Assembly: GCF_900105725.1 (NCBI RefSeq)
Contig: NZ_FNLM01000034.1
Span: forward strand, 62,001-126,000
Origin: Gordonia westfalica
GTDB taxonomy: Bacteria > Actinomycetota > Actinomycetes > Mycobacteriales > Mycobacteriaceae
Direction of reading: 5' to 3'
Length of the DNA stretch: 64,000 nt
The notes below the pieces were generated by a model, which ran no database searches, was not told where the DNA came from, and saw only the letters and a program-made list of their open reading frames with translations. Positions within the stretch are counted from its first letter, which is position 1; every line of letters begins with the position of its first letter. Both the position numbers and the translations under genes were made by a program. Of this stretch, positions 1 through 64,000 are shown in pieces.

Positions 1-625
1 GACGACGTGGGCCGCACCCACCTGCACGACCTCGTCTCGTCGACGCGGACGCCCCGGGCGGCGGCGCAGCGCGTCCGCCCCGGCACTTCGCCAGCTCCTC
101 GATTCACTCGACGCACATCCCGCGCTGGTCCTCGGCCGCCGGACCGAGGTGCTGGCAGCCAACCGGATGGCGTGTGCGTTGTTCGCCGACTTCGAGCGCA
201 TGCCCGGACGTGAACGGAACTATGCACGCTGGATATTGCTCGCCGACGACGCGCGGAACCTGTTCGTCGACTGGGAGTTGCAGGCCCGCAACGCCGTCGA
301 GAGTCTTCGCCTCGAGGCCGGCCGGTCACCGGAGGATCGCGACGTCATCGAACTGGTCGGGGAGTTGTCGGTGTCGAGCCCGGAGTTCCGGCGGTGGTGG
401 TCGGAGCATCAGGTCCATCAACGCACCTTCGGTTCCAAACGGCTCGTGCACCCGGTCGTCGGCGAACTCACCGTCGACTACGAGACCTTTGTGCTGCCCG
501 GTGACAGCGACCAGGCGCTGTATCTCACAACGGAGCCGGGATCGCCGTCCCGCCAAGCGATCTCGATCCTCGCGAGCTGGAGTCAGCCGGCGCGGGAGCC
601 GGAGTCCGAGCCGTCGGAGGGGTGA
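1..625 (+). pseudogene. XRE-family regulator, MmyB-like ligand domain; 5' truncated and frameshifted
   Basis: This is the C-terminal part of a helix-turn-helix regulator with the MmyB-type ligand-binding domain; the DNA-binding half lies before the window. Frame 1 reads a typical linker (DDVGRTHLHDL at the start, then QRVRP), and frame 2 then continues without a gap as RQLLDSLDAHPALVLGRRTEV and ANRMACALF down to the TGA at 623-625. Both pieces belong to one family alignment, so one extra base lies between about 79 and 86 (in CCCGGCACTT). The 3' end overlaps the convergent gene at 583-1206 by 43 bases. No function is known for the ligand domain. The frameshift is either true inactivation or a sequencing error; the rest of the domain looks undamaged, which favours recent decay or an error. 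Confidence 0.8.
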
Positions 626-1206
626 AGGGGGCTCGCCGGGACCCGCCCACCGAAGCACATCAGCAGCTCACGGATCGGCGCTTCGACGACCCGCCCCGAC
701 CCGACCGCGAAGTCGACGTCGGTGGCCACGAAGCGTAGACCCCGATTGTGGCGACGGGCGAAGAAGGGGAACGTCATGTCCCAGATCTCCTGTGCCGCAG
801 TTGCTGCGGCGTCGACCGGCATCGGACGATCGATCCCGAGCGGAACGGTGATGTCCTGGCCGTGCAGCAGGGAGTCGATGAGGGGTGCTCGCTCGTTGGT
901 CCCGAACGGGTGGCGACGTGACCCGACCATCGCACGCAGTTTCTCCGCGGCCTCGGGTGGAGTCGTCCGGTCGCGGATCGCCATTTCGCGGATCATCGTG
1001 TTGAAGCGGAAGCCGTATCGGATGGCCTCGGGGAACACCTGACGCGCGTCGGCGTGCGATTGCGTGAGGTGCACCGCGACGTCGCGCACGGTCCAGCCCG
1101 CGCACAGCGATGGCGTGGCGAGATGCTCGTCGGAGAGGGATTCGATCAGGGCGGCCAGGTCGATTCGCTGTTCGTCGACGTGGTTCCAGAGAGTGTCGCT
1201 GTCCAT
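583..1206 (-). CDS. Mycothiol-dependent maleylpyruvate isomerase-like (TIGR03083/DinB-like) protein
   Basis: The protein has 207 residues with the DinB-like four-helix fold signature of the maleylpyruvate isomerase N-terminal family. It opens with WNHVDEQRIDLAALIESL, followed by the conserved LCAGWTVRDVAVHL block near residues 36-49, with a His expected to bind metal, and LLHGQDI near residue 113, which carries a second His. Family members use mycothiol as thiol cofactor, which fits an actinobacterium; the actual substrate cannot be told. The gene is transcribed away from a MarR repressor gene. A strong promoter (TTGACT-18-TAATAT) and a MarR-type palindrome sit in the shared 73-base gap, so it is probably the repressed target. 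Its 3' end overlaps the frameshifted regulator at 1-625. Confidence 0.75.
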   Translation of the reverse strand: MDSDTLWNHVDEQRIDLAALIESLSDEHLATPSLCAGWTVRDVAVHLTQSHADARQVFPEAIRYGFRFNTMIREMAIRDRTTPPEAAEKLRAMVGSRRHPFGTNERAPLIDSLLHGQDITVPLGIDRPMPVDAAATAAQEIWDMTFPFFARRHNRGLRFVATDVDFAVGSGRVVEAPIRELLMCFGGRVPASPLHPSDGSDSGSRAG

Positions 1207-1228
1207 GACGTGTTCCCGTTTCCGAATT

Positions 1229-1275
1229 GGTCAGGATGCCTGACCATATTAGTCAGGATTCCGTACTAAAGTCAA
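1229..1275 (-). promoter_or_regulatory. Promoter of the 583-1206 gene with MarR operator
   Basis: Reading leftward, TTGACT (1275-1270) is followed 18 bases later by TAATAT (1251-1246), a near-consensus sigma-A promoter. Directly after the -10 lies a perfect 7-base-arm palindrome, GGTCAGG-atg-CCTGACC (1229-1245), covering the expected start site. A second inverted repeat, TTAGT/ACTAA (1249-1253 and 1265-1269), sits in the spacer. A repressor bound here would block polymerase, and the divergent MarR gene is the obvious candidate. Confidence 0.7.
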
Positions 1276-1279
1276 TGGC

Positions 1280-1717
1280 ATGCCCGACGAACTGCCGGCC
1301 CTCGGCGTCCTGATGTTCGTGGCCCACCGGTCCATCGAACGGCGGGTGATGGCGCGTCTCGCCGACGCCGGGGCCGACGACATCACCCTCGCGCAGAGTC
1401 GCGTGGTTCAGCGGCTCGCACCCGAGCCGATGCGCCTGACCGATCTTGCCGAACAGGCGGGCGTCACCAAGCAGACCGCCGGTGGCATCGTCGACCAGCT
1501 CGAGGCCGCGGGTTACCTGATGCGGGTGCCGGATCCCTCGGATCGCCGGGCGCGACTGGTGACCCTCAGTGACCGCGGCGTCGAACTGTGTGAGATCGCC
1601 GCGCAGGAGGTCGAGGCCGTCGAGCGGGAATGGCGTGACCACCTGGGTGCCGACGACTATGCGGCGCTGGAGAAGTCGCTGATTCGTCTGCGTGAGATCA
1701 CCGACCCCTATCGCTGA
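1280..1717 (+). CDS. MarR-family transcriptional regulator
   Basis: A 145-residue winged-helix repressor. The MarR core is clear: MRLTDLAEQAGVTKQTAGG is the recognition helix region (residues about 54-72), followed by the wing DPSDRRARLVTLSDRG with the conserved Asp-Arg-Arg of the family (about 88-103). It is expected to bind DNA as a dimer and to be released by a small phenolic or hydrophobic ligand. The palindromes at 1229-1269 lie directly upstream, so it probably represses both itself and the divergent DinB-like gene. There is no obvious Shine-Dalgarno sequence before the ATG, and the mRNA leader looks very short. The 3' end overlaps the convergent gene by 10 bases. Confidence 0.85.
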   Translation: MPDELPALGVLMFVAHRSIERRVMARLADAGADDITLAQSRVVQRLAPEPMRLTDLAEQAGVTKQTAGGIVDQLEAAGYLMRVPDPSDRRARLVTLSDRGVELCEIAAQEVEAVEREWRDHLGADDYAALEKSLIRLREITDPYR

Positions 1718-2334
1718 GCCCTCTCGACCGGCTGGCGCAGGATCGTGCGGAGCTTCTCCGGTGCCACCTTGCGGAAGTCGCTGAAGTAGATCTCGTGGTG
1801 GTGTCCGCTCATGCGCAGGTCGTTGTCCGGGATGAACTCATGGTGCATCCGCTCCAGGACGGGTGCCTCGTCGTCGAAGGAGCCGAGGTGCAGGGTCTGC
1901 ACGCAGAGCCCCTCGTCGAGCGTGGCGGTGCGCAGGTCATCGAGCCGGGGCGGTGGCTTCTTCGCGCCCACCGTCGCGATTGCCGCGGTGATCATGTCGT
2001 CGGGCAGCCACTCCGGCACCATGATCATGAGGGTCCAGCTCCACCGCGACTTGTCGCGGGCGCCGGTGAACACGCTCATGTCCTCGGCCCACCATCGGCC
2101 TTCGAGCGGCGGGACCACGTAGTCGCGTGAGAGTCCGCGGCTGCTGGCGAACTTGAGCTTGTAGGCGACCGGGTACAGGGTCTCGATCGCGGCCGCGAAA
2201 TCGGGGGAGCTGTTCGGGTCGCCGTCGCCGTCGACCATGAGGTACCGCGTGGGCGGCACCTCGAGGATGCGGAACTCGCCGCGCCTGGCCTGATAGGCGT
2301 CGAGTGTCTTCTTGAAATCGACCTTGTCGCTCAC
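1708..2334 (-). CDS. GyrI-like small-molecule-binding domain protein
   Basis: A 208-residue cytoplasmic protein of the GyrI-like family, the effector-binding fold also found at the C terminus of AraC and MerR regulators. Typical features are the start VDFKKTLDAYQARRGEF, then RYLMVDGDGDPN near residue 30, LEGRWWAEDM near 77, and the C-terminal HHEIYFSDFRK motif. There is no DNA-binding domain, so it is the stand-alone type, whose members bind or hydrolyse xenobiotics. The neighbours are a MarR regulator (convergent, 10-base overlap) and the ABC exporter cassette upstream, suggesting a detoxification cluster; that link is inference. Confidence 0.75.
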   Translation of the reverse strand: MSDKVDFKKTLDAYQARRGEFRILEVPPTRYLMVDGDGDPNSSPDFAAAIETLYPVAYKLKFASSRGLSRDYVVPPLEGRWWAEDMSVFTGARDKSRWSWTLMIMVPEWLPDDMITAAIATVGAKKPPPRLDDLRTATLDEGLCVQTLHLGSFDDEAPVLERMHHEFIPDNDLRMSGHHHEIYFSDFRKVAPEKLRTILRQPVERAQR

Positions 2335-2373
2335 AGGGTTCCGCTCCGGTCGTCGGCTGGGTGTACTGACCTG

Positions 2374-3177
2374 CTAGGAGGTGATGGCTCGCCGTTCGTA
2401 GGTGCGTAGGGTGAGCCAGTACGATACCGCGCCGATGCCCAGGCTCCAGGCGATTGCCGCGATCACGCTGCCGGTGGGAACCGTTGCGGCGGTGAGGGCT
2501 CCCCGTAGGACTTCGGTGACGGGGGTGAACGGCTGGTATTCGGCGAACTGCTTGATCCCGACCGGGAGGGAGTCGGCGGGAACGAAACCGGTGCTGAGGA
2601 ACGGCATGATCGTGAGGAACATCGGCGAGTTGCTGGCCGTCTCGACGGTGTCCGCGGCGAGCCCCAGGTAGATCGCCAGCCAGATCAGGGCGATCGCGAA
2701 CAACACGGTGACGCCCAGCGCCCCAAGCCATCCGAGCGGGTCGACGGTCGGCCGGAAGCCGAGTGCGATCGCCACCGCGAGGACGATCGCGATGCTGAAC
2801 AGGGCCTGGATGAGGCTGGCGAGGACGTGTCCGACGAGCACGGATGATCGTCCGATGTCCATCGTGCGGAAACGGTTGATGATCCCCGAGGTCATGTCCA
2901 TGGCGACGACGATCGCCGAACCCTGCACCGCGGACGCGATCGTCACCAGGATGATGCCGGGTACGACGTAGTCGAGGTACGCGGTACGTCCGGTGGCCCC
3001 GGTGGTCGTGGTCATCCCGGCGCCGAGCTGACCGCCGAAGACGAAGACGAACAGCAGGAGGAAGACGACCGGCAGACCGACGAGCATGATGGTCAGCGAC
3101 GGGTACTTGATGAGGCGCCTGAGGTTGCGGCGCAACATGACCCGCGAGTCGCTCACGGCATACGTCAGTGTGGTCAT
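2374..3177 (-). CDS. ABC-2 type exporter permease (DrrB-like)
   Basis: A 267-residue integral membrane protein with about six hydrophobic segments, the first in LIKYPSLTIMLVGLPVVFLL, and the ABC-2 signature region TSGIINRFRTMDIGRSS near residue 95. It is expected to be the transmembrane half of a drug or lipid exporter paired with the ATPase encoded just upstream. I set the start at the ATG at 3177: this codon shares one base with the ATPase stop codon (TGATG), a classic coupled start, and a longer in-frame extension only runs through the ATPase gene. It is the last gene of the 4669-2374 operon. Confidence 0.85.
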   Translation of the reverse strand: MTTLTYAVSDSRVMLRRNLRRLIKYPSLTIMLVGLPVVFLLLFVFVFGGQLGAGMTTTTGATGRTAYLDYVVPGIILVTIASAVQGSAIVVAMDMTSGIINRFRTMDIGRSSVLVGHVLASLIQALFSIAIVLAVAIALGFRPTVDPLGWLGALGVTVLFAIALIWLAIYLGLAADTVETASNSPMFLTIMPFLSTGFVPADSLPVGIKQFAEYQPFTPVTEVLRGALTAATVPTGSVIAAIAWSLGIGAVSYWLTLRTYERRAITS

Positions 3178-4160
3178 CACGCGGCTCCCGATGTGTCGGT
3201 GTCGGTCTCGACGGGCTCCGCCGGTGCCGAGCCGGTGAGAGCGAAGAAGACGTCGTCGAGGGTGGGTGTGTGGACCTCTACGTCGGTGACCGTGACGTCG
3301 GCGGCGTCGAGGAGGTTGAGCGTCGTGCGGATCGTCGACACCGTGTCGTCGGTGGCGATGTCGAGTCGGCGTGACTCGACGATCGGCCGTGCGGAGGGGA
3401 GCAGCCGTCGGGCGGAGTCGAAGGCGTCGTCGTCGGGGAACTCCAGACGCACCTCGGAATCGTGCACCCGCTTCTTCAGTTCCGTCGCAGTGCCTTCGGC
3501 GACGATGTGCCCGTGGTCGAGCACCGCGATACGGTCGGCGAGTTGGTCGGCCTCCTCGAGGTACTGGGTGGTGAGGAAGATCGTGACGCCGTCGGCGGCG
3601 AGGCCGGTGATGATGTCCCACAACACGCGTCGGCTACGTGGGTCGAGTCCGGTCGTCGGTTCGTCGAGGAAGATGACGCGCGGGGTGGAGACGAGCGTCA
3701 TCGCGAGATCGAGGCGGCGACGCATACCGCCGGAGTAGGTCGAGACCGCGCGATCGGCGGCGTCCACGAGATCGAACTGCTCGAGCAGTTCGTCCGCACG
3801 CCGACGACCCGGCGCGCGTCCGAGGTGCCGCAGATCGGCCATCAGGGTCAGGTTCTCGCGTCCGCTGAACAGATCGTCGATGGCGACATACTGGCCGGTG
3901 ACGCCGATGATCGAGCGCACCGCACGGGCCGCGCTCACCGTGTTGTGGCCGTCGATGGTCACCGTGCCGGCGTCGGCGGAGAACAGGGTCGAGGCGATGC
4001 TCACCGTCGTCGTCTTGCCCGAACCGTTGGGGCCGAGCAGTGCGGTCACCGACCCGGCCGGGACGGTCAGGTCGATACCCTCCAGAACCCGGTGGTCACC
4101 ATAGCTTTTCGTGAGTCCGCGAATGAGGATCTCGGCGCCGGTGGTGTCGGTGCGGGTCAT
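3177..4160 (-). CDS. ABC exporter ATP-binding protein (DrrA-like)
   Basis: A 327-residue nucleotide-binding protein. Walker A GPNGSGKT is at residues 43-50, the Q-loop Gln at 90, the signature YSGGMRRR at 142-149 and Walker B VIFLDEP at 162-168. The extended C-terminal domain, ending in a segment that contains TLDDVFFALTG, is typical of the daunorubicin-resistance (DrrA) type. It would power export by the permease at 2374-3177. The start ATG at 4160 overlaps the stop of the upstream regulator as ATGA; this fits the family N terminus (ILIRGLTKSYGDH) better than the longer in-frame option. The substrate is unknown. Confidence 0.9.
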   Translation of the reverse strand: MTRTDTTGAEILIRGLTKSYGDHRVLEGIDLTVPAGSVTALLGPNGSGKTTTVSIASTLFSADAGTVTIDGHNTVSAARAVRSIIGVTGQYVAIDDLFSGRENLTLMADLRHLGRAPGRRRADELLEQFDLVDAADRAVSTYSGGMRRRLDLAMTLVSTPRVIFLDEPTTGLDPRSRRVLWDIITGLAADGVTIFLTTQYLEEADQLADRIAVLDHGHIVAEGTATELKKRVHDSEVRLEFPDDDAFDSARRLLPSARPIVESRRLDIATDDTVSTIRTTLNLLDAADVTVTDVEVHTPTLDDVFFALTGSAPAEPVETDTDTSGAA

Positions 4161-4669
4161 GCGCGCTGCCCTTCCGGCGGGAGACCGGGGATCTCGCCGG
4201 CGGCGATCAGCACCTCGCGTTCCTTCTGCCACTCGGCGTACAGCGCCGGGATCCGGTTGGTGAGGAACTCGGTGAACGCGGCGATCTCGCTCAGGACGGC
4301 GCGGCGCTCCGGGGATGCGTCGCGAAGGACTTCGAGCCCTTCGCGTGCGATCGCCCCCAGTTCCTCGTACTCGGCGTTGTCCATCCCGAGGCCGCGTGCC
4401 GAGGTGATGTCGATCGAGATGCGGTCCATCCGTTCACCGGCGGCGCGCGACCTCTTCACCTGGCCGACGGACTCCAGCGTCGTGACGGCGTTGGTGATCG
4501 CCGATCGGCTGGCGAGCAGGGCGTCACTCAGTTCGGCGATCGTCGGGGCGGGCGGGTCGCACACGGCCAGATAGCCGAGTACGCGTCCGACCATCGGTGG
4601 ATAGCTGTACCGGCGCGCGCAGAACCGCGCCATGTGGTCGGCGAAAGTCAGTTGCGCGTCGAGTGTCAT
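4157..4669 (-). CDS. GbsR/MarR-family regulator of the ABC exporter operon
   Basis: A 170-residue winged-helix regulator of the GbsR-like MarR group. The HTH is in PTIAELSDALLASRSAITNAV (residues about 42-62), followed by GERMDRISIDI, the wing. It is the first gene of a three-gene operon joined by 1- to 4-base overlaps to an ABC ATPase and permease, the usual arrangement for a self-regulated efflux cassette. An inverted repeat ACACA-aa-TGTGT (4700-4711) lies about 30 bases upstream and is the likely operator. The inducing compound cannot be read from the sequence. Confidence 0.8.
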   Translation of the reverse strand: MTLDAQLTFADHMARFCARRYSYPPMVGRVLGYLAVCDPPAPTIAELSDALLASRSAITNAVTTLESVGQVKRSRAAGERMDRISIDITSARGLGMDNAEYEELGAIAREGLEVLRDASPERRAVLSEIAAFTEFLTNRIPALYAEWQKEREVLIAAGEIPGLPPEGQRA

Positions 4670-4687
4670 GCGTCACAGTGTGCGCTC

Positions 4688-4716
4688 ATGACTGAGATAA
4701 CACAAATGTGTGTCAT
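4688..4716. promoter_or_regulatory. Putative operator of the GbsR-ABC operon
   Basis: Inside the 85-base gap upstream of the regulator start, ACACA (4700-4704) and TGTGT (4707-4711) form an inverted repeat with a 2-base spacer, nested in outer arms ATGAC (4688-4692) and GTCAT (4712-4716). This AT-rich palindrome stands out from the GC-rich surroundings. No clean -35/-10 pair was recognised. Confidence 0.4.
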
Positions 4717-4754
4717 CTGGGGCTTCGACGGAGCTCAGCCGGCGGAGGGGGAGC

Positions 4755-5240
4755 TCAGCCGTCCTGTGCGTCGAGCTTGGCGGCGACGTCCGCGGGGAAG
4801 CCGCCGGTGGCGATGGGACCCCAGTGGGTCGGGGTGACGCGGATGAGCGACTTGCCCTGCAGGCGCATCGCGGCGCGGTACTCGTCCCAGTCCGGGTGCT
4901 CGCCGGAGATGCTGCGGAAGTAGTCGACGAGGGCGTCCTCGGCCTCGGGCATGTCGAGGACCTCGGCGTCTCCGTCGACCTGGACCCAGGCGCCGTTGAA
5001 CTCGTCTGACAACACGACGACGCTCGCCACCGGGGTGTTGCGGAGGTTCGACGCCTTCGCGCGACCCGGGTAGGTGGAGATCACGATGCGACCGTCGGCG
5101 TCGACGCCGCCCGTGACCGGTGACAGCTGCGGGCTGCCGTTGGATCGGACGGTGCTGAGGATCATCTTGTGCCGCGGCCGGATGAACTCCAGTAGTTCGG
5201 CTCGGTCGACGGAATCGGCTTGTGCAACGGTTCTGGCCAT
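4755..5240 (-). CDS. PPOX-class F420/FMN-dependent oxidoreductase (Rv1155-like)
   Basis: A split-barrel flavin or F420-binding protein of the pyridoxamine-phosphate-oxidase-like superfamily. Recognisable blocks are HKMILSTVRSNGSPQLSPV (substrate and cofactor strand), YPGRAKASNLRNTPVASV, and the C-terminal GEHPDWDEYRAAM motif shared with the mycobacterial Rv1155 group. It probably acts as a homodimeric reductase; the substrate is unknown. I chose the ATG at 5240 (161 residues) because TAGGCT lies exactly seven bases before it, as in leaderless transcripts. A GTG at 5270 would add ten residues and overlap the upstream hydrolase stop as GTGA, so it remains possible. Confidence 0.8.
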   Translation of the reverse strand: MARTVAQADSVDRAELLEFIRPRHKMILSTVRSNGSPQLSPVTGGVDADGRIVISTYPGRAKASNLRNTPVASVVVLSDEFNGAWVQVDGDAEVLDMPEAEDALVDYFRSISGEHPDWDEYRAAMRLQGKSLIRVTPTHWGPIATGGFPADVAAKLDAQDG

Positions 5241-5247
5241 GTCGACG

Positions 5248-5253
5248 AGCCTA
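5248..5253 (-). promoter_or_regulatory. Candidate -10 of a leaderless transcript (PPOX gene)
   Basis: TAGGCT on the minus strand, 7 bases before the ATG at 5240, with no Shine-Dalgarno sequence between. It supports that start over the upstream GTG. Confidence 0.35.
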
Positions 5254-5266
5254 CGCCGGAGAGTGC

Positions 5267-6439
5267 TCACGGCAGTGCGGCGATCAGACCGGCGAGGATC
5301 GCCGACACCGGTGGCTCCTGCTTGCCGTCGACGGTGATGTCGTCATCGCTGTTCACCAGGATGATGATGGTCGTGTCGGAGTCGTAGTCGTGGAACAGCG
5401 ACGAGTTGAAGCCCGGGAAGTCGCCGTCGTGGCCCCACCAGCCGTCCCGGTTGCCGATACCGATGCCGTAGCCGGCGGTCGCGGTGTTCGGCGGGGGAGA
5501 CGTGAGGATCGAATCGCGGCGCAGTTGCTGCGTCGACGGGTTGAGCACGCCCCGGCCGGTGAACAGGGCGTCGCCCCAACGCTGCAGATCGTCGAGGGTC
5601 GAGATGACCGCGCCGGCGGTGAACGCGAACGAGGGATTCCAGTTCGTGGAGTCGACCGTCTTCCCGGCCGGCTGCCCCTGGTTGGTCACCCCGTTCATGT
5701 GCGGATCGGCGATCTCCACGGACCCGCCCGGCCACGACGAGTCGTCCATGCCCAGCGGACGGAAGATCCGTTCGTCGAAGACATCGCGAATCGGTTGCCG
5801 CAGGACCCTTTCGATGAGGAGTCCCAGCAGTACGTAGTTGGTGTTCGAGTACTGCCAGCCCGCCCCGGGGGCGAAGGCCGGTGGCAGCGACTTCGCGGCG
5901 TCCACGAGTTCGGTTGGCGGCCAATCGTATCCGGGATCGGCGAAGAACCTCTGCGTGAAGGCGTCGGACAAGGTGTACGACGGGATGCCACTGGTCATGT
6001 CCGCGACCTGACGGACCGTGGCGTTTCCGTTGGGGGCATCGGGGACGTACTTGCCGATCGGATCGTCGAGTGAGACCCGCGCGTCCTGGACGAGCTGCAG
6101 CAGAATCGTCGCGGTCATCGTCTTGGTGAGCGAGCCGATACGGGTGTGATCGGCGGCGGTGATCGGCCGGTCCTGTCCCTGGACCGCCGTACCTGCCGTC
6201 CCCGTCCAGATGCCCGCCGGCGAGATCACGCGTGCGATGACGCCGGGGAAGCCGCCCGAGGTGTGCAGGTCGTCGAGCACCTTCTGGAAGGCGGCACCGC
6301 TCTCGGCCGACACCGATGTCGGGGTGGTCGATCCTTCGGAAGCCGACTCGGACGGCGAGCAGGCGGCGACGCCGAGAGCCGCCACCACCCCGAACACCAG
6401 AACTCGCAGAACGGATGGGCGCGCGGGCCGACTGGTCAT
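5267..6439 (-). CDS. Lipoprotein serine hydrolase (class C beta-lactamase/DD-peptidase family)
   Basis: A 390-residue exported lipoprotein. The signal peptide ends in a lipobox, VAAC, with the lipidated Cys at residue 27, followed by a Ser/Thr-rich linker. The catalytic motifs are SLTK (nucleophile Ser103, Lys106), YSN (197-199) and GHDG near residue 340 in place of the KTG triad. Members cleave D-Ala peptides or esters at the cell surface; resistance to beta-lactams is not implied. The gene has no tight operon partner upstream. The downstream PPOX gene begins at or just past its stop codon. Confidence 0.85.
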   Translation of the reverse strand: MTSRPARPSVLRVLVFGVVAALGVAACSPSESASEGSTTPTSVSAESGAAFQKVLDDLHTSGGFPGVIARVISPAGIWTGTAGTAVQGQDRPITAADHTRIGSLTKTMTATILLQLVQDARVSLDDPIGKYVPDAPNGNATVRQVADMTSGIPSYTLSDAFTQRFFADPGYDWPPTELVDAAKSLPPAFAPGAGWQYSNTNYVLLGLLIERVLRQPIRDVFDERIFRPLGMDDSSWPGGSVEIADPHMNGVTNQGQPAGKTVDSTNWNPSFAFTAGAVISTLDDLQRWGDALFTGRGVLNPSTQQLRRDSILTSPPPNTATAGYGIGIGNRDGWWGHDGDFPGFNSSLFHDYDSDTTIIILVNSDDDITVDGKQEPPVSAILAGLIAALP

Positions 6440-6523
6440 CCGGTGATCTTCTCGCGTCGACGACCCGAATGGCAGGGCCTCGGCCGGATCTGGCGCAGAA
6501 TTCGTGCCGGCCGGTGCGAGATC

Positions 6524-7834
6524 TCAGGCGCGATACGCGAACAGCGGGGCAACCGGATAGATGTCGAGTGCGGTGGCGACCTTGGCGTCGATGGCTCGTT
6601 GCCGGTGCGCCGTGCCGAACCCGCCGGCGGTGGGCCGATCGGGGATCGTGTATCCCGAATCGGCGACGGTCCAGGCGGATCCGGCCTCGACGAGAGAACG
6701 GTGCTTGGTCGAGTAGTAGACCGGCATCGGCACGATCGCGACGCCGGAGTCCCCGGCCGCGGCCGCGATCAGATGCGGGTGGAATCGGGTGCTGATCCAC
6801 GTGTTGCCCTGGCCGGCGGGCAGGCCGTCGCGCCAGACGTCACGGAAGTTGAGGATTCGCGCGCCGTCGAGACGCGAGCCGAGGCGGAACGGGACCTCGT
6901 AGTCGTGGCCCGGGATTCCCTCGATCACAGTGACCGCCGATCCCGGGACCTCCCAGGCGTCGAGGGTGTCGTTCACGAACGCGGCGAGTGCATCCACCCC
7001 GGATCCGCCCGGCCCGGTGAACTTCTCGGTGAGGTCCGATTGCAGGCAGAGCACGACGCCGCTGCCGTGCCCGGGTGTGTCGGCGGGGCCCTCGTCGCGG
7101 TAGATCGCCTGTTGGGGACGATGGAGTGCGAGCCAGGCGTCGTCCCCCGAATGCCGGGCGCCGACGACTCCGTCGAGCGCCTCCGCCGACGCGATGTCAC
7201 GGACGTCGACGATGTCGAAGGCACCCAGCGCGGTGACCATTGCGGTCCACGCCGGTTCGTCGACCGTGGGCACCAGTCCCTGGCCGGTCGCCACGACCTT
7301 CGCTCCCGTCCTGCCGGAGATCGTGGCGGCTGCCACGAGAAGCGAAACATGATGGGGCCACACGGTGTTCACATATCCGCCGCCGAGGAGGTGGATGGTG
7401 GTCGCCGAGTGGAGGAGGTCGATGCCGGCGGTCAGGCGCGGTGCCAGCCCGGAGTCGAGGACCGCGCGGCCGACCCACGACCACGGGGCGTCTGGCTCGG
7501 TGTCGGAGTCGGCGGCGTAGTTCGTGAGCTGCCACAGTGTGTCGACGACGAGCAGGTTCGGGTGTGCGTCGCCCATCAGCGCGGACGCCGACCCGGGACT
7601 GTGGCAGTCCAGGATCACCCTCGCCTGGGGACGGACGCGCGCGAGGTGGCGCAGCCAGGTGCCGGCGATGAGTTCGTCGCCGTAGTTGGGGTATCCGGTC
7701 GGCGCGATCAGATAGATGACCTCGCCGGAGCCCAGGGCGCGACCGACATAGGACTCGCCGGCCCGGCGCCGTGCCGATGCCCCGACGCGGTTCGCCAGCG
7801 CGTGCACTCGCCCGACCTGCCCCCATTTCGTCAT
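6524..7834 (-). CDS. Polysaccharide pyruvyl transferase family protein (CsaB-like)
   Basis: A 436-residue protein of the pyruvyl transferase family, which has a GT-B-like fold and transfers pyruvate from PEP to glycans. Visible family features are PTGYPNYGDELIAGTWLRHL near residue 45 (the N-terminal GNIGD-like site), HLLGGGYVN near 150, and the C-terminal STRFHPHLIAAAAG segment with the conserved His. No glycosyltransferases or polymer genes are adjacent, so the acceptor cannot be guessed from context. TAATCT sits 6 bases before the ATG, so the transcript is probably leaderless. Confidence 0.75.
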   Translation of the reverse strand: MTKWGQVGRVHALANRVGASARRRAGESYVGRALGSGEVIYLIAPTGYPNYGDELIAGTWLRHLARVRPQARVILDCHSPGSASALMGDAHPNLLVVDTLWQLTNYAADSDTEPDAPWSWVGRAVLDSGLAPRLTAGIDLLHSATTIHLLGGGYVNTVWPHHVSLLVAAATISGRTGAKVVATGQGLVPTVDEPAWTAMVTALGAFDIVDVRDIASAEALDGVVGARHSGDDAWLALHRPQQAIYRDEGPADTPGHGSGVVLCLQSDLTEKFTGPGGSGVDALAAFVNDTLDAWEVPGSAVTVIEGIPGHDYEVPFRLGSRLDGARILNFRDVWRDGLPAGQGNTWISTRFHPHLIAAAAGDSGVAIVPMPVYYSTKHRSLVEAGSAWTVADSGYTIPDRPTAGGFGTAHRQRAIDAKVATALDIYPVAPLFAYRA

Positions 7835-7840
7835 GGTGAG

Positions 7841-7846
7841 AGATTA
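7841..7846 (-). promoter_or_regulatory. Candidate -10 of a leaderless transcript (pyruvyl transferase gene)
   Basis: TAATCT on the minus strand, 6 bases before the ATG at 7834, without a Shine-Dalgarno sequence. Confidence 0.35.
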
Positions 7847-7897
7847 CGGTGGCGGGCCGGGAGAGTGCGTCGGCGGTCCGTCAGTGCCGATCCCGTT

Positions 7898-9529
7898 TCA
7901 TCTGAACGTGGTACGGAGGTACTTGACAACCGCGGCGGCGTCGTCGATCGGGCCCCGGTAGCCGAGGTAACCGTCGGGGCGGATGACGAAGGCCGTCGAA
8001 CCGTCCGGGAGATACCCCTGTGCGAACAGCCCCTCGGTGTCGCGGAGCAGCGGCAGCTCGGTGCTGCCGACCTGCGCGGTGGGCGCCGCGACCACGTGGG
8101 CGGTCAGATGCCCGTGGGCCGCCGCGGTGACCTCGGCGGCGAGGGATTCGAGCACGGCGACGTCCTCGGCGCCCGACGTCGCGTCGGCGTACAGCACGAG
8201 CGAGTGGTCGACACCTCCGAGCAACGAGAACAGCCGGAGAGGGTGATTCACCGATTCGCGACCGAGTCCCGCGGCGTCCGGCGCCCGCTCACCGGCCCGC
8301 GGTGCGGCCGGCGAGCCGGGAATCGTCGAGCCCGCGGCGATCGGGCTGTCGGCGTAGGAGATCAGCAACTGGGCTTCACGGCGTGTCACGAACTCGATGT
8401 CGGTGGAATCGGTGCCGATGCCCTCCCGCGCGTCGCGGACGGTACGCCCGACGACCTCTTCACCGACCGGCCGCCGTTCCAGGTCGTAGCTGTCGAGCAG
8501 GCCGGGAGCCGCGACGCCGTCGACCGCGAGGGCCAGCTTCCACGCCAGGTTGTGGGCGTCCTGCACACCGGTGTTCATGCCCTGGGCACCGGTCGGCGGA
8601 TGGATGTGGGCGGCGTCGCCGGCCACGAACACCCTTCCGCGACCGTAGGAGTCGACGATGCGGTGGCTGATGCGGAAAACCGACGACCAGCGCAGGTCCG
8701 ACACGGTGGCCGGTTCCGGTGACAACCGGTCGACGACGGCCTGGATGTGCGACAACTCCGGCGTGCGGGTGCCCTCGAAACCATGGGCGACGCCGTCGCC
8801 GCCGGAGATCTCACCGACCGCGAGCTCGTCGGGCACGAGCATCGACATGCGATACCGTCCCCGCCCCGGGAGCGGGATGCACACCAGCAGGTCGTCGGTG
8901 GTGCCGTCGTCGGCCTGATGCATCGCGCGGATCGCGTAGCCACGCGGCATCGACCAGTCCACGGCCACGTCGCCGAGCATGTACTGCTCGGCGAAGGCGC
9001 CGCCCTCGAAGCTCAGACCCAGGCCCTTGCGGACCGCGCTGTGCGCGCCGTCGGCGCCGATCAGATAGGCGGTGCGGACCGAGGTCTCGCCACCGTCGGC
9101 GTCGGTCAGCGTGACCGTGACACCGTCGGCGTCCTGATCGAACGCCGACAGTCGCACACCGCGTTCGATCTCGAGGTCGAGGTCGGCGAGTCGGTCACGC
9201 AGGACGCGTTCGGTGGCGTACTGCGGCAGCAGGTGGAATCGGAAGGGCACGTCGGCCGGGGTGGACAGGTCGACCCGGGACACCTGAGAACCGTTGACGT
9301 ACACGAACTGTCCGCGCATCTCCATGCCCGCGTCCAGGATCGCTCCGATCACGCCCATGCCCTCGAACACCTCGAGCGTGCGTGGCTGGATCCCCACGGC
9401 TTTCGCGTACTGCGGAGGTTCGAGGAGGGGGTCGACGATCCGGACCCGGACACCTCGCCGGCGGAGTTCGATGGCGGCGGTCAGGCCGATCGGTCCCGCT
9501 CCCGCGACCAGTACGTCGACGTCGTTCAT
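7898..9529 (-). CDS. FAD-dependent aromatic monooxygenase (PheA/TfdB type)
   Basis: A 543-residue class A flavoprotein hydroxylase. It has the N-terminal dinucleotide fold GAGPIG (residues 10-15), the internal IGADGAHSAVRKGLG segment (DG motif) that contacts FAD and NADPH, and GDAAHIHPPTGAQGMN (GD motif) near residue 290. The thioredoxin-like C-terminal domain typical of phenol hydroxylases is present, ending with FVIRPDGYLGYRG. Such enzymes hydroxylate phenols or polyketide rings using NAD(P)H and oxygen. A GAAGGG ribosome binding site lies 7 bases before the ATG. No pathway genes adjoin it. Confidence 0.85.
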   Translation of the reverse strand: MNDVDVLVAGAGPIGLTAAIELRRRGVRVRIVDPLLEPPQYAKAVGIQPRTLEVFEGMGVIGAILDAGMEMRGQFVYVNGSQVSRVDLSTPADVPFRFHLLPQYATERVLRDRLADLDLEIERGVRLSAFDQDADGVTVTLTDADGGETSVRTAYLIGADGAHSAVRKGLGLSFEGGAFAEQYMLGDVAVDWSMPRGYAIRAMHQADDGTTDDLLVCIPLPGRGRYRMSMLVPDELAVGEISGGDGVAHGFEGTRTPELSHIQAVVDRLSPEPATVSDLRWSSVFRISHRIVDSYGRGRVFVAGDAAHIHPPTGAQGMNTGVQDAHNLAWKLALAVDGVAAPGLLDSYDLERRPVGEEVVGRTVRDAREGIGTDSTDIEFVTRREAQLLISYADSPIAAGSTIPGSPAAPRAGERAPDAAGLGRESVNHPLRLFSLLGGVDHSLVLYADATSGAEDVAVLESLAAEVTAAAHGHLTAHVVAAPTAQVGSTELPLLRDTEGLFAQGYLPDGSTAFVIRPDGYLGYRGPIDDAAAVVKYLRTTFR

Positions 9530-9637
9530 GGGTGCCCTTCGTCTGTCGGTGTTTGTCGTGGCTCGGATGGGATTATTCGCCGAGGGAGCGACTCAGGGTG
9601 CGGTACTCGAGATTCATGGCACAGCATCGTCGCGGGC

Positions 9638-10033
9638 TCAGCGGGGGATCGACGACGGTCCGAGGGTTTCGGCTCCCAGCGCGGTGACCCGGGCGCGGAG
9701 TTCGCGATCTGCGGTCACGACCACTCGACGACGGTCAGGGTGTCGTCCGACGACCTCCACGATCGTGTCGTCGCCCGACGCCGGCGCCTCCACAACCGTG
9801 ACGTCTGGGATGGATGCGATGCCCCGCGCCCTGCCTTCCACGACGAGCACGATCGCGAGTGGACCGGGCAACGCGTCGAGACCGGGGGAGGCGAGCGGCG
9901 CGAGCCGATCGCGCAGGCGCTCCGCCGCGCCCCGGCGGTCCCGCCACCATCCGTCCGGCACAGATCCGACTACGTTCGCGCCGTCCACGACGAGCAGCGG
10001 GACGTCGAGACGGGACTGCGTCGGATCGGTCAT
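9638..10033 (-). CDS. NYN/YacP-like PIN-domain nuclease
   Basis: A 131-residue protein with the acidic signature of NYN (PIN-like) RNases: VVDGANVVGS near residue 16, SGDDTIVE near 86 and VVTADRELRARV near 105, which together supply the expected metal-binding Asp residues. Annotation pipelines sometimes call this family NTP pyrophosphohydrolase; the motifs fit a nuclease fold better. Its ATG overlaps the stop codon of the frameshifted MFS gene upstream (ATGA at 10033-10030), so the two are co-transcribed. The RNA target is unknown. Confidence 0.6.
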   Translation of the reverse strand: MTDPTQSRLDVPLLVVDGANVVGSVPDGWWRDRRGAAERLRDRLAPLASPGLDALPGPLAIVLVVEGRARGIASIPDVTVVEAPASGDDTIVEVVGRHPDRRRVVVTADRELRARVTALGAETLGPSSIPR

Positions 10034-11275
10034 GACCCCATGAGCCCACGGTCGGCGCCGTCACGCAACCCCGACGCCCCTCGACGGTGCTCGTCACGCC
10101 GTCGAATCCTGGTCTCCACGAGCCACAATCCGCCTCCGGCGACCGGAAACGCGGCGCCCAGGACGCAGACGGCCGACCAGCCGGCGGATGCGAAGGCGAG
10201 AACCGAGAGGATGCTGCCGACCGACCCTGCGGCGAAGTAGGTGGTCATGTATGCGGTGTTCAGCCGACTCCGGGCGTCAGGCCGCAGTGGGTAGAACACG
10301 CTCTGATTCGTGATGTGCGTGCCCTGGATTCCGAGGTCGAGGAGAGCCAGACCGAGGCCCATCGCCACGATCGAACGCTCTCCGGCGGCCAGCAGCAGGA
10401 AACTCGCTGCCGTCGCGCCGAGCATGAGACCGGTTTGGCGGTGTCCGTATCCGCGGTCGACTCCTCGGCCGGCCCCTCGTGCGGCGAGCGCACCGGCGAC
10501 ACCGGTGAGCGTGAAGAGCCCGATGCCGGCGTCCGACCAGTCGTATCGCGGCCCGGCGAGCACGAATCCGATGCTGGTCCACACCACGCCGAACGACGCA
10601 TAGGTGAGCATCCCGTAGCCGATCCTCCAGCGGAGCACCGGCTCTTCGGCCACCAGACGAACCACGGATCGCAGCAAGGCGCCGTAGGTCAGCTCGGTGG
10701 TCGGTGGACTGGTGGGCAGCGCGGCGACGGCGATGCCCGCGACCGCCATCAGGACCGCGGCGGTCAGAAAGACCGTACGCCAGCCGGCCACCTCCGCGAT
10801 CAGACCGGCGACCACCCGCGACAGCAGTATCCCGAGCAACAGACCGGTCATCACGTTCCCGATGACGCGCCCACGTTCGGCGTCCGGCAAGTGTCGCGGC
10901 GAGAGGGACGAGAAGCTGGCCGACGACCGATCCCGTACCGACCAGGACCGCAGCAGATGCGAGTATCTGCCAGGACGGCGCGCACGCCATGATGGCCAGA
11001 CACACGCCGGTGCCGAACAGTATCGCCCACAACAACTTCCGTCGATCCAGGAGGTCGCCGAGCGGTACGAGCAGGGCGAGACCGATCGCGTAGCCGACCT
11101 GGCTTGCCGTCACGACAAGTCCCACGCTCGTCGTCGAAGCGTCGAGATCGTTCGCGATCAGGGCGACGATGGGCTGCGCGTAGTAGCTGTTGGCGACGAC
11201 GAGTCCGGATACGAGCGCCATCAGGAGAACGGATCGCCGACTCAGCGAAGGGGTTGCCGTCGTGGAAAGTGCCAT
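10030..11275 (-). pseudogene. MFS transporter (drug/sugar efflux type), frameshifted
   Basis: Two halves of one major facilitator protein lie in different frames. The first, starting at the ATG at 11275, gives helices 1-4 (MALVSGLVVANSYYAQPIVA onward) and ends at QLLVPLAATLA. The second resumes as PDAERGRVIGNVMTGLLLG and continues to a normal C terminus at 10030. The junction is at 10884-10892, in CTTGCCGGAC: either two bases are missing or one is extra. Apart from this the about 410-residue protein is complete, with 12 predicted helices. The LysR gene at 11375 is divergent, the usual arrangement for an inducible efflux pump. Confidence 0.8.
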
Positions 11276-11329
11276 GCATCGATCGTTGGCGAGGAATATT
11301 CAACTGTCCAACAGATAGATCCAATGGTC

Positions 11330-11369
11330 TCCAGCGACTGGACCGATGAATGGCGTGATGGATACCATC
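11330..11369. promoter_or_regulatory. Paired palindromes before the LysR gene
   Basis: TCCAG-cga-CTGGA (11330-11342) and GATGG-ata-CCATC (11357-11369) are two 13-base inverted repeats of identical geometry, 27 bases centre to centre, in the 99-base gap shared with the divergent MFS gene. They could be the regulatory and activation sites of the LysR protein; the T-N11-A rule was not clearly met. Confidence 0.3.
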
Positions 11370-11374
11370 CGTCG

Positions 11375-12256
11375 ATGGAACTCCGGCAGTTAGAGCACTT
11401 CCTGGTGGTCGCCGAGGAGGGGAACTTCACTCGCGCAGCAGCTCTCGTGCACATGTCGCAGTCGGCGCTCAGCTCCTCGATACGTTCTCTGGAGCGGCAA
11501 CTGTCGGCGGAGCTGTTCGAGAGAACCACACGACGTGTGCTCCTCACCGACGCGGGCGTGGCGTTACGTGATCACGCTCGGCGGATCATCGGCGAGGTCG
11601 CCGCGGCGCGCCTGGCGGTTGAATCCATCACCGGCGTCGATGCGGGAACGATCGACATCGGAACCGTGCAGACCTTCACCGCGATCGACCTGCCCGCGAC
11701 GATGGCGCTGTTCCATCGTCACCATCCGACGGTGCAGATGCGCCTCCGCGAGGCGACCACCACCCAGCTCATCGAAGCGCTGGTCGAAGGGGAACTTGAC
11801 CTGGCTTTCGTGGCTCTCGACGCGACGCCACTGCACACCTCCCTGACGGAAGTGGCGAGATACGACGAGCCGCTCATCGCGATAGCGGGTCCCGAGCACC
11901 CGATCTCGGTGAAACGCAGGGTCGGCCTCGGCGAACTCGCCGAGCACGGCTTCATCGACTTCGAGGCCGGTCCCGGTCTGCAGACCGTTGTGGCGGACCT
12001 GTTCTCCGCCGCGCACGTTCAGCGCGAGATCCCCTGTCGTGTCGGTGACATGGGTCGGCTGGTCGATCTCGTCCACCATGGTCTCGGTGTCGCCGTCGTA
12101 CCGGCTCCGGTGGCGCACGCAGCGAACGGGGTGGTGGCCGTTCCGTTGGACACGACCCCGCCGGCCACTCGGTCTCTCGCGCTGTTGTCGAGGACCGGAG
12201 GACCGAGTAATCCTGCTGCGAAGCGGTTTCTCGGCCTGCTCGACCATCCGCGCTGA
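11375..12256 (+). CDS. LysR-family transcriptional regulator
   Basis: A 293-residue LysR-type regulator. The winged HTH starts at once with MELRQLEHFLVVAEEGNFTR and includes MSQSALSSSIRSLERQL (residues about 30-46). The effector domain follows, with FHRHHPTVQMRLREATT near 115 and VDLVHHGLGVAVVPAPVA near 245. The ATG at 11375 fits the family N terminus, although no good ribosome binding site is visible. It is divergent from the MFS exporter gene, which it probably controls. Its stop is 24 bases from the convergent FAD oxidase stop. Confidence 0.85.
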   Translation: MELRQLEHFLVVAEEGNFTRAAALVHMSQSALSSSIRSLERQLSAELFERTTRRVLLTDAGVALRDHARRIIGEVAAARLAVESITGVDAGTIDIGTVQTFTAIDLPATMALFHRHHPTVQMRLREATTTQLIEALVEGELDLAFVALDATPLHTSLTEVARYDEPLIAIAGPEHPISVKRRVGLGELAEHGFIDFEAGPGLQTVVADLFSAAHVQREIPCRVGDMGRLVDLVHHGLGVAVVPAPVAHAANGVVAVPLDTTPPATRSLALLSRTGGPSNPAAKRFLGLLDHPR

Positions 12257-12280
12257 CCGGAGCCCGATTGACGGCCCGGG

Positions 12281-13708
12281 TCAGTTGATGTCGCTGTGGC
12301 AGAACCTGCCGTGCGGGTCGAGCGTCGCCTTGATCTCCAAGAGCCGACGACGGTGCTCGGCGCTGTAGGCGTCCGCGGCGCGGCCGGCCCGTTCGGCTCC
12401 CGAGGTGAAGTTCAGGTACGTCGCGCCGGTCACGTAGGGGGCGAGTTCGGTACGGGTGACACGCAGCGTCGATTCGACGGCCAATGCCACATGTGGGTCG
12501 GGGACCACCGAGATCAGTTCCAGCAGGAACCTTCCGGAACGTGCCCGGTCGTTCGCGGCCCGGGCGGCTCCGCGGGCGATCGCGCCGCCGGCGTGGCGGA
12601 TCTCGGCGGACACGATGAGCGGGGCCGAACCCGGTGCCGGACGGGCGCGCACGGCGATGACGTCGATCGCCGCGTCGTGTAGGTCGTCGAACCATTCGGT
12701 GGTGACCATGGCCGCCATCGGTTCGGTGGGGTCCATGCTGATCGCATCGGCGGCGGCGAACGGCATCTCATCCCACATGTCGACGAGCGGGGTCTTCCAT
12801 GTGCGCCACTCGTCGACGATCGCGCGACCGGCCGCGGGGTCACCGGACCAGCATCCGCGCACGACCGCGAAACTGCCGCCGCGCAACGGTTCCGGGACGT
12901 CCTCGGTGGGCGGGAGATTCAGGATGGTGACCGACGAGGTCAGTTCCTCCGATTGTGCCGGGGCCCAGTCGCGGAACCGGCGCAGGATCTCCTCGGCGTC
13001 GGCGGCCGGATAGAAGAGGTTGCCCGCGTACACGGTGGTGACATCGGCGAGAGCGATCTCCATCGAGGTGACGACACCGAGACTGCCGGCACCCCCGCCC
13101 TTCAGGGCCCAGAAGATGTGCGGGAAGCTCGCGTCGCTGACGCGGATCGGGGAGCCGTCGGGTGTCACGAGGTCGAAGGCGCGCACGGCGTCCGACCCCA
13201 GACCGAAGCGACGGCCGAGCCAGCCGAAGCCGCCGCCGAGCGTGTAGCCGACCGCGCCGACGATGCTCGACGAACCCATCAGCGGTGCGAGTCCGTACGG
13301 GACCGCGGCATCGAGCACCATCTTCCAGGTGGCACCGGCGGCGACACGGGCCGTCCGCGTGATGGGGTCGACGGTCACCGCCGTGAGACGTGACGTGTTG
13401 ATGAGGAGGCCCCCGTCGGCCGGAACGCCGGTCCCGTGACCGGTTGCCTGGACCGTGATCCGCAGATCCTCCTCGCCGGCGAAACGCACGGCTTCGACGA
13501 CATCGAAATGGTTCTCGGGGAGCGCGATCACCGACGGTCGGTGAGTGACGAGTCGGTTGAATCCGGCGCGCGCCTCGCGATAGCCGGTATCGCCGGGGCC
13601 GAGGACGTCGCCGGCGATCCGGTGGCGCAACTGTGCGAGCACCGAGCTGCGGGTGCGGACGGTCAGTCGCTCGGGTCGGCCGGTCGGTGAGGTGGGTATC
13701 GCGGTCAT
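12281..13708 (-). CDS. BBE-type FAD-linked oxidase
   Basis: A 475-residue FAD-binding oxidoreductase of the berberine-bridge/PCMH family. The PP-loop region VQATGHGTG carries the His that usually bonds covalently to FAD. GGLLINTSRL and YTLGGGFGWLGRRFGLG follow; in the latter the position that supplies the second (Cys) FAD bond in bicovalent enzymes has no Cys. The BBE domain ends with a segment containing LDPHGRFCHSDIN. Such enzymes oxidise sugars, alkaloids or polyketides. A GAGGA site lies 9 bases before the ATG. Upstream, three 11-base-spaced repeats (13801-13835) may be a target of the neighbouring SARP-like regulator. Confidence 0.8.
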   Translation of the reverse strand: MTAIPTSPTGRPERLTVRTRSSVLAQLRHRIAGDVLGPGDTGYREARAGFNRLVTHRPSVIALPENHFDVVEAVRFAGEEDLRITVQATGHGTGVPADGGLLINTSRLTAVTVDPITRTARVAAGATWKMVLDAAVPYGLAPLMGSSSIVGAVGYTLGGGFGWLGRRFGLGSDAVRAFDLVTPDGSPIRVSDASFPHIFWALKGGGAGSLGVVTSMEIALADVTTVYAGNLFYPAADAEEILRRFRDWAPAQSEELTSSVTILNLPPTEDVPEPLRGGSFAVVRGCWSGDPAAGRAIVDEWRTWKTPLVDMWDEMPFAAADAISMDPTEPMAAMVTTEWFDDLHDAAIDVIAVRARPAPGSAPLIVSAEIRHAGGAIARGAARAANDRARSGRFLLELISVVPDPHVALAVESTLRVTRTELAPYVTGATYLNFTSGAERAGRAADAYSAEHRRRLLEIKATLDPHGRFCHSDIN

Positions 13709-13800
13709 ACGGTGAGTCCTCGGGTGTGGCCGGCATCGCCGGCGGGCGTCTGATCTGGTTCCGGGCAGGGCCGGGTTCGGAATCCAGACTCACCGGCGGT

Positions 13801-13835
13801 TCTTGGGGGCGACTTGAGGCGGACTTGGGCGTCAG
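13801..13835 (-). promoter_or_regulatory. Three direct repeats at 11-base spacing, candidate SARP binding site
   Basis: CTTG occurs at 13803, 13814 and 13825, exactly 11 bases apart; the last two copies are GACTTG and the first is TTCTTG. Direct heptamer-type repeats on one helix face are the known geometry of SARP operators. The array lies just past the stop codon of the SARP-like gene and about 95 bases upstream of the FAD oxidase start. No strong -10 was seen between the array and the oxidase gene. Confidence 0.4.
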
Positions 13836-16800
13836 GCCGGCGGGGACACGCCCCACTCCGCGGCCAGCGCGTCGACCCGTTCGACCAGGGCTTTTGCCTC
13901 TTGGGCCACGGCGATGTCGCGAGCACGTCCGAGTGTTGCGCCGAACACCGCGGCCGGACGCCCGTTGGCGTACTCGTAGCGGGCGCGGACGAGAAGGCGG
14001 TGTGCGTCCCCGTAGTGCTCGCCCGTTCGCTCGGCGAATTCGTCCGCCTGGTCCAGGAGAGCGGCCGCATCGGTCAGCTTGCCCGCGGTCACCAGGATCT
14101 CGGCGTGCAGGCCGAGCCAGAATCCCTCGCCGGTGCGCGGATGGTCCGGGCTGCCGGGTTGACCGGTCGCGGGTCCGCCGGCGTCCAGCTGGTCGATCCG
14201 GACCAGTGCGTCGTCGATGTCACCGGTCATGGCGCGCGCCCACCAGTACATGCGTTCGCCGCCGCGACGCAGGTACACCAGCGGTCCCGGCCCGTCGGAG
14301 TCGATGATCTGCCCGGCATCGAGCGCCCACTCCGCGTCACCGATCATCGCGGCCGCACCGACCGCGAAGATCGCGGTGCCCAACCGGGATCGGGGGTCCG
14401 GGCGCGCATCGGAGATGGTCCCGAACAGCGACCTGCCGGCGTCACCGCCGAGGTGGATCGTGGCCGTCCAGGCCCGGAAGCCGCGCGCCATCATCAGCTG
14501 GTCGTCGCGGAGCCCGTCGACGTCGTCGATGGGGCCGTAGGTGTCCAGGATGCGATGAGCCGCGCCGAAACTGCCGCGCGTGAACTCGTCGATCCCGGCG
14601 ACCTGCATGCCGAGATGGACGACCACCGGATCGTCGGACCGCTCGGCCCGGGCGCGCAGATCGTTCGCGAGCCGGTGCCCGGTACGTGCGTCGGCGACCT
14701 GGATGTGTGCGGCGCAGCGGGCGTAGTCGAGGGAGGCCAGTAGTCGCCGGTCCCCGAGCGACGTCGCCAGTGTGCGAGCGCGTTCCTGGAGGTCGGGGTC
14801 GGCGGCGAAGTAACCGTGAGTGGCGACCTCGCCCGCGAGCTGGGTGGCGATCGCCCGGAGTTCGGCCGGTTGATCCCCGGTGGCCCGCGCCAGCGTCGAC
14901 GCATCGCCGAAATGGCGTTTCGCGCCGTCCAGATCGTATGTGCGCAGAGCGATGTCGCCCGCGGTCAACAGGGCGCTGGTGGTGCGCTCACGGTCGGCGA
15001 GCGGACCCGCCGACCACAGGTGCCGCGCGACCCGGGTGACCGCGTGCGGTGACGAGTTGCCGGCCAGGGCGTCGGCGATGGCGAGATGGATGCGTCGCGC
15101 GCGCATCGAGGGGATCCCGTCGGCGATCGCCTCACGGATGATGTCGTGACTGAAGCTGAACCCGAACGGATCATCGGGACCGAGATCGATGACCCCGGCG
15201 GAAGCGGCGGATTCGAGCGTGTCGAGCGCCACGTCGACCGGCCGTCCCGCCGCGGTCGCGAGCAGCACCAGGTCCACCCGCGTGCCGATGAGGGCGGCGA
15301 TGTCGAGCAGCTCGGTTGTCTCCGCGGACAATCCGAGTAGACGCTGACGGACCACGTCGCGCACCCCGGACGGTACGGCACTACTCACGATCGACCCCTG
15401 ATAGGCGAGGATCCGTGCCAGTTCGCGGACGAAGAAGGCGTTGCCGCCGGTGCGCCGCTCGATCGAGCTCACCGTGGCGACCTCCGGCCACTGCTGGGTC
15501 TCGCGACGGATCAGCTCGGAGATGTCGTCCCCGCGGAGCGGTCCGACCCGGAGGCGGCGATGTTCGGGCAGCCGCGCCAGCGTCGCCAGGGTCGAGGCCA
15601 CGACGGGGCGGTGGGTCGGGGACCGCAGCGACGCGAAGAACGTGACGCCCGGCGTGCGACGGGAAACCATGTGCGCGAACAACTCCAGGGATGCGCCGTC
15701 GGCCCACTGGAGGTCGTCGAGGACGATGATCAGTTTCGAGGTCTCCGCGACGCCGTCGAGAAGGTCGGCGGCCTGGTCGTAGAACTGGAAACGTGCTGCG
15801 GCATCGGGCATCTGACGTGGCGGCGGGATCACGTTGACGCCCTCGGTGACCATGCGGCCGAGCGAGCTGTCGAGGAGTCGCTCACGGTCGGCCGGATCGA
15901 GTTGGGGGAGTACCGTGCCGAGGATCTGGACCCACGGCCACATCGATGGTGCCGCGGGATCGTCCACGCATCGGCCCCACAGGACCCGCAGTTCGGCGGC
16001 GCCGGCCGCACGCCGTCCCGCTTCGTCGATCAGCGCCGTCTTGCCCGCTCCCGGTTCGCCTTCCACCACCACGACGCCGCCGTGGCCGGTCATCGAGGCG
16101 AGGACGGCTCGGTGCAGTGCGGCCAGTTCGTCGGTGCGCCCGACCAGCGACGGCGCGTCGTCCGAGTGGTCGAGGGTCTCGGCGTCGAGGGGATCGGTGT
16201 CGGGAGTGTCGGGGGCCGGGGTTCGCGGTGCCGCGATGGCGTCGCGCGGTGCGACCGGCGCGTCGAGGTGAGGGGCGTGATCGAGGATGTCGCGTTCCAG
16301 ATCGCGGAGTCGTGGGCCCGGGTCCACGCCGATCTCCTCGGCGAGGATGCGGCGGGCGTTGGCGATCGCGCCGAGCGCATCGGACTGCCGGCCCAGCCGG
16401 TACAGCGCGGTGGCGAGGAGGACCCAGAGGCCTTCGTCGAGTGGCGATCGTTCGACGGCGCTGTCGAGTTCGGTGACCAGTAGACGATGGTCCCCGGCGG
16501 CCATCCGCGCCTCGAACGACATCTCCCGCGCGGCCTCGAGCAAGCGGTCGAGCCGGTCGGCCGCCTCGTCGCGGAACGCCAGCCCCTCGAACTCCGGGAG
16601 GAGTGGACGGTAGGACTCGAGGACCGTCTGCAGGAGCGGGGCCGCGGCTGCGGTGTCGCCCTGCTGCATCAGGGTTCGCGCCGAGGCGAGATCCGTGGCC
16701 AGCCGGCGCAGGTCGACCTGGTCGGGTGTCGTCGGCAGGCTGTAACCCGTTCCGTGGGTGAGCAGCACGGTCGAGGGACTGCGGGGCTTGCGGTCGGGTT

Positions 16801-17029
16801 CGAGGGCCTTGCGCAACCCCGAGATGTAGGACTGCAGTGACACTTCGGCGCGCTCGGGTGGCGAGTCGCCCCAGATGCCCTCGATGAGCCGGTCGGCGCG
16901 CAGCGGCGCGCCCTCGGCGAGGACGAGCTGCGCCAGTGTGGCCCGCTGCTTGCGGGTGCCGAGTTCGACGGGATCGGAACCGATCTGGGCGCCGAGCCCG
17001 CCCAAGACCGTGTACGAGAGTCCGAGCAT
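13832..17029 (-). CDS. AfsR/SARP-type regulator with AAA ATPase and TPR-like domains
   Basis: A 1065-residue multidomain regulator. Residues about 1-90 form an OmpR-like winged helix (ELGTRKQRATLAQLVLAEG), and about 95-250 form the bacterial transcriptional activation domain ending in EEIGVDPGPRLRDLERDIL. A Pro/Asp-rich linker follows, then an ATPase domain starting at LVGRTDELAALHRAV (about 292) with P-loop GEPGAGKT near 318 and Walker B VLDDLQWAD near 420. The C-terminal half is helical and TPR-like. Such proteins switch on secondary-metabolite or stress genes. The start ATG at 17029 follows TACACT by 7 bases, so it may be leaderless. The only close downstream gene is the FAD oxidase. Confidence 0.8.
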   Translation of the reverse strand: MLGLSYTVLGGLGAQIGSDPVELGTRKQRATLAQLVLAEGAPLRADRLIEGIWGDSPPERAEVSLQSYISGLRKALEPDRKPRSPSTVLLTHGTGYSLPTTPDQVDLRRLATDLASARTLMQQGDTAAAAPLLQTVLESYRPLLPEFEGLAFRDEAADRLDRLLEAAREMSFEARMAAGDHRLLVTELDSAVERSPLDEGLWVLLATALYRLGRQSDALGAIANARRILAEEIGVDPGPRLRDLERDILDHAPHLDAPVAPRDAIAAPRTPAPDTPDTDPLDAETLDHSDDAPSLVGRTDELAALHRAVLASMTGHGGVVVVEGEPGAGKTALIDEAGRRAAGAAELRVLWGRCVDDPAAPSMWPWVQILGTVLPQLDPADRERLLDSSLGRMVTEGVNVIPPPRQMPDAAARFQFYDQAADLLDGVAETSKLIIVLDDLQWADGASLELFAHMVSRRTPGVTFFASLRSPTHRPVVASTLATLARLPEHRRLRVGPLRGDDISELIRRETQQWPEVATVSSIERRTGGNAFFVRELARILAYQGSIVSSAVPSGVRDVVRQRLLGLSAETTELLDIAALIGTRVDLVLLATAAGRPVDVALDTLESAASAGVIDLGPDDPFGFSFSHDIIREAIADGIPSMRARRIHLAIADALAGNSSPHAVTRVARHLWSAGPLADRERTTSALLTAGDIALRTYDLDGAKRHFGDASTLARATGDQPAELRAIATQLAGEVATHGYFAADPDLQERARTLATSLGDRRLLASLDYARCAAHIQVADARTGHRLANDLRARAERSDDPVVVHLGMQVAGIDEFTRGSFGAAHRILDTYGPIDDVDGLRDDQLMMARGFRAWTATIHLGGDAGRSLFGTISDARPDPRSRLGTAIFAVGAAAMIGDAEWALDAGQIIDSDGPGPLVYLRRGGERMYWWARAMTGDIDDALVRIDQLDAGGPATGQPGSPDHPRTGEGFWLGLHAEILVTAGKLTDAAALLDQADEFAERTGEHYGDAHRLLVRARYEYANGRPAAVFGATLGRARDIAVAQEAKALVERVDALAAEWGVSPPA

Positions 17030-17036
17030 CAGCGTG

Positions 17037-17042
17037 AGTGTA
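17037..17042 (-). promoter_or_regulatory. Candidate -10 of a leaderless transcript (SARP gene)
   Basis: TACACT on the minus strand, 7 bases before the ATG at 17029; no Shine-Dalgarno sequence. The 111-base divergent gap to the VOC gene also holds GTCCGAC twice (17080 and 17092). Confidence 0.35.
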
Positions 17043-17140
17043 ATGGTCTGCGCACCTCCGGGGCGGGGTACTGGACCAGGTCCGACCCTTCGTCCGACAT
17101 GCACGCGGGAACTGTCGGTGTCGGGCGATACCTTGTCCGC

Positions 17141-17491
17141 ATGAGTCTCACAGTGGGCATGATCACCGTCGACACCCTTGCGCCGATGCCGCTCGCGACC
17201 TGGTGGGCCGACGCCCTCGGCGGCCGGATCGTCCAGGAGAACGACGGCTTCTTCGTCGTCGTCGCCCTCGCCGAGGGTGCGCCGCTCCTGGCATTCCAGC
17301 AGGTCGACGACCCGACCCCGGGGAAGAACCGCATCCACCTCGACCTCACGACGGACGAGCGCGAAGCGGAGGTCGAACGGCTCATCGCCGCCGGCGCGAC
17401 CAAGATCGCCGACCACGAGATGCCTGACTTCGCCTGGGTGACACTGGCCGACCCCGACGGCAACCAGTTCTGCGTCGCCGGTCAGCACTAG
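17141..17491 (+). CDS. VOC-superfamily (glyoxalase/bleomycin-resistance-like) protein
   Basis: A 116-residue vicinal-oxygen-chelate protein built from two beta-alpha-beta-beta-beta units. MITVDTLAPMPLATWWADALGG is the first unit, NRIHLDLTTDEREAEVERL and FAWVTLADPDGNQFCV close the second; the IHLDL and GNQFCV ends are family hallmarks. It is too short for bioactivity to be predicted. I chose the ATG at 17141, which gives the usual family N terminus, over upstream in-frame codons. The gene precedes mug by 38 bases on the same strand and diverges from the SARP gene. Confidence 0.8.
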   Translation: MSLTVGMITVDTLAPMPLATWWADALGGRIVQENDGFFVVVALAEGAPLLAFQQVDDPTPGKNRIHLDLTTDEREAEVERLIAAGATKIADHEMPDFAWVTLADPDGNQFCVAGQH

Positions 17492-17517
17492 CCCCCGGAA
17501 CGCCGAGGCCCGACGTC

Positions 17518-17523
17518 TAGCCT
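17518..17523 (+). promoter_or_regulatory. Candidate -10 of a leaderless transcript (mug)
   Basis: TAGCCT lies 6 bases before the ATG at 17530. The intervening CGGGGG is too close to the ATG to work well as a ribosome binding site. Confidence 0.3.
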
Positions 17524-17529
17524 CGGGGG

Positions 17530-18093
17530 ATGGGATTCACCAGGGCCGAGTTGCTCGAGTATCGGGACCGCACCGTCGCCGACCTCATCGGCGACGACTG
17601 TCGGTTGCTGTTCGTCGGCATCAACCCGGGATTGTGGACCGCCGCCACCGGTGCCCATTTCGCTCGGCCCGGCAATCGTTTCTATCCGGCGCTGGCCCGC
17701 GCCGGCATCGTCGATCGGGTGATCGACGCGTCGCAGGGCATGTCCGACGCCGACGCCGAACTGCTGACCGGGCGCGGGATCGGCATCACCAACGTCGTCG
17801 CCCGTGCCACTGCGACCGCCGCGGAACTCACCGTCGACGAGTTGCGCGACGGTGGTCGCCGGTTGCGGGAGCGCGTGCGCGAGATCGGTCCGCGGGTCGT
17901 GGCGGTCGCCGGGATCACCGCGTACCGCAGCGCCTTCGGGCGGCGCGACGCGGTGTCGGGCCGTCAGGAAGAGACCTGGGACGGGGCCCAGCTCTGGGTG
18001 GTTCCGAACCCCAGCGGACTCAACGCGCACGAGACCGTCGACTCGCTGGCTGCCGCGTACCGGGAGGCCGCGGTCGCGGCCGGCGTGGTCTGA
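17530..18093 (+). CDS. mug: Mismatch-specific uracil/thymine DNA glycosylase Mug
   Basis: A 187-residue G:U/G:T mismatch DNA glycosylase of the UDG superfamily. The catalytic motif GINPGLWTAATGAHF is at residues about 30-45, with Asn supplying the attacking water as in Mug/TDG enzymes, and the DNA-wedge motif NPSGLNAH is near residue 159. It starts base-excision repair by removing uracil or thymine opposite guanine, which fits a high-GC genome exposed to cytosine deamination. Family length is about 165-190, so the protein is complete. Confidence 0.85.
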   Translation: MGFTRAELLEYRDRTVADLIGDDCRLLFVGINPGLWTAATGAHFARPGNRFYPALARAGIVDRVIDASQGMSDADAELLTGRGIGITNVVARATATAAELTVDELRDGGRRLRERVREIGPRVVAVAGITAYRSAFGRRDAVSGRQEETWDGAQLWVVPNPSGLNAHETVDSLAAAYREAAVAAGVV

Positions 18094-18104
18094 CCAGGCG
18101 TGGT

Positions 18105-18155
18105 CGAAAGCGCCCCTGGAAAGCGCACCTGGAAAGCGCACCTGGAAAGCGCCCT
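18105..18155. repeat. Four tandem copies of a 13-base unit
   Basis: Units 18105-18117, 18118-18130, 18131-18143 and 18144-18155 follow GGAAAGCGCACCT; the two central copies are identical and the outer ones differ by one or two bases. They lie in the 153-base gap between the convergent mug and DUF503 genes, together with a palindrome CGACAC-a-GTGTCG (18171-18183). Confidence 0.85.
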
Positions 18156-18246
18156 GTGCAGCGGGTCCGCCGACACAGTGTCGACGGGCAGCCTCTGGAG
18201 GGTCGGTTTCAGGGGCGGTTTGCGGCCGGACGGTGGGGGTCGGGAC

Positions 18247-18543
18247 TCAGAGGTCTTCGGAGTAGATGATCCGGCGTCGCACCGAGAGCAGTTCCACCTC
18301 GGGATGGTCGGCGGCAGATCTCTCGACCGCGTCGAGCACGTCGACGACGTGGGTCCGGTCGGCCGCGACCACACTCGTTCCGATCACCGCGCGCCGATGC
18401 ATGTCGAGGTGGCCGACCTCGGCCGCCGACACCGCGAATCGGCGACGGAGTTCGGCGACGATCGGCCGGACGACGGATCGTTTCTGCTTCAACGAGTGCA
18501 CGTCACCGAGGCGATAGTCGAACTCCGCGAACCCGATCCACAT
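18247..18543 (-). CDS. DUF503 (YlxP-like) protein
   Basis: A 98-residue protein of the DUF503/YlxP family, ferredoxin-like in fold. Family hallmarks are MWIGFAEFDYRL at the N terminus, HSLKQKRSVVRPIVAELRRRF (residues about 16-36) and FAVSAAEVGHLD just after it. In many bacteria the gene sits with ribosome maturation genes, but not here. It lies 10 bases downstream of ppk2 on the same strand, so the two are probably co-transcribed. Its function is not established. Confidence 0.8.
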   Translation of the reverse strand: MWIGFAEFDYRLGDVHSLKQKRSVVRPIVAELRRRFAVSAAEVGHLDMHRRAVIGTSVVAADRTHVVDVLDAVERSAADHPEVELLSVRRRIIYSEDL

Positions 18544-18553
18544 CAGAATCCCA

Positions 18554-19384
18554 TCAGTTGTCGGTGCGGATCAGCGTCGCCACGTGGTCTGGAACGTACT
18601 TGGACAGCGACCGCGGCGGCCGGTGATAGTTGCCCGTCTCGATCGGCTTCTTCGGCAACGTCACCTGCGGACGCGGTACCTCTCCGTAGTCGATGCTGTC
18701 GAGCAGGTGGGAGATCATGTTGAGCCGCGCGTGCTTCTTCACGTCGGATTCGACGACGTACCAAGGGCTCAGGGCAGTGTCGGTGTGCACCATCATCTCG
18801 TCCTTGGCGCGCGAGTAGTCCTCCCAGCGGTACACCGACTCGAGGTCCATCGGACTCAGCTTCCACTGCCGCACCGGATCTTTCATGCGTTGCCGGAACC
18901 GCTTGAGCTGTTCGTCGTCGGAGACGGAGAACCAGTACTTGCGCAGGATGATGCCGTCGTCGAGGAGCATCTGCTCGAAGATCGGTGTCTGCCGCAGGAA
19001 TCGGGTGTGTTCCTCGGGCGTGCAGAACCCCATGACCTTCTCGACTCCGGCACGGTTGTACCAGGACCGGTCGAACAGCACGATCTCGCCGGGCGCCGGC
19101 AGATGCGCGACATAGCGCTGGTAGTACCACTGCCCACGTTCGCGATCCGTGGGTGCGGGGAGGGCGGCGACCCGCGCGATGCGAGGACTCAGGTACTGGG
19201 TGATGCGCTTGATGGTGCCGCCCTTGCCTGCGGCGTCGCGGCCCTCGAAGACCACCACGACGCGAGCACCGGTCGCGCGCACCCATTCCTGGAGTTTGAC
19301 CAGCTCGGTCTGTAGCCGGAACAGCTCCGCCTCGTAGACCTTGTCGGAGACCTTCTGAGGTTTCTGCTTGTCCTTCTTGGGCAT
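18554..19384 (-). CDS. ppk2: Polyphosphate kinase 2
   Basis: A 276-residue PPK2-family kinase, which transfers phosphate between polyphosphate and nucleoside di- or monophosphates. Walker A-like EGRDAAGKGG is at residues 47-56, Walker B is VLFDRSWYNR near 107, and the lid segment with FCTPEEHTRFLRQTP follows. The C-terminal block RPPRSLSKYVPDHVATLI is typical. Direction and nucleotide preference cannot be read reliably. TACTCT lies 6 bases before the ATG with no Shine-Dalgarno sequence, so the transcript is probably leaderless; DUF503 follows in the same operon. Confidence 0.9.
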   Translation of the reverse strand: MPKKDKQKPQKVSDKVYEAELFRLQTELVKLQEWVRATGARVVVVFEGRDAAGKGGTIKRITQYLSPRIARVAALPAPTDRERGQWYYQRYVAHLPAPGEIVLFDRSWYNRAGVEKVMGFCTPEEHTRFLRQTPIFEQMLLDDGIILRKYWFSVSDDEQLKRFRQRMKDPVRQWKLSPMDLESVYRWEDYSRAKDEMMVHTDTALSPWYVVESDVKKHARLNMISHLLDSIDYGEVPRPQVTLPKKPIETGNYHRPPRSLSKYVPDHVATLIRTDN

Positions 19385-19390
19385 GGGAAG

Positions 19391-19396
19391 AGAGTA
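19391..19396 (-). promoter_or_regulatory. Candidate -10 of a leaderless transcript (ppk2)
   Basis: TACTCT on the minus strand, 6 bases before the ATG at 19384, without a Shine-Dalgarno sequence. Confidence 0.35.
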
Positions 19397-19411
19397 CGGG
19401 CTGCGGGCCGA

Positions 19412-20395
19412 TCAGGGGGTCAGAGCGGCATCGCGTTCGGCTTCGAGTTCGGCGACCGATGCGTCGATCCGTGCTCGGGAGAACTCGTTGATGTCGAGCC
19501 CCTCGACGATCTCCCATTCCCCGCCGACCGAGCGGACCGGGAACGAACAGACGATGCCCTCGGGCACGCCGTAGACGCCGGGCGACGGCAACGCGGTGGA
19601 CGTCCAGTCATCGGCGGGGGTGCCGAGCACCCAGTCGTGGACGTGGTCGATGGTCGCGTTGGCCGCAGAGGCCGCCGAGGACGATCCGCGCGCCTCGATG
19701 ATCGCGGTGCCGCGGCGGGCGACGGTCGGGATGAAATCGTCGACGAGCCAGTCGCGGTCGGCGGCGAGGTCGGCGCCGCTTCGGCCGCCTGCGCGTGCGT
19801 GGAAGATGTCGGGGTACTGCGTCGCGGAGTGATTGCCCCAGATGGTGACCCGGCTGATCTCGCCGACCTCGACCCCGGCGCGGTGGGAGAGCTGGGCGAT
19901 CGCGCGGTTGTGGTCGAGGCGGGTGAGTGCGGTGAACCGCTGCGGGGGAACCTCGGGTGCGTGTGCCGCGGCCACCGCGGCGTTGGTGTTGGCGGGATTG
20001 CCCACCACGATCACCCGGATGTCCTCGTCGGCAACCTCGTTGATCACCGATCCCTGCGCGGCGAAGATGTCGGAGTTGGCGGCGAGCAGATCGGCGCGTT
20101 CCATGCCCTTGGAACGTGGGCGAGCGCCGATCAGCAGTGCGAAACCGGCACCGTCGAAGGCCTTGCGCGGGTCGTCGAAGACGTCGACGGACTTCAGCAG
20201 GCCGAAGGCGCCGTCGTCGAGTTCCATGGCGGTGCCCACGGCGGCGGGAACCGCCTGGGGCAACTCGAGGAGCCGGAGTGCGACGGGGCGGTCGTGACCG
20301 AGCATCGCGCCGGCGGCGATGCGGAACACACTGGCGTACCCGATGCTCCCGGCCGCACCCGTCACCGTGACGACGGCCGGCGCAGCGTGGCTCAC
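19412..20395 (-). CDS. mdh: Malate dehydrogenase
   Basis: A 327-residue NAD-dependent malate dehydrogenase of the TCA cycle, cytosolic type common to actinobacteria. The Rossmann motif GAAGSIGY is at residues 13-20, [10 protein letters not shown] near 128 is the substrate loop, and LTRLDHNRA with [11 protein letters not shown] (catalytic Asp/His pair) lies between about 155 and 190. I chose the GTG at 20395, which overlaps the stop of the META gene (GTGA), because it gives the family N terminus [11 protein letters not shown]; a longer in-frame start would run into the META gene. Translation is probably coupled to that upstream gene. Confidence 0.9.
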
Positions 20396-20886
20396 GAGTA
20401 CTTCTCCGTGAGCAGGACCTGCGTCCCAGCTCCTGACAGCACCAGCGCGTGACCCACCGAATACCAGGTGAGCGGCTCTCGGGTGAACGTGGCGATCCAG
20501 TCGTCGGCACCGGCGCGCGGACCGGGGCACGCCATCATCGTCGAGGCGAGGGAGCCGAGCCGCAGTACCGACCCGTCGACCTGCATCTCGCCGACGTGCC
20601 GGTTGCAACCGGCGAACAGCGAGATCCGATTGGCGGCCGGGAAGGTCACCTGAAGGGGGCCTCCGCCGGGAATCTGGGGACCGGTCACGGCTGTCGCCGA
20701 GTAGGACTTGCCGACGAACGGCGGCGCCGACGGTGCGGCGTGGCCTGATCCGGCGCCCGATATGCCGAGACCGGACACGAACAATATCGCGCTGACCAGC
20801 GCAACAGTGCGTAAGCTGATGCGATGTTCGCGGACAGGGCGATGTACGCGTGCCGTCTGACGGCGATCCCCGTGGCTCACGTTCAT
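20392..20886 (-). CDS. Secreted META-domain protein
   Basis: A 164-residue exported protein. An Arg-rich N region precedes a hydrophobic segment, [18 protein letters not shown], and a likely cleavage site near GHAAPSA. The mature part resembles the META (HslJ-like) domain: [22 protein letters not shown], then [11 protein letters not shown], and a final [18 protein letters not shown] domains occur in heat-shock or surface proteins of unclear role. The start ATG at 20886 has no strong ribosome binding site; a GTG two codons on is also possible. It overlaps mdh by 4 bases. Confidence 0.7.
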
Positions 20887-20936
20887 CACGGTAGCCGACC
20901 GGGTGGGGGATGCGATATGGCGTGGGGGAGCGAGAC

Positions 20937-22181
20937 GTGATTCCGGTGACGTGCCGAACCGAATATCTGACGGGTCGCCATCACAATTCCGCGAGCGGCG
21001 CATGGATCGTGATGATGGTCGCGCTCGTCGCGCTTGTGGGGCTCAACGTCGCCGGTGTCGACGGACTCGTCGTCTCGGCGGTGGTAGCCGGGCTTCTCGC
21101 CGTCTCCCTGGCCGCGGCCGCATACGGCCGACTCGGTGATCGGGGAGCCGTACTGCTCACGGTCGACGACGACACGGTCTACTTCGGCGACGAGGACCGC
21201 ACGCTGGTCTCGTACCCGCTGGCCGCACTGCGCTCGTTCGCGATCGGCGGGCCGGCCGACGACACCTCGCCGATGACCGGGCAGCGGGCGCAGCACCTCA
21301 CCGTGTCCGGGCAGAAGTACCTCAAGCTGACCTTCGCACGTGACCAACCGCGCGTCGGCACACGGACCGACGAGGACCTCGATTCCGACTTCTGGCGGGT
21401 CGCGATCAGCGAGGGAGATCCGGCGGCCACCGCGGTCATCGATCGACTGCGGATGCATGCGCCGCAACGTGTTTCGGCGCTGAAGAGTTCGACGCTGAAG
21501 AGTTCGACGCAGAAGAGTTCGGTGCAGAAGCAGGCGGCGCCACAGCAGGAGGCGGGAGCCGGCCGGTGGGAGAAGGCGTCGGTGCCGCCGGACCGTGACC
21601 CCGCGGACGACGAGAACTCACCTGTCGATCTGCGCCGGCCACGTATCGCCGACGCCGGATCGGATGAGGCCGCCCAGCGCCTGTGGGAGGAAGCGACCCG
21701 CCGGCACGACGAGGTCCTGGGCGTCTACGGCACCTATGAACTCGACCCGGCGCTGCTGCTGAAGTATCCGGCGGTCACCGACGTGACCGTCGAACAGACC
21801 CAGACCTTCCACCTCGCGCTCGACGAGGCCACCGCACTGCGCACCGATGCCTATCCGGGCAACCGTGGCCGCGCCGACGCCTACCAGCAATCCGTGGCCG
21901 CCCTGCGGCGGGCGTGGATCGCGTGCGAGAAGCACGGACGACGGATCGGCGCCGGCTATCTCGAACCCGCGGACCAGGACGCCCTCGGAACCGCCCTCAA
22001 GCTGTACAACCACGCCGCGGCGAGCAGCACGGCCGCCGAGCAGGCCACCTACTACGGCCGCGTCCGCGACATCGTCACCACGATGACCGACCGCGGTGTC
22101 CTGCATCCGCCGGAGGCCGCGGTCGCCGAACTGCACGCCGTCACGCGGCGCGCACTGGAGGCCGGCACCCCGAACGCGTGA
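20937..22181 (+). CDS. Conserved hypothetical membrane protein
   Basis: I do not recognise the family by function. The roughly 415-residue protein has two hydrophobic segments near its N terminus ([20 protein letters not shown] and [20 protein letters not shown]), then a soluble domain beginning [19 protein letters not shown] Lys/Ser/Thr linker comes from a 15-base DNA repeat, and a helical C-terminal domain of about 180 residues begins [20 protein letters not shown] placed the start at the GTG at 20937, which has GGGGAG 8 bases ahead; an ATG at 20910 would add nine residues but has a poorly spaced site. It diverges from the META-mdh pair and is followed after 27 bases by a nitroreductase gene. 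Confidence 0.7.
21480..21530 (+). repeat. In-frame 15-base tandem repeat
   Basis: Three full copies of a 15-base unit (21480-21494, 21495-21509, 21510-21524) plus a partial fourth encode [15 protein letters not shown] and QKQAA in the linker of the membrane protein. The first two copies are identical at DNA level, which suggests recent slippage. Confidence 0.85.
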
Positions 22182-22208
22182 CCCGTCGACAATCTTTCGG
22201 AAGGAATC

Positions 22209-22916
22209 ATGATCGATCCGCCGATCTTCGACACGATGTCCACGATGCGCGCCATGCGCAGGCTCAAGCCGGACCCGGTGCCGGATGAGATCCTCACCGA
22301 ATTGGTCCGGGCCGCGACCTGGGCGCCCAGCGGTGGAAACACGCAGGGGTACCACTTCGTCGTGGTGACCGACCGGGCTCGGATCGCTGAGCTCGCGCAA
22401 CTCTGGAGTGCCGTCCACGACTTCTACGCCGCCTCCATGGCGCATGTCACGCCTCCGCTCACCACGGCCGAGAAGCACGCGAGAAACGTTGCCGCACTGA
22501 AGTTCCAGTGCGACCACTTCCACGAGACCCCGGCGGTGATCGTCGCCTGCTACGACAGCGGGGCCCTCGTCGATCAGGTGCGCGCCCATTTCGCGGACAC
22601 TCTCACGGCCGCGAGGAGCGTGGGACCGCGCCGTGCCCTTCGAGTCGTGCGAAACGTTCGTCGCGCCCTGGAGATGACCGAGGCGGCGAGTGTCTATCCG
22701 GGAGTGGAGAACCTGCTGCTGGCGGCCCGTGCTACAGGCCTCGCTGCGGCGATGACCACGTGGCACCTGATGCTGGAACAGGAGTTCAAGGCGGTGCTGG
22801 GGATTCCGCGGCGGGTCAAGACGTTCGCGATCATCCCGATCGGTTGGCCGCGTGGCCGTTTCGGGCCGGTCACCCGGTATGACCCGGAGACAGTCATCCA
22901 CCGTGACCGCTGGTGA
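22209..22916 (+). CDS. Nitroreductase-family FMN oxidoreductase
   Basis: A 235-residue flavoprotein of the nitroreductase superfamily. SMRAMRRLKPDPVPDE-type N terminus (residues about 11-27) carries the Arg residues that bind the FMN phosphate, AATWAPSGGNTQGYHFVVV (about 36-54) is the family signature, and GVENLLLAARATGLAAAMTT near 165 is the second flavin-contact region. It would reduce nitro compounds, quinones or enones with NAD(P)H; the substrate is unknown. A clear GGAAGG site precedes the ATG by 5 bases. It follows the hypothetical membrane protein gene by 27 bases, so they may share a transcript. Confidence 0.85.
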   Translation: MIDPPIFDTMSTMRAMRRLKPDPVPDEILTELVRAATWAPSGGNTQGYHFVVVTDRARIAELAQLWSAVHDFYAASMAHVTPPLTTAEKHARNVAALKFQCDHFHETPAVIVACYDSGALVDQVRAHFADTLTAARSVGPRRALRVVRNVRRALEMTEAASVYPGVENLLLAARATGLAAAMTTWHLMLEQEFKAVLGIPRRVKTFAIIPIGWPRGRFGPVTRYDPETVIHRDRW

Positions 22917-22955
22917 GGCACAACCGGCGGGCGCACCACCCGGAGGTCGCGGAGA

Positions 22956-24494
22956 TCAGTAGTGCCCGGCCTTGATGAACTGTCCGTCGAGGGTGTACAT
23001 GCCCTTCGATGCGTCGACCCGTGCCATCTCGACGCGGATGGCGAGAGGCGGCTCGTCGGTGAACGGCGGGTCCGACACCTCGATGGCCACTGCGCCGCGG
23101 TCGTATTCGGGGATCGAACCGCGCTTCATCGCGTCGTCGCGCACCCGGTCGAACACTTGCGGTGAGACGGCGTCGAACGCGAAACCGTCTGGTCGGTATC
23201 TCCCCGTGTTGCCGCTGGCTTCCGGGAAGGTGCCGGGCGCGACCACGATCTGCCCGCTGCGTGTGGGCGTCGTGTACCGGAACAGGACACCCCCGCTGCT
23301 CTGGATGCTGCTGGCGCTGATGATCGGGGTGTTGTCGGCGATGCCGCGGATCACGAACTCGTCGAGGACGGGCGCGTCCGGTGGGAGATCGGCGACGCCC
23401 AGCGCGTCGCGGGCGACGCCGAAGGCGGCGTCGAAGTCCGCGGGGTCGAAGAACTGCGCGACGGTACCGTCGGTGCGCGCCTCGATCTCGACGTCGTGGA
23501 TGAAAGTGTCTGCGGGATCGAAGGAACCGGTGAGGACGACCGGCTCGTTCGGCTCGGGGCGCTGTATCTCGAACCCGTTGAGCTCGGCGTCCGGCACGAT
23601 CGGCGAGACCTCCGCCGACATCGACCCGGCGATGTCCCCGAGCGAACCGGGGTTGATCGTCGCGGCGTCGAAGGTCTTGTCCGCCCGGTCCATGGTGGGC
23701 ATCGCCGATGCATTCGAACCGCCGTCCCAGACATTGATGTTCGTCGCGCGGCCGTTCGTGGGGTCGAACACGATGGCCTGGTCGGAACTCGAATCGAGGT
23801 TGTAGCTCAGGCGCAGCACATTTCGGGTGGAACCGGGTCCCAGGTGCTCGACGATCTCGTCGAGAAGTCGCTGATGGCGTGCGGCGAGCGTGACCTCCGC
23901 GTCGTCCGCGGGTGCGTCGACGACGGATCCGGACGACTGCAGCGACCGGACCGAGATCGTCCAGTTGTCCGCGACGCCGAACAGCAGGGCGCACGCGGTC
24001 ACGAACGTCACCGCGGGGTAGATGACCGCCCACCGGCCGGGATGGTCGTCGAATTCCGGGGTGTCCGCCTGATCGCGGGGCGGCAGCTGATCGGGTGGCA
24101 GCGTCGTGAACGGGCTCGAGGCCAGCGCCTGGAAATGCCCCTTGGTCATCGACGTGATCCAGCGCGCCTCGTACGCGGTGTCATTCGGCGGGTTGATCGT
24201 CGCGGTGACCATCGTGGGTTGCAGATCGTCGGAGCCGAGGCTGCTGCGGGTGAGGGCCCCGACCTCGATCTGCGGCGCGTCCCGGGTCACACCGCGACGG
24301 AACTCGGGCAGTTCGGACACGCGCGAGGCCCGCGGGCTGATCGCGACACCCAGGAAGACCAGCGGGATCCCGATGAACAGTGCGACCCACCAGGCGTTGA
24401 ACGCGCCGAGGCCGACGCCGGTCGCCACCACCAACCCGGCGAGAACGGCCCGGACGAGACGCAGGCGTGTTCTGCTCGAGAAGGTCGCGCTCAT
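22956..24494 (-). CDS. Conserved hypothetical membrane protein with large extracytoplasmic domain
   Basis: A 512-residue protein without a family I recognise. Two hydrophobic segments near residues 15-50 (LVRAVLAGLVVATGVGLGAF, then WWVALFIGIPLVFLGVAI) and a third near 152-175 (WAVIYPAVTFVTACALLFGV) are followed by about 330 hydrophilic residues that probably lie outside the membrane and include several beta-rich blocks such as EPVVLTGSFDPADTFIHDVE. It ends with YTLDGQFIKAGHY. AGGACGG before the ATG is a good ribosome binding site. It converges with the nitroreductase gene and diverges from secA2. Confidence 0.65.
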   Translation of the reverse strand: MSATFSSRTRLRLVRAVLAGLVVATGVGLGAFNAWWVALFIGIPLVFLGVAISPRASRVSELPEFRRGVTRDAPQIEVGALTRSSLGSDDLQPTMVTATINPPNDTAYEARWITSMTKGHFQALASSPFTTLPPDQLPPRDQADTPEFDDHPGRWAVIYPAVTFVTACALLFGVADNWTISVRSLQSSGSVVDAPADDAEVTLAARHQRLLDEIVEHLGPGSTRNVLRLSYNLDSSSDQAIVFDPTNGRATNINVWDGGSNASAMPTMDRADKTFDAATINPGSLGDIAGSMSAEVSPIVPDAELNGFEIQRPEPNEPVVLTGSFDPADTFIHDVEIEARTDGTVAQFFDPADFDAAFGVARDALGVADLPPDAPVLDEFVIRGIADNTPIISASSIQSSGGVLFRYTTPTRSGQIVVAPGTFPEASGNTGRYRPDGFAFDAVSPQVFDRVRDDAMKRGSIPEYDRGAVAIEVSDPPFTDEPPLAIRVEMARVDASKGMYTLDGQFIKAGHY

Positions 24495-24676
24495 CGGCCG
24501 TCCTGGTGTCGAGGGAGCAAGGTGCGAGATGGGTGAGGGGCGAAACGGGTGGCCTGATCATAATGTCGCCGACCCCGCTCTACCAGGGGCCGCGTACCGT
24601 TGTTGCTGACCTGACGGCCCGGAGCGGCGCGACGGGTCGGGTAGTTGGCCGGTAAACGATCAGGAGAAGTGTTTCG

Positions 24677-27046
24677 GTGGGAAAGCTGACCAACAGCATG
24701 TGGCGACTTCTGGGCGCCCAGTCGACTCGTAACCAGTCGAAGTCGCTGAGTGTGATCAAGGAGGCTGACGCCCACACCGATTGGGCAGCCGAACTCGACG
24801 ACGACGCTTTCGTCGGCGAGGCCGAGAAGCTCGACATCGGGGCCGATGCGGGCGACCGGGCCAAGTTCCTGGCGCTGGTCCGCGAGGCCGCGGACCGCTC
24901 GATCGGACTGCGTCCGTTCGACGTCCAGCTGCAGGGCGCGCTGCGCCTCCTCGAGGGCGACATCGTCGAGATGGCCACCGGTGAGGGCAAGACGCTCGCC
25001 GGCGCGATCGCCGCGGTCGGACATGTGCTCGAAGGGCATCAGGTCCATGTGATCTCGGTCAACGACTATCTCGCCACCCGCGATGCGGAGTGGATGAAGC
25101 CGCTCTTCGACGTCTTCGGCATTGCCGTGCATGCCATCTCGGAGAACTCCAGCCGCGAGGAGCGTCGACGCGCCTACGCCGGCGACGTCACCTACGGATC
25201 GGTCAACGAGATCGGTTTCGACGTTCTCCGCGACCAGTTGGCCCAGTCGGAGGCCGACCTCGTCTCGCCCAAGCCCGACGTCGCGATCATCGACGAGGCC
25301 GACTCGGTCCTCGTCGACGAGGCGCTCGTTCCGCTGGTGCTGGCCGGCTCGACCGAGACCGAGGTGCCCGACCAGGCCATCCACGATGTCGTCTCGCGCA
25401 TGAAGAAGAAGCACTACGAGGTCGACGCCGAGGGTCGCAACGTGACGCTCACCGACGAGGGTGCGGCCTTCGTCGAGGAGGAGCTCGGCGGGATCGACCT
25501 CTACAGCGAGGAGCACGTCGGCTCCACTCTCGTACACGTGAGCATCGCGATGCACGCGCACTACCTGCTCGAGCGCGACATCCACTACATCGTGCGCGAC
25601 GGCGGGGTCCACCTGATCAACGCCTCGCGTGGTCGGGTGGCGCAGCTGCAGCGCTGGCCGGACGGCGTCCAGGCGGCCGTCGAACTCAAGGAAGGTCTCG
25701 CCCAGACCGACTCCGGCGAGGTCATCGACACCATCACCGTGCAGGCGCTCATCGGTCGCTACCCCAAGGTGTGCGGCATGACCGGTACCGCGCTGGCCGC
25801 CGGTGAGCAGTTCCGCCAGTTCTACGAGCTGCGGGTGTCACAGATCCCGCCGAACACCGAGAACATCCGGACCGACCTGCCCGACCGCGTCTACGACACC
25901 AAGGCCAACAAGGTCGAGGCGATCGTGGCCTACGTCAAGGAGATCCACGAGACCGGTCAACCGGTCCTCATCGGCACCCACGACGTCGCCGAGTCCGAGG
26001 AGCTGGCGTACTTCCTCGAGAAGGCCGGTGTGTCCTCGGTTGTGCTCAACGCCAAGAACGACGCGCAGGAGGCCAAGATCATCGCCGAGGCCGGCGCACG
26101 TGACGCGGTGACGGTCTCCACCCAGATGGCCGGCCGTGGTACCGACATCCGTCTCGGCGGCTCGGCCGACGACTCCGCCGCCCGCGACGAGGTCGTCGAA
26201 CTCGGCGGTCTGTGCGTGGTCGGTACCGGACGACACGACACCGAACGCCTCGACAGCCAGTTGCGCGGTCGCGCGGGCCGTCAGGGCGACCCGGGCACGT
26301 CGGTCTTCTTCTCCAGTCTCGAGGATCCGGTCGTCACCAAGAACCTTGCCTTCAAGCGTGATCCGGTGTCGCCCAACGACGACGGCTCGATGGGCAGCAA
26401 GGGCATCGATCTCATCGAACAGGCCCAGCGGATCGCCGAAGGCGTACGCCTGGAGTTGCATGCCAACACCTGGCGCTACAACAAGCTGGTGAACCAGCAG
26501 CGCGACATCATCGTCGACCGTCGGATGAAGATCCTGACCACCGACGCCGCGCTCGAGGAGCTCGCCGAACTCGAACCCGGGCGATACGCCGAACTGACGG
26601 GGGAGAAGACGGATTCGACCCAGGCGGCTTCGACGGAGGCGGACGAATCGGCGAAGCCCGACACCCCGGTCGAGACCGTGCCGCGCGACGTGCTCGTGCA
26701 GGCGGCCCGGGAGATCGTGCTCTACCACCTCGACCGGGCCTGGGCCGACCACCTGGCGTTCGTCTCCGACGTACGGGCCAGCATCCACCTGCGCTCGCTG
26801 GGCAAGGAGAGTCCGCTCGACGAGTTCCACCGGATGATCCTGGCCGAGTTCGCCGATCTGCCCGGGGGAGCGCTGGAGAAGGCGCGGGAGACGTTCCGGG
26901 AGGCCGTCATCACCGCCGACGGCGTCGACCTCGGATCCGCAGATCTGCACCGCTCGACGACGACGTGGACCTACATGGTGCACGACAACCTCTTCGCCTC
27001 CGGCGGTGCGAAAACACTCCAGGGCATCATCGGGATCTTCCGGTGA
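24677..27046 (+). CDS. secA2: Accessory preprotein translocase ATPase SecA2
   Basis: A 789-residue SecA-family ATPase that drives export of a subset of proteins across the membrane together with SecYEG. Walker A TGEGKT is at residues 101-106, the DEAD-like Walker [14 protein letters not shown] is near 208, and the second RecA domain has [15 protein letters not shown] and [13 protein letters not shown]. It is shorter than SecA1 (which is above 900 residues) and lacks the C-terminal zinc-binding tail, and its neighbours match mycobacterial secA2. The GTG start has AGGAGAAG 7 bases upstream. It overlaps pgsA2 by 4 bases. Confidence 0.92.
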
Positions 27047-27672
27047 CCGAGCCGGAGGCGGCCTCGGCGCCGGCTCCGGACCGGATCGTGACGGTGCCGA
27101 ACGCGCTCAGCGTGCTGCGGCTCGTCCTCATCCCGGTCTTCGTGTGGCTCCTGCTCGTCGAGAAGGCCGACGGGTGGGCGTTCGCGGTCCTGATGTTCTC
27201 GGGATTCTCCGACTGGGCCGACGGGAAGCTGGCGCGACTCCTCGACCAGTCGTCACGGATCGGGGCGCTGCTGGACCCGGCGGCCGATCGGTTGTACATC
27301 GTGATCATCCCGCTGGCGTTCGGGGTGCGTGAGTTCCTGCCGTGGTGGCTCATCGGCGTCATCATCGGCCGGGATGTGCTGTTGTTCGCCACGGCGCCTC
27401 TGCTGCGCTCACGGGGTGTGCTCGCCCTGCCGGTGCTCTACATCGGCAAGGCCGCGACCTTCGCGCTGATGAGTGCGTTCCCGTGGCTGCTTGCCGGACA
27501 ACTCGATTCGGTGGTGGGCGACTTCGCCTACCCGATCGGGTGGGCGTTCATGATCTGGGGCGTGGGGCTCTACCTGTGGTCCTTCGTCCTGTACTGGTAT
27601 CAGACGATCCTGGTGATGCGACTCATGCCGCCGCGCCGTCAGGTCGAACCCTCGCCAGACAGTAGAGTCTGA
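27043..27672 (+). CDS. pgsA2: CDP-alcohol phosphatidyltransferase (PgsA2-like)
   Basis: A 209-residue integral membrane enzyme of phospholipid synthesis that joins a CDP-activated diacylglycerol to an alcohol such as glycerol phosphate. The full CDP-alcohol motif is present around residues 56-84: [19 protein letters not shown] followed by ALLDPAADR, with four Asp residues and the two Gly. About six hydrophobic segments surround it. The GTG start at 27043 overlaps the secA2 stop (GTGA), so translation is coupled. The order secA2-pgsA2 is as in M. tuberculosis; which phospholipid it makes is not proven there either. Confidence 0.85.
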
Positions 27673-27692
27673 CGGGAACGAAAGGGGCTCTT

Positions 27693-28097
27693 GTGACCGA
27701 CAGCAAAGTGCCAGACACCCTGCGCTACACCGCAGAGCACGAATGGATCGAGAAGATCGGCCCGGAGACCGTACGGGTGGGCATCACGGATTTCGCGCAG
27801 GATGCGCTCGGTGACGTGGTGTTCGTGCAGCTCCCCGACGCCGGGGCAGAGGTGACCGTCGGTGAGTCCTTCGCCGAGGTGGAATCGACCAAGAGTGTCT
27901 CCGACATCTTCGGACCGCTCGCCGGGACCGTCAGCGCGGTCAACGACGCGTTGGACGCATCGCCGGAACTGGTCAATTCGGACCCCTACGGTGAGGGCTG
28001 GCTGGTGGAGATCCAGGCCGCCGACGAGGCGACGCTCGACGAGCAACTGGGAGATGTACTCGACGCCGCGGGTTACCGCGCCGTCATCGAGGGATAG
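27693..28097 (+). CDS. gcvH: Glycine cleavage system H protein
   Basis: A 134-residue lipoyl carrier that shuttles the aminomethyl group between GcvP, GcvT and lipoamide dehydrogenase. The start YTAEHEWIEK, the lipoyl-attachment segment VESTKSVSD (Lys67), and SPELVNSDPYGEGWLV are all standard. An AAAGGGG site lies before the GTG start. Only 20 bases separate it from pgsA2; in M. tuberculosis three genes (Rv1823-Rv1825) lie between the two. gcvP is 3.5 kb downstream; gcvT is not in this window. Confidence 0.93.
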   Translation: MTDSKVPDTLRYTAEHEWIEKIGPETVRVGITDFAQDALGDVVFVQLPDAGAEVTVGESFAEVESTKSVSDIFGPLAGTVSAVNDALDASPELVNSDPYGEGWLVEIQAADEATLDEQLGDVLDAAGYRAVIEG

Positions 28098-28382
28098 GAC
28101 TTCCCGCCGATACGCTCCGGTGGCTCTGATCGACCCGGCTGATCGCCTCGGTGACGATATGATCGTCGGTGCCGGAGTCGACTCGCTCGCCGGTGCGGTC
28201 TACATGACCGGGTACGGTTACGGCAGTGGGAATGAGGCGTGACGTGACAGGCGAACTTCACGATCACGCACCGAGATCTACCCGTCCGCACATGTCATGT
28301 AGATTCAACCGGCCAACGTGGCGAGAGCCGACTCCGAGCCGACGCGAGACCGCGTTCGGAACCGGAGACGTGGACGGCCGGG
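28098..28382 (+). other. Upstream part of the gcvH-garA gap; no gene seen
   Basis: Between gcvH and garA lie 356 bases without a convincing gene. TATGAT (28158-28163) and TAGATT (28300-28305) resemble -10 hexamers but neither has a clear -35 partner. The distal part holds the paired hairpins annotated separately. The garA promoter is expected here. Confidence 0.5.
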
Positions 28383-28433
28383 CAGTGCGGTTGGCCGAAC
28401 AGTGCGGTGGGCACTGACAGTGCGATTGCACTG
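28383..28433 (+). promoter_or_regulatory. Twin identical-stem hairpins in the garA leader
   Basis: CAGTGC occurs at 28383, 28400 and 28418, and its complement GCACTG at 28411 and 28428. CAGTGC-ggtgg-GCACTG (28400-28416) and CAGTGC-gatt-GCACTG (28418-28433) are two hairpins with the same 6-base stem, one base apart, ending 9 bases before the AAGGAG of garA. The free first CAGTGC could swap partners with either hairpin. It could act as an RNA switch or as a DNA operator. Confidence 0.5.
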
Positions 28434-28453
28434 ACGACGACGAAGGAGAAGTG

Positions 28454-28903
28454 GTGAGCGAAAACGACAGGGACTTCGAGGCGCCGGTGGAGACCACCTC
28501 GGTGTTCCGGGAGGAGTTCATCAATGAGCTCGATGCCGGAACCAGCACCTCGAGTGAGCCGGCCGAGACGGGAGTCGAGCGACTCGCTCCCGGGACCGCG
28601 CTGCTTGTCGTGAAGCGGGGACCCAACGCGGGATCGCGGTTCCTCCTCGACCAGCCGACGACCTCCGCGGGCCGGCACCCCGACAGCGACATCTTCCTCG
28701 ACGATGTGACGGTCAGCCGTCGTCACGCTGAATTCCGACTCGGCGACAACGAGTTTCAGGTCGTCGACGTGGGCAGCCTCAACGGCACCTACGTCAACCG
28801 GGAGCCCGTCGACACCGCATCGCTGAGCAATGGCGACGAAGTCCAGATCGGCAAGTTCCGTCTGGTCTTCCTGAGCGGCCCGCGCGACGAAGCAGACGCC
28901 TGA
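28454..28903 (+). CDS. garA: FHA-domain metabolic regulator GarA (OdhI-like)
   Basis: A 149-residue regulator. The N-terminal tail has the VETTSVF motif with adjacent Thr residues (14 and 15), the site phosphorylated by Ser/Thr kinases such as PknB/PknG in mycobacteria. The FHA domain (about 45-140) shows AGRHPDSDIFLDDVTVSRRHAE-type phosphothreonine-binding loops and SLNGTYVNRE. Unphosphorylated GarA inhibits 2-oxoglutarate decarboxylase and NAD-glutamate dehydrogenase and activates glutamate synthase; phosphorylation closes it on itself. I chose the second of two adjacent GTGs because AAGGAG is 5 bases from it and only 2 from the first. Confidence 0.93.
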   Translation: MSENDRDFEAPVETTSVFREEFINELDAGTSTSSEPAETGVERLAPGTALLVVKRGPNAGSRFLLDQPTTSAGRHPDSDIFLDDVTVSRRHAEFRLGDNEFQVVDVGSLNGTYVNREPVDTASLSNGDEVQIGKFRLVFLSGPRDEADA

Positions 28904-28908
28904 GAGTC

Positions 28909-29631
28909 GTGACGGCGTCCACGGCCTCCCGCGGCGAGGGATCGATGTCGATCGGCACGGTCCTCGCCCAGTTGCGTGATGATTTTCCCGACATCACGAT
29001 CTCGAAGATCCGATTCCTGGAATCGGAGGGTCTGGTGACCCCGGAACGGGCGCCGTCCGGCTATCGGCGGTTCAGCGAAGCCGACTGCGAACGGTTGCGC
29101 TTCGTGTTGACCGCCCAGCGGGACCGCTACCTCCCGCTGAAGGTCATCAAGGAACAGCTCGATGCGATCGACAACGGCGACGGCGGCTTCGGTCACGGCG
29201 GGACGCGGGCGCTGTCCACGGCTCGCGGCACCGTGGCCCCCGCAACCGATTTCGGTGCGCGTGCCGGTCGCGTGTCCCGCGAGTCGCTGATCGAACGCAC
29301 CGGCGTCGACTCGGCGTTCGTGACCGAACTGCAGCGCAACGGACTGCTGACCCCGGGGCCGGCCGGCTTCTTCGACGAAGACGCCGTCCGCCTCGTGGAG
29401 GCGGCCGCCGCGCTCGCCAGTTACGGCCTCGAGACACGCCATCTGCGTGCTTTCAAGGTGTCCGCGGACCGGGAGGCCGGCCTGGTCGCCCAGATCGCCA
29501 GCCCCATCGCCAAGGGCAAGGGGACCGGTGCGCGTGACCGTGCCGAAGAACTCGTCCGCGAGATCGCTGCGCTGTCGGTGACCCTGCACACTCAGTTGGT
29601 CAAGGCCGCGGTCCGCGACGTCCTCGACTGA
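28909..29631 (+). CDS. ftsR: MerR-family regulator FtsR (Rv1828-like)
   Basis: A 240-residue MerR-type regulator. The winged HTH covers about residues 13-75: MSIGTVLAQLRDDFPDITIS, then KIRFLESEGLVTPERAPSGY with RRFSEADCERLRFV. A second winged-helix-like region follows near 125-170 (SRESLIERTGVDSAFVTELQ), typical of this actinobacterial subgroup. In Corynebacterium glutamicum the orthologue FtsR activates ftsZ. The GTG start is 5 bases after the garA stop, so the two genes are co-transcribed. It ends before a hairpin terminator at 29650-29685. Confidence 0.8.
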   Translation: MTASTASRGEGSMSIGTVLAQLRDDFPDITISKIRFLESEGLVTPERAPSGYRRFSEADCERLRFVLTAQRDRYLPLKVIKEQLDAIDNGDGGFGHGGTRALSTARGTVAPATDFGARAGRVSRESLIERTGVDSAFVTELQRNGLLTPGPAGFFDEDAVRLVEAAAALASYGLETRHLRAFKVSADREAGLVAQIASPIAKGKGTGARDRAEELVREIAALSVTLHTQLVKAAVRDVLD

Positions 29632-29649
29632 CCGCTCTTCGACCGGCGG

Positions 29650-29695
29650 CTCGAGCTCTCCCAAGGCGTCCTCGCCGAGCTCGAGTCTTCGTCTC
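29650..29695 (+). terminator. Hairpin terminator after ftsR
   Basis: CTCGAGCTC (29650-29658) and GAGCTCGAG (29677-29685) are perfect 9-base arms, with an inner stem GGCG-tcct-CGCC at 29665-29676, followed by TCTTCGTCT. It has no long T run, as is common in actinobacteria. Confidence 0.55.
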
Positions 29696-29788
29696 GCCCA
29701 GCAGCGAGTCGACCGCCGTGTATCGCCCGAGCGGTGTAGCGTCGAGGTCATCAATCGATCGCCCTACGAGGCGTCTGGGAGGTGCGAG

Positions 29789-30301
29789 ATGAGCGAGATG
29801 CGTGTGGTGGGCATCAGGGTCGAGCCCCCGCAGAGTCAGCCCGTGCTCCTGCTCCGTGAGGTCGACGGCGAGCGGTACCTGCCGATCTGGATCGGGCAGA
29901 GCGAGGCGGCGTCGATCGCCTTGCGTCAGAAGGGGATCGAGCCTCCGCGCCCGCTCACCCACGATCTGATCGTCAATCTCATCCGTGAGTTCGGTCAGAC
30001 ACTCCTCGAGGTGCGCATCGTCGACATGCAGGAAGGCACCTTCTACGCCGAGATGATCTTCTCCGGCGATCTCCGCGTGTCCGCGCGGCCGTCGGATTCC
30101 ATCGCCGTCGCCATGCGCGCGGAGGTGCCGATCATCGCCGACGAAGAGGTTCTCGCCGAGGCGGGTCTGCTGATCCCCGAGGAAGAGCCCGAGGACGCCA
30201 CCGCCGAACCGGTCGACGAGGTCAAAGAGGACGAGGTCGAGAAGTTCAAGGAGTTCCTCGACAACGTCTCGCCCGACGACTTCAAGGCCAGCGGCGCCTG
30301 A
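29789..30301 (+). CDS. Bifunctional nuclease family protein (DUF151, Rv1829-like)
   Basis: A 170-residue DUF151 protein. The core MRVVGIRVEPPQSQPVLLL, then RYLPIWIGQSEAASIALRQ (residues about 32-50), RPLTHDLIVNLIREFG and FYAEMIFSGDLRVSARPSDS match the family, plant members of which show DNase and RNase activity. The bacterial role is not established. The C-terminal about 40 residues are very acidic (EEEPEDATAEPVDEVKEDE). GGGAGGTG is a good ribosome binding site. It sits between two MerR regulator genes, as in mycobacteria, with 157- and 255-base gaps and so probably its own promoter. Confidence 0.82.
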   Translation: MSEMRVVGIRVEPPQSQPVLLLREVDGERYLPIWIGQSEAASIALRQKGIEPPRPLTHDLIVNLIREFGQTLLEVRIVDMQEGTFYAEMIFSGDLRVSARPSDSIAVAMRAEVPIIADEEVLAEAGLLIPEEEPEDATAEPVDEVKEDEVEKFKEFLDNVSPDDFKASGA

Positions 30302-30351
30302 GGCGTGGTCGGTCACGGAATGGCAACCGCGAGGTCACCATTTGTCTCAAT

Positions 30352-30414
30352 CTCAACTTGAGGTTGAGCCTCATGGCGCGTCGCGTTGATCCGGCCCCTC
30401 CCGGGGCATAGCGT
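30352..30414 (+). promoter_or_regulatory. Palindrome and candidate promoter upstream of the second MerR gene
   Basis: CTCAAC-ttgag-GTTGAG (30352-30368) is a perfect inverted repeat in an otherwise GC-rich gap. Just downstream, TTGATC (30386-30391) and TAGCGT (30409-30414) are spaced 17 bases apart and could be a promoter. A MerR-type protein, either FtsR or the gene's own product, might bind the palindrome. The rest of the 255-base gap holds a near-direct repeat ending in CAGGCAT (30502-30526). Confidence 0.4.
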
Positions 30415-30556
30415 CATCCTCGACATCGCGCACCACTCACGGGCCGATGAAGATGTGATCGGCTGACCCGAGCAGGGCCTGGACCGCGTACTGTGGACGT
30501 GGATGTCAGGCATGTGATGCAGGCATCCGGTCCGAGCTTTGCGAGGGAGACATCAA

Positions 30557-31198
30557 GTGGGCGATCGTCCGGTCGACAGTGAAGTGACGTCGAGCGACCC
30601 GTCACAGGACAGTGCTGTGGCCGATCGTCCCGCGGGCCCCACCCAGGGCAGCCTCGAGGAGATCGCACCGGGCCTCTTCCCGGACGACACTGTGCCCGAC
30701 GAACTCGTCGGCTACCGCGTGCCGAGCGCATGCCAGATCGCCGGGATCACCTACCGCCAGCTCGACTACTGGGCCCGCACATCGCTGGTCGTGCCGTCGA
30801 TCCGTGGCGCCGCCGGTTCGGGCAGCCAGCGGCTGTACTCGTTCAAGGACATCCTCGTCCTCAAGATCGTCAAGCGACTGCTCGACACCGGCATCTCGCT
30901 GCAGAACATCCGCGTCGCCGTCGACCATCTCCGCAAGCGTGGCGTCGAGGACCTGGCGAAGATCACGCTGTTCTCCGACGGCACCACCGTCTACGAATGC
31001 ACCTCCGCCGAAGAGGTCGTCGACCTCCTCCAGGGCGGACAGGGGGTCTTCGGCATCGCGGTCAGCGGCGCGATGCGTGAACTGACCGGAACCATCGCCG
31101 ACTTTCCCGGCGAACGTGCCGACGGGGGCGTGAGCGAGACGGCGCCCGAGGACGAGCTCGCCGCGCGCCGTAAGAGCCGCACCCGCCGCACCGGCTAG
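30557..31198 (+). CDS. MerR-family regulator (Rv1830-like)
   Basis: A 213-residue MerR-type regulator. After a variable, Ser/Asp-rich N terminus, the HTH reads VGYRVPSACQIAGITYRQLD, then YWARTSLVVPSIRGAAGSGS and RLYSFKDILVLKIVKRLLD (residues about 50-115), followed by a helical dimerisation segment SLQNIRVAVDHLRKRG. There is no Cys pair for metal sensing. In M. tuberculosis the orthologue has been linked to cell division. The GTG at 30557 follows GAGGGAG by about 8 bases and is preferred to an in-frame codon 18 bases upstream. Confidence 0.82.
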   Translation: MGDRPVDSEVTSSDPSQDSAVADRPAGPTQGSLEEIAPGLFPDDTVPDELVGYRVPSACQIAGITYRQLDYWARTSLVVPSIRGAAGSGSQRLYSFKDILVLKIVKRLLDTGISLQNIRVAVDHLRKRGVEDLAKITLFSDGTTVYECTSAEEVVDLLQGGQGVFGIAVSGAMRELTGTIADFPGERADGGVSETAPEDELAARRKSRTRRTG

Positions 31199-31304
31199 GA
31201 CCGAACCACTCCCGACTCTCCGCCACGTGATCCTCACGACTCTCGCGATGTCGTCTGGACCATCGCGGCGTCGAGATGCGTAGACTGGTGCGCGCGTCGC
31301 TACG

Positions 31305-31522
31305 CCACGGGAGAGCGTCACCGAGCAGTCGAGGTGACCGCCGAAGGAGCAATACCTCTCCGTCAAACTCTCAGGCACCCGGACCGTGGTGGTGACGGCG
31401 TCTCTGGAAAGTGACGATCCGTCGTCCGCCCACGGTGAAAGGTCGTCACGCAACGCCGCGTGGCACCGAATCTCTCAGGCGTCCTCCCGGCCTCCGGCCT
31501 CCGGACATGACAGAGGGGAGGG
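31305..31522 (+). ncRNA. Tandem glycine riboswitch upstream of gcvP
   Basis: Two glycine aptamers lie in series. The first (about 31305-31390) has GGGAGAG, CCGCCGAAGGAGCAA and CTCTCAGGCAC; the second (about 31391-31522) has TCTCTGGAAAG, CACCGAATCTCTCAGGC and closes with GACAGAG. These are the conserved cores of the glycine riboswitch. The gene for glycine decarboxylase starts 48 bases later, after GAGAGG (31552-31557), so glycine binding probably switches on its own breakdown. TAGACT (31281-31286) may be the -10 of the promoter. This RNA, not coding sequence, explains the open frame in front of gcvP. Confidence 0.92.
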
Positions 31523-31569
31523 CGAGACTGCCGGCACCGCGCCGGCGCCTGCGAGAGGTTGCCCTCACC

Positions 31570-34440
<2,871 letters not shown>

Positions 34441-34443
34441 GCG

Positions 34444-35676
34444 CTAACCGCCCGCGGTTCCCGACGGTGCCGGCGAGACAGCAGAGCTCGCCGGCACGCT
34501 CGTCGGGCCGTAGACGACGCGATTGATCGCGACGACCGCGCCGTTCTCCGGCGTGGGCATCGGATCCGGGGTGCGCGGGAAGGTGACCGTGGCGGTGGGA
34601 GCCGGCATCGGGGCGTCGCCGCGGAATCCGAGCTCGGTGAGCAGCTTCAACTGTTCGGGCTGCGACGCGTAGGCGATGAACTCCGCCACCGCATCGGCGG
34701 CCACGTCGGTGACCTCCGGTCCGGATAGTCGGATGATCGGGTAGTCCGCGATCGGCGTCGGCCCGCCGGGGATCAGTTCGGCGAGGCGCGCCGGAGCGTC
34801 GGTCCTGGTCATCTGGAACAGCCGCTGCTCGGTGATCGGCACGGCGTGTATCCCGGCCTTCGCCGGGTCCGAGGCGTTGGCGATCGCGGTGGCCGCGCCC
34901 TGCGGGGTGCCGTCGGGGGAGAGGGGTGCGCCGTCGAGCATCGCCCGCACGCTCGACGTCACGCGCGGCGACTCCGCGTCGGCGGTGGTCAGCGGGCCGG
35001 TCGTGCGGGTCACGCGGGTCGCGACGGCCTGCGCCGCCAGTGCGCTGGCATCGGACTGGGCGCCGATCGGCATCGACATGCGCAGCGAGCCCCATCCCTG
35101 CAGGCCGAACTCGGTCAGCGAGCCGTCACGTCGTTGCAGGGTCGGGATCTGCGACCAGTCGAGCTCGTCCCCGGCGGCCCGGGCGAGCTCCGGCGACACG
35201 GCGAGGACGACCGGCGTCGAGACGAGCGAACGGGTGTTGCCCTCGACCACGTCGGGTTTCGCCGACGACAGGTCGGCCGACCACACGGAGGACTGGGGGA
35301 CCCAGGCGGCCGGGTAGGCGCCCATCGAGTCGGCTTCCCAGGTGCCGGTCAGGCCGTCGAGGGTGATCTTCGCGTCGCCGGGACGGACGGCGACGGTGAT
35401 GCAGTGGTCGCGGACGACCGGCTTGGTGTCGGCGAACGAGGTCGCGATGGCGGCGAGCCCGGTCGCGATGTCGGGGTCGGCGACGATCGGCACCGACGTG
35501 GCGCCCTCGACGCACTGGGCGGCGGCGTCGTCGGCCTGCCTGGTGATGCGGTCACCGAGGTCCTGCCAGGCGACGACGACGGCGGCGACGAGCAGGATCG
35601 ACAGCAGGGCGAATACGACACCTCGGCTGACGCCACGGTTGCGGATGCTCTCGCCGCGGTTCCGATGATGTGCCAA
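34444..35676 (-). CDS. Membrane-anchored substrate-binding-like protein
   Basis: A 410-residue protein with one N-terminal membrane segment (RGVVFALLSILLVAAVVVAW, residues about 18-37) and an extracytoplasmic domain resembling type 2 periplasmic binding proteins, for example ATSVPIVADPDIATGLAAIA near 59 and YPIIRLSGPEVTDVAADAVA near 320. The tail is Pro/Ser/Thr-rich. In M. tuberculosis the protein next to glcB (Rv1836c) is much longer because, as I recall, it also has a von Willebrand A domain; that part is missing here. The start is a TTG at 35676 with GGGAGGG 7 bases ahead. No ABC transporter adjoins it. Confidence 0.6.
   Translation of the reverse strand: MAHHRNRGESIRNRGVSRGVVFALLSILLVAAVVVAWQDLGDRITRQADDAAAQCVEGATSVPIVADPDIATGLAAIATSFADTKPVVRDHCITVAVRPGDAKITLDGLTGTWEADSMGAYPAAWVPQSSVWSADLSSAKPDVVEGNTRSLVSTPVVLAVSPELARAAGDELDWSQIPTLQRRDGSLTEFGLQGWGSLRMSMPIGAQSDASALAAQAVATRVTRTTGPLTTADAESPRVTSSVRAMLDGAPLSPDGTPQGAATAIANASDPAKAGIHAVPITEQRLFQMTRTDAPARLAELIPGGPTPIADYPIIRLSGPEVTDVAADAVAEFIAYASQPEQLKLLTELGFRGDAPMPAPTATVTFPRTPDPMPTPENGAVVAINRVVYGPTSVPASSAVSPAPSGTAGG
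34467..34497 (+). terminator. Hairpin terminator after gcvP
   Basis: GTGCCGGCGAG (34467-34477) and CTCGCCGGCAC (34487-34497) are perfect 11-base arms with a 9-base loop, 27 bases past the gcvP stop. The hairpin lies inside the 3' end of the convergent gene and could stop transcripts from either side. Confidence 0.5.
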
Positions 35677-35750
35677 CCCGATGCCCTCCCTGCTCTGTGC
35701 GCGCTGTCACCCGGGCTCCACCCGCTCTACGTGCAGCGCAGGGTACGACG

Positions 35751-35790
35751 ATACGCCGTGCCGGTCCACCGGGGACCGGCACGGTCGTAT
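35751..35790 (-). terminator. Hairpin terminator after glcB
   Basis: CCGTGCCGGTCC (35756-35767) and GGACCGGCACGG (35773-35784) form a 12-base perfect stem with a 5-base loop, extended by ATACG/CGTAT around one bulged base. It lies about 25 bases beyond the glcB stop on the minus strand, in the 134-base gap before the next gene. Confidence 0.65.
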
Positions 35791-35810
35791 CAGTGCGTTG
35801 TGGCTGTGGG

Positions 35811-38003
35811 TCAGCCGGCCGCGTTGGCGGCCTTGTACTCACGGCGACGGCGATGCAGGATCGGCTCGGTGTAGCCGCTGGGCTGCGTCGTTCCCTCGAG
35901 GATCAGCTCCTTGGCCGCCTGGAAGGCGATGTTGGAGTCGAAGTCGGGGGCCATCGGACGGTAGGCCTTGTCGCCGGCGTTCTGGCGGTCGACCACCGGG
36001 GCCATCCGCTCGAGCGAGGCGACGACGTCGGCCTCGCCGACGATGCCGTGGCGCAGCCAGTTGGCCAGCAGCTGGCTGGAGATGCGCAGTGTGGCACGGT
36101 CTTCCATCAGGGCGACATCGTGGATGTCGGGCACCTTCGAGCAGCCGACGCCGGCGTCGATCCAGCGGACCACGTAGCCCAGGATCGACTGGCAGTTGTT
36201 GTCGAGCTCCTGCTGCTTCTCCTCGTCCGACCAGTCGGTCTTCGGCGCCAGCGGCACGGTGAGGATGTCGTCGACCGAGGCCGGATCGCGCTTGGCGATC
36301 TCGTCCTGACGCTCGAAGACGTCGACCTGGTGGTAGTGCAGCGCGTGCAGGGTCGCAGCGGTCGGCGACGGCACCCATGCGGTGGTGGCGCCGGCCTTGG
36401 GATGACCGATCTTCTGCTCGAGCATGTCGGCCATCAGATCGGGCATGGCCCACATGCCCTTACCGATCTGGGCCTTGTGCTGCAGACCTGCGTGCAGGCC
36501 GGTGTCGACGTTGAAGTCCTCGTACGCCGCGATCCACTTCTGCTGCTTCATCTCGGCCTTGCGGACCATCGCGCCGGCCTCCATGGAGGTGTGGATCTCG
36601 TCGCCGGTGCGGTCGAGGAAGCCGGTGTTGATGAACACCACGCGCTCCGAGGCGGCCTTGATGCAGGCCTTGAGGTTGACCGTGGTGCGTCGTTCCTCGT
36701 CCATGATGCCGACCTTGAGCGTGTTGGCGGGCAGGCCGAGGACCTGCTCGACGCGGCCGAACAGCTCGACGGTGAAGGCGACCTCGTCGGGCCCGTGCAT
36801 CTTCGGCTTCACGATGTAGACCGACCCGGTCCGCGAGTTCTGCAGTCCCTCGCTGCTCAGACCGTGGATGCCGATGAGCGAGGTGACCAGGCCGTCGAGG
36901 ATCCCCTCGGGGACCTCGTTGCCCTCGGCGTCGAGGATCGCGTCGTTGGTCATCAGGTGGCCGACGTTGCGCACGAACAGCAGCGACCGTCCGTGGAGGT
37001 CGAAACCGCTGCCGTCGGGAGCGGTGTACTCGCGGTTGCCGTTGAGCACCCGGGTGAAGGTCTTGCCACCCTTGGAGACCTCTTCGGCGAGATCGCCCTT
37101 GTTCAGGCCCAGCCAGTTGCGGTAGCCGGTGACCTTGTCCTCGGCGTCGACCGCGGCGACCGAGTCCTCGAAGTCCATGATCGTGGTGATCGCGGACTCG
37201 ACGACGACGTCCTTGATGCCGGCCGGGTCGGTGGAACCGATCGGCGAGGACGGGTCGATCTCGATGTCGAGGTGAAGGCCGTTGTTGCGCAGCAGGACCG
37301 AGGTCGGCGACCCGGCTTCGCCGCGGTAGCCGACGAATGCGGCCGGGTCGGCCAGCGTCGAGGTGCCACCACCGTCGAGGGTCACCTGCAGGGCACCGTC
37401 CACGACGGCGAAGGACCGCACGTCGGTGTAGCTGCACTGCTCGAGCGGAACGGCCTTGTCCAGGAAGTCCTTCGCGTAGGCGATGACCTTGTCACCGCGG
37501 ACCTTGTTGTACGACGAACCCTTCTCGGCGCCGTCGGTCTCCGGGATCGCGTCGGTGCCGTAGAGGGCGTCGTAGAGCGATCCCCAGCGGGCGTTGGAGG
37601 CGTTCAGCGCGAAGCGGGCGTTGAGGACGGGCACGACCAGCTGCGGGCCGGCGGTCTCGGCGATCTCGCGGTCCACGTTGCCGGTGGTGATCTGGAAATC
37701 GGCGGGCACCTCGGTGAGGTAGCCGATGTCGGTCAGGAAGGCCTTGTAGGCGTCGAAGTCGGCCGAGCCGGGGGTCAGGTCGGCACCCTTGTGGTCGCGG
37801 TGCCAGGCGTCGATCTTGGTCTGCAGATCGTCGCGGACGGCGAGCAGCTCGCGGTTGCGCGGGGCGAGATCGGCGATCACCGATGCCGCACCCGACCAGA
37901 AGGCGTCGGCCTCTACACCGGTGCCGGGCAACGCCTCGTTGTTGATGAAGTCGTACAGGACGGAAGCGACCTGCAACCCGTTGACGGTGATCCGATCCGA
38001 CAT
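35811..38003 (-). CDS. glcB: Malate synthase G
   Basis: A 730-residue malate synthase of the G type, which condenses glyoxylate with acetyl-CoA to malate and completes the glyoxylate shunt. Recognisable blocks are [20 protein letters not shown] (Mg and glyoxylate site, near 265), [37 protein letters not shown] near 450, and the C-terminal domain with GRGMW-like [12 protein letters not shown]. Length agrees with the family (about 720-740). The ATG at 38003 has AGAAAGG 6 bases upstream; an in-frame codon ten residues earlier lacks one. It is followed by a strong hairpin terminator. Confidence 0.95.
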
Positions 38004-38076
38004 GATTGCCTTTCTCGAGCCAATAAGACGCACCTATGCTACTAGCCGGTAATGCTGAACCGTACAGGCGTCCTGT

Positions 38077-38982
38077 TTAGGCGTGGCGCGCTGTCTCGGC
38101 CAGGTGCGTACAACGTCGTAACAGCTCCGCGCGCAGTTGTGTTCCGGCGTCGGCTATCGCCGATTGTTCCCGGACGTACTCGGCCCGGCCGGCCGGTGTC
38201 TCGATCGGGACCGGCTCGTATCCGAGGTGACGCAGATCGTAGGGGCTCGCCCGCATGTCGAGGTCGCGGGCGCGTAAGGCGAGCTCGAAGCAGTCGACCG
38301 TCAGACCTGCGGGCAGCAGGGGCGACAGGGTGAAACAGTGGCGGTAGAGATCCATCGTCGCGTGCAGGCATCCGGGCTGTTCGTGGTCGATCTGCGAAGC
38401 ACGGCTCAGCTCGGTCTCGTTCCGCGGCCTGGCCGGTTCGGTGAAGAAGCGGAACGCGTCGAAATGGGTGCAGCGCAACGGCATCTGCTCGACGACGCGG
38501 TCGGTCCCCGCGCTGCCCAGCCGTAGCGGGACGTCGTGCCGGGTCTCATCGGTGCGATAGACCATCGCCCACTCGTGGAGGCCGAAGCAGCCCAGCCTGG
38601 CCGGGCGCGCGGCAGTCGCGCCGAGGAGGTCCACCGTCGCGGTCAACGCGTCGAGGCGGCGTCGCACGTAGTCGGCGCCGACGAGCACGCCGGACCCGTC
38701 GCGTTCGTACCCGCGTAGCGGCAGGAACTCGTCGGCGTCCTCGAGGACCACGCCGAACCCCGGATGCCAGCGCAGCACGTGCGACGGTCGCGACGAGTAG
38801 TACGTGAACAGGAAGTCGATGACGGGGTGTTTGGCGCCCTTCCTCCGGGCGGCGAGATAGGGCCCGATGAGCATGTCGACACGACGTCGATGATCGTCGC
38901 GGCGGGCGCGCCACTCGGGGCCCGTCATCCGCTTGTCGTTCGACACCGTGCGCCGGTCCGGATGCGCGGTCATGGCGGTCAT
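38077..38982 (-). CDS. Conserved protein often labelled 3-methyladenine DNA glycosylase
   Basis: A 301-residue soluble protein. In actinobacterial annotation this family is often called 3-methyladenine DNA glycosylase, but I see no helix-hairpin-helix or known glycosylase motif, so the name should be treated with care. Conserved-looking segments are HPVIDFLFTYYSSRPSHVLR (residues about 52-71), GCFGLHEWAMVYR near 133, RCTHFDAFRFFTEPARP near 175 and GCLHATMDLYRHCFTLSPLL near 211, all rich in His, Tyr and Phe. The ATG overlaps the stop of the upstream HlyC gene (ATGA), so it is the last gene of the gnd operon. Confidence 0.6.
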   Translation of the reverse strand: MTAMTAHPDRRTVSNDKRMTGPEWRARRDDHRRRVDMLIGPYLAARRKGAKHPVIDFLFTYYSSRPSHVLRWHPGFGVVLEDADEFLPLRGYERDGSGVLVGADYVRRRLDALTATVDLLGATAARPARLGCFGLHEWAMVYRTDETRHDVPLRLGSAGTDRVVEQMPLRCTHFDAFRFFTEPARPRNETELSRASQIDHEQPGCLHATMDLYRHCFTLSPLLPAGLTVDCFELALRARDLDMRASPYDLRHLGYEPVPIETPAGRAEYVREQSAIADAGTQLRAELLRRCTHLAETARHA

Positions 38983-40052
38983 ACCCGGTGGGTCTCGTCC
39001 CGGACGTTGCCGACGAACTCTTCGACCAGGTCGGCGAGTGGCACGATGCCGATGGTGCGGCCGTTGTCGTCGACGACGGCGCCCAGATGCGCACTCGTAC
39101 GACGCAGCACCGTGGTCGCCTCATCGAGCGGGGTGTTCGACGCGATGACCGGCAGCGGCCGGATCTTGTCGACACCGATGATGGTGTCCGGACCGATGTG
39201 CTCGTCGAGGATCTCGTCGAGGACGTCCTTCAGGTGCAGGTAACCGGTGAAGGTGCCGTCCGGTCCGCGAACGGGGAAGCGGGAGAAACCGGTGTCGCTG
39301 ACGGCCTTCTCGACGGCGCCGAGGGTCGGTCCGATCCCGCCGGAGGCGGACACCTGGACGCTGACGCTGCGCATCTGCTCGAGGGGGATCATCACCTCGG
39401 CGACCGTGCGGCCGATGGACTGCAGGGCCCGGGTGAGTCGCTCGTGCTCCTCGGCGTCGATCAGTCCCTCCTGCTTGGACTCGCCGAGCATCTGGGCCAG
39501 TTCGCCCAGCGACACGGTGGACTCGAGTTCGTCCTTCGGTTCGACGCGCATCAGTCGCAGCGAGATGTTGGCGGTCCAGTTGTAGAAGGATATCAGCGGA
39601 CGCACCAGGCGGATGAACATCAGATGCACCGGTACCAGCAGCATGGCCGCCGATTCGGGTCCGGCGAGTGCGATGTTCTTCGGCACCATCTCACCGAGCA
39701 GGATGTGCAGCACGACCACCAGGGACAACGCGATGGCGAATGAGATCGGGTGCAGCAGCGCGTGCGGCACGTGGGCGAGTTCCAGCGGCTTCTCGATGAG
39801 GTGCGCGACTGCCGGCTCGCCGACGCGACCGAGCAGGATCGAGCAGATCGTGATGCCCAGCTGGGCCCCGGCCAGCATCAGCGACAGGTTCTCGCCGGCC
39901 CGGATGACGGTCCGTGCGCGCGTCTTCCCGCTCTCGGCCAACGCCTCGAGACGGTCGCGGCGGGCCGAGATGAGGGAGAACTCGGCGCCGACGAAGAAAG
40001 CGTTGCCGGCCAGCAGCGCAAAGGCCAGCACAACTGCCCAGAGGTCACCCAT
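38979..40052 (-). CDS. CNNM/HlyC-CorC family membrane protein (Rv1841c-like)
   Basis: A 357-residue protein with an N-terminal DUF21 (CNNM) membrane domain of about four helices (LWAVVLAFALLAGNAFFVGA; then GAQLGITICSILLGRVGEPA; then LSLVVVLHILLGEMVPKNIA) and a cytoplasmic CBS pair (about 205-350, MIPLEQMRSVSVQ to VVDDNGRTIGIVPLADL). Members are tied to Mg or Co transport; haemolysin is a historic name. It lacks the C-terminal CorC_HlyC domain that its upstream paralogue has. Its ATG overlaps the upstream gene's stop by 8 bases. Confidence 0.85.
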   Translation of the reverse strand: MGDLWAVVLAFALLAGNAFFVGAEFSLISARRDRLEALAESGKTRARTVIRAGENLSLMLAGAQLGITICSILLGRVGEPAVAHLIEKPLELAHVPHALLHPISFAIALSLVVVLHILLGEMVPKNIALAGPESAAMLLVPVHLMFIRLVRPLISFYNWTANISLRLMRVEPKDELESTVSLGELAQMLGESKQEGLIDAEEHERLTRALQSIGRTVAEVMIPLEQMRSVSVQVSASGGIGPTLGAVEKAVSDTGFSRFPVRGPDGTFTGYLHLKDVLDEILDEHIGPDTIIGVDKIRPLPVIASNTPLDEATTVLRRTSAHLGAVVDDNGRTIGIVPLADLVEEFVGNVRDETHRV

Positions 40053-41466
40053 CGGACACCTCCGGATCTCGCGCTTCTCCGGTCAGCGGTTCGTCCGCCG
40101 GGGCCGGGCGCAGCGCGACGACGTCGACACGCCGGCCGTCCATCTGTGCGACGGTGGCCCGCCAGGTGATGTCGTCGCCGGCCTCGGGCATCTCGGGGGA
40201 GTCGTCGTCGCCGTCGCCGACGGGGGAGCGGCGTGGCAGGTCGACGACGTCGTCGACGGCGGGGATGCGTCCGAGGCAGTACATGATCAGGCCGCCGAGG
40301 GTGTCGTACGGGCCGTCGGGCGCGTGATAGCCGGTGGCGTCGTAGAGCTCGTCGATCCGGAGCAGCCCCGCGCACAGGTAACCGTTTCCGTCGATCGCGA
40401 CATCGGCGCGTTCGTAGTCGTGCTCGTCGGTGACGTCCCCGAGGATCTCCTCGATGAGGTCCTCGGTGGTGACGATCCCGGCGGTGCCGCCGTATTCGTC
40501 GATGACGACGCACAGCTCCATGCCGTCGGCGCGGATGCGTTTCATCAGGGCGTCGCCGTCCAGGCTGGCGGGCACTCGCGGCACGTTGCGCGCGATCGAC
40601 GTGATCCGGGTGGTGGCCTGGCGTTCGGGCGGGACGGTGAAGGCCTGCTTGATGTGGACCACGCCCACCAGGTCGTCGAGGTCTCCGTCGACGACGACCG
40701 GGAAGCGCGAGTGGCCGGTGCGCGACGACGCCATCACCAGGTCGCGGACGGTGTCGTCGCGTTCGAGGGTGTCGATGGTGACGCGCGGGGTCATCAGGTC
40801 CTCGGCGGTCAGTTCACCGAAGCGCAGCGACCGGTCCACGAGGGTCGCGGTCTGCTCGTCGAGCGCACCGCGCCGGGCCGAGTTGCGGACCAGGGACACG
40901 AGTTCCTGCGGCGACCGGGCCGAGGCGAGTTCGTCGGTGGGTTCGATGCCGAATCGCCGGACGATCCAGTTGGCGGTGCCGTTGAGTCCGTTGATCGCCC
41001 AGCGGAAGACCGCGGAGAAAGCCGTCATCGGACCCGACGTCGCGCGGGCGACGGCCAGGGACTTCGCGATCGCGAGGTTCTTCGGGATCAGCTCGCCCAG
41101 GACCATCGACAGCGACGTGGCGATCACGAGGGCGAGGATCAGGGATGTCGCCGAGGCCACCGACTCGCTCACGCCGGCCGCCGCCAGCGGCGGCTTGATG
41201 ATGCGGGCGAGGACGGGTTCGGCGATGTAGCCGGTGATGAGTGTGGTGATGGTGATACCGAGCTGGGCACCCGACAGCTGGAACGACAGCGTCGAGTGCG
41301 CACGCTGCACGAGGCGTGCGCGACGGTCTCCGCGCTGGGCGACATCGGCGGAGATCGTGGACCGTTCGAGCGCGGTCAGCGAGAACTCGGCCGCGACGAA
41401 GAGCGCGGTTCCCAGCGTGAGGGCGATGAACCCGACCAGGCTCGCGACGAGAAGAAGGATCTCCAC
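40045..41466 (-). CDS. CNNM/HlyC-CorC family membrane protein with CorC_HlyC domain (Rv1842c-like)
   Basis: A 473-residue paralogue of the downstream gene. A DUF21 membrane domain (EILLLVASLVGFIALTLG; GAQLGITITTLITGYIAEP; SLSMVLGELIPKNLA) precedes two CBS motifs (DLMTPRVTIDTLERDDTVRD near 205; CVVIDEYGGTAGIVTTEDLI near 295) and a complete CorC_HlyC domain (DITWRATVAQMDGRRVDVV). The C terminus is acidic. The GTG at 41466 begins one base after the guaB1 stop and gives the standard N terminus. Two such genes in tandem probably form a heteromeric Mg/Co-handling complex; that pairing is inference. Confidence 0.85.
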   Translation of the reverse strand: MEILLLVASLVGFIALTLGTALFVAAEFSLTALERSTISADVAQRGDRRARLVQRAHSTLSFQLSGAQLGITITTLITGYIAEPVLARIIKPPLAAAGVSESVASATSLILALVIATSLSMVLGELIPKNLAIAKSLAVARATSGPMTAFSAVFRWAINGLNGTANWIVRRFGIEPTDELASARSPQELVSLVRNSARRGALDEQTATLVDRSLRFGELTAEDLMTPRVTIDTLERDDTVRDLVMASSRTGHSRFPVVVDGDLDDLVGVVHIKQAFTVPPERQATTRITSIARNVPRVPASLDGDALMKRIRADGMELCVVIDEYGGTAGIVTTEDLIEEILGDVTDEHDYERADVAIDGNGYLCAGLLRIDELYDATGYHAPDGPYDTLGGLIMYCLGRIPAVDDVVDLPRRSPVGDGDDDSPEMPEAGDDITWRATVAQMDGRRVDVVALRPAPADEPLTGEARDPEVSDG

Positions 41467-41467
41467 G

Positions 41468-44378
<2,911 letters not shown>

Positions 44379-44385
44379 GCCCGAC

Positions 44386-44391
44386 AGCCTA
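44386..44391 (-). promoter_or_regulatory. Candidate -10 of a leaderless transcript (gnd operon)
   Basis: TAGGCT on the minus strand, 7 bases before the gnd ATG at 44378. No consensus -35 was seen. Confidence 0.4.
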
Positions 44392-44474
44392 TTGCCTCAC
44401 GATCCGATCCGGCGATCTGCCTCACTTTTCCGGGCCACGCGTGAATGTCGTTCGAGGCGTGGGGGTCGGACCGA

Positions 44475-45425
44475 TCAGAACGCCGACATCAGGCGATTGA
44501 GCTCGGTGAGCCACGGAATCGCGACCGCGAGGGTCGGCAGTACGAGGATGGCGGCGGCGGTCACGTAGGCGCCGACCGCGATCCAGTGGGCCGGACGGTC
44601 GTCGCGCAGGCGGTGGACGCGAGTGAGCGTGGTGGGTCCGCCGACGGCCATGGCACCGCGGGGGGCGACGGCATCGGCGCAGGCGACGAGTGCGCGTCCG
44701 AGGGTGGTCGGCGCGGTGGCGCGGACGGCCTGATCGTCGGCGAGGGCCTCGACGAGCAGTTCGGCGGCGCCGAGCGCGGAACTGGAGCGGACGAACCGCG
44801 GGAAGGCCTCGTGCAGGGCGATGAAGGCCTCGAGGACGAGATCGTGACGTGCCCGCAGATGAGCCCGTTCGTGGGCGATGACGGCGATGAGCTCGTCGCG
44901 GGTCAGGCGGTGCACGACCCCCTCGCTGACGACGACGCGCTGCCGCAATCCGGGGAGACAGTAGGCGAGCGGCTGCTCGACGTCGATCATCCGGACGTCT
45001 CGTGCGTAGAGGGGATCGTCCGCATCGGTCCGGTCGCAGCGGTCGAGGATGTCGATCAGCTGGCGATGGGCCTTGCGACGGGCGCGGGTGCGGAGTCCGA
45101 CGCGGATGGTCGTGTAGAAGAGGCGGGCGCCGACCAGCAGGGTGAGGATGAAGACTCCCACGCAGGTCAGCCACAGCGGGAGGCCGAGACGATCGATCTC
45201 TCGGAGTGGATGAGTCGTCGGAGTGCCATCGGCCCCGATCACCAGGAGGTTGGCCGCGACCGCCAGGCCGCAGCTGAACGCCGACAACACGGCGGCGAGC
45301 GCGATGGCCTGCCACAGCGTCATCGCCGCGCGTGGGGCTCGGATCGGCCATCGGGCCCGGGACAGTGCCTCGGGTACGGGGCCGGCGAGCACCAAGCTGA
45401 CGATGCCGAAGAGCAAGGCGGTCAT
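44475..45425 (-). CDS. M56-family membrane zinc metallopeptidase (Rv1845c, BlaR1-like)
   Basis: A 316-residue integral membrane protease. Hydrophobic segments occur near the N terminus, at about 38-60, 83-105 and 285-305. The zinc site is HERAH in LIAVIAHERAHLRARHD (near 195), the M56 signature. It lacks the extracellular penicillin-sensor domain of BlaR1, as in mycobacteria. It lies 47 bases downstream of the BlaI repressor gene on the same strand. In M. tuberculosis this pair responds to beta-lactams, with the peptidase presumed to cleave BlaI. Confidence 0.85.
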   Translation of the reverse strand: MTALLFGIVSLVLAGPVPEALSRARWPIRAPRAAMTLWQAIALAAVLSAFSCGLAVAANLLVIGADGTPTTHPLREIDRLGLPLWLTCVGVFILTLLVGARLFYTTIRVGLRTRARRKAHRQLIDILDRCDRTDADDPLYARDVRMIDVEQPLAYCLPGLRQRVVVSEGVVHRLTRDELIAVIAHERAHLRARHDLVLEAFIALHEAFPRFVRSSSALGAAELLVEALADDQAVRATAPTTLGRALVACADAVAPRGAMAVGGPTTLTRVHRLRDDRPAHWIAVGAYVTAAAILVLPTLAVAIPWLTELNRLMSAF

Positions 45426-45472
45426 CCGGTGGGCTTCCTCAAGGGGTGGGCTGATGGGGGTGTGCCGTGAAT

Positions 45473-45871
45473 CTAGCCGGTCTCGTGCGTTCCTCGTGCG
45501 GCTTCGAGTTCATCGAGGGCGTGACGAAGGGCTGCGGCCTCGTCGGCCCCGACCCGTCCGACGAACGACACCAGGGCGGCATGCCGCGATCCCGGCGCGT
45601 CGGCCTCACTGAGTGCGTCGACCATCAGGCTCGCGACCAGGTCTTCACGAGGGTGGGTCGGGACGTACTTGTGTGCACGGTCGTCGCGGATCTGGGTCAC
45701 CAGGTTCTTCTTCGCGAGCCGCTGCAGCACGGTCATCACCGTCGTGTAGGCGAGTGACCGATCCCGCGACAGCTCGGCATGCACCTGCCGGACGGTCTTC
45801 GGTTCGGAGCCGGCCCACAACGTGTCCATCACCGCGCGCTCGAGGTCGCCTAGCCCATTCATCTTTCGCAT
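45473..45871 (-). CDS. blaI: BlaI/MecI-family repressor (Rv1846c-like)
   Basis: A 132-residue penicillinase-repressor-type winged helix protein. LGDLERAVMDTLWAGSEPKT leads to the HTH VRQVHAELSRDRSLAYTTVMTVLQRLAKKNLV (residues about 25-56), with the wing RDDRAHKYVPTHPRED after it; the C-terminal helices give dimerisation. In M. tuberculosis BlaI represses the beta-lactamase gene, the peptidase gene and itself. The ATG at 45871 is preceded by GGAGGCGGAG at good spacing; two later or earlier in-frame codons are weaker. Confidence 0.88.
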   Translation of the reverse strand: MRKMNGLGDLERAVMDTLWAGSEPKTVRQVHAELSRDRSLAYTTVMTVLQRLAKKNLVTQIRDDRAHKYVPTHPREDLVASLMVDALSEADAPGSRHAALVSFVGRVGADEAAALRHALDELEAARGTHETG

Positions 45872-45956
45872 TTTACTGCTCCGCCTCCCGTTGTGTGCCC
45901 GCCGGCTCACGCGTTCATTCCTTTGTTGAGTCCGCGCAGGCGTTTTCGCCTCTGAC

Positions 45957-45974
45957 GTGGTATTACTCCACCAC
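45957..45974. promoter_or_regulatory. Inverted repeat GTGGT-N8-ACCAC
   Basis: GTGGT (45957-45961) and ACCAC (45970-45974) flank an AT-rich centre, directly upstream of the -35 at 45977 and between blaI and the small RNA promoter. It could be a BlaI operator, although it does not match the TACTACA-type site known from other BlaI proteins. Confidence 0.25.
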
Positions 45975-45976
45975 CC

Positions 45977-46007
45977 TTGACACGTTGGTAAGGCTAGCCT
46001 ACATTAA
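45977..46007 (+). promoter_or_regulatory. Consensus promoter overlapped by an IdeR/DtxR-type iron box
   Basis: TTGACA (45977-45982), a 17-base spacer and TACATT (46000-46005) form a strong sigma-A promoter reading right. TAAGGCTAGCCTACATTAA (45989-46007) matches the IdeR/DtxR box TTAGGTTAGSCTAACCTAA at 14 of 19 positions and covers the -10. Iron-loaded IdeR would therefore repress this promoter, and low iron would switch it on. The first transcribed base is expected near 46011. Confidence 0.75.
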
Positions 46008-46010
46008 GTG

Positions 46011-46110
46011 ACACGTCGGACCGCGCGAGAGTCCTGAGGGCTGCAGAGACCCCCGGTCCACGTCACGGAAGGTCCCGCATCTCATCGAGGTGCGGGGCCT
46101 TCGGTGTTTC
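46011..46110 (+). ncRNA. mrsI: Iron-responsive small RNA, MrsI-like
   Basis: The promoter at 45977 leads into about 100 bases with no gene and two strong hairpins. The first pairs ACGTcGGACCG (46013-46023) with CGGTCCACGT (46054-46063) and carries a 30-base head with an inner stem AGTCC-tga-GGGCT (46030-46042). The second pairs AAGGTCCCGCA (46069-46079) with TGCGGGGCCTT (46091-46101), with one G-T pair, and is followed by CGGTGTTT, so it can act as terminator. In M. tuberculosis the IdeR-controlled small RNA MrsI (ncRv11846) comes from the same place, between Rv1846c and Rv1847, and lowers synthesis of non-essential iron proteins. Position, iron box and size all agree; sequence identity was not tested. 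Confidence 0.7.
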
Positions 46111-46193
46111 TCTGGGTAGGGAACGCCGGTCACGGCCTCGGTGTTCCCGGGTCGGTATCGCCCGCCGTGCACAGGCGTGCCACTGTTGAGGCC

Positions 46194-46615
46194 ATGACTG
46201 CGAACAGTGCGGACGAGATCCTCGCGAATTCCTTCGGCAAGGGGCTCGACGGCGTGCTCGGACTCGAGGTCGTCGAAGCCGGACCGGACCGGATCGTCGC
46301 GAAGATGGAGATAACCGAAAGCCATCATCAGCCGTTCGGCATCGTCCACGGAGGCGTCTACTGCGCGGTCGGTGAGAGCGTCGCGAGCATGAGCGGATTC
46401 TTGTGGTTGCAGGAGACGGGTATCGGGGCACCGCGGTCGGGGTCAACAACAACACCGACTTCCTCAAGTCCGTCAGCACCGGCACGGTGACCGCGACATC
46501 GACCCCCATCCACCGCGGCCGGCGTCAGCAGCTGTGGGCCGTCGACATGGTCGATCAGGACGGCACGTTGCTCGCCAAGACCCAGGTGCGGCTCCAGAAC
46601 ATCGAAGCCCGCTGA
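46194..46615 (+). pseudogene. PaaI-family thioesterase (Rv1847-like), frameshifted
   Basis: A hotdog-fold thioesterase in two frames. From the ATG at 46194 it reads to ASMSGFLWLQETG and contains the active-site segment QPFGIVHGGVYCAVGESVAS. The rest, YRGTAVGVNNNTDFLKSVS to VRLQNIEAR, lies in another frame. One missing G in GACGGGTAT (46416-46423) would join them exactly, as the Rv1847 protein has a continuous WLN..VVGVNNNTDF here. The restored protein would be about 140 residues. It is followed by a hairpin terminator and then ureA. It could be a genuine inactivating mutation or an error in a G run. Confidence 0.85.
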
Positions 46616-46620
46616 CCGGA

Positions 46621-46644
46621 GTGGCGTCGGCGAGCCGACGCCAC
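46621..46644 (+). terminator. Hairpin terminator before ureA
   Basis: GTGGCGTCGG (46621-46630) and CCGACGCCAC (46635-46644) are perfect 10-base arms with a CGAG tetraloop, 6 bases past the thioesterase stop. There is no T run. It separates the thioesterase transcript from the urease genes. Confidence 0.6.
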
Positions 46645-46718
46645 CCGTTCATGGCAGGATGACTCCACTGCAATCGACCACGGCCCCCCGGGTCGGACAT
46701 CTGCGAGGAGTTATCTCG

Positions 46719-47021
46719 GTGCGACTGTCGCCGCATGAACAAGAACGGCTGTTGATCTCGTATGCGGCCGAACTCGCGCGACGGAGGCAGGCCCGCGGGC
46801 TCAGGCTCAACCATCCCGAAGCGGTCGCGCTCATCACCGACCACGTCCTCGAAGGTGCCCGCGACGGTAGGTCGGTGGCCGAACTCATGACGTCGGGCCG
46901 CGAGGTGCTCGGACGCGACGACGTGATGGACGGCGTGCCCGAGATGCTGCACGACGTCCAGGTCGAGGCGACCTTCCCCGACGGCACCAAGCTGGTGACC
47001 GTCCACGACCCGATCGCCTGA
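46719..47021 (+). CDS. ureA: Urease gamma subunit
   Basis: A 100-residue subunit, the exact usual length for Ure[21 protein letters not shown] at the start, [20 protein letters not shown], then [20 protein letters not shown] and [20 protein letters not shown] are family blocks. UreA, UreB and UreC form the (alpha-beta-gamma)3 enzyme that hydrolyses urea to ammonia and carbamate. The GTG at 46719 follows CGAGGAG by 8 bases and is preferred to an ATG twenty codons upstream. It starts the ureABCFGD operon. Confidence 0.93.
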
Positions 47022-47066
47022 GCCCCGCTCCGCCAACCGATCTGAGCTGCTTCAAGAGAGGCCGAG

Positions 47067-47459
47067 ATGTCGGGTACGCCACCCACCGCCACACGCTCCT
47101 CGCTCGTCCCGGGCGAGGTGATCCCCGCCGAGGGCACGATCGAGCTGAACGCCGGCGCCGATGCCGTCGAGTTGACGGTGGTCAACTCCGGTGACCGCCC
47201 GGTACAGGTCGGCAGCCATGTGCACTTCCCGCAGTCCAACGCGGCACTGGACTTCGACCGGGCGCTCGCGCACGGCCGACGCCTCGACATCCCCGCCGGC
47301 ACCGCGGTGCGGTTCGAGCCGGGTATCGAGATGACCGTCGGACTGGTCCCGCTCGGGGGCACTCGTGAGGTGTACGGGATCTCGCTGGATCCGCCGGGGC
47401 GGTGCGGGCCGGTGGATTCCCCGGCGCCCGGGACCGACAACACCGACGGGAGCAAGTGA
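47067..47459 (+). CDS. ureB: Urease beta subunit
   Basis: A 130-residue Ure[21 protein letters not shown] leads the conserved [20 protein letters not shown] and [20 protein letters not shown], and [18 protein letters not shown] completes the core. The last about 25 residues are a Pro/Asp/Gly tail beyond the usual 100-105 residue core, as in other actinobacteria. GAGAGG precedes the ATG. It lies 45 bases after ureA and one base before ureC. Confidence 0.93.
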
Positions 47460-47460
47460 G

Positions 47461-49179
47461 ATGGCGACACTCGGACGCGACCGTTACGCGCAGCTGTTCG
47501 GCCCGACGACCGGCGACCTGATCCGCCTTGCCGACACCGATCTGCTCATCGAGGTCACCGACGACCTCTCCGGCGGTCCGGGACGCGCCGGCGAGGAAGC
47601 TGTGTTCGGCGGCGGCAAGGTGATCCGCGAGTCGATGGGCCAGAGCCGGGCGACTCGCGCCGACGGCGCTCCCGACACGATCATCACCGGTGTCGTGATC
47701 CTGGACCACTGGGGAATCATCAAGGCGGACCTGGGAATCCGCGACGGACGCATCGTCGCGCTGGGTAAGGCCGGCAACCCCGACACGATGGACGGTATTC
47801 ACCCCGATCTCGTCATCGGACCGTCGACCGAGATCATCGCCGGCAACGGCAAGATCGTCACCCCGGGTGCCATCGACTGCCACGTGCACTTCATCTGCCC
47901 GCAGATCATGGACGAGGCGCTCGGCAACGGCATCACGACGCTCATCGGCGGCGGTACCGGACCGGCCGAGGGCAGCAAGGCCACCACCGTCACGCCCGGC
48001 GCCTGGCACCTCGCGTCGATCCTCGCGGCCACCGACCACTGGCCGGTGAACATCGCACTGCTGGGCAAGGGCAACACGGTCAGCGCCGCCGCGATGCACG
48101 AGCAGATTCGTGCGGGCGCTTCGGGTTTCAAACTGCACGAGGACTGGGGGAGCACCCCCGCCGCGATCGACGCCTGTCTTCGGGTCGCCGACGAGACCGG
48201 GGTGCAGGTCGCACTCCACTCCGACACGCTCAACGAGGCCGGTTTCGTGGAGTCCACGCTCGGCGCGATCGCCGGACGCGGTATCCACGCGTATCACACC
48301 GAGGGGGCCGGCGGCGGCCACGCTCCCGACATCATCACGGTCGCCGCGTACCCCAATGTGCTTCCGTCGTCGACCAATCCGACGCGTCCGCACACCGTGA
48401 ACACCCTCGACGAGCATCTCGACATGCTGATGGTGTGCCATCACCTGAACCCGACGGTGCCGGAGGATCTCGCCTTCGCGGAGAGCCGGATTCGCCCGTC
48501 CACCATCGCCGCCGAGGATCTGCTGCACGACCTCGGTGCGATCTCGATGATCGGTTCGGACTCGCAGGCGATGGGCCGTGTCGGCGAGGTGGTGCTGCGC
48601 ACCTGGCAGACCGCACATGTGATGAAGCGCAAGCGCGGTGCGCTGCCGGGGGACGGCCGCGCCGACAACAACCGCGCCCAGCGATACATCGCCAAGTACA
48701 CGATCTGCCCGGCCGTCGCGCACGGCTTCGACGACGAGATCGGGTCCGTCGAGGTCGGCAAGCTCGCGGACCTCGTCCTGTGGGACCCCGCGTTCTTCGG
48801 TGTCCGGCCGGACCTGGTGATCAAGGGTGGCGCGATCGCCTGGGCGGCGATGGGCGACGCGAACGCGTCGATCCCCACACCGCAGCCGGTCCTCCCGCGC
48901 CCGATGTTCGGTGCCGCACCGAAACTGGCCGCCGCGACGTCGGTGAGCTTCGTCGCGCCCGGCGCGGACCCCGACCTCGCCGAGCGGATCGGCCTCGATC
49001 GCCGTCTCGTCCCGGTCAAGAACACCCGCGGCGTCGGCAAGGCCGACATGGTCAACAACGACGCCTGCCCGACGATCGAGGTCGATCCCGACACCTTCAC
49101 GGTGAAGGTCGACGGCGAGGTGTGGGACGCGGAGCCGGTCTCCGAGCTGCCGATGGCGCAGCGGTACTTCCTGTTCTGA
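47461..49179 (+). CDS. ureC: Urease alpha (catalytic) subunit
   Basis: A 572-residue nickel amidohydrolase, the catalytic subunit. All active-site groups are visible: CHVHF with His141 and His143, carbamylated Lys224 in [16 protein letters not shown] and [13 protein letters not shown] with further His ligands, flap Cys326-His327 in MVCHHL, and metal ligand Asp367 in [10 protein letters not shown]. The start ATG is one base after the ureB stop. The stop codon shares a base with the ureF start (TGATG). Urea hydrolysis would supply nitrogen or buffer acid. Confidence 0.96.
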
Positions 49180-49853
49180 TGCCCGATCGTCCGGATACGC
49201 AGCCCTCTTCGCCCGCACACGCCCCGCTGGCGATGATGTTGTCGCTGGCCGACTCCCGGTTGCCGGTCGGCGGACACGTGCATTCCGGTGGGGTGGAACA
49301 GGCGATCGCCGACGGATTCATCCGTACGGCAACCGATCTCGCGGACTTCCTGTACCGGCGGGTCACCACGAGCGGCCTCGTGGCGGCGTCGGTGGCGGCC
49401 GGGGTCGCCGACGGTGTGCTCGAAGTAGGTGCGGCGCAATGTGAGATGGACGCCCGCACCCCGTCGGCCGCCGCGCGTAAGGCCTCACTCGCCCAGGGGC
49501 GCGGGATGGTCCGTCTCGCGCGCCGGATGTTCCCCGACCACGACTGGTCGGCGCATCGGCCGACGACACACCTTCCGGTGATCAGCGGGTCGATCGGCGC
49601 CGCGTCGTCGCTCTCCGGATTCCATACCGCGCTGATCCTGGTGTACACGACGATGAGTGGTTCGGCGACCGCCGGCCAGCGCCTGCTCGCCCTCGATCCG
49701 GCGGATGTCTCGATCATGATCGCCGACCTCGGCGCCGAATGCGAACGAGTCGCGGCCGAGGCGGCGATGGGATTGGCGGATCTGTCCGACCCGATCCTGG
49801 ACGTCTTCGCCGAACGCCATGAGCGGCAACCGATGCCGCTGTTCATGTCCTGA
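49179..49853 (+). CDS. ureF: Urease accessory protein UreF
   Basis: A 224-residue all-helical accessory protein that binds UreD and gates GTP hydrolysis by UreG during nickel insertion. MMLSLADSRLPVGGHVHSGG (residues about 15-34) is the conserved N-terminal motif, HLPVISGSIGAASSLSGFHT lies near 130, and the chain ends PLFMS, as is usual. The ATG overlaps the ureC stop by one base. A direct repeat CATGTCCTGAA occurs at its very end and again at 49873, in the 53-base gap before ureG. Confidence 0.9.
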   Translation: MPDRPDTQPSSPAHAPLAMMLSLADSRLPVGGHVHSGGVEQAIADGFIRTATDLADFLYRRVTTSGLVAASVAAGVADGVLEVGAAQCEMDARTPSAAARKASLAQGRGMVRLARRMFPDHDWSAHRPTTHLPVISGSIGAASSLSGFHTALILVYTTMSGSATAGQRLLALDPADVSIMIADLGAECERVAAEAAMGLADLSDPILDVFAERHERQPMPLFMS

Positions 49854-49906
49854 AAACCCGGTACTGCGGACACATGTCCTGAAGTCCCGACCGAGAGGAG
49901 CCAACG

Positions 49907-50593
49907 ATGCCCCCGCATCTCATCGACGGGCAGCCCCACACCCACGACCACGACCGGCCCCGCCGGAAGCGCGAACCCGGTGAGGCTCTGCGGATCGGCG
50001 TCGGCGGCCCTGTCGGGTCCGGCAAGACGGCCCTCGTCGCCGCACTCTGCCGTCAGCTGCGCGACGAGCTCTCGGTCGCGGTGCTGACCAACGACATCTA
50101 CACGACCGAGGACGCAGACTTCCTGCGCCGCAACGCGGTCCTGCCGGACGAGCGGATCACGGCGGTGCAGACCGGCGGCTGCCCACACACCGCGATCCGT
50201 GACGACATCACCGCGAACCTCGACGCGATCGACGACCTCGTCGACGCCAATCCGCCGCTCGACCTGATCCTGGTGGAGTCCGGCGGCGACAACCTCACCG
50301 CGACGTTCTCGACCGGCCTCATCGACGTCCAGATCTTCGTGATCGACGTCGCCGGCGGCGACAAGGTGCCGCGCAAGGGCGGTCCGGGCGTCACCTTCTC
50401 GGATCTGCTCGTGATCAACAAGACCGACCTCGCCGAGCGCGTGAACGCCGACCTCGGGGTCATGCGTCGGGATGCGGACAAGGTCCGCGAGGGACGGCCG
50501 ACGGCGATGATCTCGCTGACCGACGACCCGGCCGCGACCGACGTGCTGGCCTGGGTCCGCGAGCAGCTCGCCGCACCGGTGACGACCGGATAG
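49907..50593 (+). CDS. ureG: Urease accessory GTPase UreG
   Basis: A 228-residue SIMIBI GTPase that delivers nickel to urease. The P-loop GGPVGSGKT is at residues 33-41, the Cys-Pro-His nickel motif appears in [10 protein letters not shown] near 88, and [20 protein letters not shown] gives the guanine-binding NKxD. The N terminus is His-rich ([13 protein letters not shown]), a metal-storing feature that may partly replace UreE, which is absent from this operon. GAGAGGAG is a strong ribosome binding site. Confidence 0.93.
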
Positions 50594-50595
50594 CG

Positions 50596-51339
50596 ATGCG
50601 CACCGACGTCGAGATAACCGCGACCGCCGACCGCGGTGTGCGGCACAGCGCGACCGGTGGTCTCGCCGTCCGGGTGACCTCACCCGGCCACGTCCAGCTG
50701 ATCGGCACCGCCGCGACGCCGCTCGGTGGCGACGAGATAGCCGTCCGCATACGGGTGGAGCCGGGTGCGCACCTCAGCGTGGGCAGCGTGGCCGCCACGA
50801 TCGCCCTGCCGGCCCGGGACCGGGCGGATTCCCGCGCCCGGTGGGACGTCGAGGTGGGCGCGGGTGGACGTCTTCGCCTCGATCCGCAACCGACCGTGGT
50901 CGCCGGCGGCGCGGTCCACACCTCCGACATCGTCGCCGACCTCGACCCGACCGCCACCCTCGATCTGTACGAGCACGTGCAGATCGGCCGGTCAGTGCAG
51001 AGCGAACGGGCGACGGCCGCGGGCCTCGAGCGAATCGACCGAGACCGCACCGGCTCCTGGACCGGTGGCCTACGGGTGACGGTCGGCGGCGAGGTGTGGC
51101 TGGCGCACCGGATCGCGCTGGGCGCGTCGACGCCCGCCGCCGCGATCGGCCACCGAGCGATGAGCAGCGTCTTCCGCTACCCGGACGACCGCGTCGAAGA
51201 AGTCCATCCGAGCGAGTTCGCGGCGCGTCTGCGTCTCGCCGGGGAAGCCACCCTCACCAGTGCGCTCGGTACCTCGGTGACGGCGACGCGCCGCCTGACC
51301 GACGCCCTCGACACCACAGCGCTGGTCCCCAACGGATAG
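50596..51339 (+). CDS. ureD: Urease accessory protein UreD
   Basis: A 247-residue UreD/UreH scaffold that binds UreABC and recruits UreF-UreG. Family features are GGLAVRVTSPGHVQLIGTAA near the N terminus, RVEPGAHLSVGSVAATIALP, LDLYEHVQIGRSVQSERATA and RDRTGSWTGGLRVTVGG. The sequence is divergent, as usual for UreD. It starts 3 bases after ureG and ends inside a 15-base-arm inverted repeat that probably terminates the operon. Confidence 0.85.
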   Translation: MRTDVEITATADRGVRHSATGGLAVRVTSPGHVQLIGTAATPLGGDEIAVRIRVEPGAHLSVGSVAATIALPARDRADSRARWDVEVGAGGRLRLDPQPTVVAGGAVHTSDIVADLDPTATLDLYEHVQIGRSVQSERATAAGLERIDRDRTGSWTGGLRVTVGGEVWLAHRIALGASTPAAAIGHRAMSSVFRYPDDRVEEVHPSEFAARLRLAGEATLTSALGTSVTATRRLTDALDTTALVPNG

Positions 51340-51353
51340 GGGACCAGCGCTGT
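51316..51353. terminator. Bidirectional terminator between ureD and ndh
   Basis: A perfect 15-base inverted repeat runs from ACAGCGCTGGTCCCC (51316-51330) to GGGGACCAGCGCTGT (51339-51353) with an 8-base loop. It includes the ureD stop and lies 22 bases before the convergent ndh stop, so it can end both transcripts. Confidence 0.7.
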
Positions 51354-51375
51354 TGTAGGTCTGTCGGCTTCGGCG

Positions 51376-52899
51376 TCAGCTCGCTGCTTCGGACTCCTTG
51401 CCCGCAGCGTCCTTGCCCTCGGTGGGCACCGAGCCGGACGCATCTGTCGTCGCCGAGTCCACGGTTCCCGAATCGGTCTTCGCGGCCGCGGCGTCGGACC
51501 CGGTTCCATTGCCCTCGGCGGCCTGCTTCTCCAGTGCCGACAACTGCCCGATAGCGGTGCGCGCGTACACCTGCTGTTCGGTGACGGCGAGCTGCGAACG
51601 ACCCTTGGTGGTGAAGGCGAAGAACCAGTTGATCAGCGTGTTCAGGCGGTTGCGGAAACCCACGAGGTAGACGAGGTGCAGTGCGAGCCAGCCGAGCCAC
51701 GCGAAGTAGCCCTCGGTCTCGAAGGGCTTCTTGAAGCCCGGGACCGGCACCTGCATCACCGCGGAGTACCGCGAGATGGTGGCCATCGAACCCTTGTCCC
51801 AGTAGCTGAACGGCTTGCGCTGGTCCGGGGTCTGGCCCTTGAGCTCGGCCTTGATCGCATCCGCGGCGTAGCGGCCACCCTGGATGGCGCCCTGCGCGAC
51901 GCCGGGCACGCCGTCGACGGCCATCATGTCGCCGACCACGAAGACCTCGGGGTGACCGGGGATCGTCAGGTCGGGTCCGACCTTGACCCGGCCCGCGCGG
52001 TCGAGTTCGACGCCGGACTGTTCGGCGAGCTGCTGGCCGAGCGGGCTGGCCTGAACACCGGCGGACCACACCTTGCACTGCGATTCGATGCGACGGGTGG
52101 TGCCGTCCTTCTCCTTGACGACCAGGCCGTCGTAGTCGACGTCGACGACCATCGCGTTGAGCTGGATCTCGACGCCCATCTTCTCCAGACGGGCCGCGGC
52201 CTTGCCACCCAGCTTGGGGCCGAACGGCGGCAGCACGGCGGGGGCGGCGTCCAGCAGGATGACGCGGGCCTCGGTGGGATCGATGTTGCGGAAAGCGCCC
52301 TTGAGGGTCTTGTCGCTCATCTCGGCGATCTGCCCGGCGAGCTCGACACCGGTGGGACCGGCACCCACGACGACGAAGGTGAGCAGCTTGGCGCGCTCGG
52401 CGGGATCGTGGGACAGCTCGGCCTGCTCGAACGCGCCGAGGATGCGGCCGCGGAGTTCGAGCGCGTGGTCGATGGTCTTCATGCCCGGCGCGTACTCGGC
52501 GAAGTGATCGTTGCCGAAGTACGACTGGTCGGCGCCGGCCGCGACGATCAGGTCGTCGTACGGGGTGACGGTGATGCGCTCGAGGAGCCGCGAGGTGACG
52601 GTCTTGGCCTCGAGGTCGATGTCGAACACGTCGCCCATCAGCACGGAGGTGTTCTTCTGCTTGCGCAGCACGACGCGGGTGGCCGGGGCGATCTCACCCT
52701 CGGCGACGATCCCGGTGGCGACCTGGTAGAGCATCGGCTGGAAGAGATGGTGGGTGGTCTTGGCGATCAACGTCACGTCGACGTCGGCTTTCGCCAGACG
52801 CTGGGCGGCGAACAATCCGCCGAAGCCAGAGCCGATGATGACCACTTTTCTGCGGTCGGTGGCCGCTACCGCGGGGGCCTGGACGGCGGGGCTGCTCAT
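51376..52899 (-). CDS. ndh: Type II NADH dehydrogenase
   Basis: A 507-residue single-subunit NADH:menaquinone oxidoreductase, membrane-associated and non-proton-pumping. FAD site GSGFGG at residues 23-28, NADH site VVVGAGPTGVELAGQ near 175, and VFVVGDMMAVDG near 310 for the FAD ribityl chain. The amphipathic C-terminal region FAWLGWLALHLVYLVGF anchors it to the membrane, followed by an Ala/Ser/Thr/Glu-rich tail of about 50 residues. The ATG at 52899 has GGAGATG-type purines upstream; an earlier in-frame codon is not needed. The upstream 216-base gap has no gene. Confidence 0.93.
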   Translation of the reverse strand: MSSPAVQAPAVAATDRRKVVIIGSGFGGLFAAQRLAKADVDVTLIAKTTHHLFQPMLYQVATGIVAEGEIAPATRVVLRKQKNTSVLMGDVFDIDLEAKTVTSRLLERITVTPYDDLIVAAGADQSYFGNDHFAEYAPGMKTIDHALELRGRILGAFEQAELSHDPAERAKLLTFVVVGAGPTGVELAGQIAEMSDKTLKGAFRNIDPTEARVILLDAAPAVLPPFGPKLGGKAAARLEKMGVEIQLNAMVVDVDYDGLVVKEKDGTTRRIESQCKVWSAGVQASPLGQQLAEQSGVELDRAGRVKVGPDLTIPGHPEVFVVGDMMAVDGVPGVAQGAIQGGRYAADAIKAELKGQTPDQRKPFSYWDKGSMATISRYSAVMQVPVPGFKKPFETEGYFAWLGWLALHLVYLVGFRNRLNTLINWFFAFTTKGRSQLAVTEQQVYARTAIGQLSALEKQAAEGNGTGSDAAAAKTDSGTVDSATTDASGSVPTEGKDAAGKESEAAS

Positions 52900-53115
52900 C
52901 TCCAGACATCTCCTTCTCGCTCGTTGGGGGACGGTTGTGCTTCGGTACCGCGTGCATTTCGTGTCGTCACGGGGCCGAACCGCGTGGGTCGACGGCCGAG
53001 GCGAAACCGTACTTGCCCACAACGGTAGTCAATGATGCTCGACCGGGCGCGACCAGGACGGTGTGGCGCCGCGCGGTAACCGAGGTCACCGTCGGCGACT
53101 GGCCCGCCCGGATGG

Positions 53116-53724
53116 TCACGCGGTGAGGTCACCCGCTGATGACCAGCGCAGAGATTGTCGCTGCCATTCGGTCTTCAGGATCTGGTACTCCACCTCGTAC
53201 CGGTCGGGACTCAGGTGGAGCGGATGGGGGGCCATGTTCGGATCAACGGTTTCGTCACCCACATGGATTCCCGCGAGTGTCATGCCGAGCTTCTCCATCA
53301 CCCGTCGCGACGACATGTTGCCGGCGACGGTGCTGGCGAAGACCCGCTCGGTGTGAAGGTGATCGAAGGCGAACGCGGTGAGCGCGAACGCGGCCTCGGT
53401 GGCCAGACCGCGCCCCCACGCCGTCCGGCGGATGCGGTAGCTCAACTCGAGTTCGGGCCGGCGACTGTGACGCGGCGTCCGCAACGACGTCCAGCCGAGG
53501 AATGCGCCGGTGGCCGGGTCGCACAGCACCCACGTGCCGGTTCCGTACAGCCTCCGCTCCGACTCGGCTCGGGGTAGTACCCAGTCCTCGATGACCGCGC
53601 GCGGGGTCGGTGCACCGCCGCTCACGAATCGCATGACCATGGGATCGCTGTCGAGGTGGACGAGGTCGTCGATGTCCATCGCGGACACCGGGCGCAGACG
53701 TGCCCGTGTCGTGTCGATGTTCAC
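53116..53724 (-). CDS. GNAT-family N-acetyltransferase (RimJ/RimL type)
   Basis: A 202-residue acetyltransferase. The N-terminal TTRARLRPVSAMDIDDLVHL, RRPELELSYRIRRTAWGRGLATEA (residues about 87-110, with the acetyl-CoA pyrophosphate loop RRTAWGRGLA) and VFASTVAGNMSSRRVMEKLGM near 140 are typical of the GNAT_3 type acting on protein or small-molecule amines. AGGTG lies 6 bases before the ATG. It is divergent from the thioesterase gene, with a 177-base gap that holds no other gene. Confidence 0.82.
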   Translation of the reverse strand: MNIDTTRARLRPVSAMDIDDLVHLDSDPMVMRFVSGGAPTPRAVIEDWVLPRAESERRLYGTGTWVLCDPATGAFLGWTSLRTPRHSRRPELELSYRIRRTAWGRGLATEAAFALTAFAFDHLHTERVFASTVAGNMSSRRVMEKLGMTLAGIHVGDETVDPNMAPHPLHLSPDRYEVEYQILKTEWQRQSLRWSSAGDLTA

Positions 53725-53888
53725 CTGAGGCCCCTCACTGCCCGACTTCCGTCGGCGACGAGCCGCGGATGTACTTCTTTCAGACGTGCGGCGGCGGCCG
53801 CCTGCCAGCGCGTCTACCTGTTCCCCGGGCGCAGTCTACGGTCTCGGAACGGTCGGTACCGCAGTACACGGCCGGCGTGTTCCGCCGA

Positions 53889-53894
53889 TAAGGT
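53889..53894 (+). promoter_or_regulatory. Candidate -10 of a leaderless transcript (thioesterase-recCBD)
   Basis: TAAGGT lies 7 bases before the GTG at 53902, with no Shine-Dalgarno sequence. It may also serve the recCBD genes, which follow closely. Confidence 0.4.
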
Positions 53895-53901
53895 TGCTGC
53901 C

Positions 53902-54366
53902 GTGGCTTCTGAACCCTCTGCACCGGACTATGCCCTCGAGATCCCCGTCCACCTCCGATGGGGCGACATGGACATCAACAATCACATCAACAACGTGCAG
54001 ATCTCCCGCCTGTTCGAGGAGGCCCGCGTCCGCTCGTTCCACGAGTGGGTGCCCGACGGGCCGCGCGACTTCTCCTTCCTCGTGGCTCGCCAGGACGTCG
54101 AGTTCTCGGCGCCCGTCCACTACTCGACGCACCCGGTGACCGTACGTTCGTGCGTCGGGCGGGTCGGTCGCTCATCGTTCGTGATGGCTCTGCGCCTGTT
54201 CGACAAAGAGGGCGTCCTCTGCGCGACCGCGGAGACGACGATGGTGGTCATCGACCCGGCGGTGGGCCGGCCGACGCCGATTCCGGAGCACCTGCGTGAG
54301 GTTCTGACCGGCGCGCTCGGCGAGCCGGTGCGGTTCCACTCGGCAAGCGCGAACACCGCGAGCTGA
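53902..54366 (+). CDS. Acyl-CoA thioesterase (4HBT hotdog fold)
   Basis: A 154-residue hotdog-fold thioesterase. VHLRWGDMDINNHINNVQIS (residues about 13-32) carries the 4HBT active-site motif with Asp, FEEARVRSFHEWV follows, and DVEFSAPVHYSTHPVTVRS is the family's second block. It hydrolyses acyl-CoA esters; chain preference cannot be told. The GTG at 53902 follows a TAAGGT hexamer by 7 bases, so translation is probably leaderless. It stands 10 bases before recC and is likely on the same transcript. Confidence 0.85.
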   Translation: MASEPSAPDYALEIPVHLRWGDMDINNHINNVQISRLFEEARVRSFHEWVPDGPRDFSFLVARQDVEFSAPVHYSTHPVTVRSCVGRVGRSSFVMALRLFDKEGVLCATAETTMVVIDPAVGRPTPIPEHLREVLTGALGEPVRFHSASANTAS

Positions 54367-54376
54367 CCGCGCCCGG

Positions 54377-57300
54377 GTGCTGATCCTCCACCGCGCCGAG
54401 CGCACCGACACCCTTGCCGACGCGCTGGCAGAGGTGTTGTCGACACCGCTCGACGATCCGATGTCCACCGAGATCGTCTCGGTGCCGGCGGCCGGCGTCG
54501 AACGCTGGCTCGCCCAGCATCTCGCCCGTCGCCTCGGTTCCGGTCCCGGATCGTCGGACGGCATCGCGGCCAACATCGATTTCACCGGTCCCGGCCGCCT
54601 GGCGGACGCGATCTCGGCCGCGGTGCTGGCCGGGGAACGGTTCGCGACCGACACCCCGCTGTCGGCGTCGAATCCCTGGCGCGCCGCGGAATTGGCCTGG
54701 CCGGTGCTCCGGGTCCTCGATGCGCGGATCGACGACCCCGAACTGACGGTCATCGCCCGCCACATCGGTGCCGGTGACGAGTCGTCGCCCCGGATCGGAC
54801 GCCGCTATGCGACGGCACGCCATCTCGCCGAACTCTTCGAGCGATACGGACGCTCACGGCCGTCGATGATCGCCGGCTGGGCGGCCGGGGACGACCTCGA
54901 CGGTGCCGGTGGCCCGCTGCGCGACGACCTGGCCTGGCAGGCCGGGTTCTGGCGCGCGGTGCGCGCCGAGATCGGGCAGCCGCATCCGGCGGAGGTCCTC
55001 GGCGAGGTGTGCGACCGTCTACGGACCGATGCCGGGGTCGCCCACCTTCCCGAACGCCTGTCGGTGTTCGGTCCGACGCGGATCACCGAGTCGTTCCGGA
55101 ACATCATCTCGGCGGTGAGCGTCCACCACGACGTCCACCTGTTCGTCCCACACGCGAGTCCGAGTCTGTGGGAGGCCCTGCGCGTGAGTGCGGAGGGAGC
55201 GCCGAACGGAGAGCGGCCCGGTGTAAACGTGCCGCCGCGTCGGAGCGAGCGTCCGGTCCCCGAACTCCCGAACCCGTTGCTGGCCGGACTGTCCCGGGAT
55301 CTCCAGGAACTCCAGTTGCGTCTGGGCGACATCGTCGACCGTGACGTCCACCATCCGCCGCGTACGCCGCTGCCGGACAAGCTGCTCGGGGCGCTGCAGG
55401 CCGGCATCCGCGACGACGCCGGGATGCACGACGACCCGGGTGCGGCCCGGGCCGCCGAACTCACCGACGACGGGTCCGTCGAAGTCCATGCGTGCCACGG
55501 CCCGGAACGACAGATCGAGGTGTTGCGGGACAGACTGCTGCACCTGTTCGCCGACGACCCGACCCTCGAACCCCGCGACGTCCTGATCATGTGCCCCGAC
55601 GTCGAGACCTTCGCGCCGCTGATCCGCGGTGCCTTCGGTCAGGCCGGACTACCGCATCCCGCCTTCGATCTGCGAGTGCGCCTCGCCGACCGGGGCGTGC
55701 GGCACGTCAACCCGGTCATCGACACCGTTGTCGGCGTGGTCGAACTCGCCGCCGGCCGGGTGACCGCAGGCGACATCCTCGATCTGCTCGGGACCGAACC
55801 CGTCCGCGCGCGATTCGCGATGACCGATGATGACCTGGACCTGGTCCGGGAATGGCTGGGGCACAGCAATGTCCGCTGGGGCCTCGGTGCGGCGGAACGC
55901 GCGCGGTTCGGTCTCGAGCGTTTCCGGCAGGGCACCTTCGACGCCGGTCTCGACCGCATCGCCCTCGGTGTGGTCGCCGAGGAGACCGACGACGAATGGC
56001 TCGGCACCGCACTGCCACTCGCGGGTGTGGAGAGCACCGGGATCGACCTCGTCGGACGGCTCGACGAGTTCCTCGACCGTCTCGGTGGTGTTCTCGCCGA
56101 GCTGACCACACCCGCACCGGCCCACCGCTGGGCCGAGACACTCGTCGAGGCGGTCGGTTCGCTCACCGCGACCGCGCCCGCCGACGACTGGCAGCGCGCA
56201 CAGGCCATCCGGATGCTCGAGGACGCCTTCGGCACCACCGAGGAGATCCTGCGTCTCGCCGACGTGCGGGACCTGTTGTCCGCCTTGATCGCCGGTCGAC
56301 CCACGCGATCCAACTTCCGGACCGGTGAGCTCACGGTCTGCACGATGGTGCCGATGCGCTCGGTGCCCCACCGGGTCATCGTGCTGCTGGGCATCGACGC
56401 CGAGGTGTTCCCGCGTGTACAGCGCATCGACGGTGACGATGTACTCGGCGTCGATCCGCTGGTGGGGGAACGCAATCCGCGCGACGAGGACCGCCAGTGC
56501 TTCCTCGACGCCATCGGCTCGGCGCAGGACAACCTGCTCGTCTTCTACAGCGGCGCCGACCCGGTGTCGGGACGGCACATCCCGCCCGCCGTCGTGGTCA
56601 GCGAACTGATCGACACCCTCGACGGCCTCACCGGTCCCGACCGCCCGTCGATCGTCCGGCGGCATTCACTACACGGCTTCGACGCACGCAACTTCGTTGA
56701 CGGGGGAATCACGGGGATCGCCGGTCCGTTCAGCCACGACGCGTCGCTGCTCGCCGGAGCGAGAGCCCTCCGGGGACCGGCCGAACCGATGGTGCCCGCC
56801 GCCCGCGAGATCCTTCCGGCCCCCGAGCCGACCGCGGAGCTCGCCGACATCGACCTCACGTCGCTCATCGACTTCCACGTCGATCCGATCACCGCCTTCG
56901 TCCGTCAACGCCTGGGCGCCCGAATCCCCGACGACGAGACGCCCCACGACGACCAGCTCGACGTCGAACTCGACCCGCTCGACAAGTGGGGGATCGGCGA
57001 CCGGTTCCTCACCCGGATGCTGGCCGGGGTGCCCATCGGCGATTGCGAAGCCGCCGAGCTCCGGCGGGGCACGTTGCCGCCCTTCGCCTTCGGAACACGC
57101 GAACTGCAGGCCATCTCGCGTGCGGTCACCCGTCTGCACGGCGTCGTCGCACCGTTGCGCCCGGGGTCGCCGGAGACCCTGGACATCCTGGTCACGCTGC
57201 CCGACGGCCGACGCGTGCACGGCACCGTCGGCGATGTGTTCACCGCCGACGACGGACAGGCACGGCTGGTGCGTGCCACCTACTCGCGACTCAAGGCCAA

Positions 57301-57826
57301 ACAGCAACTGAGCGCCTGGATCACGCTGCTCGCGGTCGCCGCGTCCGCGGCCCAGGGCAATGCAGGCGCCGCGCGGGTCGGCTCCGCGGTGTCGGTCGGC
57401 CGGGCCGCTCGCGGGGGTGGGACCACCACGCTCACCCTTCGTCGCCCCGAGGATCCGGTGCCGCTGCTCGATCAGCTCGTCCGGCTGCGGGACGAGGGCC
57501 TGCGGCGCCCGCTGCCGCTGCCGTTGGAACCCGCGTTCACCTTCGTGGACAACGACGGTCCCGGTCGCCGGAGCCACTGGGCGCTCAACAGTGCACGCAA
57601 GGTCTTCGACGACAAGTTCGGTCCGAGCCACGACCGCTACCTCAAGCTGGCCTTCGGCGGCGACGTCCTCGCCGATGTCGACTTCGACATCCTGCTCGAG
57701 GAACGGGCACCGGCCGACCGCATCCTCGGCGGCGTGGAACTGGCTCTGACAGAGGACGAACCGCTCTTCACCGGACTTGCACGCGCGGTCTGGGTTCCCG
57801 TCGGCCACCACCGGGAGGGCACATGA
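54377..57826 (+). CDS. recC: Exodeoxyribonuclease V gamma subunit RecC
   Basis: A 1149-residue RecC, the subunit that scans for Chi and splits the DNA ends in RecBCD. The N-terminal inactive helicase fold begins with LILHRAERTDTLADALAEVL and includes VPAAGVERWLAQHLARRLG; RTNFRTG-like SNFRTGELTVCTMVPMRSVP and VIVLLGIDAEVFPRVQRIDG lie near 640-680, and the C-terminal half has a nuclease-like fold without catalytic residues (FAFGTRELQAI). GTG start, with no clear ribosome binding site, 10 bases after the thioesterase. It overlaps recB by 4 bases (ATGA). Confidence 0.93.
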   Translation: MLILHRAERTDTLADALAEVLSTPLDDPMSTEIVSVPAAGVERWLAQHLARRLGSGPGSSDGIAANIDFTGPGRLADAISAAVLAGERFATDTPLSASNPWRAAELAWPVLRVLDARIDDPELTVIARHIGAGDESSPRIGRRYATARHLAELFERYGRSRPSMIAGWAAGDDLDGAGGPLRDDLAWQAGFWRAVRAEIGQPHPAEVLGEVCDRLRTDAGVAHLPERLSVFGPTRITESFRNIISAVSVHHDVHLFVPHASPSLWEALRVSAEGAPNGERPGVNVPPRRSERPVPELPNPLLAGLSRDLQELQLRLGDIVDRDVHHPPRTPLPDKLLGALQAGIRDDAGMHDDPGAARAAELTDDGSVEVHACHGPERQIEVLRDRLLHLFADDPTLEPRDVLIMCPDVETFAPLIRGAFGQAGLPHPAFDLRVRLADRGVRHVNPVIDTVVGVVELAAGRVTAGDILDLLGTEPVRARFAMTDDDLDLVREWLGHSNVRWGLGAAERARFGLERFRQGTFDAGLDRIALGVVAEETDDEWLGTALPLAGVESTGIDLVGRLDEFLDRLGGVLAELTTPAPAHRWAETLVEAVGSLTATAPADDWQRAQAIRMLEDAFGTTEEILRLADVRDLLSALIAGRPTRSNFRTGELTVCTMVPMRSVPHRVIVLLGIDAEVFPRVQRIDGDDVLGVDPLVGERNPRDEDRQCFLDAIGSAQDNLLVFYSGADPVSGRHIPPAVVVSELIDTLDGLTGPDRPSIVRRHSLHGFDARNFVDGGITGIAGPFSHDASLLAGARALRGPAEPMVPAAREILPAPEPTAELADIDLTSLIDFHVDPITAFVRQRLGARIPDDETPHDDQLDVELDPLDKWGIGDRFLTRMLAGVPIGDCEAAELRRGTLPPFAFGTRELQAISRAVTRLHGVVAPLRPGSPETLDILVTLPDGRRVHGTVGDVFTADDGQARLVRATYSRLKAKQQLSAWITLLAVAASAAQGNAGAARVGSAVSVGRAARGGGTTTLTLRRPEDPVPLLDQLVRLRDEGLRRPLPLPLEPAFTFVDNDGPGRRSHWALNSARKVFDDKFGPSHDRYLKLAFGGDVLADVDFDILLEERAPADRILGGVELALTEDEPLFTGLARAVWVPVGHHREGT

Positions 57827-60800
57827 GACGCCCGGAGACCTTCGACATCACCGCCGAACTGCCGGAACACACCACCGTGCTCGAGGCGAGTGCCGGGACG
57901 GGCAAGACCTACGCGATCGTGGGTCTCGCGGCCCGCTGTCTCGCCGACGGCGTGCCGATCTCGGAGATGCTGCTCGTCACCTTCAGCCGGGCGGCCACCG
58001 CCGAACTGCGCGACCGGATGCGGGCTCGTGTCCGTGAACTGCTCGACGCCCTCGCCGATCCCGCGGAGGTCCTGTCCGGTCCCGCCCAGGCCGGCGACGA
58101 CGCCCTGTTGCGGCAACTCGCGAGCGGTACACCGGATGAGATCCTCGCGCGTCGCCGGAACCTCGCCCGCGCCCTGAGCGACTTCGATGCGTCGACGATC
58201 GCGACGACCCACACCTTCTGCAACCGGATGCTGGAGGCGCTGGGATTCCTCGGCGAACGAGAGCTCGTCTACTCCATCGTCGAAGAGGTCGACGAACTCA
58301 CCGAGGAGGTTGCCCTCGACCTCTACCTGCGCGGCTTCTGGGCCAGTGACGCACCGGAATTCAGCTTCGCCGAGGCGCGGGAGATCGCACGCGACGCCGT
58401 GCGCCAGGCTTCGGTCGAACTCGCGCCGAGCGAGCGTGAACTCGCCGACGGCCCGGTCGCCGACGACATCGCGGCCCGCCGGGTCAGCTTCGCCGAGGCG
58501 GTCCGCCGGCATGTCGAGACCCGGAAGCGGGATGCCCGCGTCCGCACCTACGACGACCTCCAGGCGATCCTGCACCGGATCGTCAACGACGAGGTGGTCG
58601 GCGATCGTGCGTGCCGACGGATTCGCGACACCTTCGGCGTGGTGCTGGTCGACGAGTTCCAGGACACCGATCCGCTGCAGTGGGACATCCTGCGCCGCTG
58701 CTTCCACGGTCACCGCCGGATGATTCTCGTCGGCGATCCGAAACAGTCCATCTACGGCTTCCGCGGCGCCGAGGTGTTGAGCTACCTCGCGGCCGTGTCG
58801 TCGGCCGACACCCTGCGGGCGCTCGACGTGAACCGGCGCTCGGACGGCGCGCTCGTCGGGGCACTGCAGCATCTGTACGGCGGTGCGACGCTGGGACATC
58901 CGGACATCGTGGCGCGGCCCGTGCAGGCCGCGTTCGCGGGCAGTCGTCTCGAGGGCCGTCCGCCGTTGCGCCTGCGCGCGTTCCTGCGCGGAGACTTCAC
59001 CTCCCTCAACTCGTTCAATCTCCCCGGCGTCAAGGAGGTTCGTTCGCGCATCGCCGCCGACGTCGCCGACGACATCGCCGACGTGCTGGCCCAGGGCGCC
59101 CGCATCGACCTCGGCGGTGTCTCCCGGCCGGTCGACCCCGGCGACATCGCGATCCTCGTGCGGCTCAACAGCACGATCGAGCCCCTCCAGGCCGAACTCG
59201 CCGAACGCGGCATCAACTCCGTGATCGGGTCGGGCGTCAACGTCTTCTCGACGTCGGCCGCCCAGCAATGGCTGTGGGTGTTGCGCGCCGTCGAGCAACC
59301 CTCCCGCGCCGACCGGGTGCGTATGGCCGCCCTGACCGCACTCTTCGGCTGGTCCACCGAACGGGTTGCCACCGCATCCGAGCCGGAGGTGGCCGAACTC
59401 GGAGCCGAACTGTCCATGCTCGCCCGGGTTCTCGCGCAGGGCGGGTTCGCCGCGATGGCGCAACGTCTCTTCGACGCCCATGAGGTGGCGGCACGTGTTC
59501 TCACCGTCGAGAACGGCGAACGCACCCTCACCGACCTCATCCAGGTGTCGGCGCTGTGCAACAAGCACGTCGTCGAGACCGGGGAGGGACTGAGCGCGCT
59601 CGTGGAGTGGCTGACCGAACGGGTCACCGACACCTCCTCACGGCGCTATGAGGACCAGAGCCGTCGACTCGACCGTGACACCCAGGCCGTGCAGATCATG
59701 ACCGTGCACGCGAGCAAGGGGCTGCAGTTCCCGATCGTCTATGTGCCCTACGGGTGGGACGGCACGTGGGTCAACGACCGCGGGAACATCACCTACCACG
59801 ACGACACCGGGACCCGCCGGCTCGACGTGGGTGGCCAGCAGGCCCCGGATCGTGCGGCCCGACGCCGGCGCTACGCGGAAGAGGTCGCGGGGGAGGATCT
59901 GCGACTCCTGTATGTCGCACTCACCCGCGCCGAGTCGCAGGTCGTCGCGTGGTGGGCGCCGTCGCGGAACACCACGACCGGACCGCTCCACCGGTTGGTC
60001 TTCGGTCGCGAGGACGCGGTTCGATCGTCGGCCGGGGAACCGGAATGGACCGTCGCGACCGACGTCGCCATCCCGGAGGCCGACGTCGACTGCGTGGGCG
60101 TCCTGCGCACCCTGACCGCGCGAGATCCCGCGATCTCCGTCGAACCCGCCGGCCGCATCGATGCCGATGCGGTCGCTCCGGCCGCCGACGCGGGGGAAGG
60201 TGCCGAATCTCTGGGCATCGCGCGCTTCGATCGCCGGATCGATCAGGACTGGCGCCGTACGTCGTATTCGGCTCTTACCGCCGACGTGGCCCATGGCGCA
60301 CATGGTGCGCCCGGGGGACCGTCGGCCTCGGTGGTCGAGACCGGGAGCGAACCCGACGACGAGGCGACCGACATCCTCGACGACGAACCGATCGTTCTGC
60401 CCGGCGAGGTCGCGGAAGATGCCGGAACCGCCTCGGCCGCAACCCGGCCCGGTATGCCCTCGCTGATGAACGGCCTACCGTACGGTGCGGCCTTCGGCAC
60501 CCTCGTCCACGAGGTCCTCGAGTACGTCGACACCTCCGCGCCCGACGTCGAAGCGCATGTCCGGGAACTGTGTTCCCGAGCGCTCGGCGCGCTTGCCGCG
60601 GACATCGACCCCGATCGGCTCGTCGCCGCGCTGGTCGGTGTGCTCACCACGCCTCTCGGTTTCGGGGACCTGTGGAGCATCGATCCTCGTGATCGCCTCG
60701 CGGAACTCGATTTCGAGTTGCCGCTCGGTCCGGCGGACGAGGTCGCGTCCGGTGAGGGTACGACGCTGGGTCGTCTGGCCGATCTGCTGGAACTGCACCT

Positions 60801-61275
60801 GCCGGAGTCGGATTCGCTGCGCGGCTACGCCGAGCACCTGAGAGCGGTGCCGGGCCGGCGGCTTCGCGGATTCCTCACCGGCAGCATCGATTCGGTGCTG
60901 CGGACCCCGGACGGCCGCTACGTGATCGTCGACTACAAGACCAACCGCATCCTGCCGGGCGACCTCGTGGTCGAGGACTTCGACGCGGAGGCGATGGCCG
61001 GTGAGATGATCGCTGCCCATTATCCGCTGCAAGCGATGCTGTATTCGGTTGCACTGCACCGTTATCTGCGATGGCGCGTGTCCGGCTACGACCCGGAGCG
61101 TCATCTCGGTCCGGTGCAGTACCACTTCGTGCGCGGCATGGCGGGTCCGGAGACCCCACCCGGTTGCGGTGTCTTCGAGTGGGTGCTGCCCGCCGGGCTC
61201 GTCGTGGACCTGTCCGATGCGCTGGCCGGTCTCGGGACGAGCGGGGCTGCCGGAACCCGAGGAGAGGGCCGATGA
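57823..61275 (+). CDS. recB: Exodeoxyribonuclease V beta subunit RecB
   Basis: A 1150-residue SF1A 3'-5' helicase-nuclease. Walker A ASAGTGKT is at residues 22-29, motif II VDEFQDTDPLQW near 278, motif III LVGDPKQSIYGFRGAE near 303, and MTVHASKGLQFPIVYVPY near 630. The C-terminal nuclease has GTLVHEVLEYV near 893 and the catalytic VIVDYKTNR near 1035. With RecC and RecD it resects double-strand breaks. Both its ends overlap neighbours by ATGA, so the three subunits are coupled in translation. Confidence 0.95.
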   Translation: MRRPETFDITAELPEHTTVLEASAGTGKTYAIVGLAARCLADGVPISEMLLVTFSRAATAELRDRMRARVRELLDALADPAEVLSGPAQAGDDALLRQLASGTPDEILARRRNLARALSDFDASTIATTHTFCNRMLEALGFLGERELVYSIVEEVDELTEEVALDLYLRGFWASDAPEFSFAEAREIARDAVRQASVELAPSERELADGPVADDIAARRVSFAEAVRRHVETRKRDARVRTYDDLQAILHRIVNDEVVGDRACRRIRDTFGVVLVDEFQDTDPLQWDILRRCFHGHRRMILVGDPKQSIYGFRGAEVLSYLAAVSSADTLRALDVNRRSDGALVGALQHLYGGATLGHPDIVARPVQAAFAGSRLEGRPPLRLRAFLRGDFTSLNSFNLPGVKEVRSRIAADVADDIADVLAQGARIDLGGVSRPVDPGDIAILVRLNSTIEPLQAELAERGINSVIGSGVNVFSTSAAQQWLWVLRAVEQPSRADRVRMAALTALFGWSTERVATASEPEVAELGAELSMLARVLAQGGFAAMAQRLFDAHEVAARVLTVENGERTLTDLIQVSALCNKHVVETGEGLSALVEWLTERVTDTSSRRYEDQSRRLDRDTQAVQIMTVHASKGLQFPIVYVPYGWDGTWVNDRGNITYHDDTGTRRLDVGGQQAPDRAARRRRYAEEVAGEDLRLLYVALTRAESQVVAWWAPSRNTTTGPLHRLVFGREDAVRSSAGEPEWTVATDVAIPEADVDCVGVLRTLTARDPAISVEPAGRIDADAVAPAADAGEGAESLGIARFDRRIDQDWRRTSYSALTADVAHGAHGAPGGPSASVVETGSEPDDEATDILDDEPIVLPGEVAEDAGTASAATRPGMPSLMNGLPYGAAFGTLVHEVLEYVDTSAPDVEAHVRELCSRALGALAADIDPDRLVAALVGVLTTPLGFGDLWSIDPRDRLAELDFELPLGPADEVASGEGTTLGRLADLLELHLPESDSLRGYAEHLRAVPGRRLRGFLTGSIDSVLRTPDGRYVIVDYKTNRILPGDLVVEDFDAEAMAGEMIAAHYPLQAMLYSVALHRYLRWRVSGYDPERHLGPVQYHFVRGMAGPETPPGCGVFEWVLPAGLVVDLSDALAGLGTSGAAGTRGEGR

Positions 61276-63131
61276 GCACACCCGATGTCCAGCGCGTCGA
61301 TTCGGCGACCGGCACACTCGCCGAATGGAACACCGCGGGTCTCCTGGCCGCCGCGGATCTGCACATCACCGACCGGTTGATCCGGATGTGCGGCGAACCC
61401 GTATCCGACGACGCCCGGCTCGGTGCCGCCCTCGCGATTCGCGCGGTGCGGCTGGGTTCCACCTGCCTCGCGCTGGATCGCATCGGCGAACTGGCGGGGG
61501 AGGGCGCCGCGGACATCGAGATGCCCTCGCCGCGAGATCTTCTCGACGCGCTGGCGGCGAGTCCGCTCGTCACCGGCAGCGACGCGGGACCGTTGCGGCC
61601 GCTCGTGGTGCGGGATTCCGTCGACGGCCCACTCGTGTACCTACAGAAGTACTTCCGACAGGAACAGACGATCCGGGAGATCCTCGACCGGCGGGCGCGG
61701 ACGTCGCCGTCGGTCGACACCGAGGCGCTCGGCGAGGCCGTCGCGACGGTCTACTCCTCACCCGACGACGGCACACTGCAGAAGCTGGCGGCTGCGGTGG
61801 CGGCGACGCGCTGGACGACGGTCCTCGCGGGCGGCCCGGGAACCGGCAAGACCTACACCGTCGCCCGCATCCTCGCCGTCCTCGACCGTCTCCAGGGACC
61901 TGGCCTGCGCATCGGCCTCTGCGCACCCACCGGCCGCGCCGCCGCGCAACTCCAGGCCTCGGTCGAGGCCGAATCCACGCTGCCGGTCACCGCCCACGCG
62001 GTCACACTCCATTCGCTGCTCGGCTGGCGCCCCGGCTCGAACCCCCGGTACGGACGCGGTCGCACGCTGCCCCACGACGTCATCGTCGTCGACGAGACGT
62101 CGATGCTGTCGATGACCGCGATGAGTCGACTGCTCGACGCCGTCCGCCCCGACGCGCGGGTCGTGTTCGTCGGCGATCCCCATCAGCTGGCCTCGGTGGA
62201 GGCGGGTGCCGTGCTCGCCGACCTCGTCGAGCGGACCGACCTGCCGGACGCCGGGTCGGAGGAATTGCCGGCGACTCTGACGCAGGCCTTCGATGCGGTG
62301 GGCCTCGACCCCGCCGCCGAGCGACTCGACCCCGACGACGTGGCGCGACTGGCCGACGGCGTGATCACCCTGCGGAGGCAGTTCCGGTTCGGCGGTGGCA
62401 TCTCGCAGGTCGCCGCCGCGGTCAACGCCGGCGATCCCGACGCGGTCCTGGAACTGGTCACGTCACCGGACATCGACGATGTCGAGCTGGTGGCACCCGA
62501 CGATCTCGACGGCGTGGCCGGCGACATCCTGAGCTGGGGTCGTGGCCTGCGCGCCGCAGCCGGGAAGGGTGACGCGGAGGGTGCCCTGGACGCCCTCGAC
62601 AGTCACCGGGTCCTGTGTGCGCACCGCGAGGGTTCGTGGGGTGTGCGCGGCTGGACCACGCGCATCACCGACTGGCTGGGCACCACCGAGGCCGAACACA
62701 TGGGTTGGTATGTCGGACAACCGATCCTGGTTACGGCGAATGACCGCCAGACCTCGACCTTCAACGGCGACACCGGCGTGGTGATCGCCGATCCGGACGC
62801 CGGCGCGACGGATTCGGTGCGGGTGGCGTTCCGCCGCGGCGGCGAGATCCGGCTGCTGCACCCCACCCAGCTCGCCGACGTGGTGTCGGTTCACGCGATG
62901 ACCATCCACCGCAGCCAGGGCAGCCAGTTCGACCAGGTGACCGTCGTCCTGCCGCCGGCAGGCTCGGAGCTGCTGACGCGTGAGCTCCTGTACACCGCGA
63001 TCACCCGCGCACGGAGCCGGGTGCGGATCGTCGGGACCGCCGATGTCCTCGCCGCGGCCGTGAACCGACGCGTGCAGCGCGCCAGCGGGTTGCGGTCGAC
63101 GCTCACCGCGATCGGACCCGCCGCTCCCTGA
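61272..63131 (+). CDS. recD: Exodeoxyribonuclease V alpha subunit RecD
   Basis: A 619-residue SF1B 5'-3' helicase, the fast motor of RecBCD. After an N-terminal RecC-contacting domain, the P-loop GGPGTGKT is at residues 187-194, CAPTGRAAAQLQASVEAES follows, motif II is VVDETSMLSM near 275, and GDPHQLASVEAG near 300. The C-terminal UvrD-like fold ends with MTIHRSQGSQFDQV and ELLYTAITRARSRVRIVG. The ATG overlaps the recB stop (ATGA). A 35-base tandem repeat begins 9 bases before its stop codon. Confidence 0.94.
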   Translation: MSTPDVQRVDSATGTLAEWNTAGLLAAADLHITDRLIRMCGEPVSDDARLGAALAIRAVRLGSTCLALDRIGELAGEGAADIEMPSPRDLLDALAASPLVTGSDAGPLRPLVVRDSVDGPLVYLQKYFRQEQTIREILDRRARTSPSVDTEALGEAVATVYSSPDDGTLQKLAAAVAATRWTTVLAGGPGTGKTYTVARILAVLDRLQGPGLRIGLCAPTGRAAAQLQASVEAESTLPVTAHAVTLHSLLGWRPGSNPRYGRGRTLPHDVIVVDETSMLSMTAMSRLLDAVRPDARVVFVGDPHQLASVEAGAVLADLVERTDLPDAGSEELPATLTQAFDAVGLDPAAERLDPDDVARLADGVITLRRQFRFGGGISQVAAAVNAGDPDAVLELVTSPDIDDVELVAPDDLDGVAGDILSWGRGLRAAAGKGDAEGALDALDSHRVLCAHREGSWGVRGWTTRITDWLGTTEAEHMGWYVGQPILVTANDRQTSTFNGDTGVVIADPDAGATDSVRVAFRRGGEIRLLHPTQLADVVSVHAMTIHRSQGSQFDQVTVVLPPAGSELLTRELLYTAITRARSRVRIVGTADVLAAAVNRRVQRASGLRSTLTAIGPAAP

Positions 63132-63270
63132 GGTACGGGCGAAGCGCCCCGATTCTCGCTCCCTGAGGTGTGAGCGAAGCGCCCCGATTCTCGCTCCCTG
63201 AGGTGTGAGCGAAGCGATCCGATTCTCGCTCCCTGAGGTGCGAGGAGCGATAGCGACGAGCCTCGAAGGG
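63123..63270. repeat. 35-base tandem repeats and intergenic palindrome after recD
   Basis: Three head-to-tail 35-base units (63123-63157, 63158-63192, 63193-63227) of the form GCTCCCTGAGGT...GATTCTC differ by only a few bases. A fourth, degenerate copy continues as GCTCCCTGAGGTGCGAGGAG, then CGATAGCGACGAGCCTCGAAGGG (63228-63270). The last part has the GAGGAGCGA...CGACGAGCCTC look of repeated intergenic palindromes common in Gordonia-type genomes (from memory). The first copy includes the end of recD. It may terminate recD and the convergent deacetylase gene. Confidence 0.8.
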
Positions 63271-64000
63271 TCAGATCAGGTCACACCCACCCGGCACGAG
63301 ATCACGTCGCTGGTAGCACTCGACGCCCAGCAACTTGTGCTGGATCTCGTCGGGCAGCGACATGAACCCCGCGATCGCCCGGCTCCGGTCGACCTCCGAC
63401 CGGTGTGCGGTGACGCCGGCCTTCTTGCGCGCCGCCAGATCCGACACGTCGACGACCACGTCGATCTCGGAATCCGGTGTGCCGGGCAGTTGCTCGCGCG
63501 GGATCTCGGGAAAGAGGCCGGGGGCGAGCAGGTCCATCATCCACTCGGGGATCGTCGCGAAGTAGAGCGACCGGACCCGCCAGGCCGGACCGGCGCGGTG
63601 GTAGAGCTTCGTCGAGGCCGCGGCATCGGCGGCGGCACAGGCCAAGCGGTGGGCGTGGACGTGATCGGGGTGTCCGTAGATGCCGAGCGCGTCATAGGTG
63701 ACGACGATGTCGGGCTTGAGTTCGCGGATGTGCTTGGTGAGTGCCCGGACCTGCTCGTCGAACGACGCGGCGCACAGTCGTTCGGCGTCCGGGGCCGATT
63801 CGGGGCGGCGATCGTCGGCGTAGCCGAGCATGATCGGCGGGCGCGGCATGCCGAGGATGTCGACGGCCTCGGTCAGCTCTTGGTGCCGGATCGTGCCCTC
63901 GGCCCAGGTGCACATCACCAGGTCGGCTTCGCCGCCGGCGTCGACATGACGGGCGGTGAGCCCGCCGGTCCACAGCGACTCGTCGTCGGGGTGTGCATGC
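63271..64000 (-). CDS. PIG-L/LmbE-family deacetylase (MshB/Mca-like), 5' end outside the window
   Basis: The frame is open to the window edge and starts HAHPDDESLWTGG, the zinc-binding AHPDDE motif of the PIG-L family, so only a few N-terminal residues are missing. GIYGHPDHVHAHRL near residue 135 is the second zinc motif. These enzymes deacetylate N-acetylglucosamine groups, for example in mycothiol synthesis (MshB) or mycothiol-conjugate cleavage (Mca). The short length (about 250 residues) and lack of MshB-specific blocks leave the substrate open. It converges with recD. Confidence 0.8.
   Translation of the reverse strand, partial: HAHPDDESLWTGGLTARHVDAGGEADLVMCTWAEGTIRHQELTEAVDILGMPRPPIMLGYADDRRPESAPDAERLCAASFDEQVRALTKHIRELKPDIVVTYDALGIYGHPDHVHAHRLACAAADAAASTKLYHRAGPAWRVRSLYFATIPEWMMDLLAPGLFPEIPREQLPGTPDSEIDVVVDVSDLAARKKAGVTAHRSEVDRSRAIAGFMSLPDEIQHKLLGVECYQRRDLVPGGCDLI

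Follow-up and report, generated by a model that had tools for sequence, protein, structure and literature searches.

Does the gap between blaI and a neighbouring thioesterase gene in Gordonia encode an iron-responsive small RNA, and if so, which genes might it control? To our knowledge, few trans-acting small RNAs have been worked out in actinobacteria. Excerpts of two reports place one RNA, MrsI, in the blaI-rv1847 gap of M. tuberculosis H37Rv (2096766-2096867, plus strand). By their account, it is ~100 nt long and represses bfrA, hypF and fprA; an IdeR site lies close to where it starts, a terminator is predicted, the seed measures 6-8 nt and the apical loop 7 nt (PMC8628891, PMC11188477). 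A third source, again in excerpt, gives slightly different coordinates (2096768-2096839) and induction at low iron (PMC7029489). The original prediction, made from the letters of one Gordonia stretch (the window, i.e., the whole 64-kb stretch of DNA analysed here), was that the corresponding gap may hold a homologue of MrsI. Among the matches listed in the open-licence literature, titles and abstract openings did not describe this RNA outside mycobacteria, and the main text of a 2012 comparative study, as excerpted, mentions neither Rv1846 nor Rv1847.

The locus and its iron box

Gene matches in the window bore out the predicted setting, with the RNA lying between a divergent blaI and an Rv1847-type thioesterase gene, as for MrsI in M. 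tuberculosis (Table 1). The guaB-like, gnd-like, blaR-like and blaI genes occupy the minus strand in that order, followed by the RNA and then, on the plus strand, by the thioesterase gene, ureA and more urease genes (guaB and the further urease genes were named from a reading of their translations). Among the matches listed, a divergent BlaI gene stands beside the RNA in 74 of the 99 named loci with enough flank. Plus-strand frames of at least 80 aa end at 46011 or start at 46104, and none that looks annotated lies over the RNA. Two minus-strand frames (116 and 148 aa) do cross it, as does one plus-strand frame that is stop-free over 36 codons. Because long frames across non-coding segments are common in GC-rich DNA, and because insertions and deletions distinguish relatives across this segment, we read it as non-coding.

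Table 1 Features of the RNA locus, in window coordinates
Feature	Position	Strand	Basis or remark
blaR-like M48/M56-type metallopeptidase gene, predicted target	44475..45425	-	PF01435 above cut-off, PF05569 just below
CAGCCC at -28 of the blaR-like start	45448..45453	-	complement of RNA 46038-46043
blaI-type repressor gene	45473..45910	-	Pfam PF03965; divergent from the RNA; frame as listed
-35 hexamer TTGACA	45977..45982	+	kept in Gordonia
IdeR/DtxR-type box TAAGGCTAGCCTACATTAA	45989..46007	+	14/19; second overlapping register from 45984
-10 hexamer TACATT	46000..46005	+	inside the IdeR-type box; 17 bases after the -35
Small RNA, putative MrsI orthologue	46011..46109	+	start and end predicted; BLAST, covariance model, fold
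First hairpin (outer stem GGACCG/CGGTCC, inner stem GTCCTG/CAG.GAC)	46018..46059	+	covariation
Apical loop AGGGCUG, proposed seed	46037..46043	+	45/46 aligned sequences; complement in predicted target leaders
Terminator hairpin, then TTTCTC	46064..46106	+	fold; 15/15 pairs with double changes in alignment A3, counted on well-behaved rows
Thioesterase gene (Rv1847-like position)	46194..46615	+	frame interrupted in this assembly; 4HBT match in second part only
ureA, urease gamma subunit	46659..47021	+	PF00547

Several observations concern the wider sequence. A frame change near 46430 interrupts the thioesterase gene (a pseudogene or an assembly error), and a second kshA-like frame on the same contig (position 1448317) stops after 152 aa; together, the two are a hint that this assembly contains frame errors or decaying genes. 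An Rfam search of the window returned two matches, neither at 45977-46110. One is a glycine riboswitch (RF00504, 64.8 bits, 31298-31396, plus strand) directly before a 1009-aa frame that, by translation, reads like a glycine dehydrogenase. The other (RF02514, 5' ureB sRNA, 52.3 bits, 47632-47915, minus strand) is antisense inside a urease alpha-subunit-like frame and possibly reflects nothing but conservation of urease coding sequence.

Both proposed control elements are present. The TTGACA-17-TACATT promoter spans 45977-46005, and the 19-base IdeR/DtxR-type element over its -10 matches at 14 of 19 positions. One promoter-like site was found in 45850-46250, against a mean of 0.1 in shuffles. 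Scored with what we take to be the IdeR/DtxR consensus, the window contains two 19-mers that reach 13; both score 14 and are overlapping registers of one site, starting at 45984 and 45989. After base shuffling, a window contains on average 0.25 19-mers with a score of at least 14. A promoter of the form TTGAC(A/T), 17-18 bases, TACATT-like is kept in 49 of 50 Gordonia loci, and a box score of at least 13 was found in all 50 (versus 0 of 210 control windows), in 38 of 39 loci of other genera (versus 0 of 165) and, among the matches listed, in 111 of 112 named loci with a usable core (versus 2 of 527). Like MrsI, the Gordonia RNA thus has a putative IdeR box at its promoter. Elsewhere on the contig (position 3798340), the leader of a ferritin gene carries IdeR-like elements recognized by eye.

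Conservation, fold and loop of the RNA

A BLAST search with 166 bases found a match in all 59 Gordonia genomes. We built a covariance model from 45 Gordonia RNAs and searched 397 genomes of the order (E <= 1e-3), of which 97 matched: 67 in the same family and 30, weakly, elsewhere. Thirteen listed genomes of the family had no match. When the Corynebacterium-like genus is set aside, 66 of the 71 family genomes match and five do not, with matches in 10 of 11 sampled genera, so the predicted conservation well beyond Mycobacterium was borne out. The Gordonia-only model also finds the mycobacterial copies at the same locus. In nine Corynebacterium-like genomes searched, the RNA core was not found, and one gave a weak model match without the core. 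A family-wide covariance model matched 339 of 396 Mycobacterium-like genomes (321 of the 361 of good quality). In the other 57, some of them incomplete, the RNA is possibly lost, diverged or missed by the strict filters of the large covariance searches, which can lose weak matches. A core scan of named genomes yielded at least 117 stretches, covering at least Gordonia, Mycobacterium and relatives, Rhodococcus, Rhodococcoides, Prescottella, Nocardia, Williamsia, Lolliginicoccus and one unclassified actinomycete assembly. We rejected the 30 weak matches outside the family (E 1.4e-5 to 9.9e-4) as homologues: of four inspected (L097-L100), three lacked the core and one had only a 5-edit core match, and we take them for terminator-like chance matches.

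The original prediction had described about 100 gene-free bases folding into a branched hairpin and a terminator-like hairpin, with an exposed loop at 46024-46053. The terminator stands, whereas the first hairpin is an interrupted single stem-loop, and the loop, though present, is confined to 46037-46043. The predicted fold of the entire RNA has an energy of -56 kcal/mol (z -4.64), to which the terminator hairpin contributes most. Taken alone, the first hairpin does not exceed shuffles in stability (z -0.55), so we dropped its stability as evidence, and its support is covariation.

Two alignments were used. Alignment A1 holds 45 of 50 Gordonia loci (four near-identical rows and L041 were left out), and the 45 aligned Gordonia RNAs share sixteen consecutive invariant positions (G27-G42 of the first sequence). 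Alignment A2 contained terminator-only matches and was discarded. Alignment A3 holds 46 of 51 usable loci, including 12 of the 50 Gordonia loci, and omits L066 and L074 (near-identical) as well as L087, L090 and L092 (3' parts odd or cut). Across the 46 family sequences, 96.4% of the cells of the whole structure are paired and 24 of 27 pairs show double changes, a count that none of 500 shuffles reached. Covariation with relatives extends to the first hairpin alone, where 9 of 12 pairs show double changes (shuffles, mean 2.6, 0 of 500 as high; no more than 3 in slid versions). Six sequences, for example, replace UA by CG at the second base pair under the loop, and 11 replace CG by UA in the outer stem. 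Shuffles keep relatedness; sliding removes it but favours a structure derived from the same sequences. The apical loop reads AGGGCUG in 45 of the 46 aligned sequences, the exception being L080 (TGGGCTG). The Gordonia RNA therefore resembles MrsI in its ~100-nt length and intrinsic terminator, both with predicted ends, and in a 7-nt apical loop that may serve as the seed.

Candidate target leaders

Leaders of mycobacterial bfrA offer an independent check on the proposed seed, with the outcome that MrsI would predict. In 7 of 9 mycobacterial bfrA leaders, CAGCCCTCA lies 26-27 bases before the start, and its nine bases are complementary to UGAGGGCUG of the RNA; of the remaining two leaders, one has CAGCCTTCA at the same place and one lacks a site. 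Homology to MrsI is thus supported by locus, box, length, terminator, loop and the mycobacterial bfrA partner. From comparison with mycobacterial copies other than that of H37Rv at the same locus, the Gordonia RNA is most likely an MrsI orthologue under IdeR repression whose seed stayed fixed as its regulon turned over. As a Gordonia target, bfrA was rejected: CAGCCC occurs in only one of five leaders (G012, at -34), and bfrA regulation should not be assumed for this genus. Among 32 RNA-bearing genomes, 18 had a strong bfrA match (E <= 3.6e-63), six a weak ferritin-like match and eight none, so the RNA often exists without bfrA. On comparison, as the original prediction had envisaged, the predicted targets differ between the genera: bfrA in Mycobacterium versus catA and a blaR-like gene in Gordonia.

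CatA (catechol 1,2-dioxygenase) is an Fe(III), non-haem iron enzyme. A seed-complement pattern gave 23 hits in 59 Gordonia genomes, and three orthologous hits were to catechol 1,2-dioxygenase genes (one identified by TIGR02438 and Pfam); we chose catA as the only group found in three genomes. We then took the best match of each of 40 Gordonia genomes (E <= 1e-40), less the partial G054, and let a script set the starts of the resulting 39 leaders from ribosome-site-like motifs. CAGCCC occurs within 65 bases before the start in 36 of the 39 and is the top 6-mer, followed by AAGGAG with 34; the three other leaders keep CAGCC. Without the three discovery genomes, the count is 33 of 36. None of the 29 other arrangements of these letters exceeds a count of 20, reached by AGCCCC, which shares bases with the site. 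Grouped at 80% identity, the leaders form 15 clusters, and in every cluster at least half of them carry CAGCCC; the clusters are not fully independent, as linkage at 70% merges all but one leader. Second catA copies, read by eye and kept outside the count, have CAGCCC upstream in 3 of 7 cases. The duplex of leader and loop has a median of -18.0 kcal/mol versus -13.4 for shuffled leaders, a weak argument on its own because 6% of shuffles reach the real median. Outside Gordonia, CAGCCC lies within 65 bases in 5 of 11 catA leaders from 9 genomes (hits in G246, G125, G386, G414 and G359), and it was found in neither of two mycobacterial catA leaders.

The second candidate neighbours the RNA itself. 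Among 113 starts flanking the RNA, all 26 that bear CAGCCC belong to the blaR-like gene (some counted twice), which is not an iron-protein gene. In a test with leaders obtained from 110 of 182 loci, CAGCCC is the top 6-mer of the Gordonia blaR-like leaders (28 of 34, at -20 to -36; 10 of 15 leader clusters), and it occurs in 6 of the other 74, namely five further Gordonia records and one mycobacterium. A stricter start filter found CAGCCC at 0 of 92 coding-like starts of the window, an undercount that misses the blaR-like site at 45448-45453. In both the catA and the blaR-like Gordonia sets, CAGCCC reaches a frequency of at least 0.82, and the runner-up among 6-mers stands at 0.38. Most Gordonia sites offer a short seed match of 6-7 bp. 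Together, these data make catA and the neighbouring blaR-like gene the best-supported candidate partners of the RNA loop in Gordonia.

Other candidates were set aside. CAGCCC precedes kshA, which encodes an iron-sulphur Rieske oxygenase, in four related Gordonia genomes (G001, G028, G020 and G054) and in G008. With 5 of 30 leaders (from 30 of the 59 genomes), four of them from one group, kshA was rejected as a general Gordonia target; its sites in the four related genomes suggest a clade-specific extra target. Genome-wide searches with 7-mer and 9-mer patterns plus a ribosome site gave no clear excess over a reversed pattern, which differs in composition and is a weak test: 31 hits versus 46 in six Gordonia genomes, the above 23 versus 94 in 59 Gordonia genomes and 24 versus 19 in 20 mycobacteria. 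A large regulon is thus unsupported by these searches. The hits included two orthologous pairs, purF (G009, G040) and a lipoprotein-like gene (G003, G035; 99.7% identical). Judged by translation, some lay before iron-sulphur protein genes, namely purF in two Gordonia genomes, a whiB-like gene and nuoB. In two mycobacteria, CAGCCCTCAGGAGG lies over the ribosome site of a gene whose translation resembles a metallo-beta-lactamase-fold hydrolase.

Proposed mechanism, alternatives and related systems

We consider it probable, on these sequence comparisons, that the locus encodes a trans-acting MrsI orthologue of ~100 nt that is blocked by IdeR, made at low iron and paired through its AGGGCUG loop with CAGCCC-bearing leaders. 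IdeR with iron would occupy the box over the -10 and block transcription, and a drop in iron would allow the RNA to be made. The first hairpin would expose AGGGCUG in its apical loop, and GGGCUG may then pair (over 6-7 bp in most cases and as many as 11 in certain species) with CAGCCC 5' of the target's ribosome-binding site, which would block translation or speed mRNA decay. The conserved partner would be bfrA in Mycobacterium, and catA with the neighbouring blaR-like gene in Gordonia, where repression of catA would save iron. We are evenly divided on a broader proposal, namely that the RNA is ancestral to most of the Mycobacteriaceae (sensu GTDB), that its 7-base loop stayed frozen as the regulon turned over and that in Gordonia an RNA does the work done by the protein RipA in Corynebacterium. 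On this proposal, the catA leader of one clade would offer its site within a hairpin loop, and the first contact may be between the two loops.

The alternative that survives best, though we think it unlikely, is that the RNA is iron-controlled and that CAGCCC in the catA and blaR-like leaders is another factor's site or part of leader structure. In the catA leader of the window genome (GTGGCAGCCCCACG), CAGCCC lies at -35 and CAGCC forms the loop of a small 7-bp hairpin; by eye, the G026 leader keeps this hairpin loop on a changed stem. The blaR gene has no obvious iron link, and the RNA loop is nearly invariant, with no co-variation between loop and site. A site for some other factor would nevertheless have to coincide with the loop complement as the top 6-mer in two unrelated Gordonia leader families, and that complement also occurs in most mycobacterial bfrA leaders.

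More doubtful is a 5' leader attenuator of the thioesterase gene, transcribed from 46011, in which the terminator hairpin would halt RNA polymerase or let it pass, with the loop as a ligand or protein site. The RNA and the thioesterase gene share a strand; among the matches listed, 92 of the 93 named loci with sufficient flank have a thioesterase part downstream, and the terminator hairpin ends ~88 bases before the thioesterase start. An attenuator would leave the conserved loop complement in unlinked leaders (bfrA, catA) unaccounted for, a single structure was seen within the consensus fold, and the mycobacterial counterpart is, in the excerpts cited, an independent trans-acting transcript of ~100 nt (PMC8628891, PMC11188477). 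It is very improbable that the box, despite its place in a divergent intergenic region, serves blaI-blaR or the thioesterase gene with the RNA as an incidental feature, since it overlaps the -10 of a near-consensus promoter aimed at the RNA, its centre commonly lies 33-67 bases upstream of the loop core, and the RNA is, by eye, more conserved than its flanks.

If the RNA is the MrsI orthologue that we favour, aromatic degradation through catA in Gordonia, a bioremediation genus, would be limited by iron through an RNA. With the blaR-like gene as a target, the blaI-blaR sensor pair would be coupled to iron starvation, and such a neighbouring target could help keep the RNA at its locus. The seed can be traced across ten genera and hundreds of genomes; published work on mycobacteria anchors it, and its candidate target sites are clear and differ. 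This allows one to ask how targets come and go while the seed stays fixed.

The closest known system is MrsI itself (ncRv11846; M. tuberculosis, M. smegmatis), which the Gordonia RNA resembles in its gap, length, IdeR-type site, predicted terminator, short putative seed and 7-nt apical loop; the loop of the mycobacterial copies fits the conserved bfrA leader site. It differs in that four of five Gordonia bfrA leaders lack the site, which is instead borne by catA and blaR-like leaders. RyhB and PrrF, which are under Fur control and depend on Hfq, are iron-repressed RNAs that silence iron-using proteins. IsrR, as described in an excerpted report, is another (PMC9410917), and the Gordonia RNA would follow the same iron-sparing logic if it is repressed by iron as proposed.

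In Corynebacterium, a protein appears to do comparable work. The C. glutamicum gene cg2636 (catA1) presumably encodes catechol 1,2-dioxygenase. A table excerpted from one report lists it, with the function label protocatechuate 3,4-dioxygenase beta subunit, among the genes regulated by RipA, together with aconitase, succinate dehydrogenase and catalase (PMC2807442), and a further excerpt places RipA under DtxR control and has it repress iron-protein genes at low iron (PMC3022926). By these sources, iron sparing in a neighbouring genus already counts a catA among its targets, reached by another mechanism. RipA resembles the proposed Gordonia system in being DtxR-controlled, in repressing iron-protein genes and in having catA1 on its list; it differs in being an AraC-type repressor protein that acts on DNA, not homologous to the RNA; the nine Corynebacterium-like genomes searched yielded no RNA core. 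The comparison allows one to ask whether an RNA and a transcription factor share the iron-sparing role in neighbouring genera.
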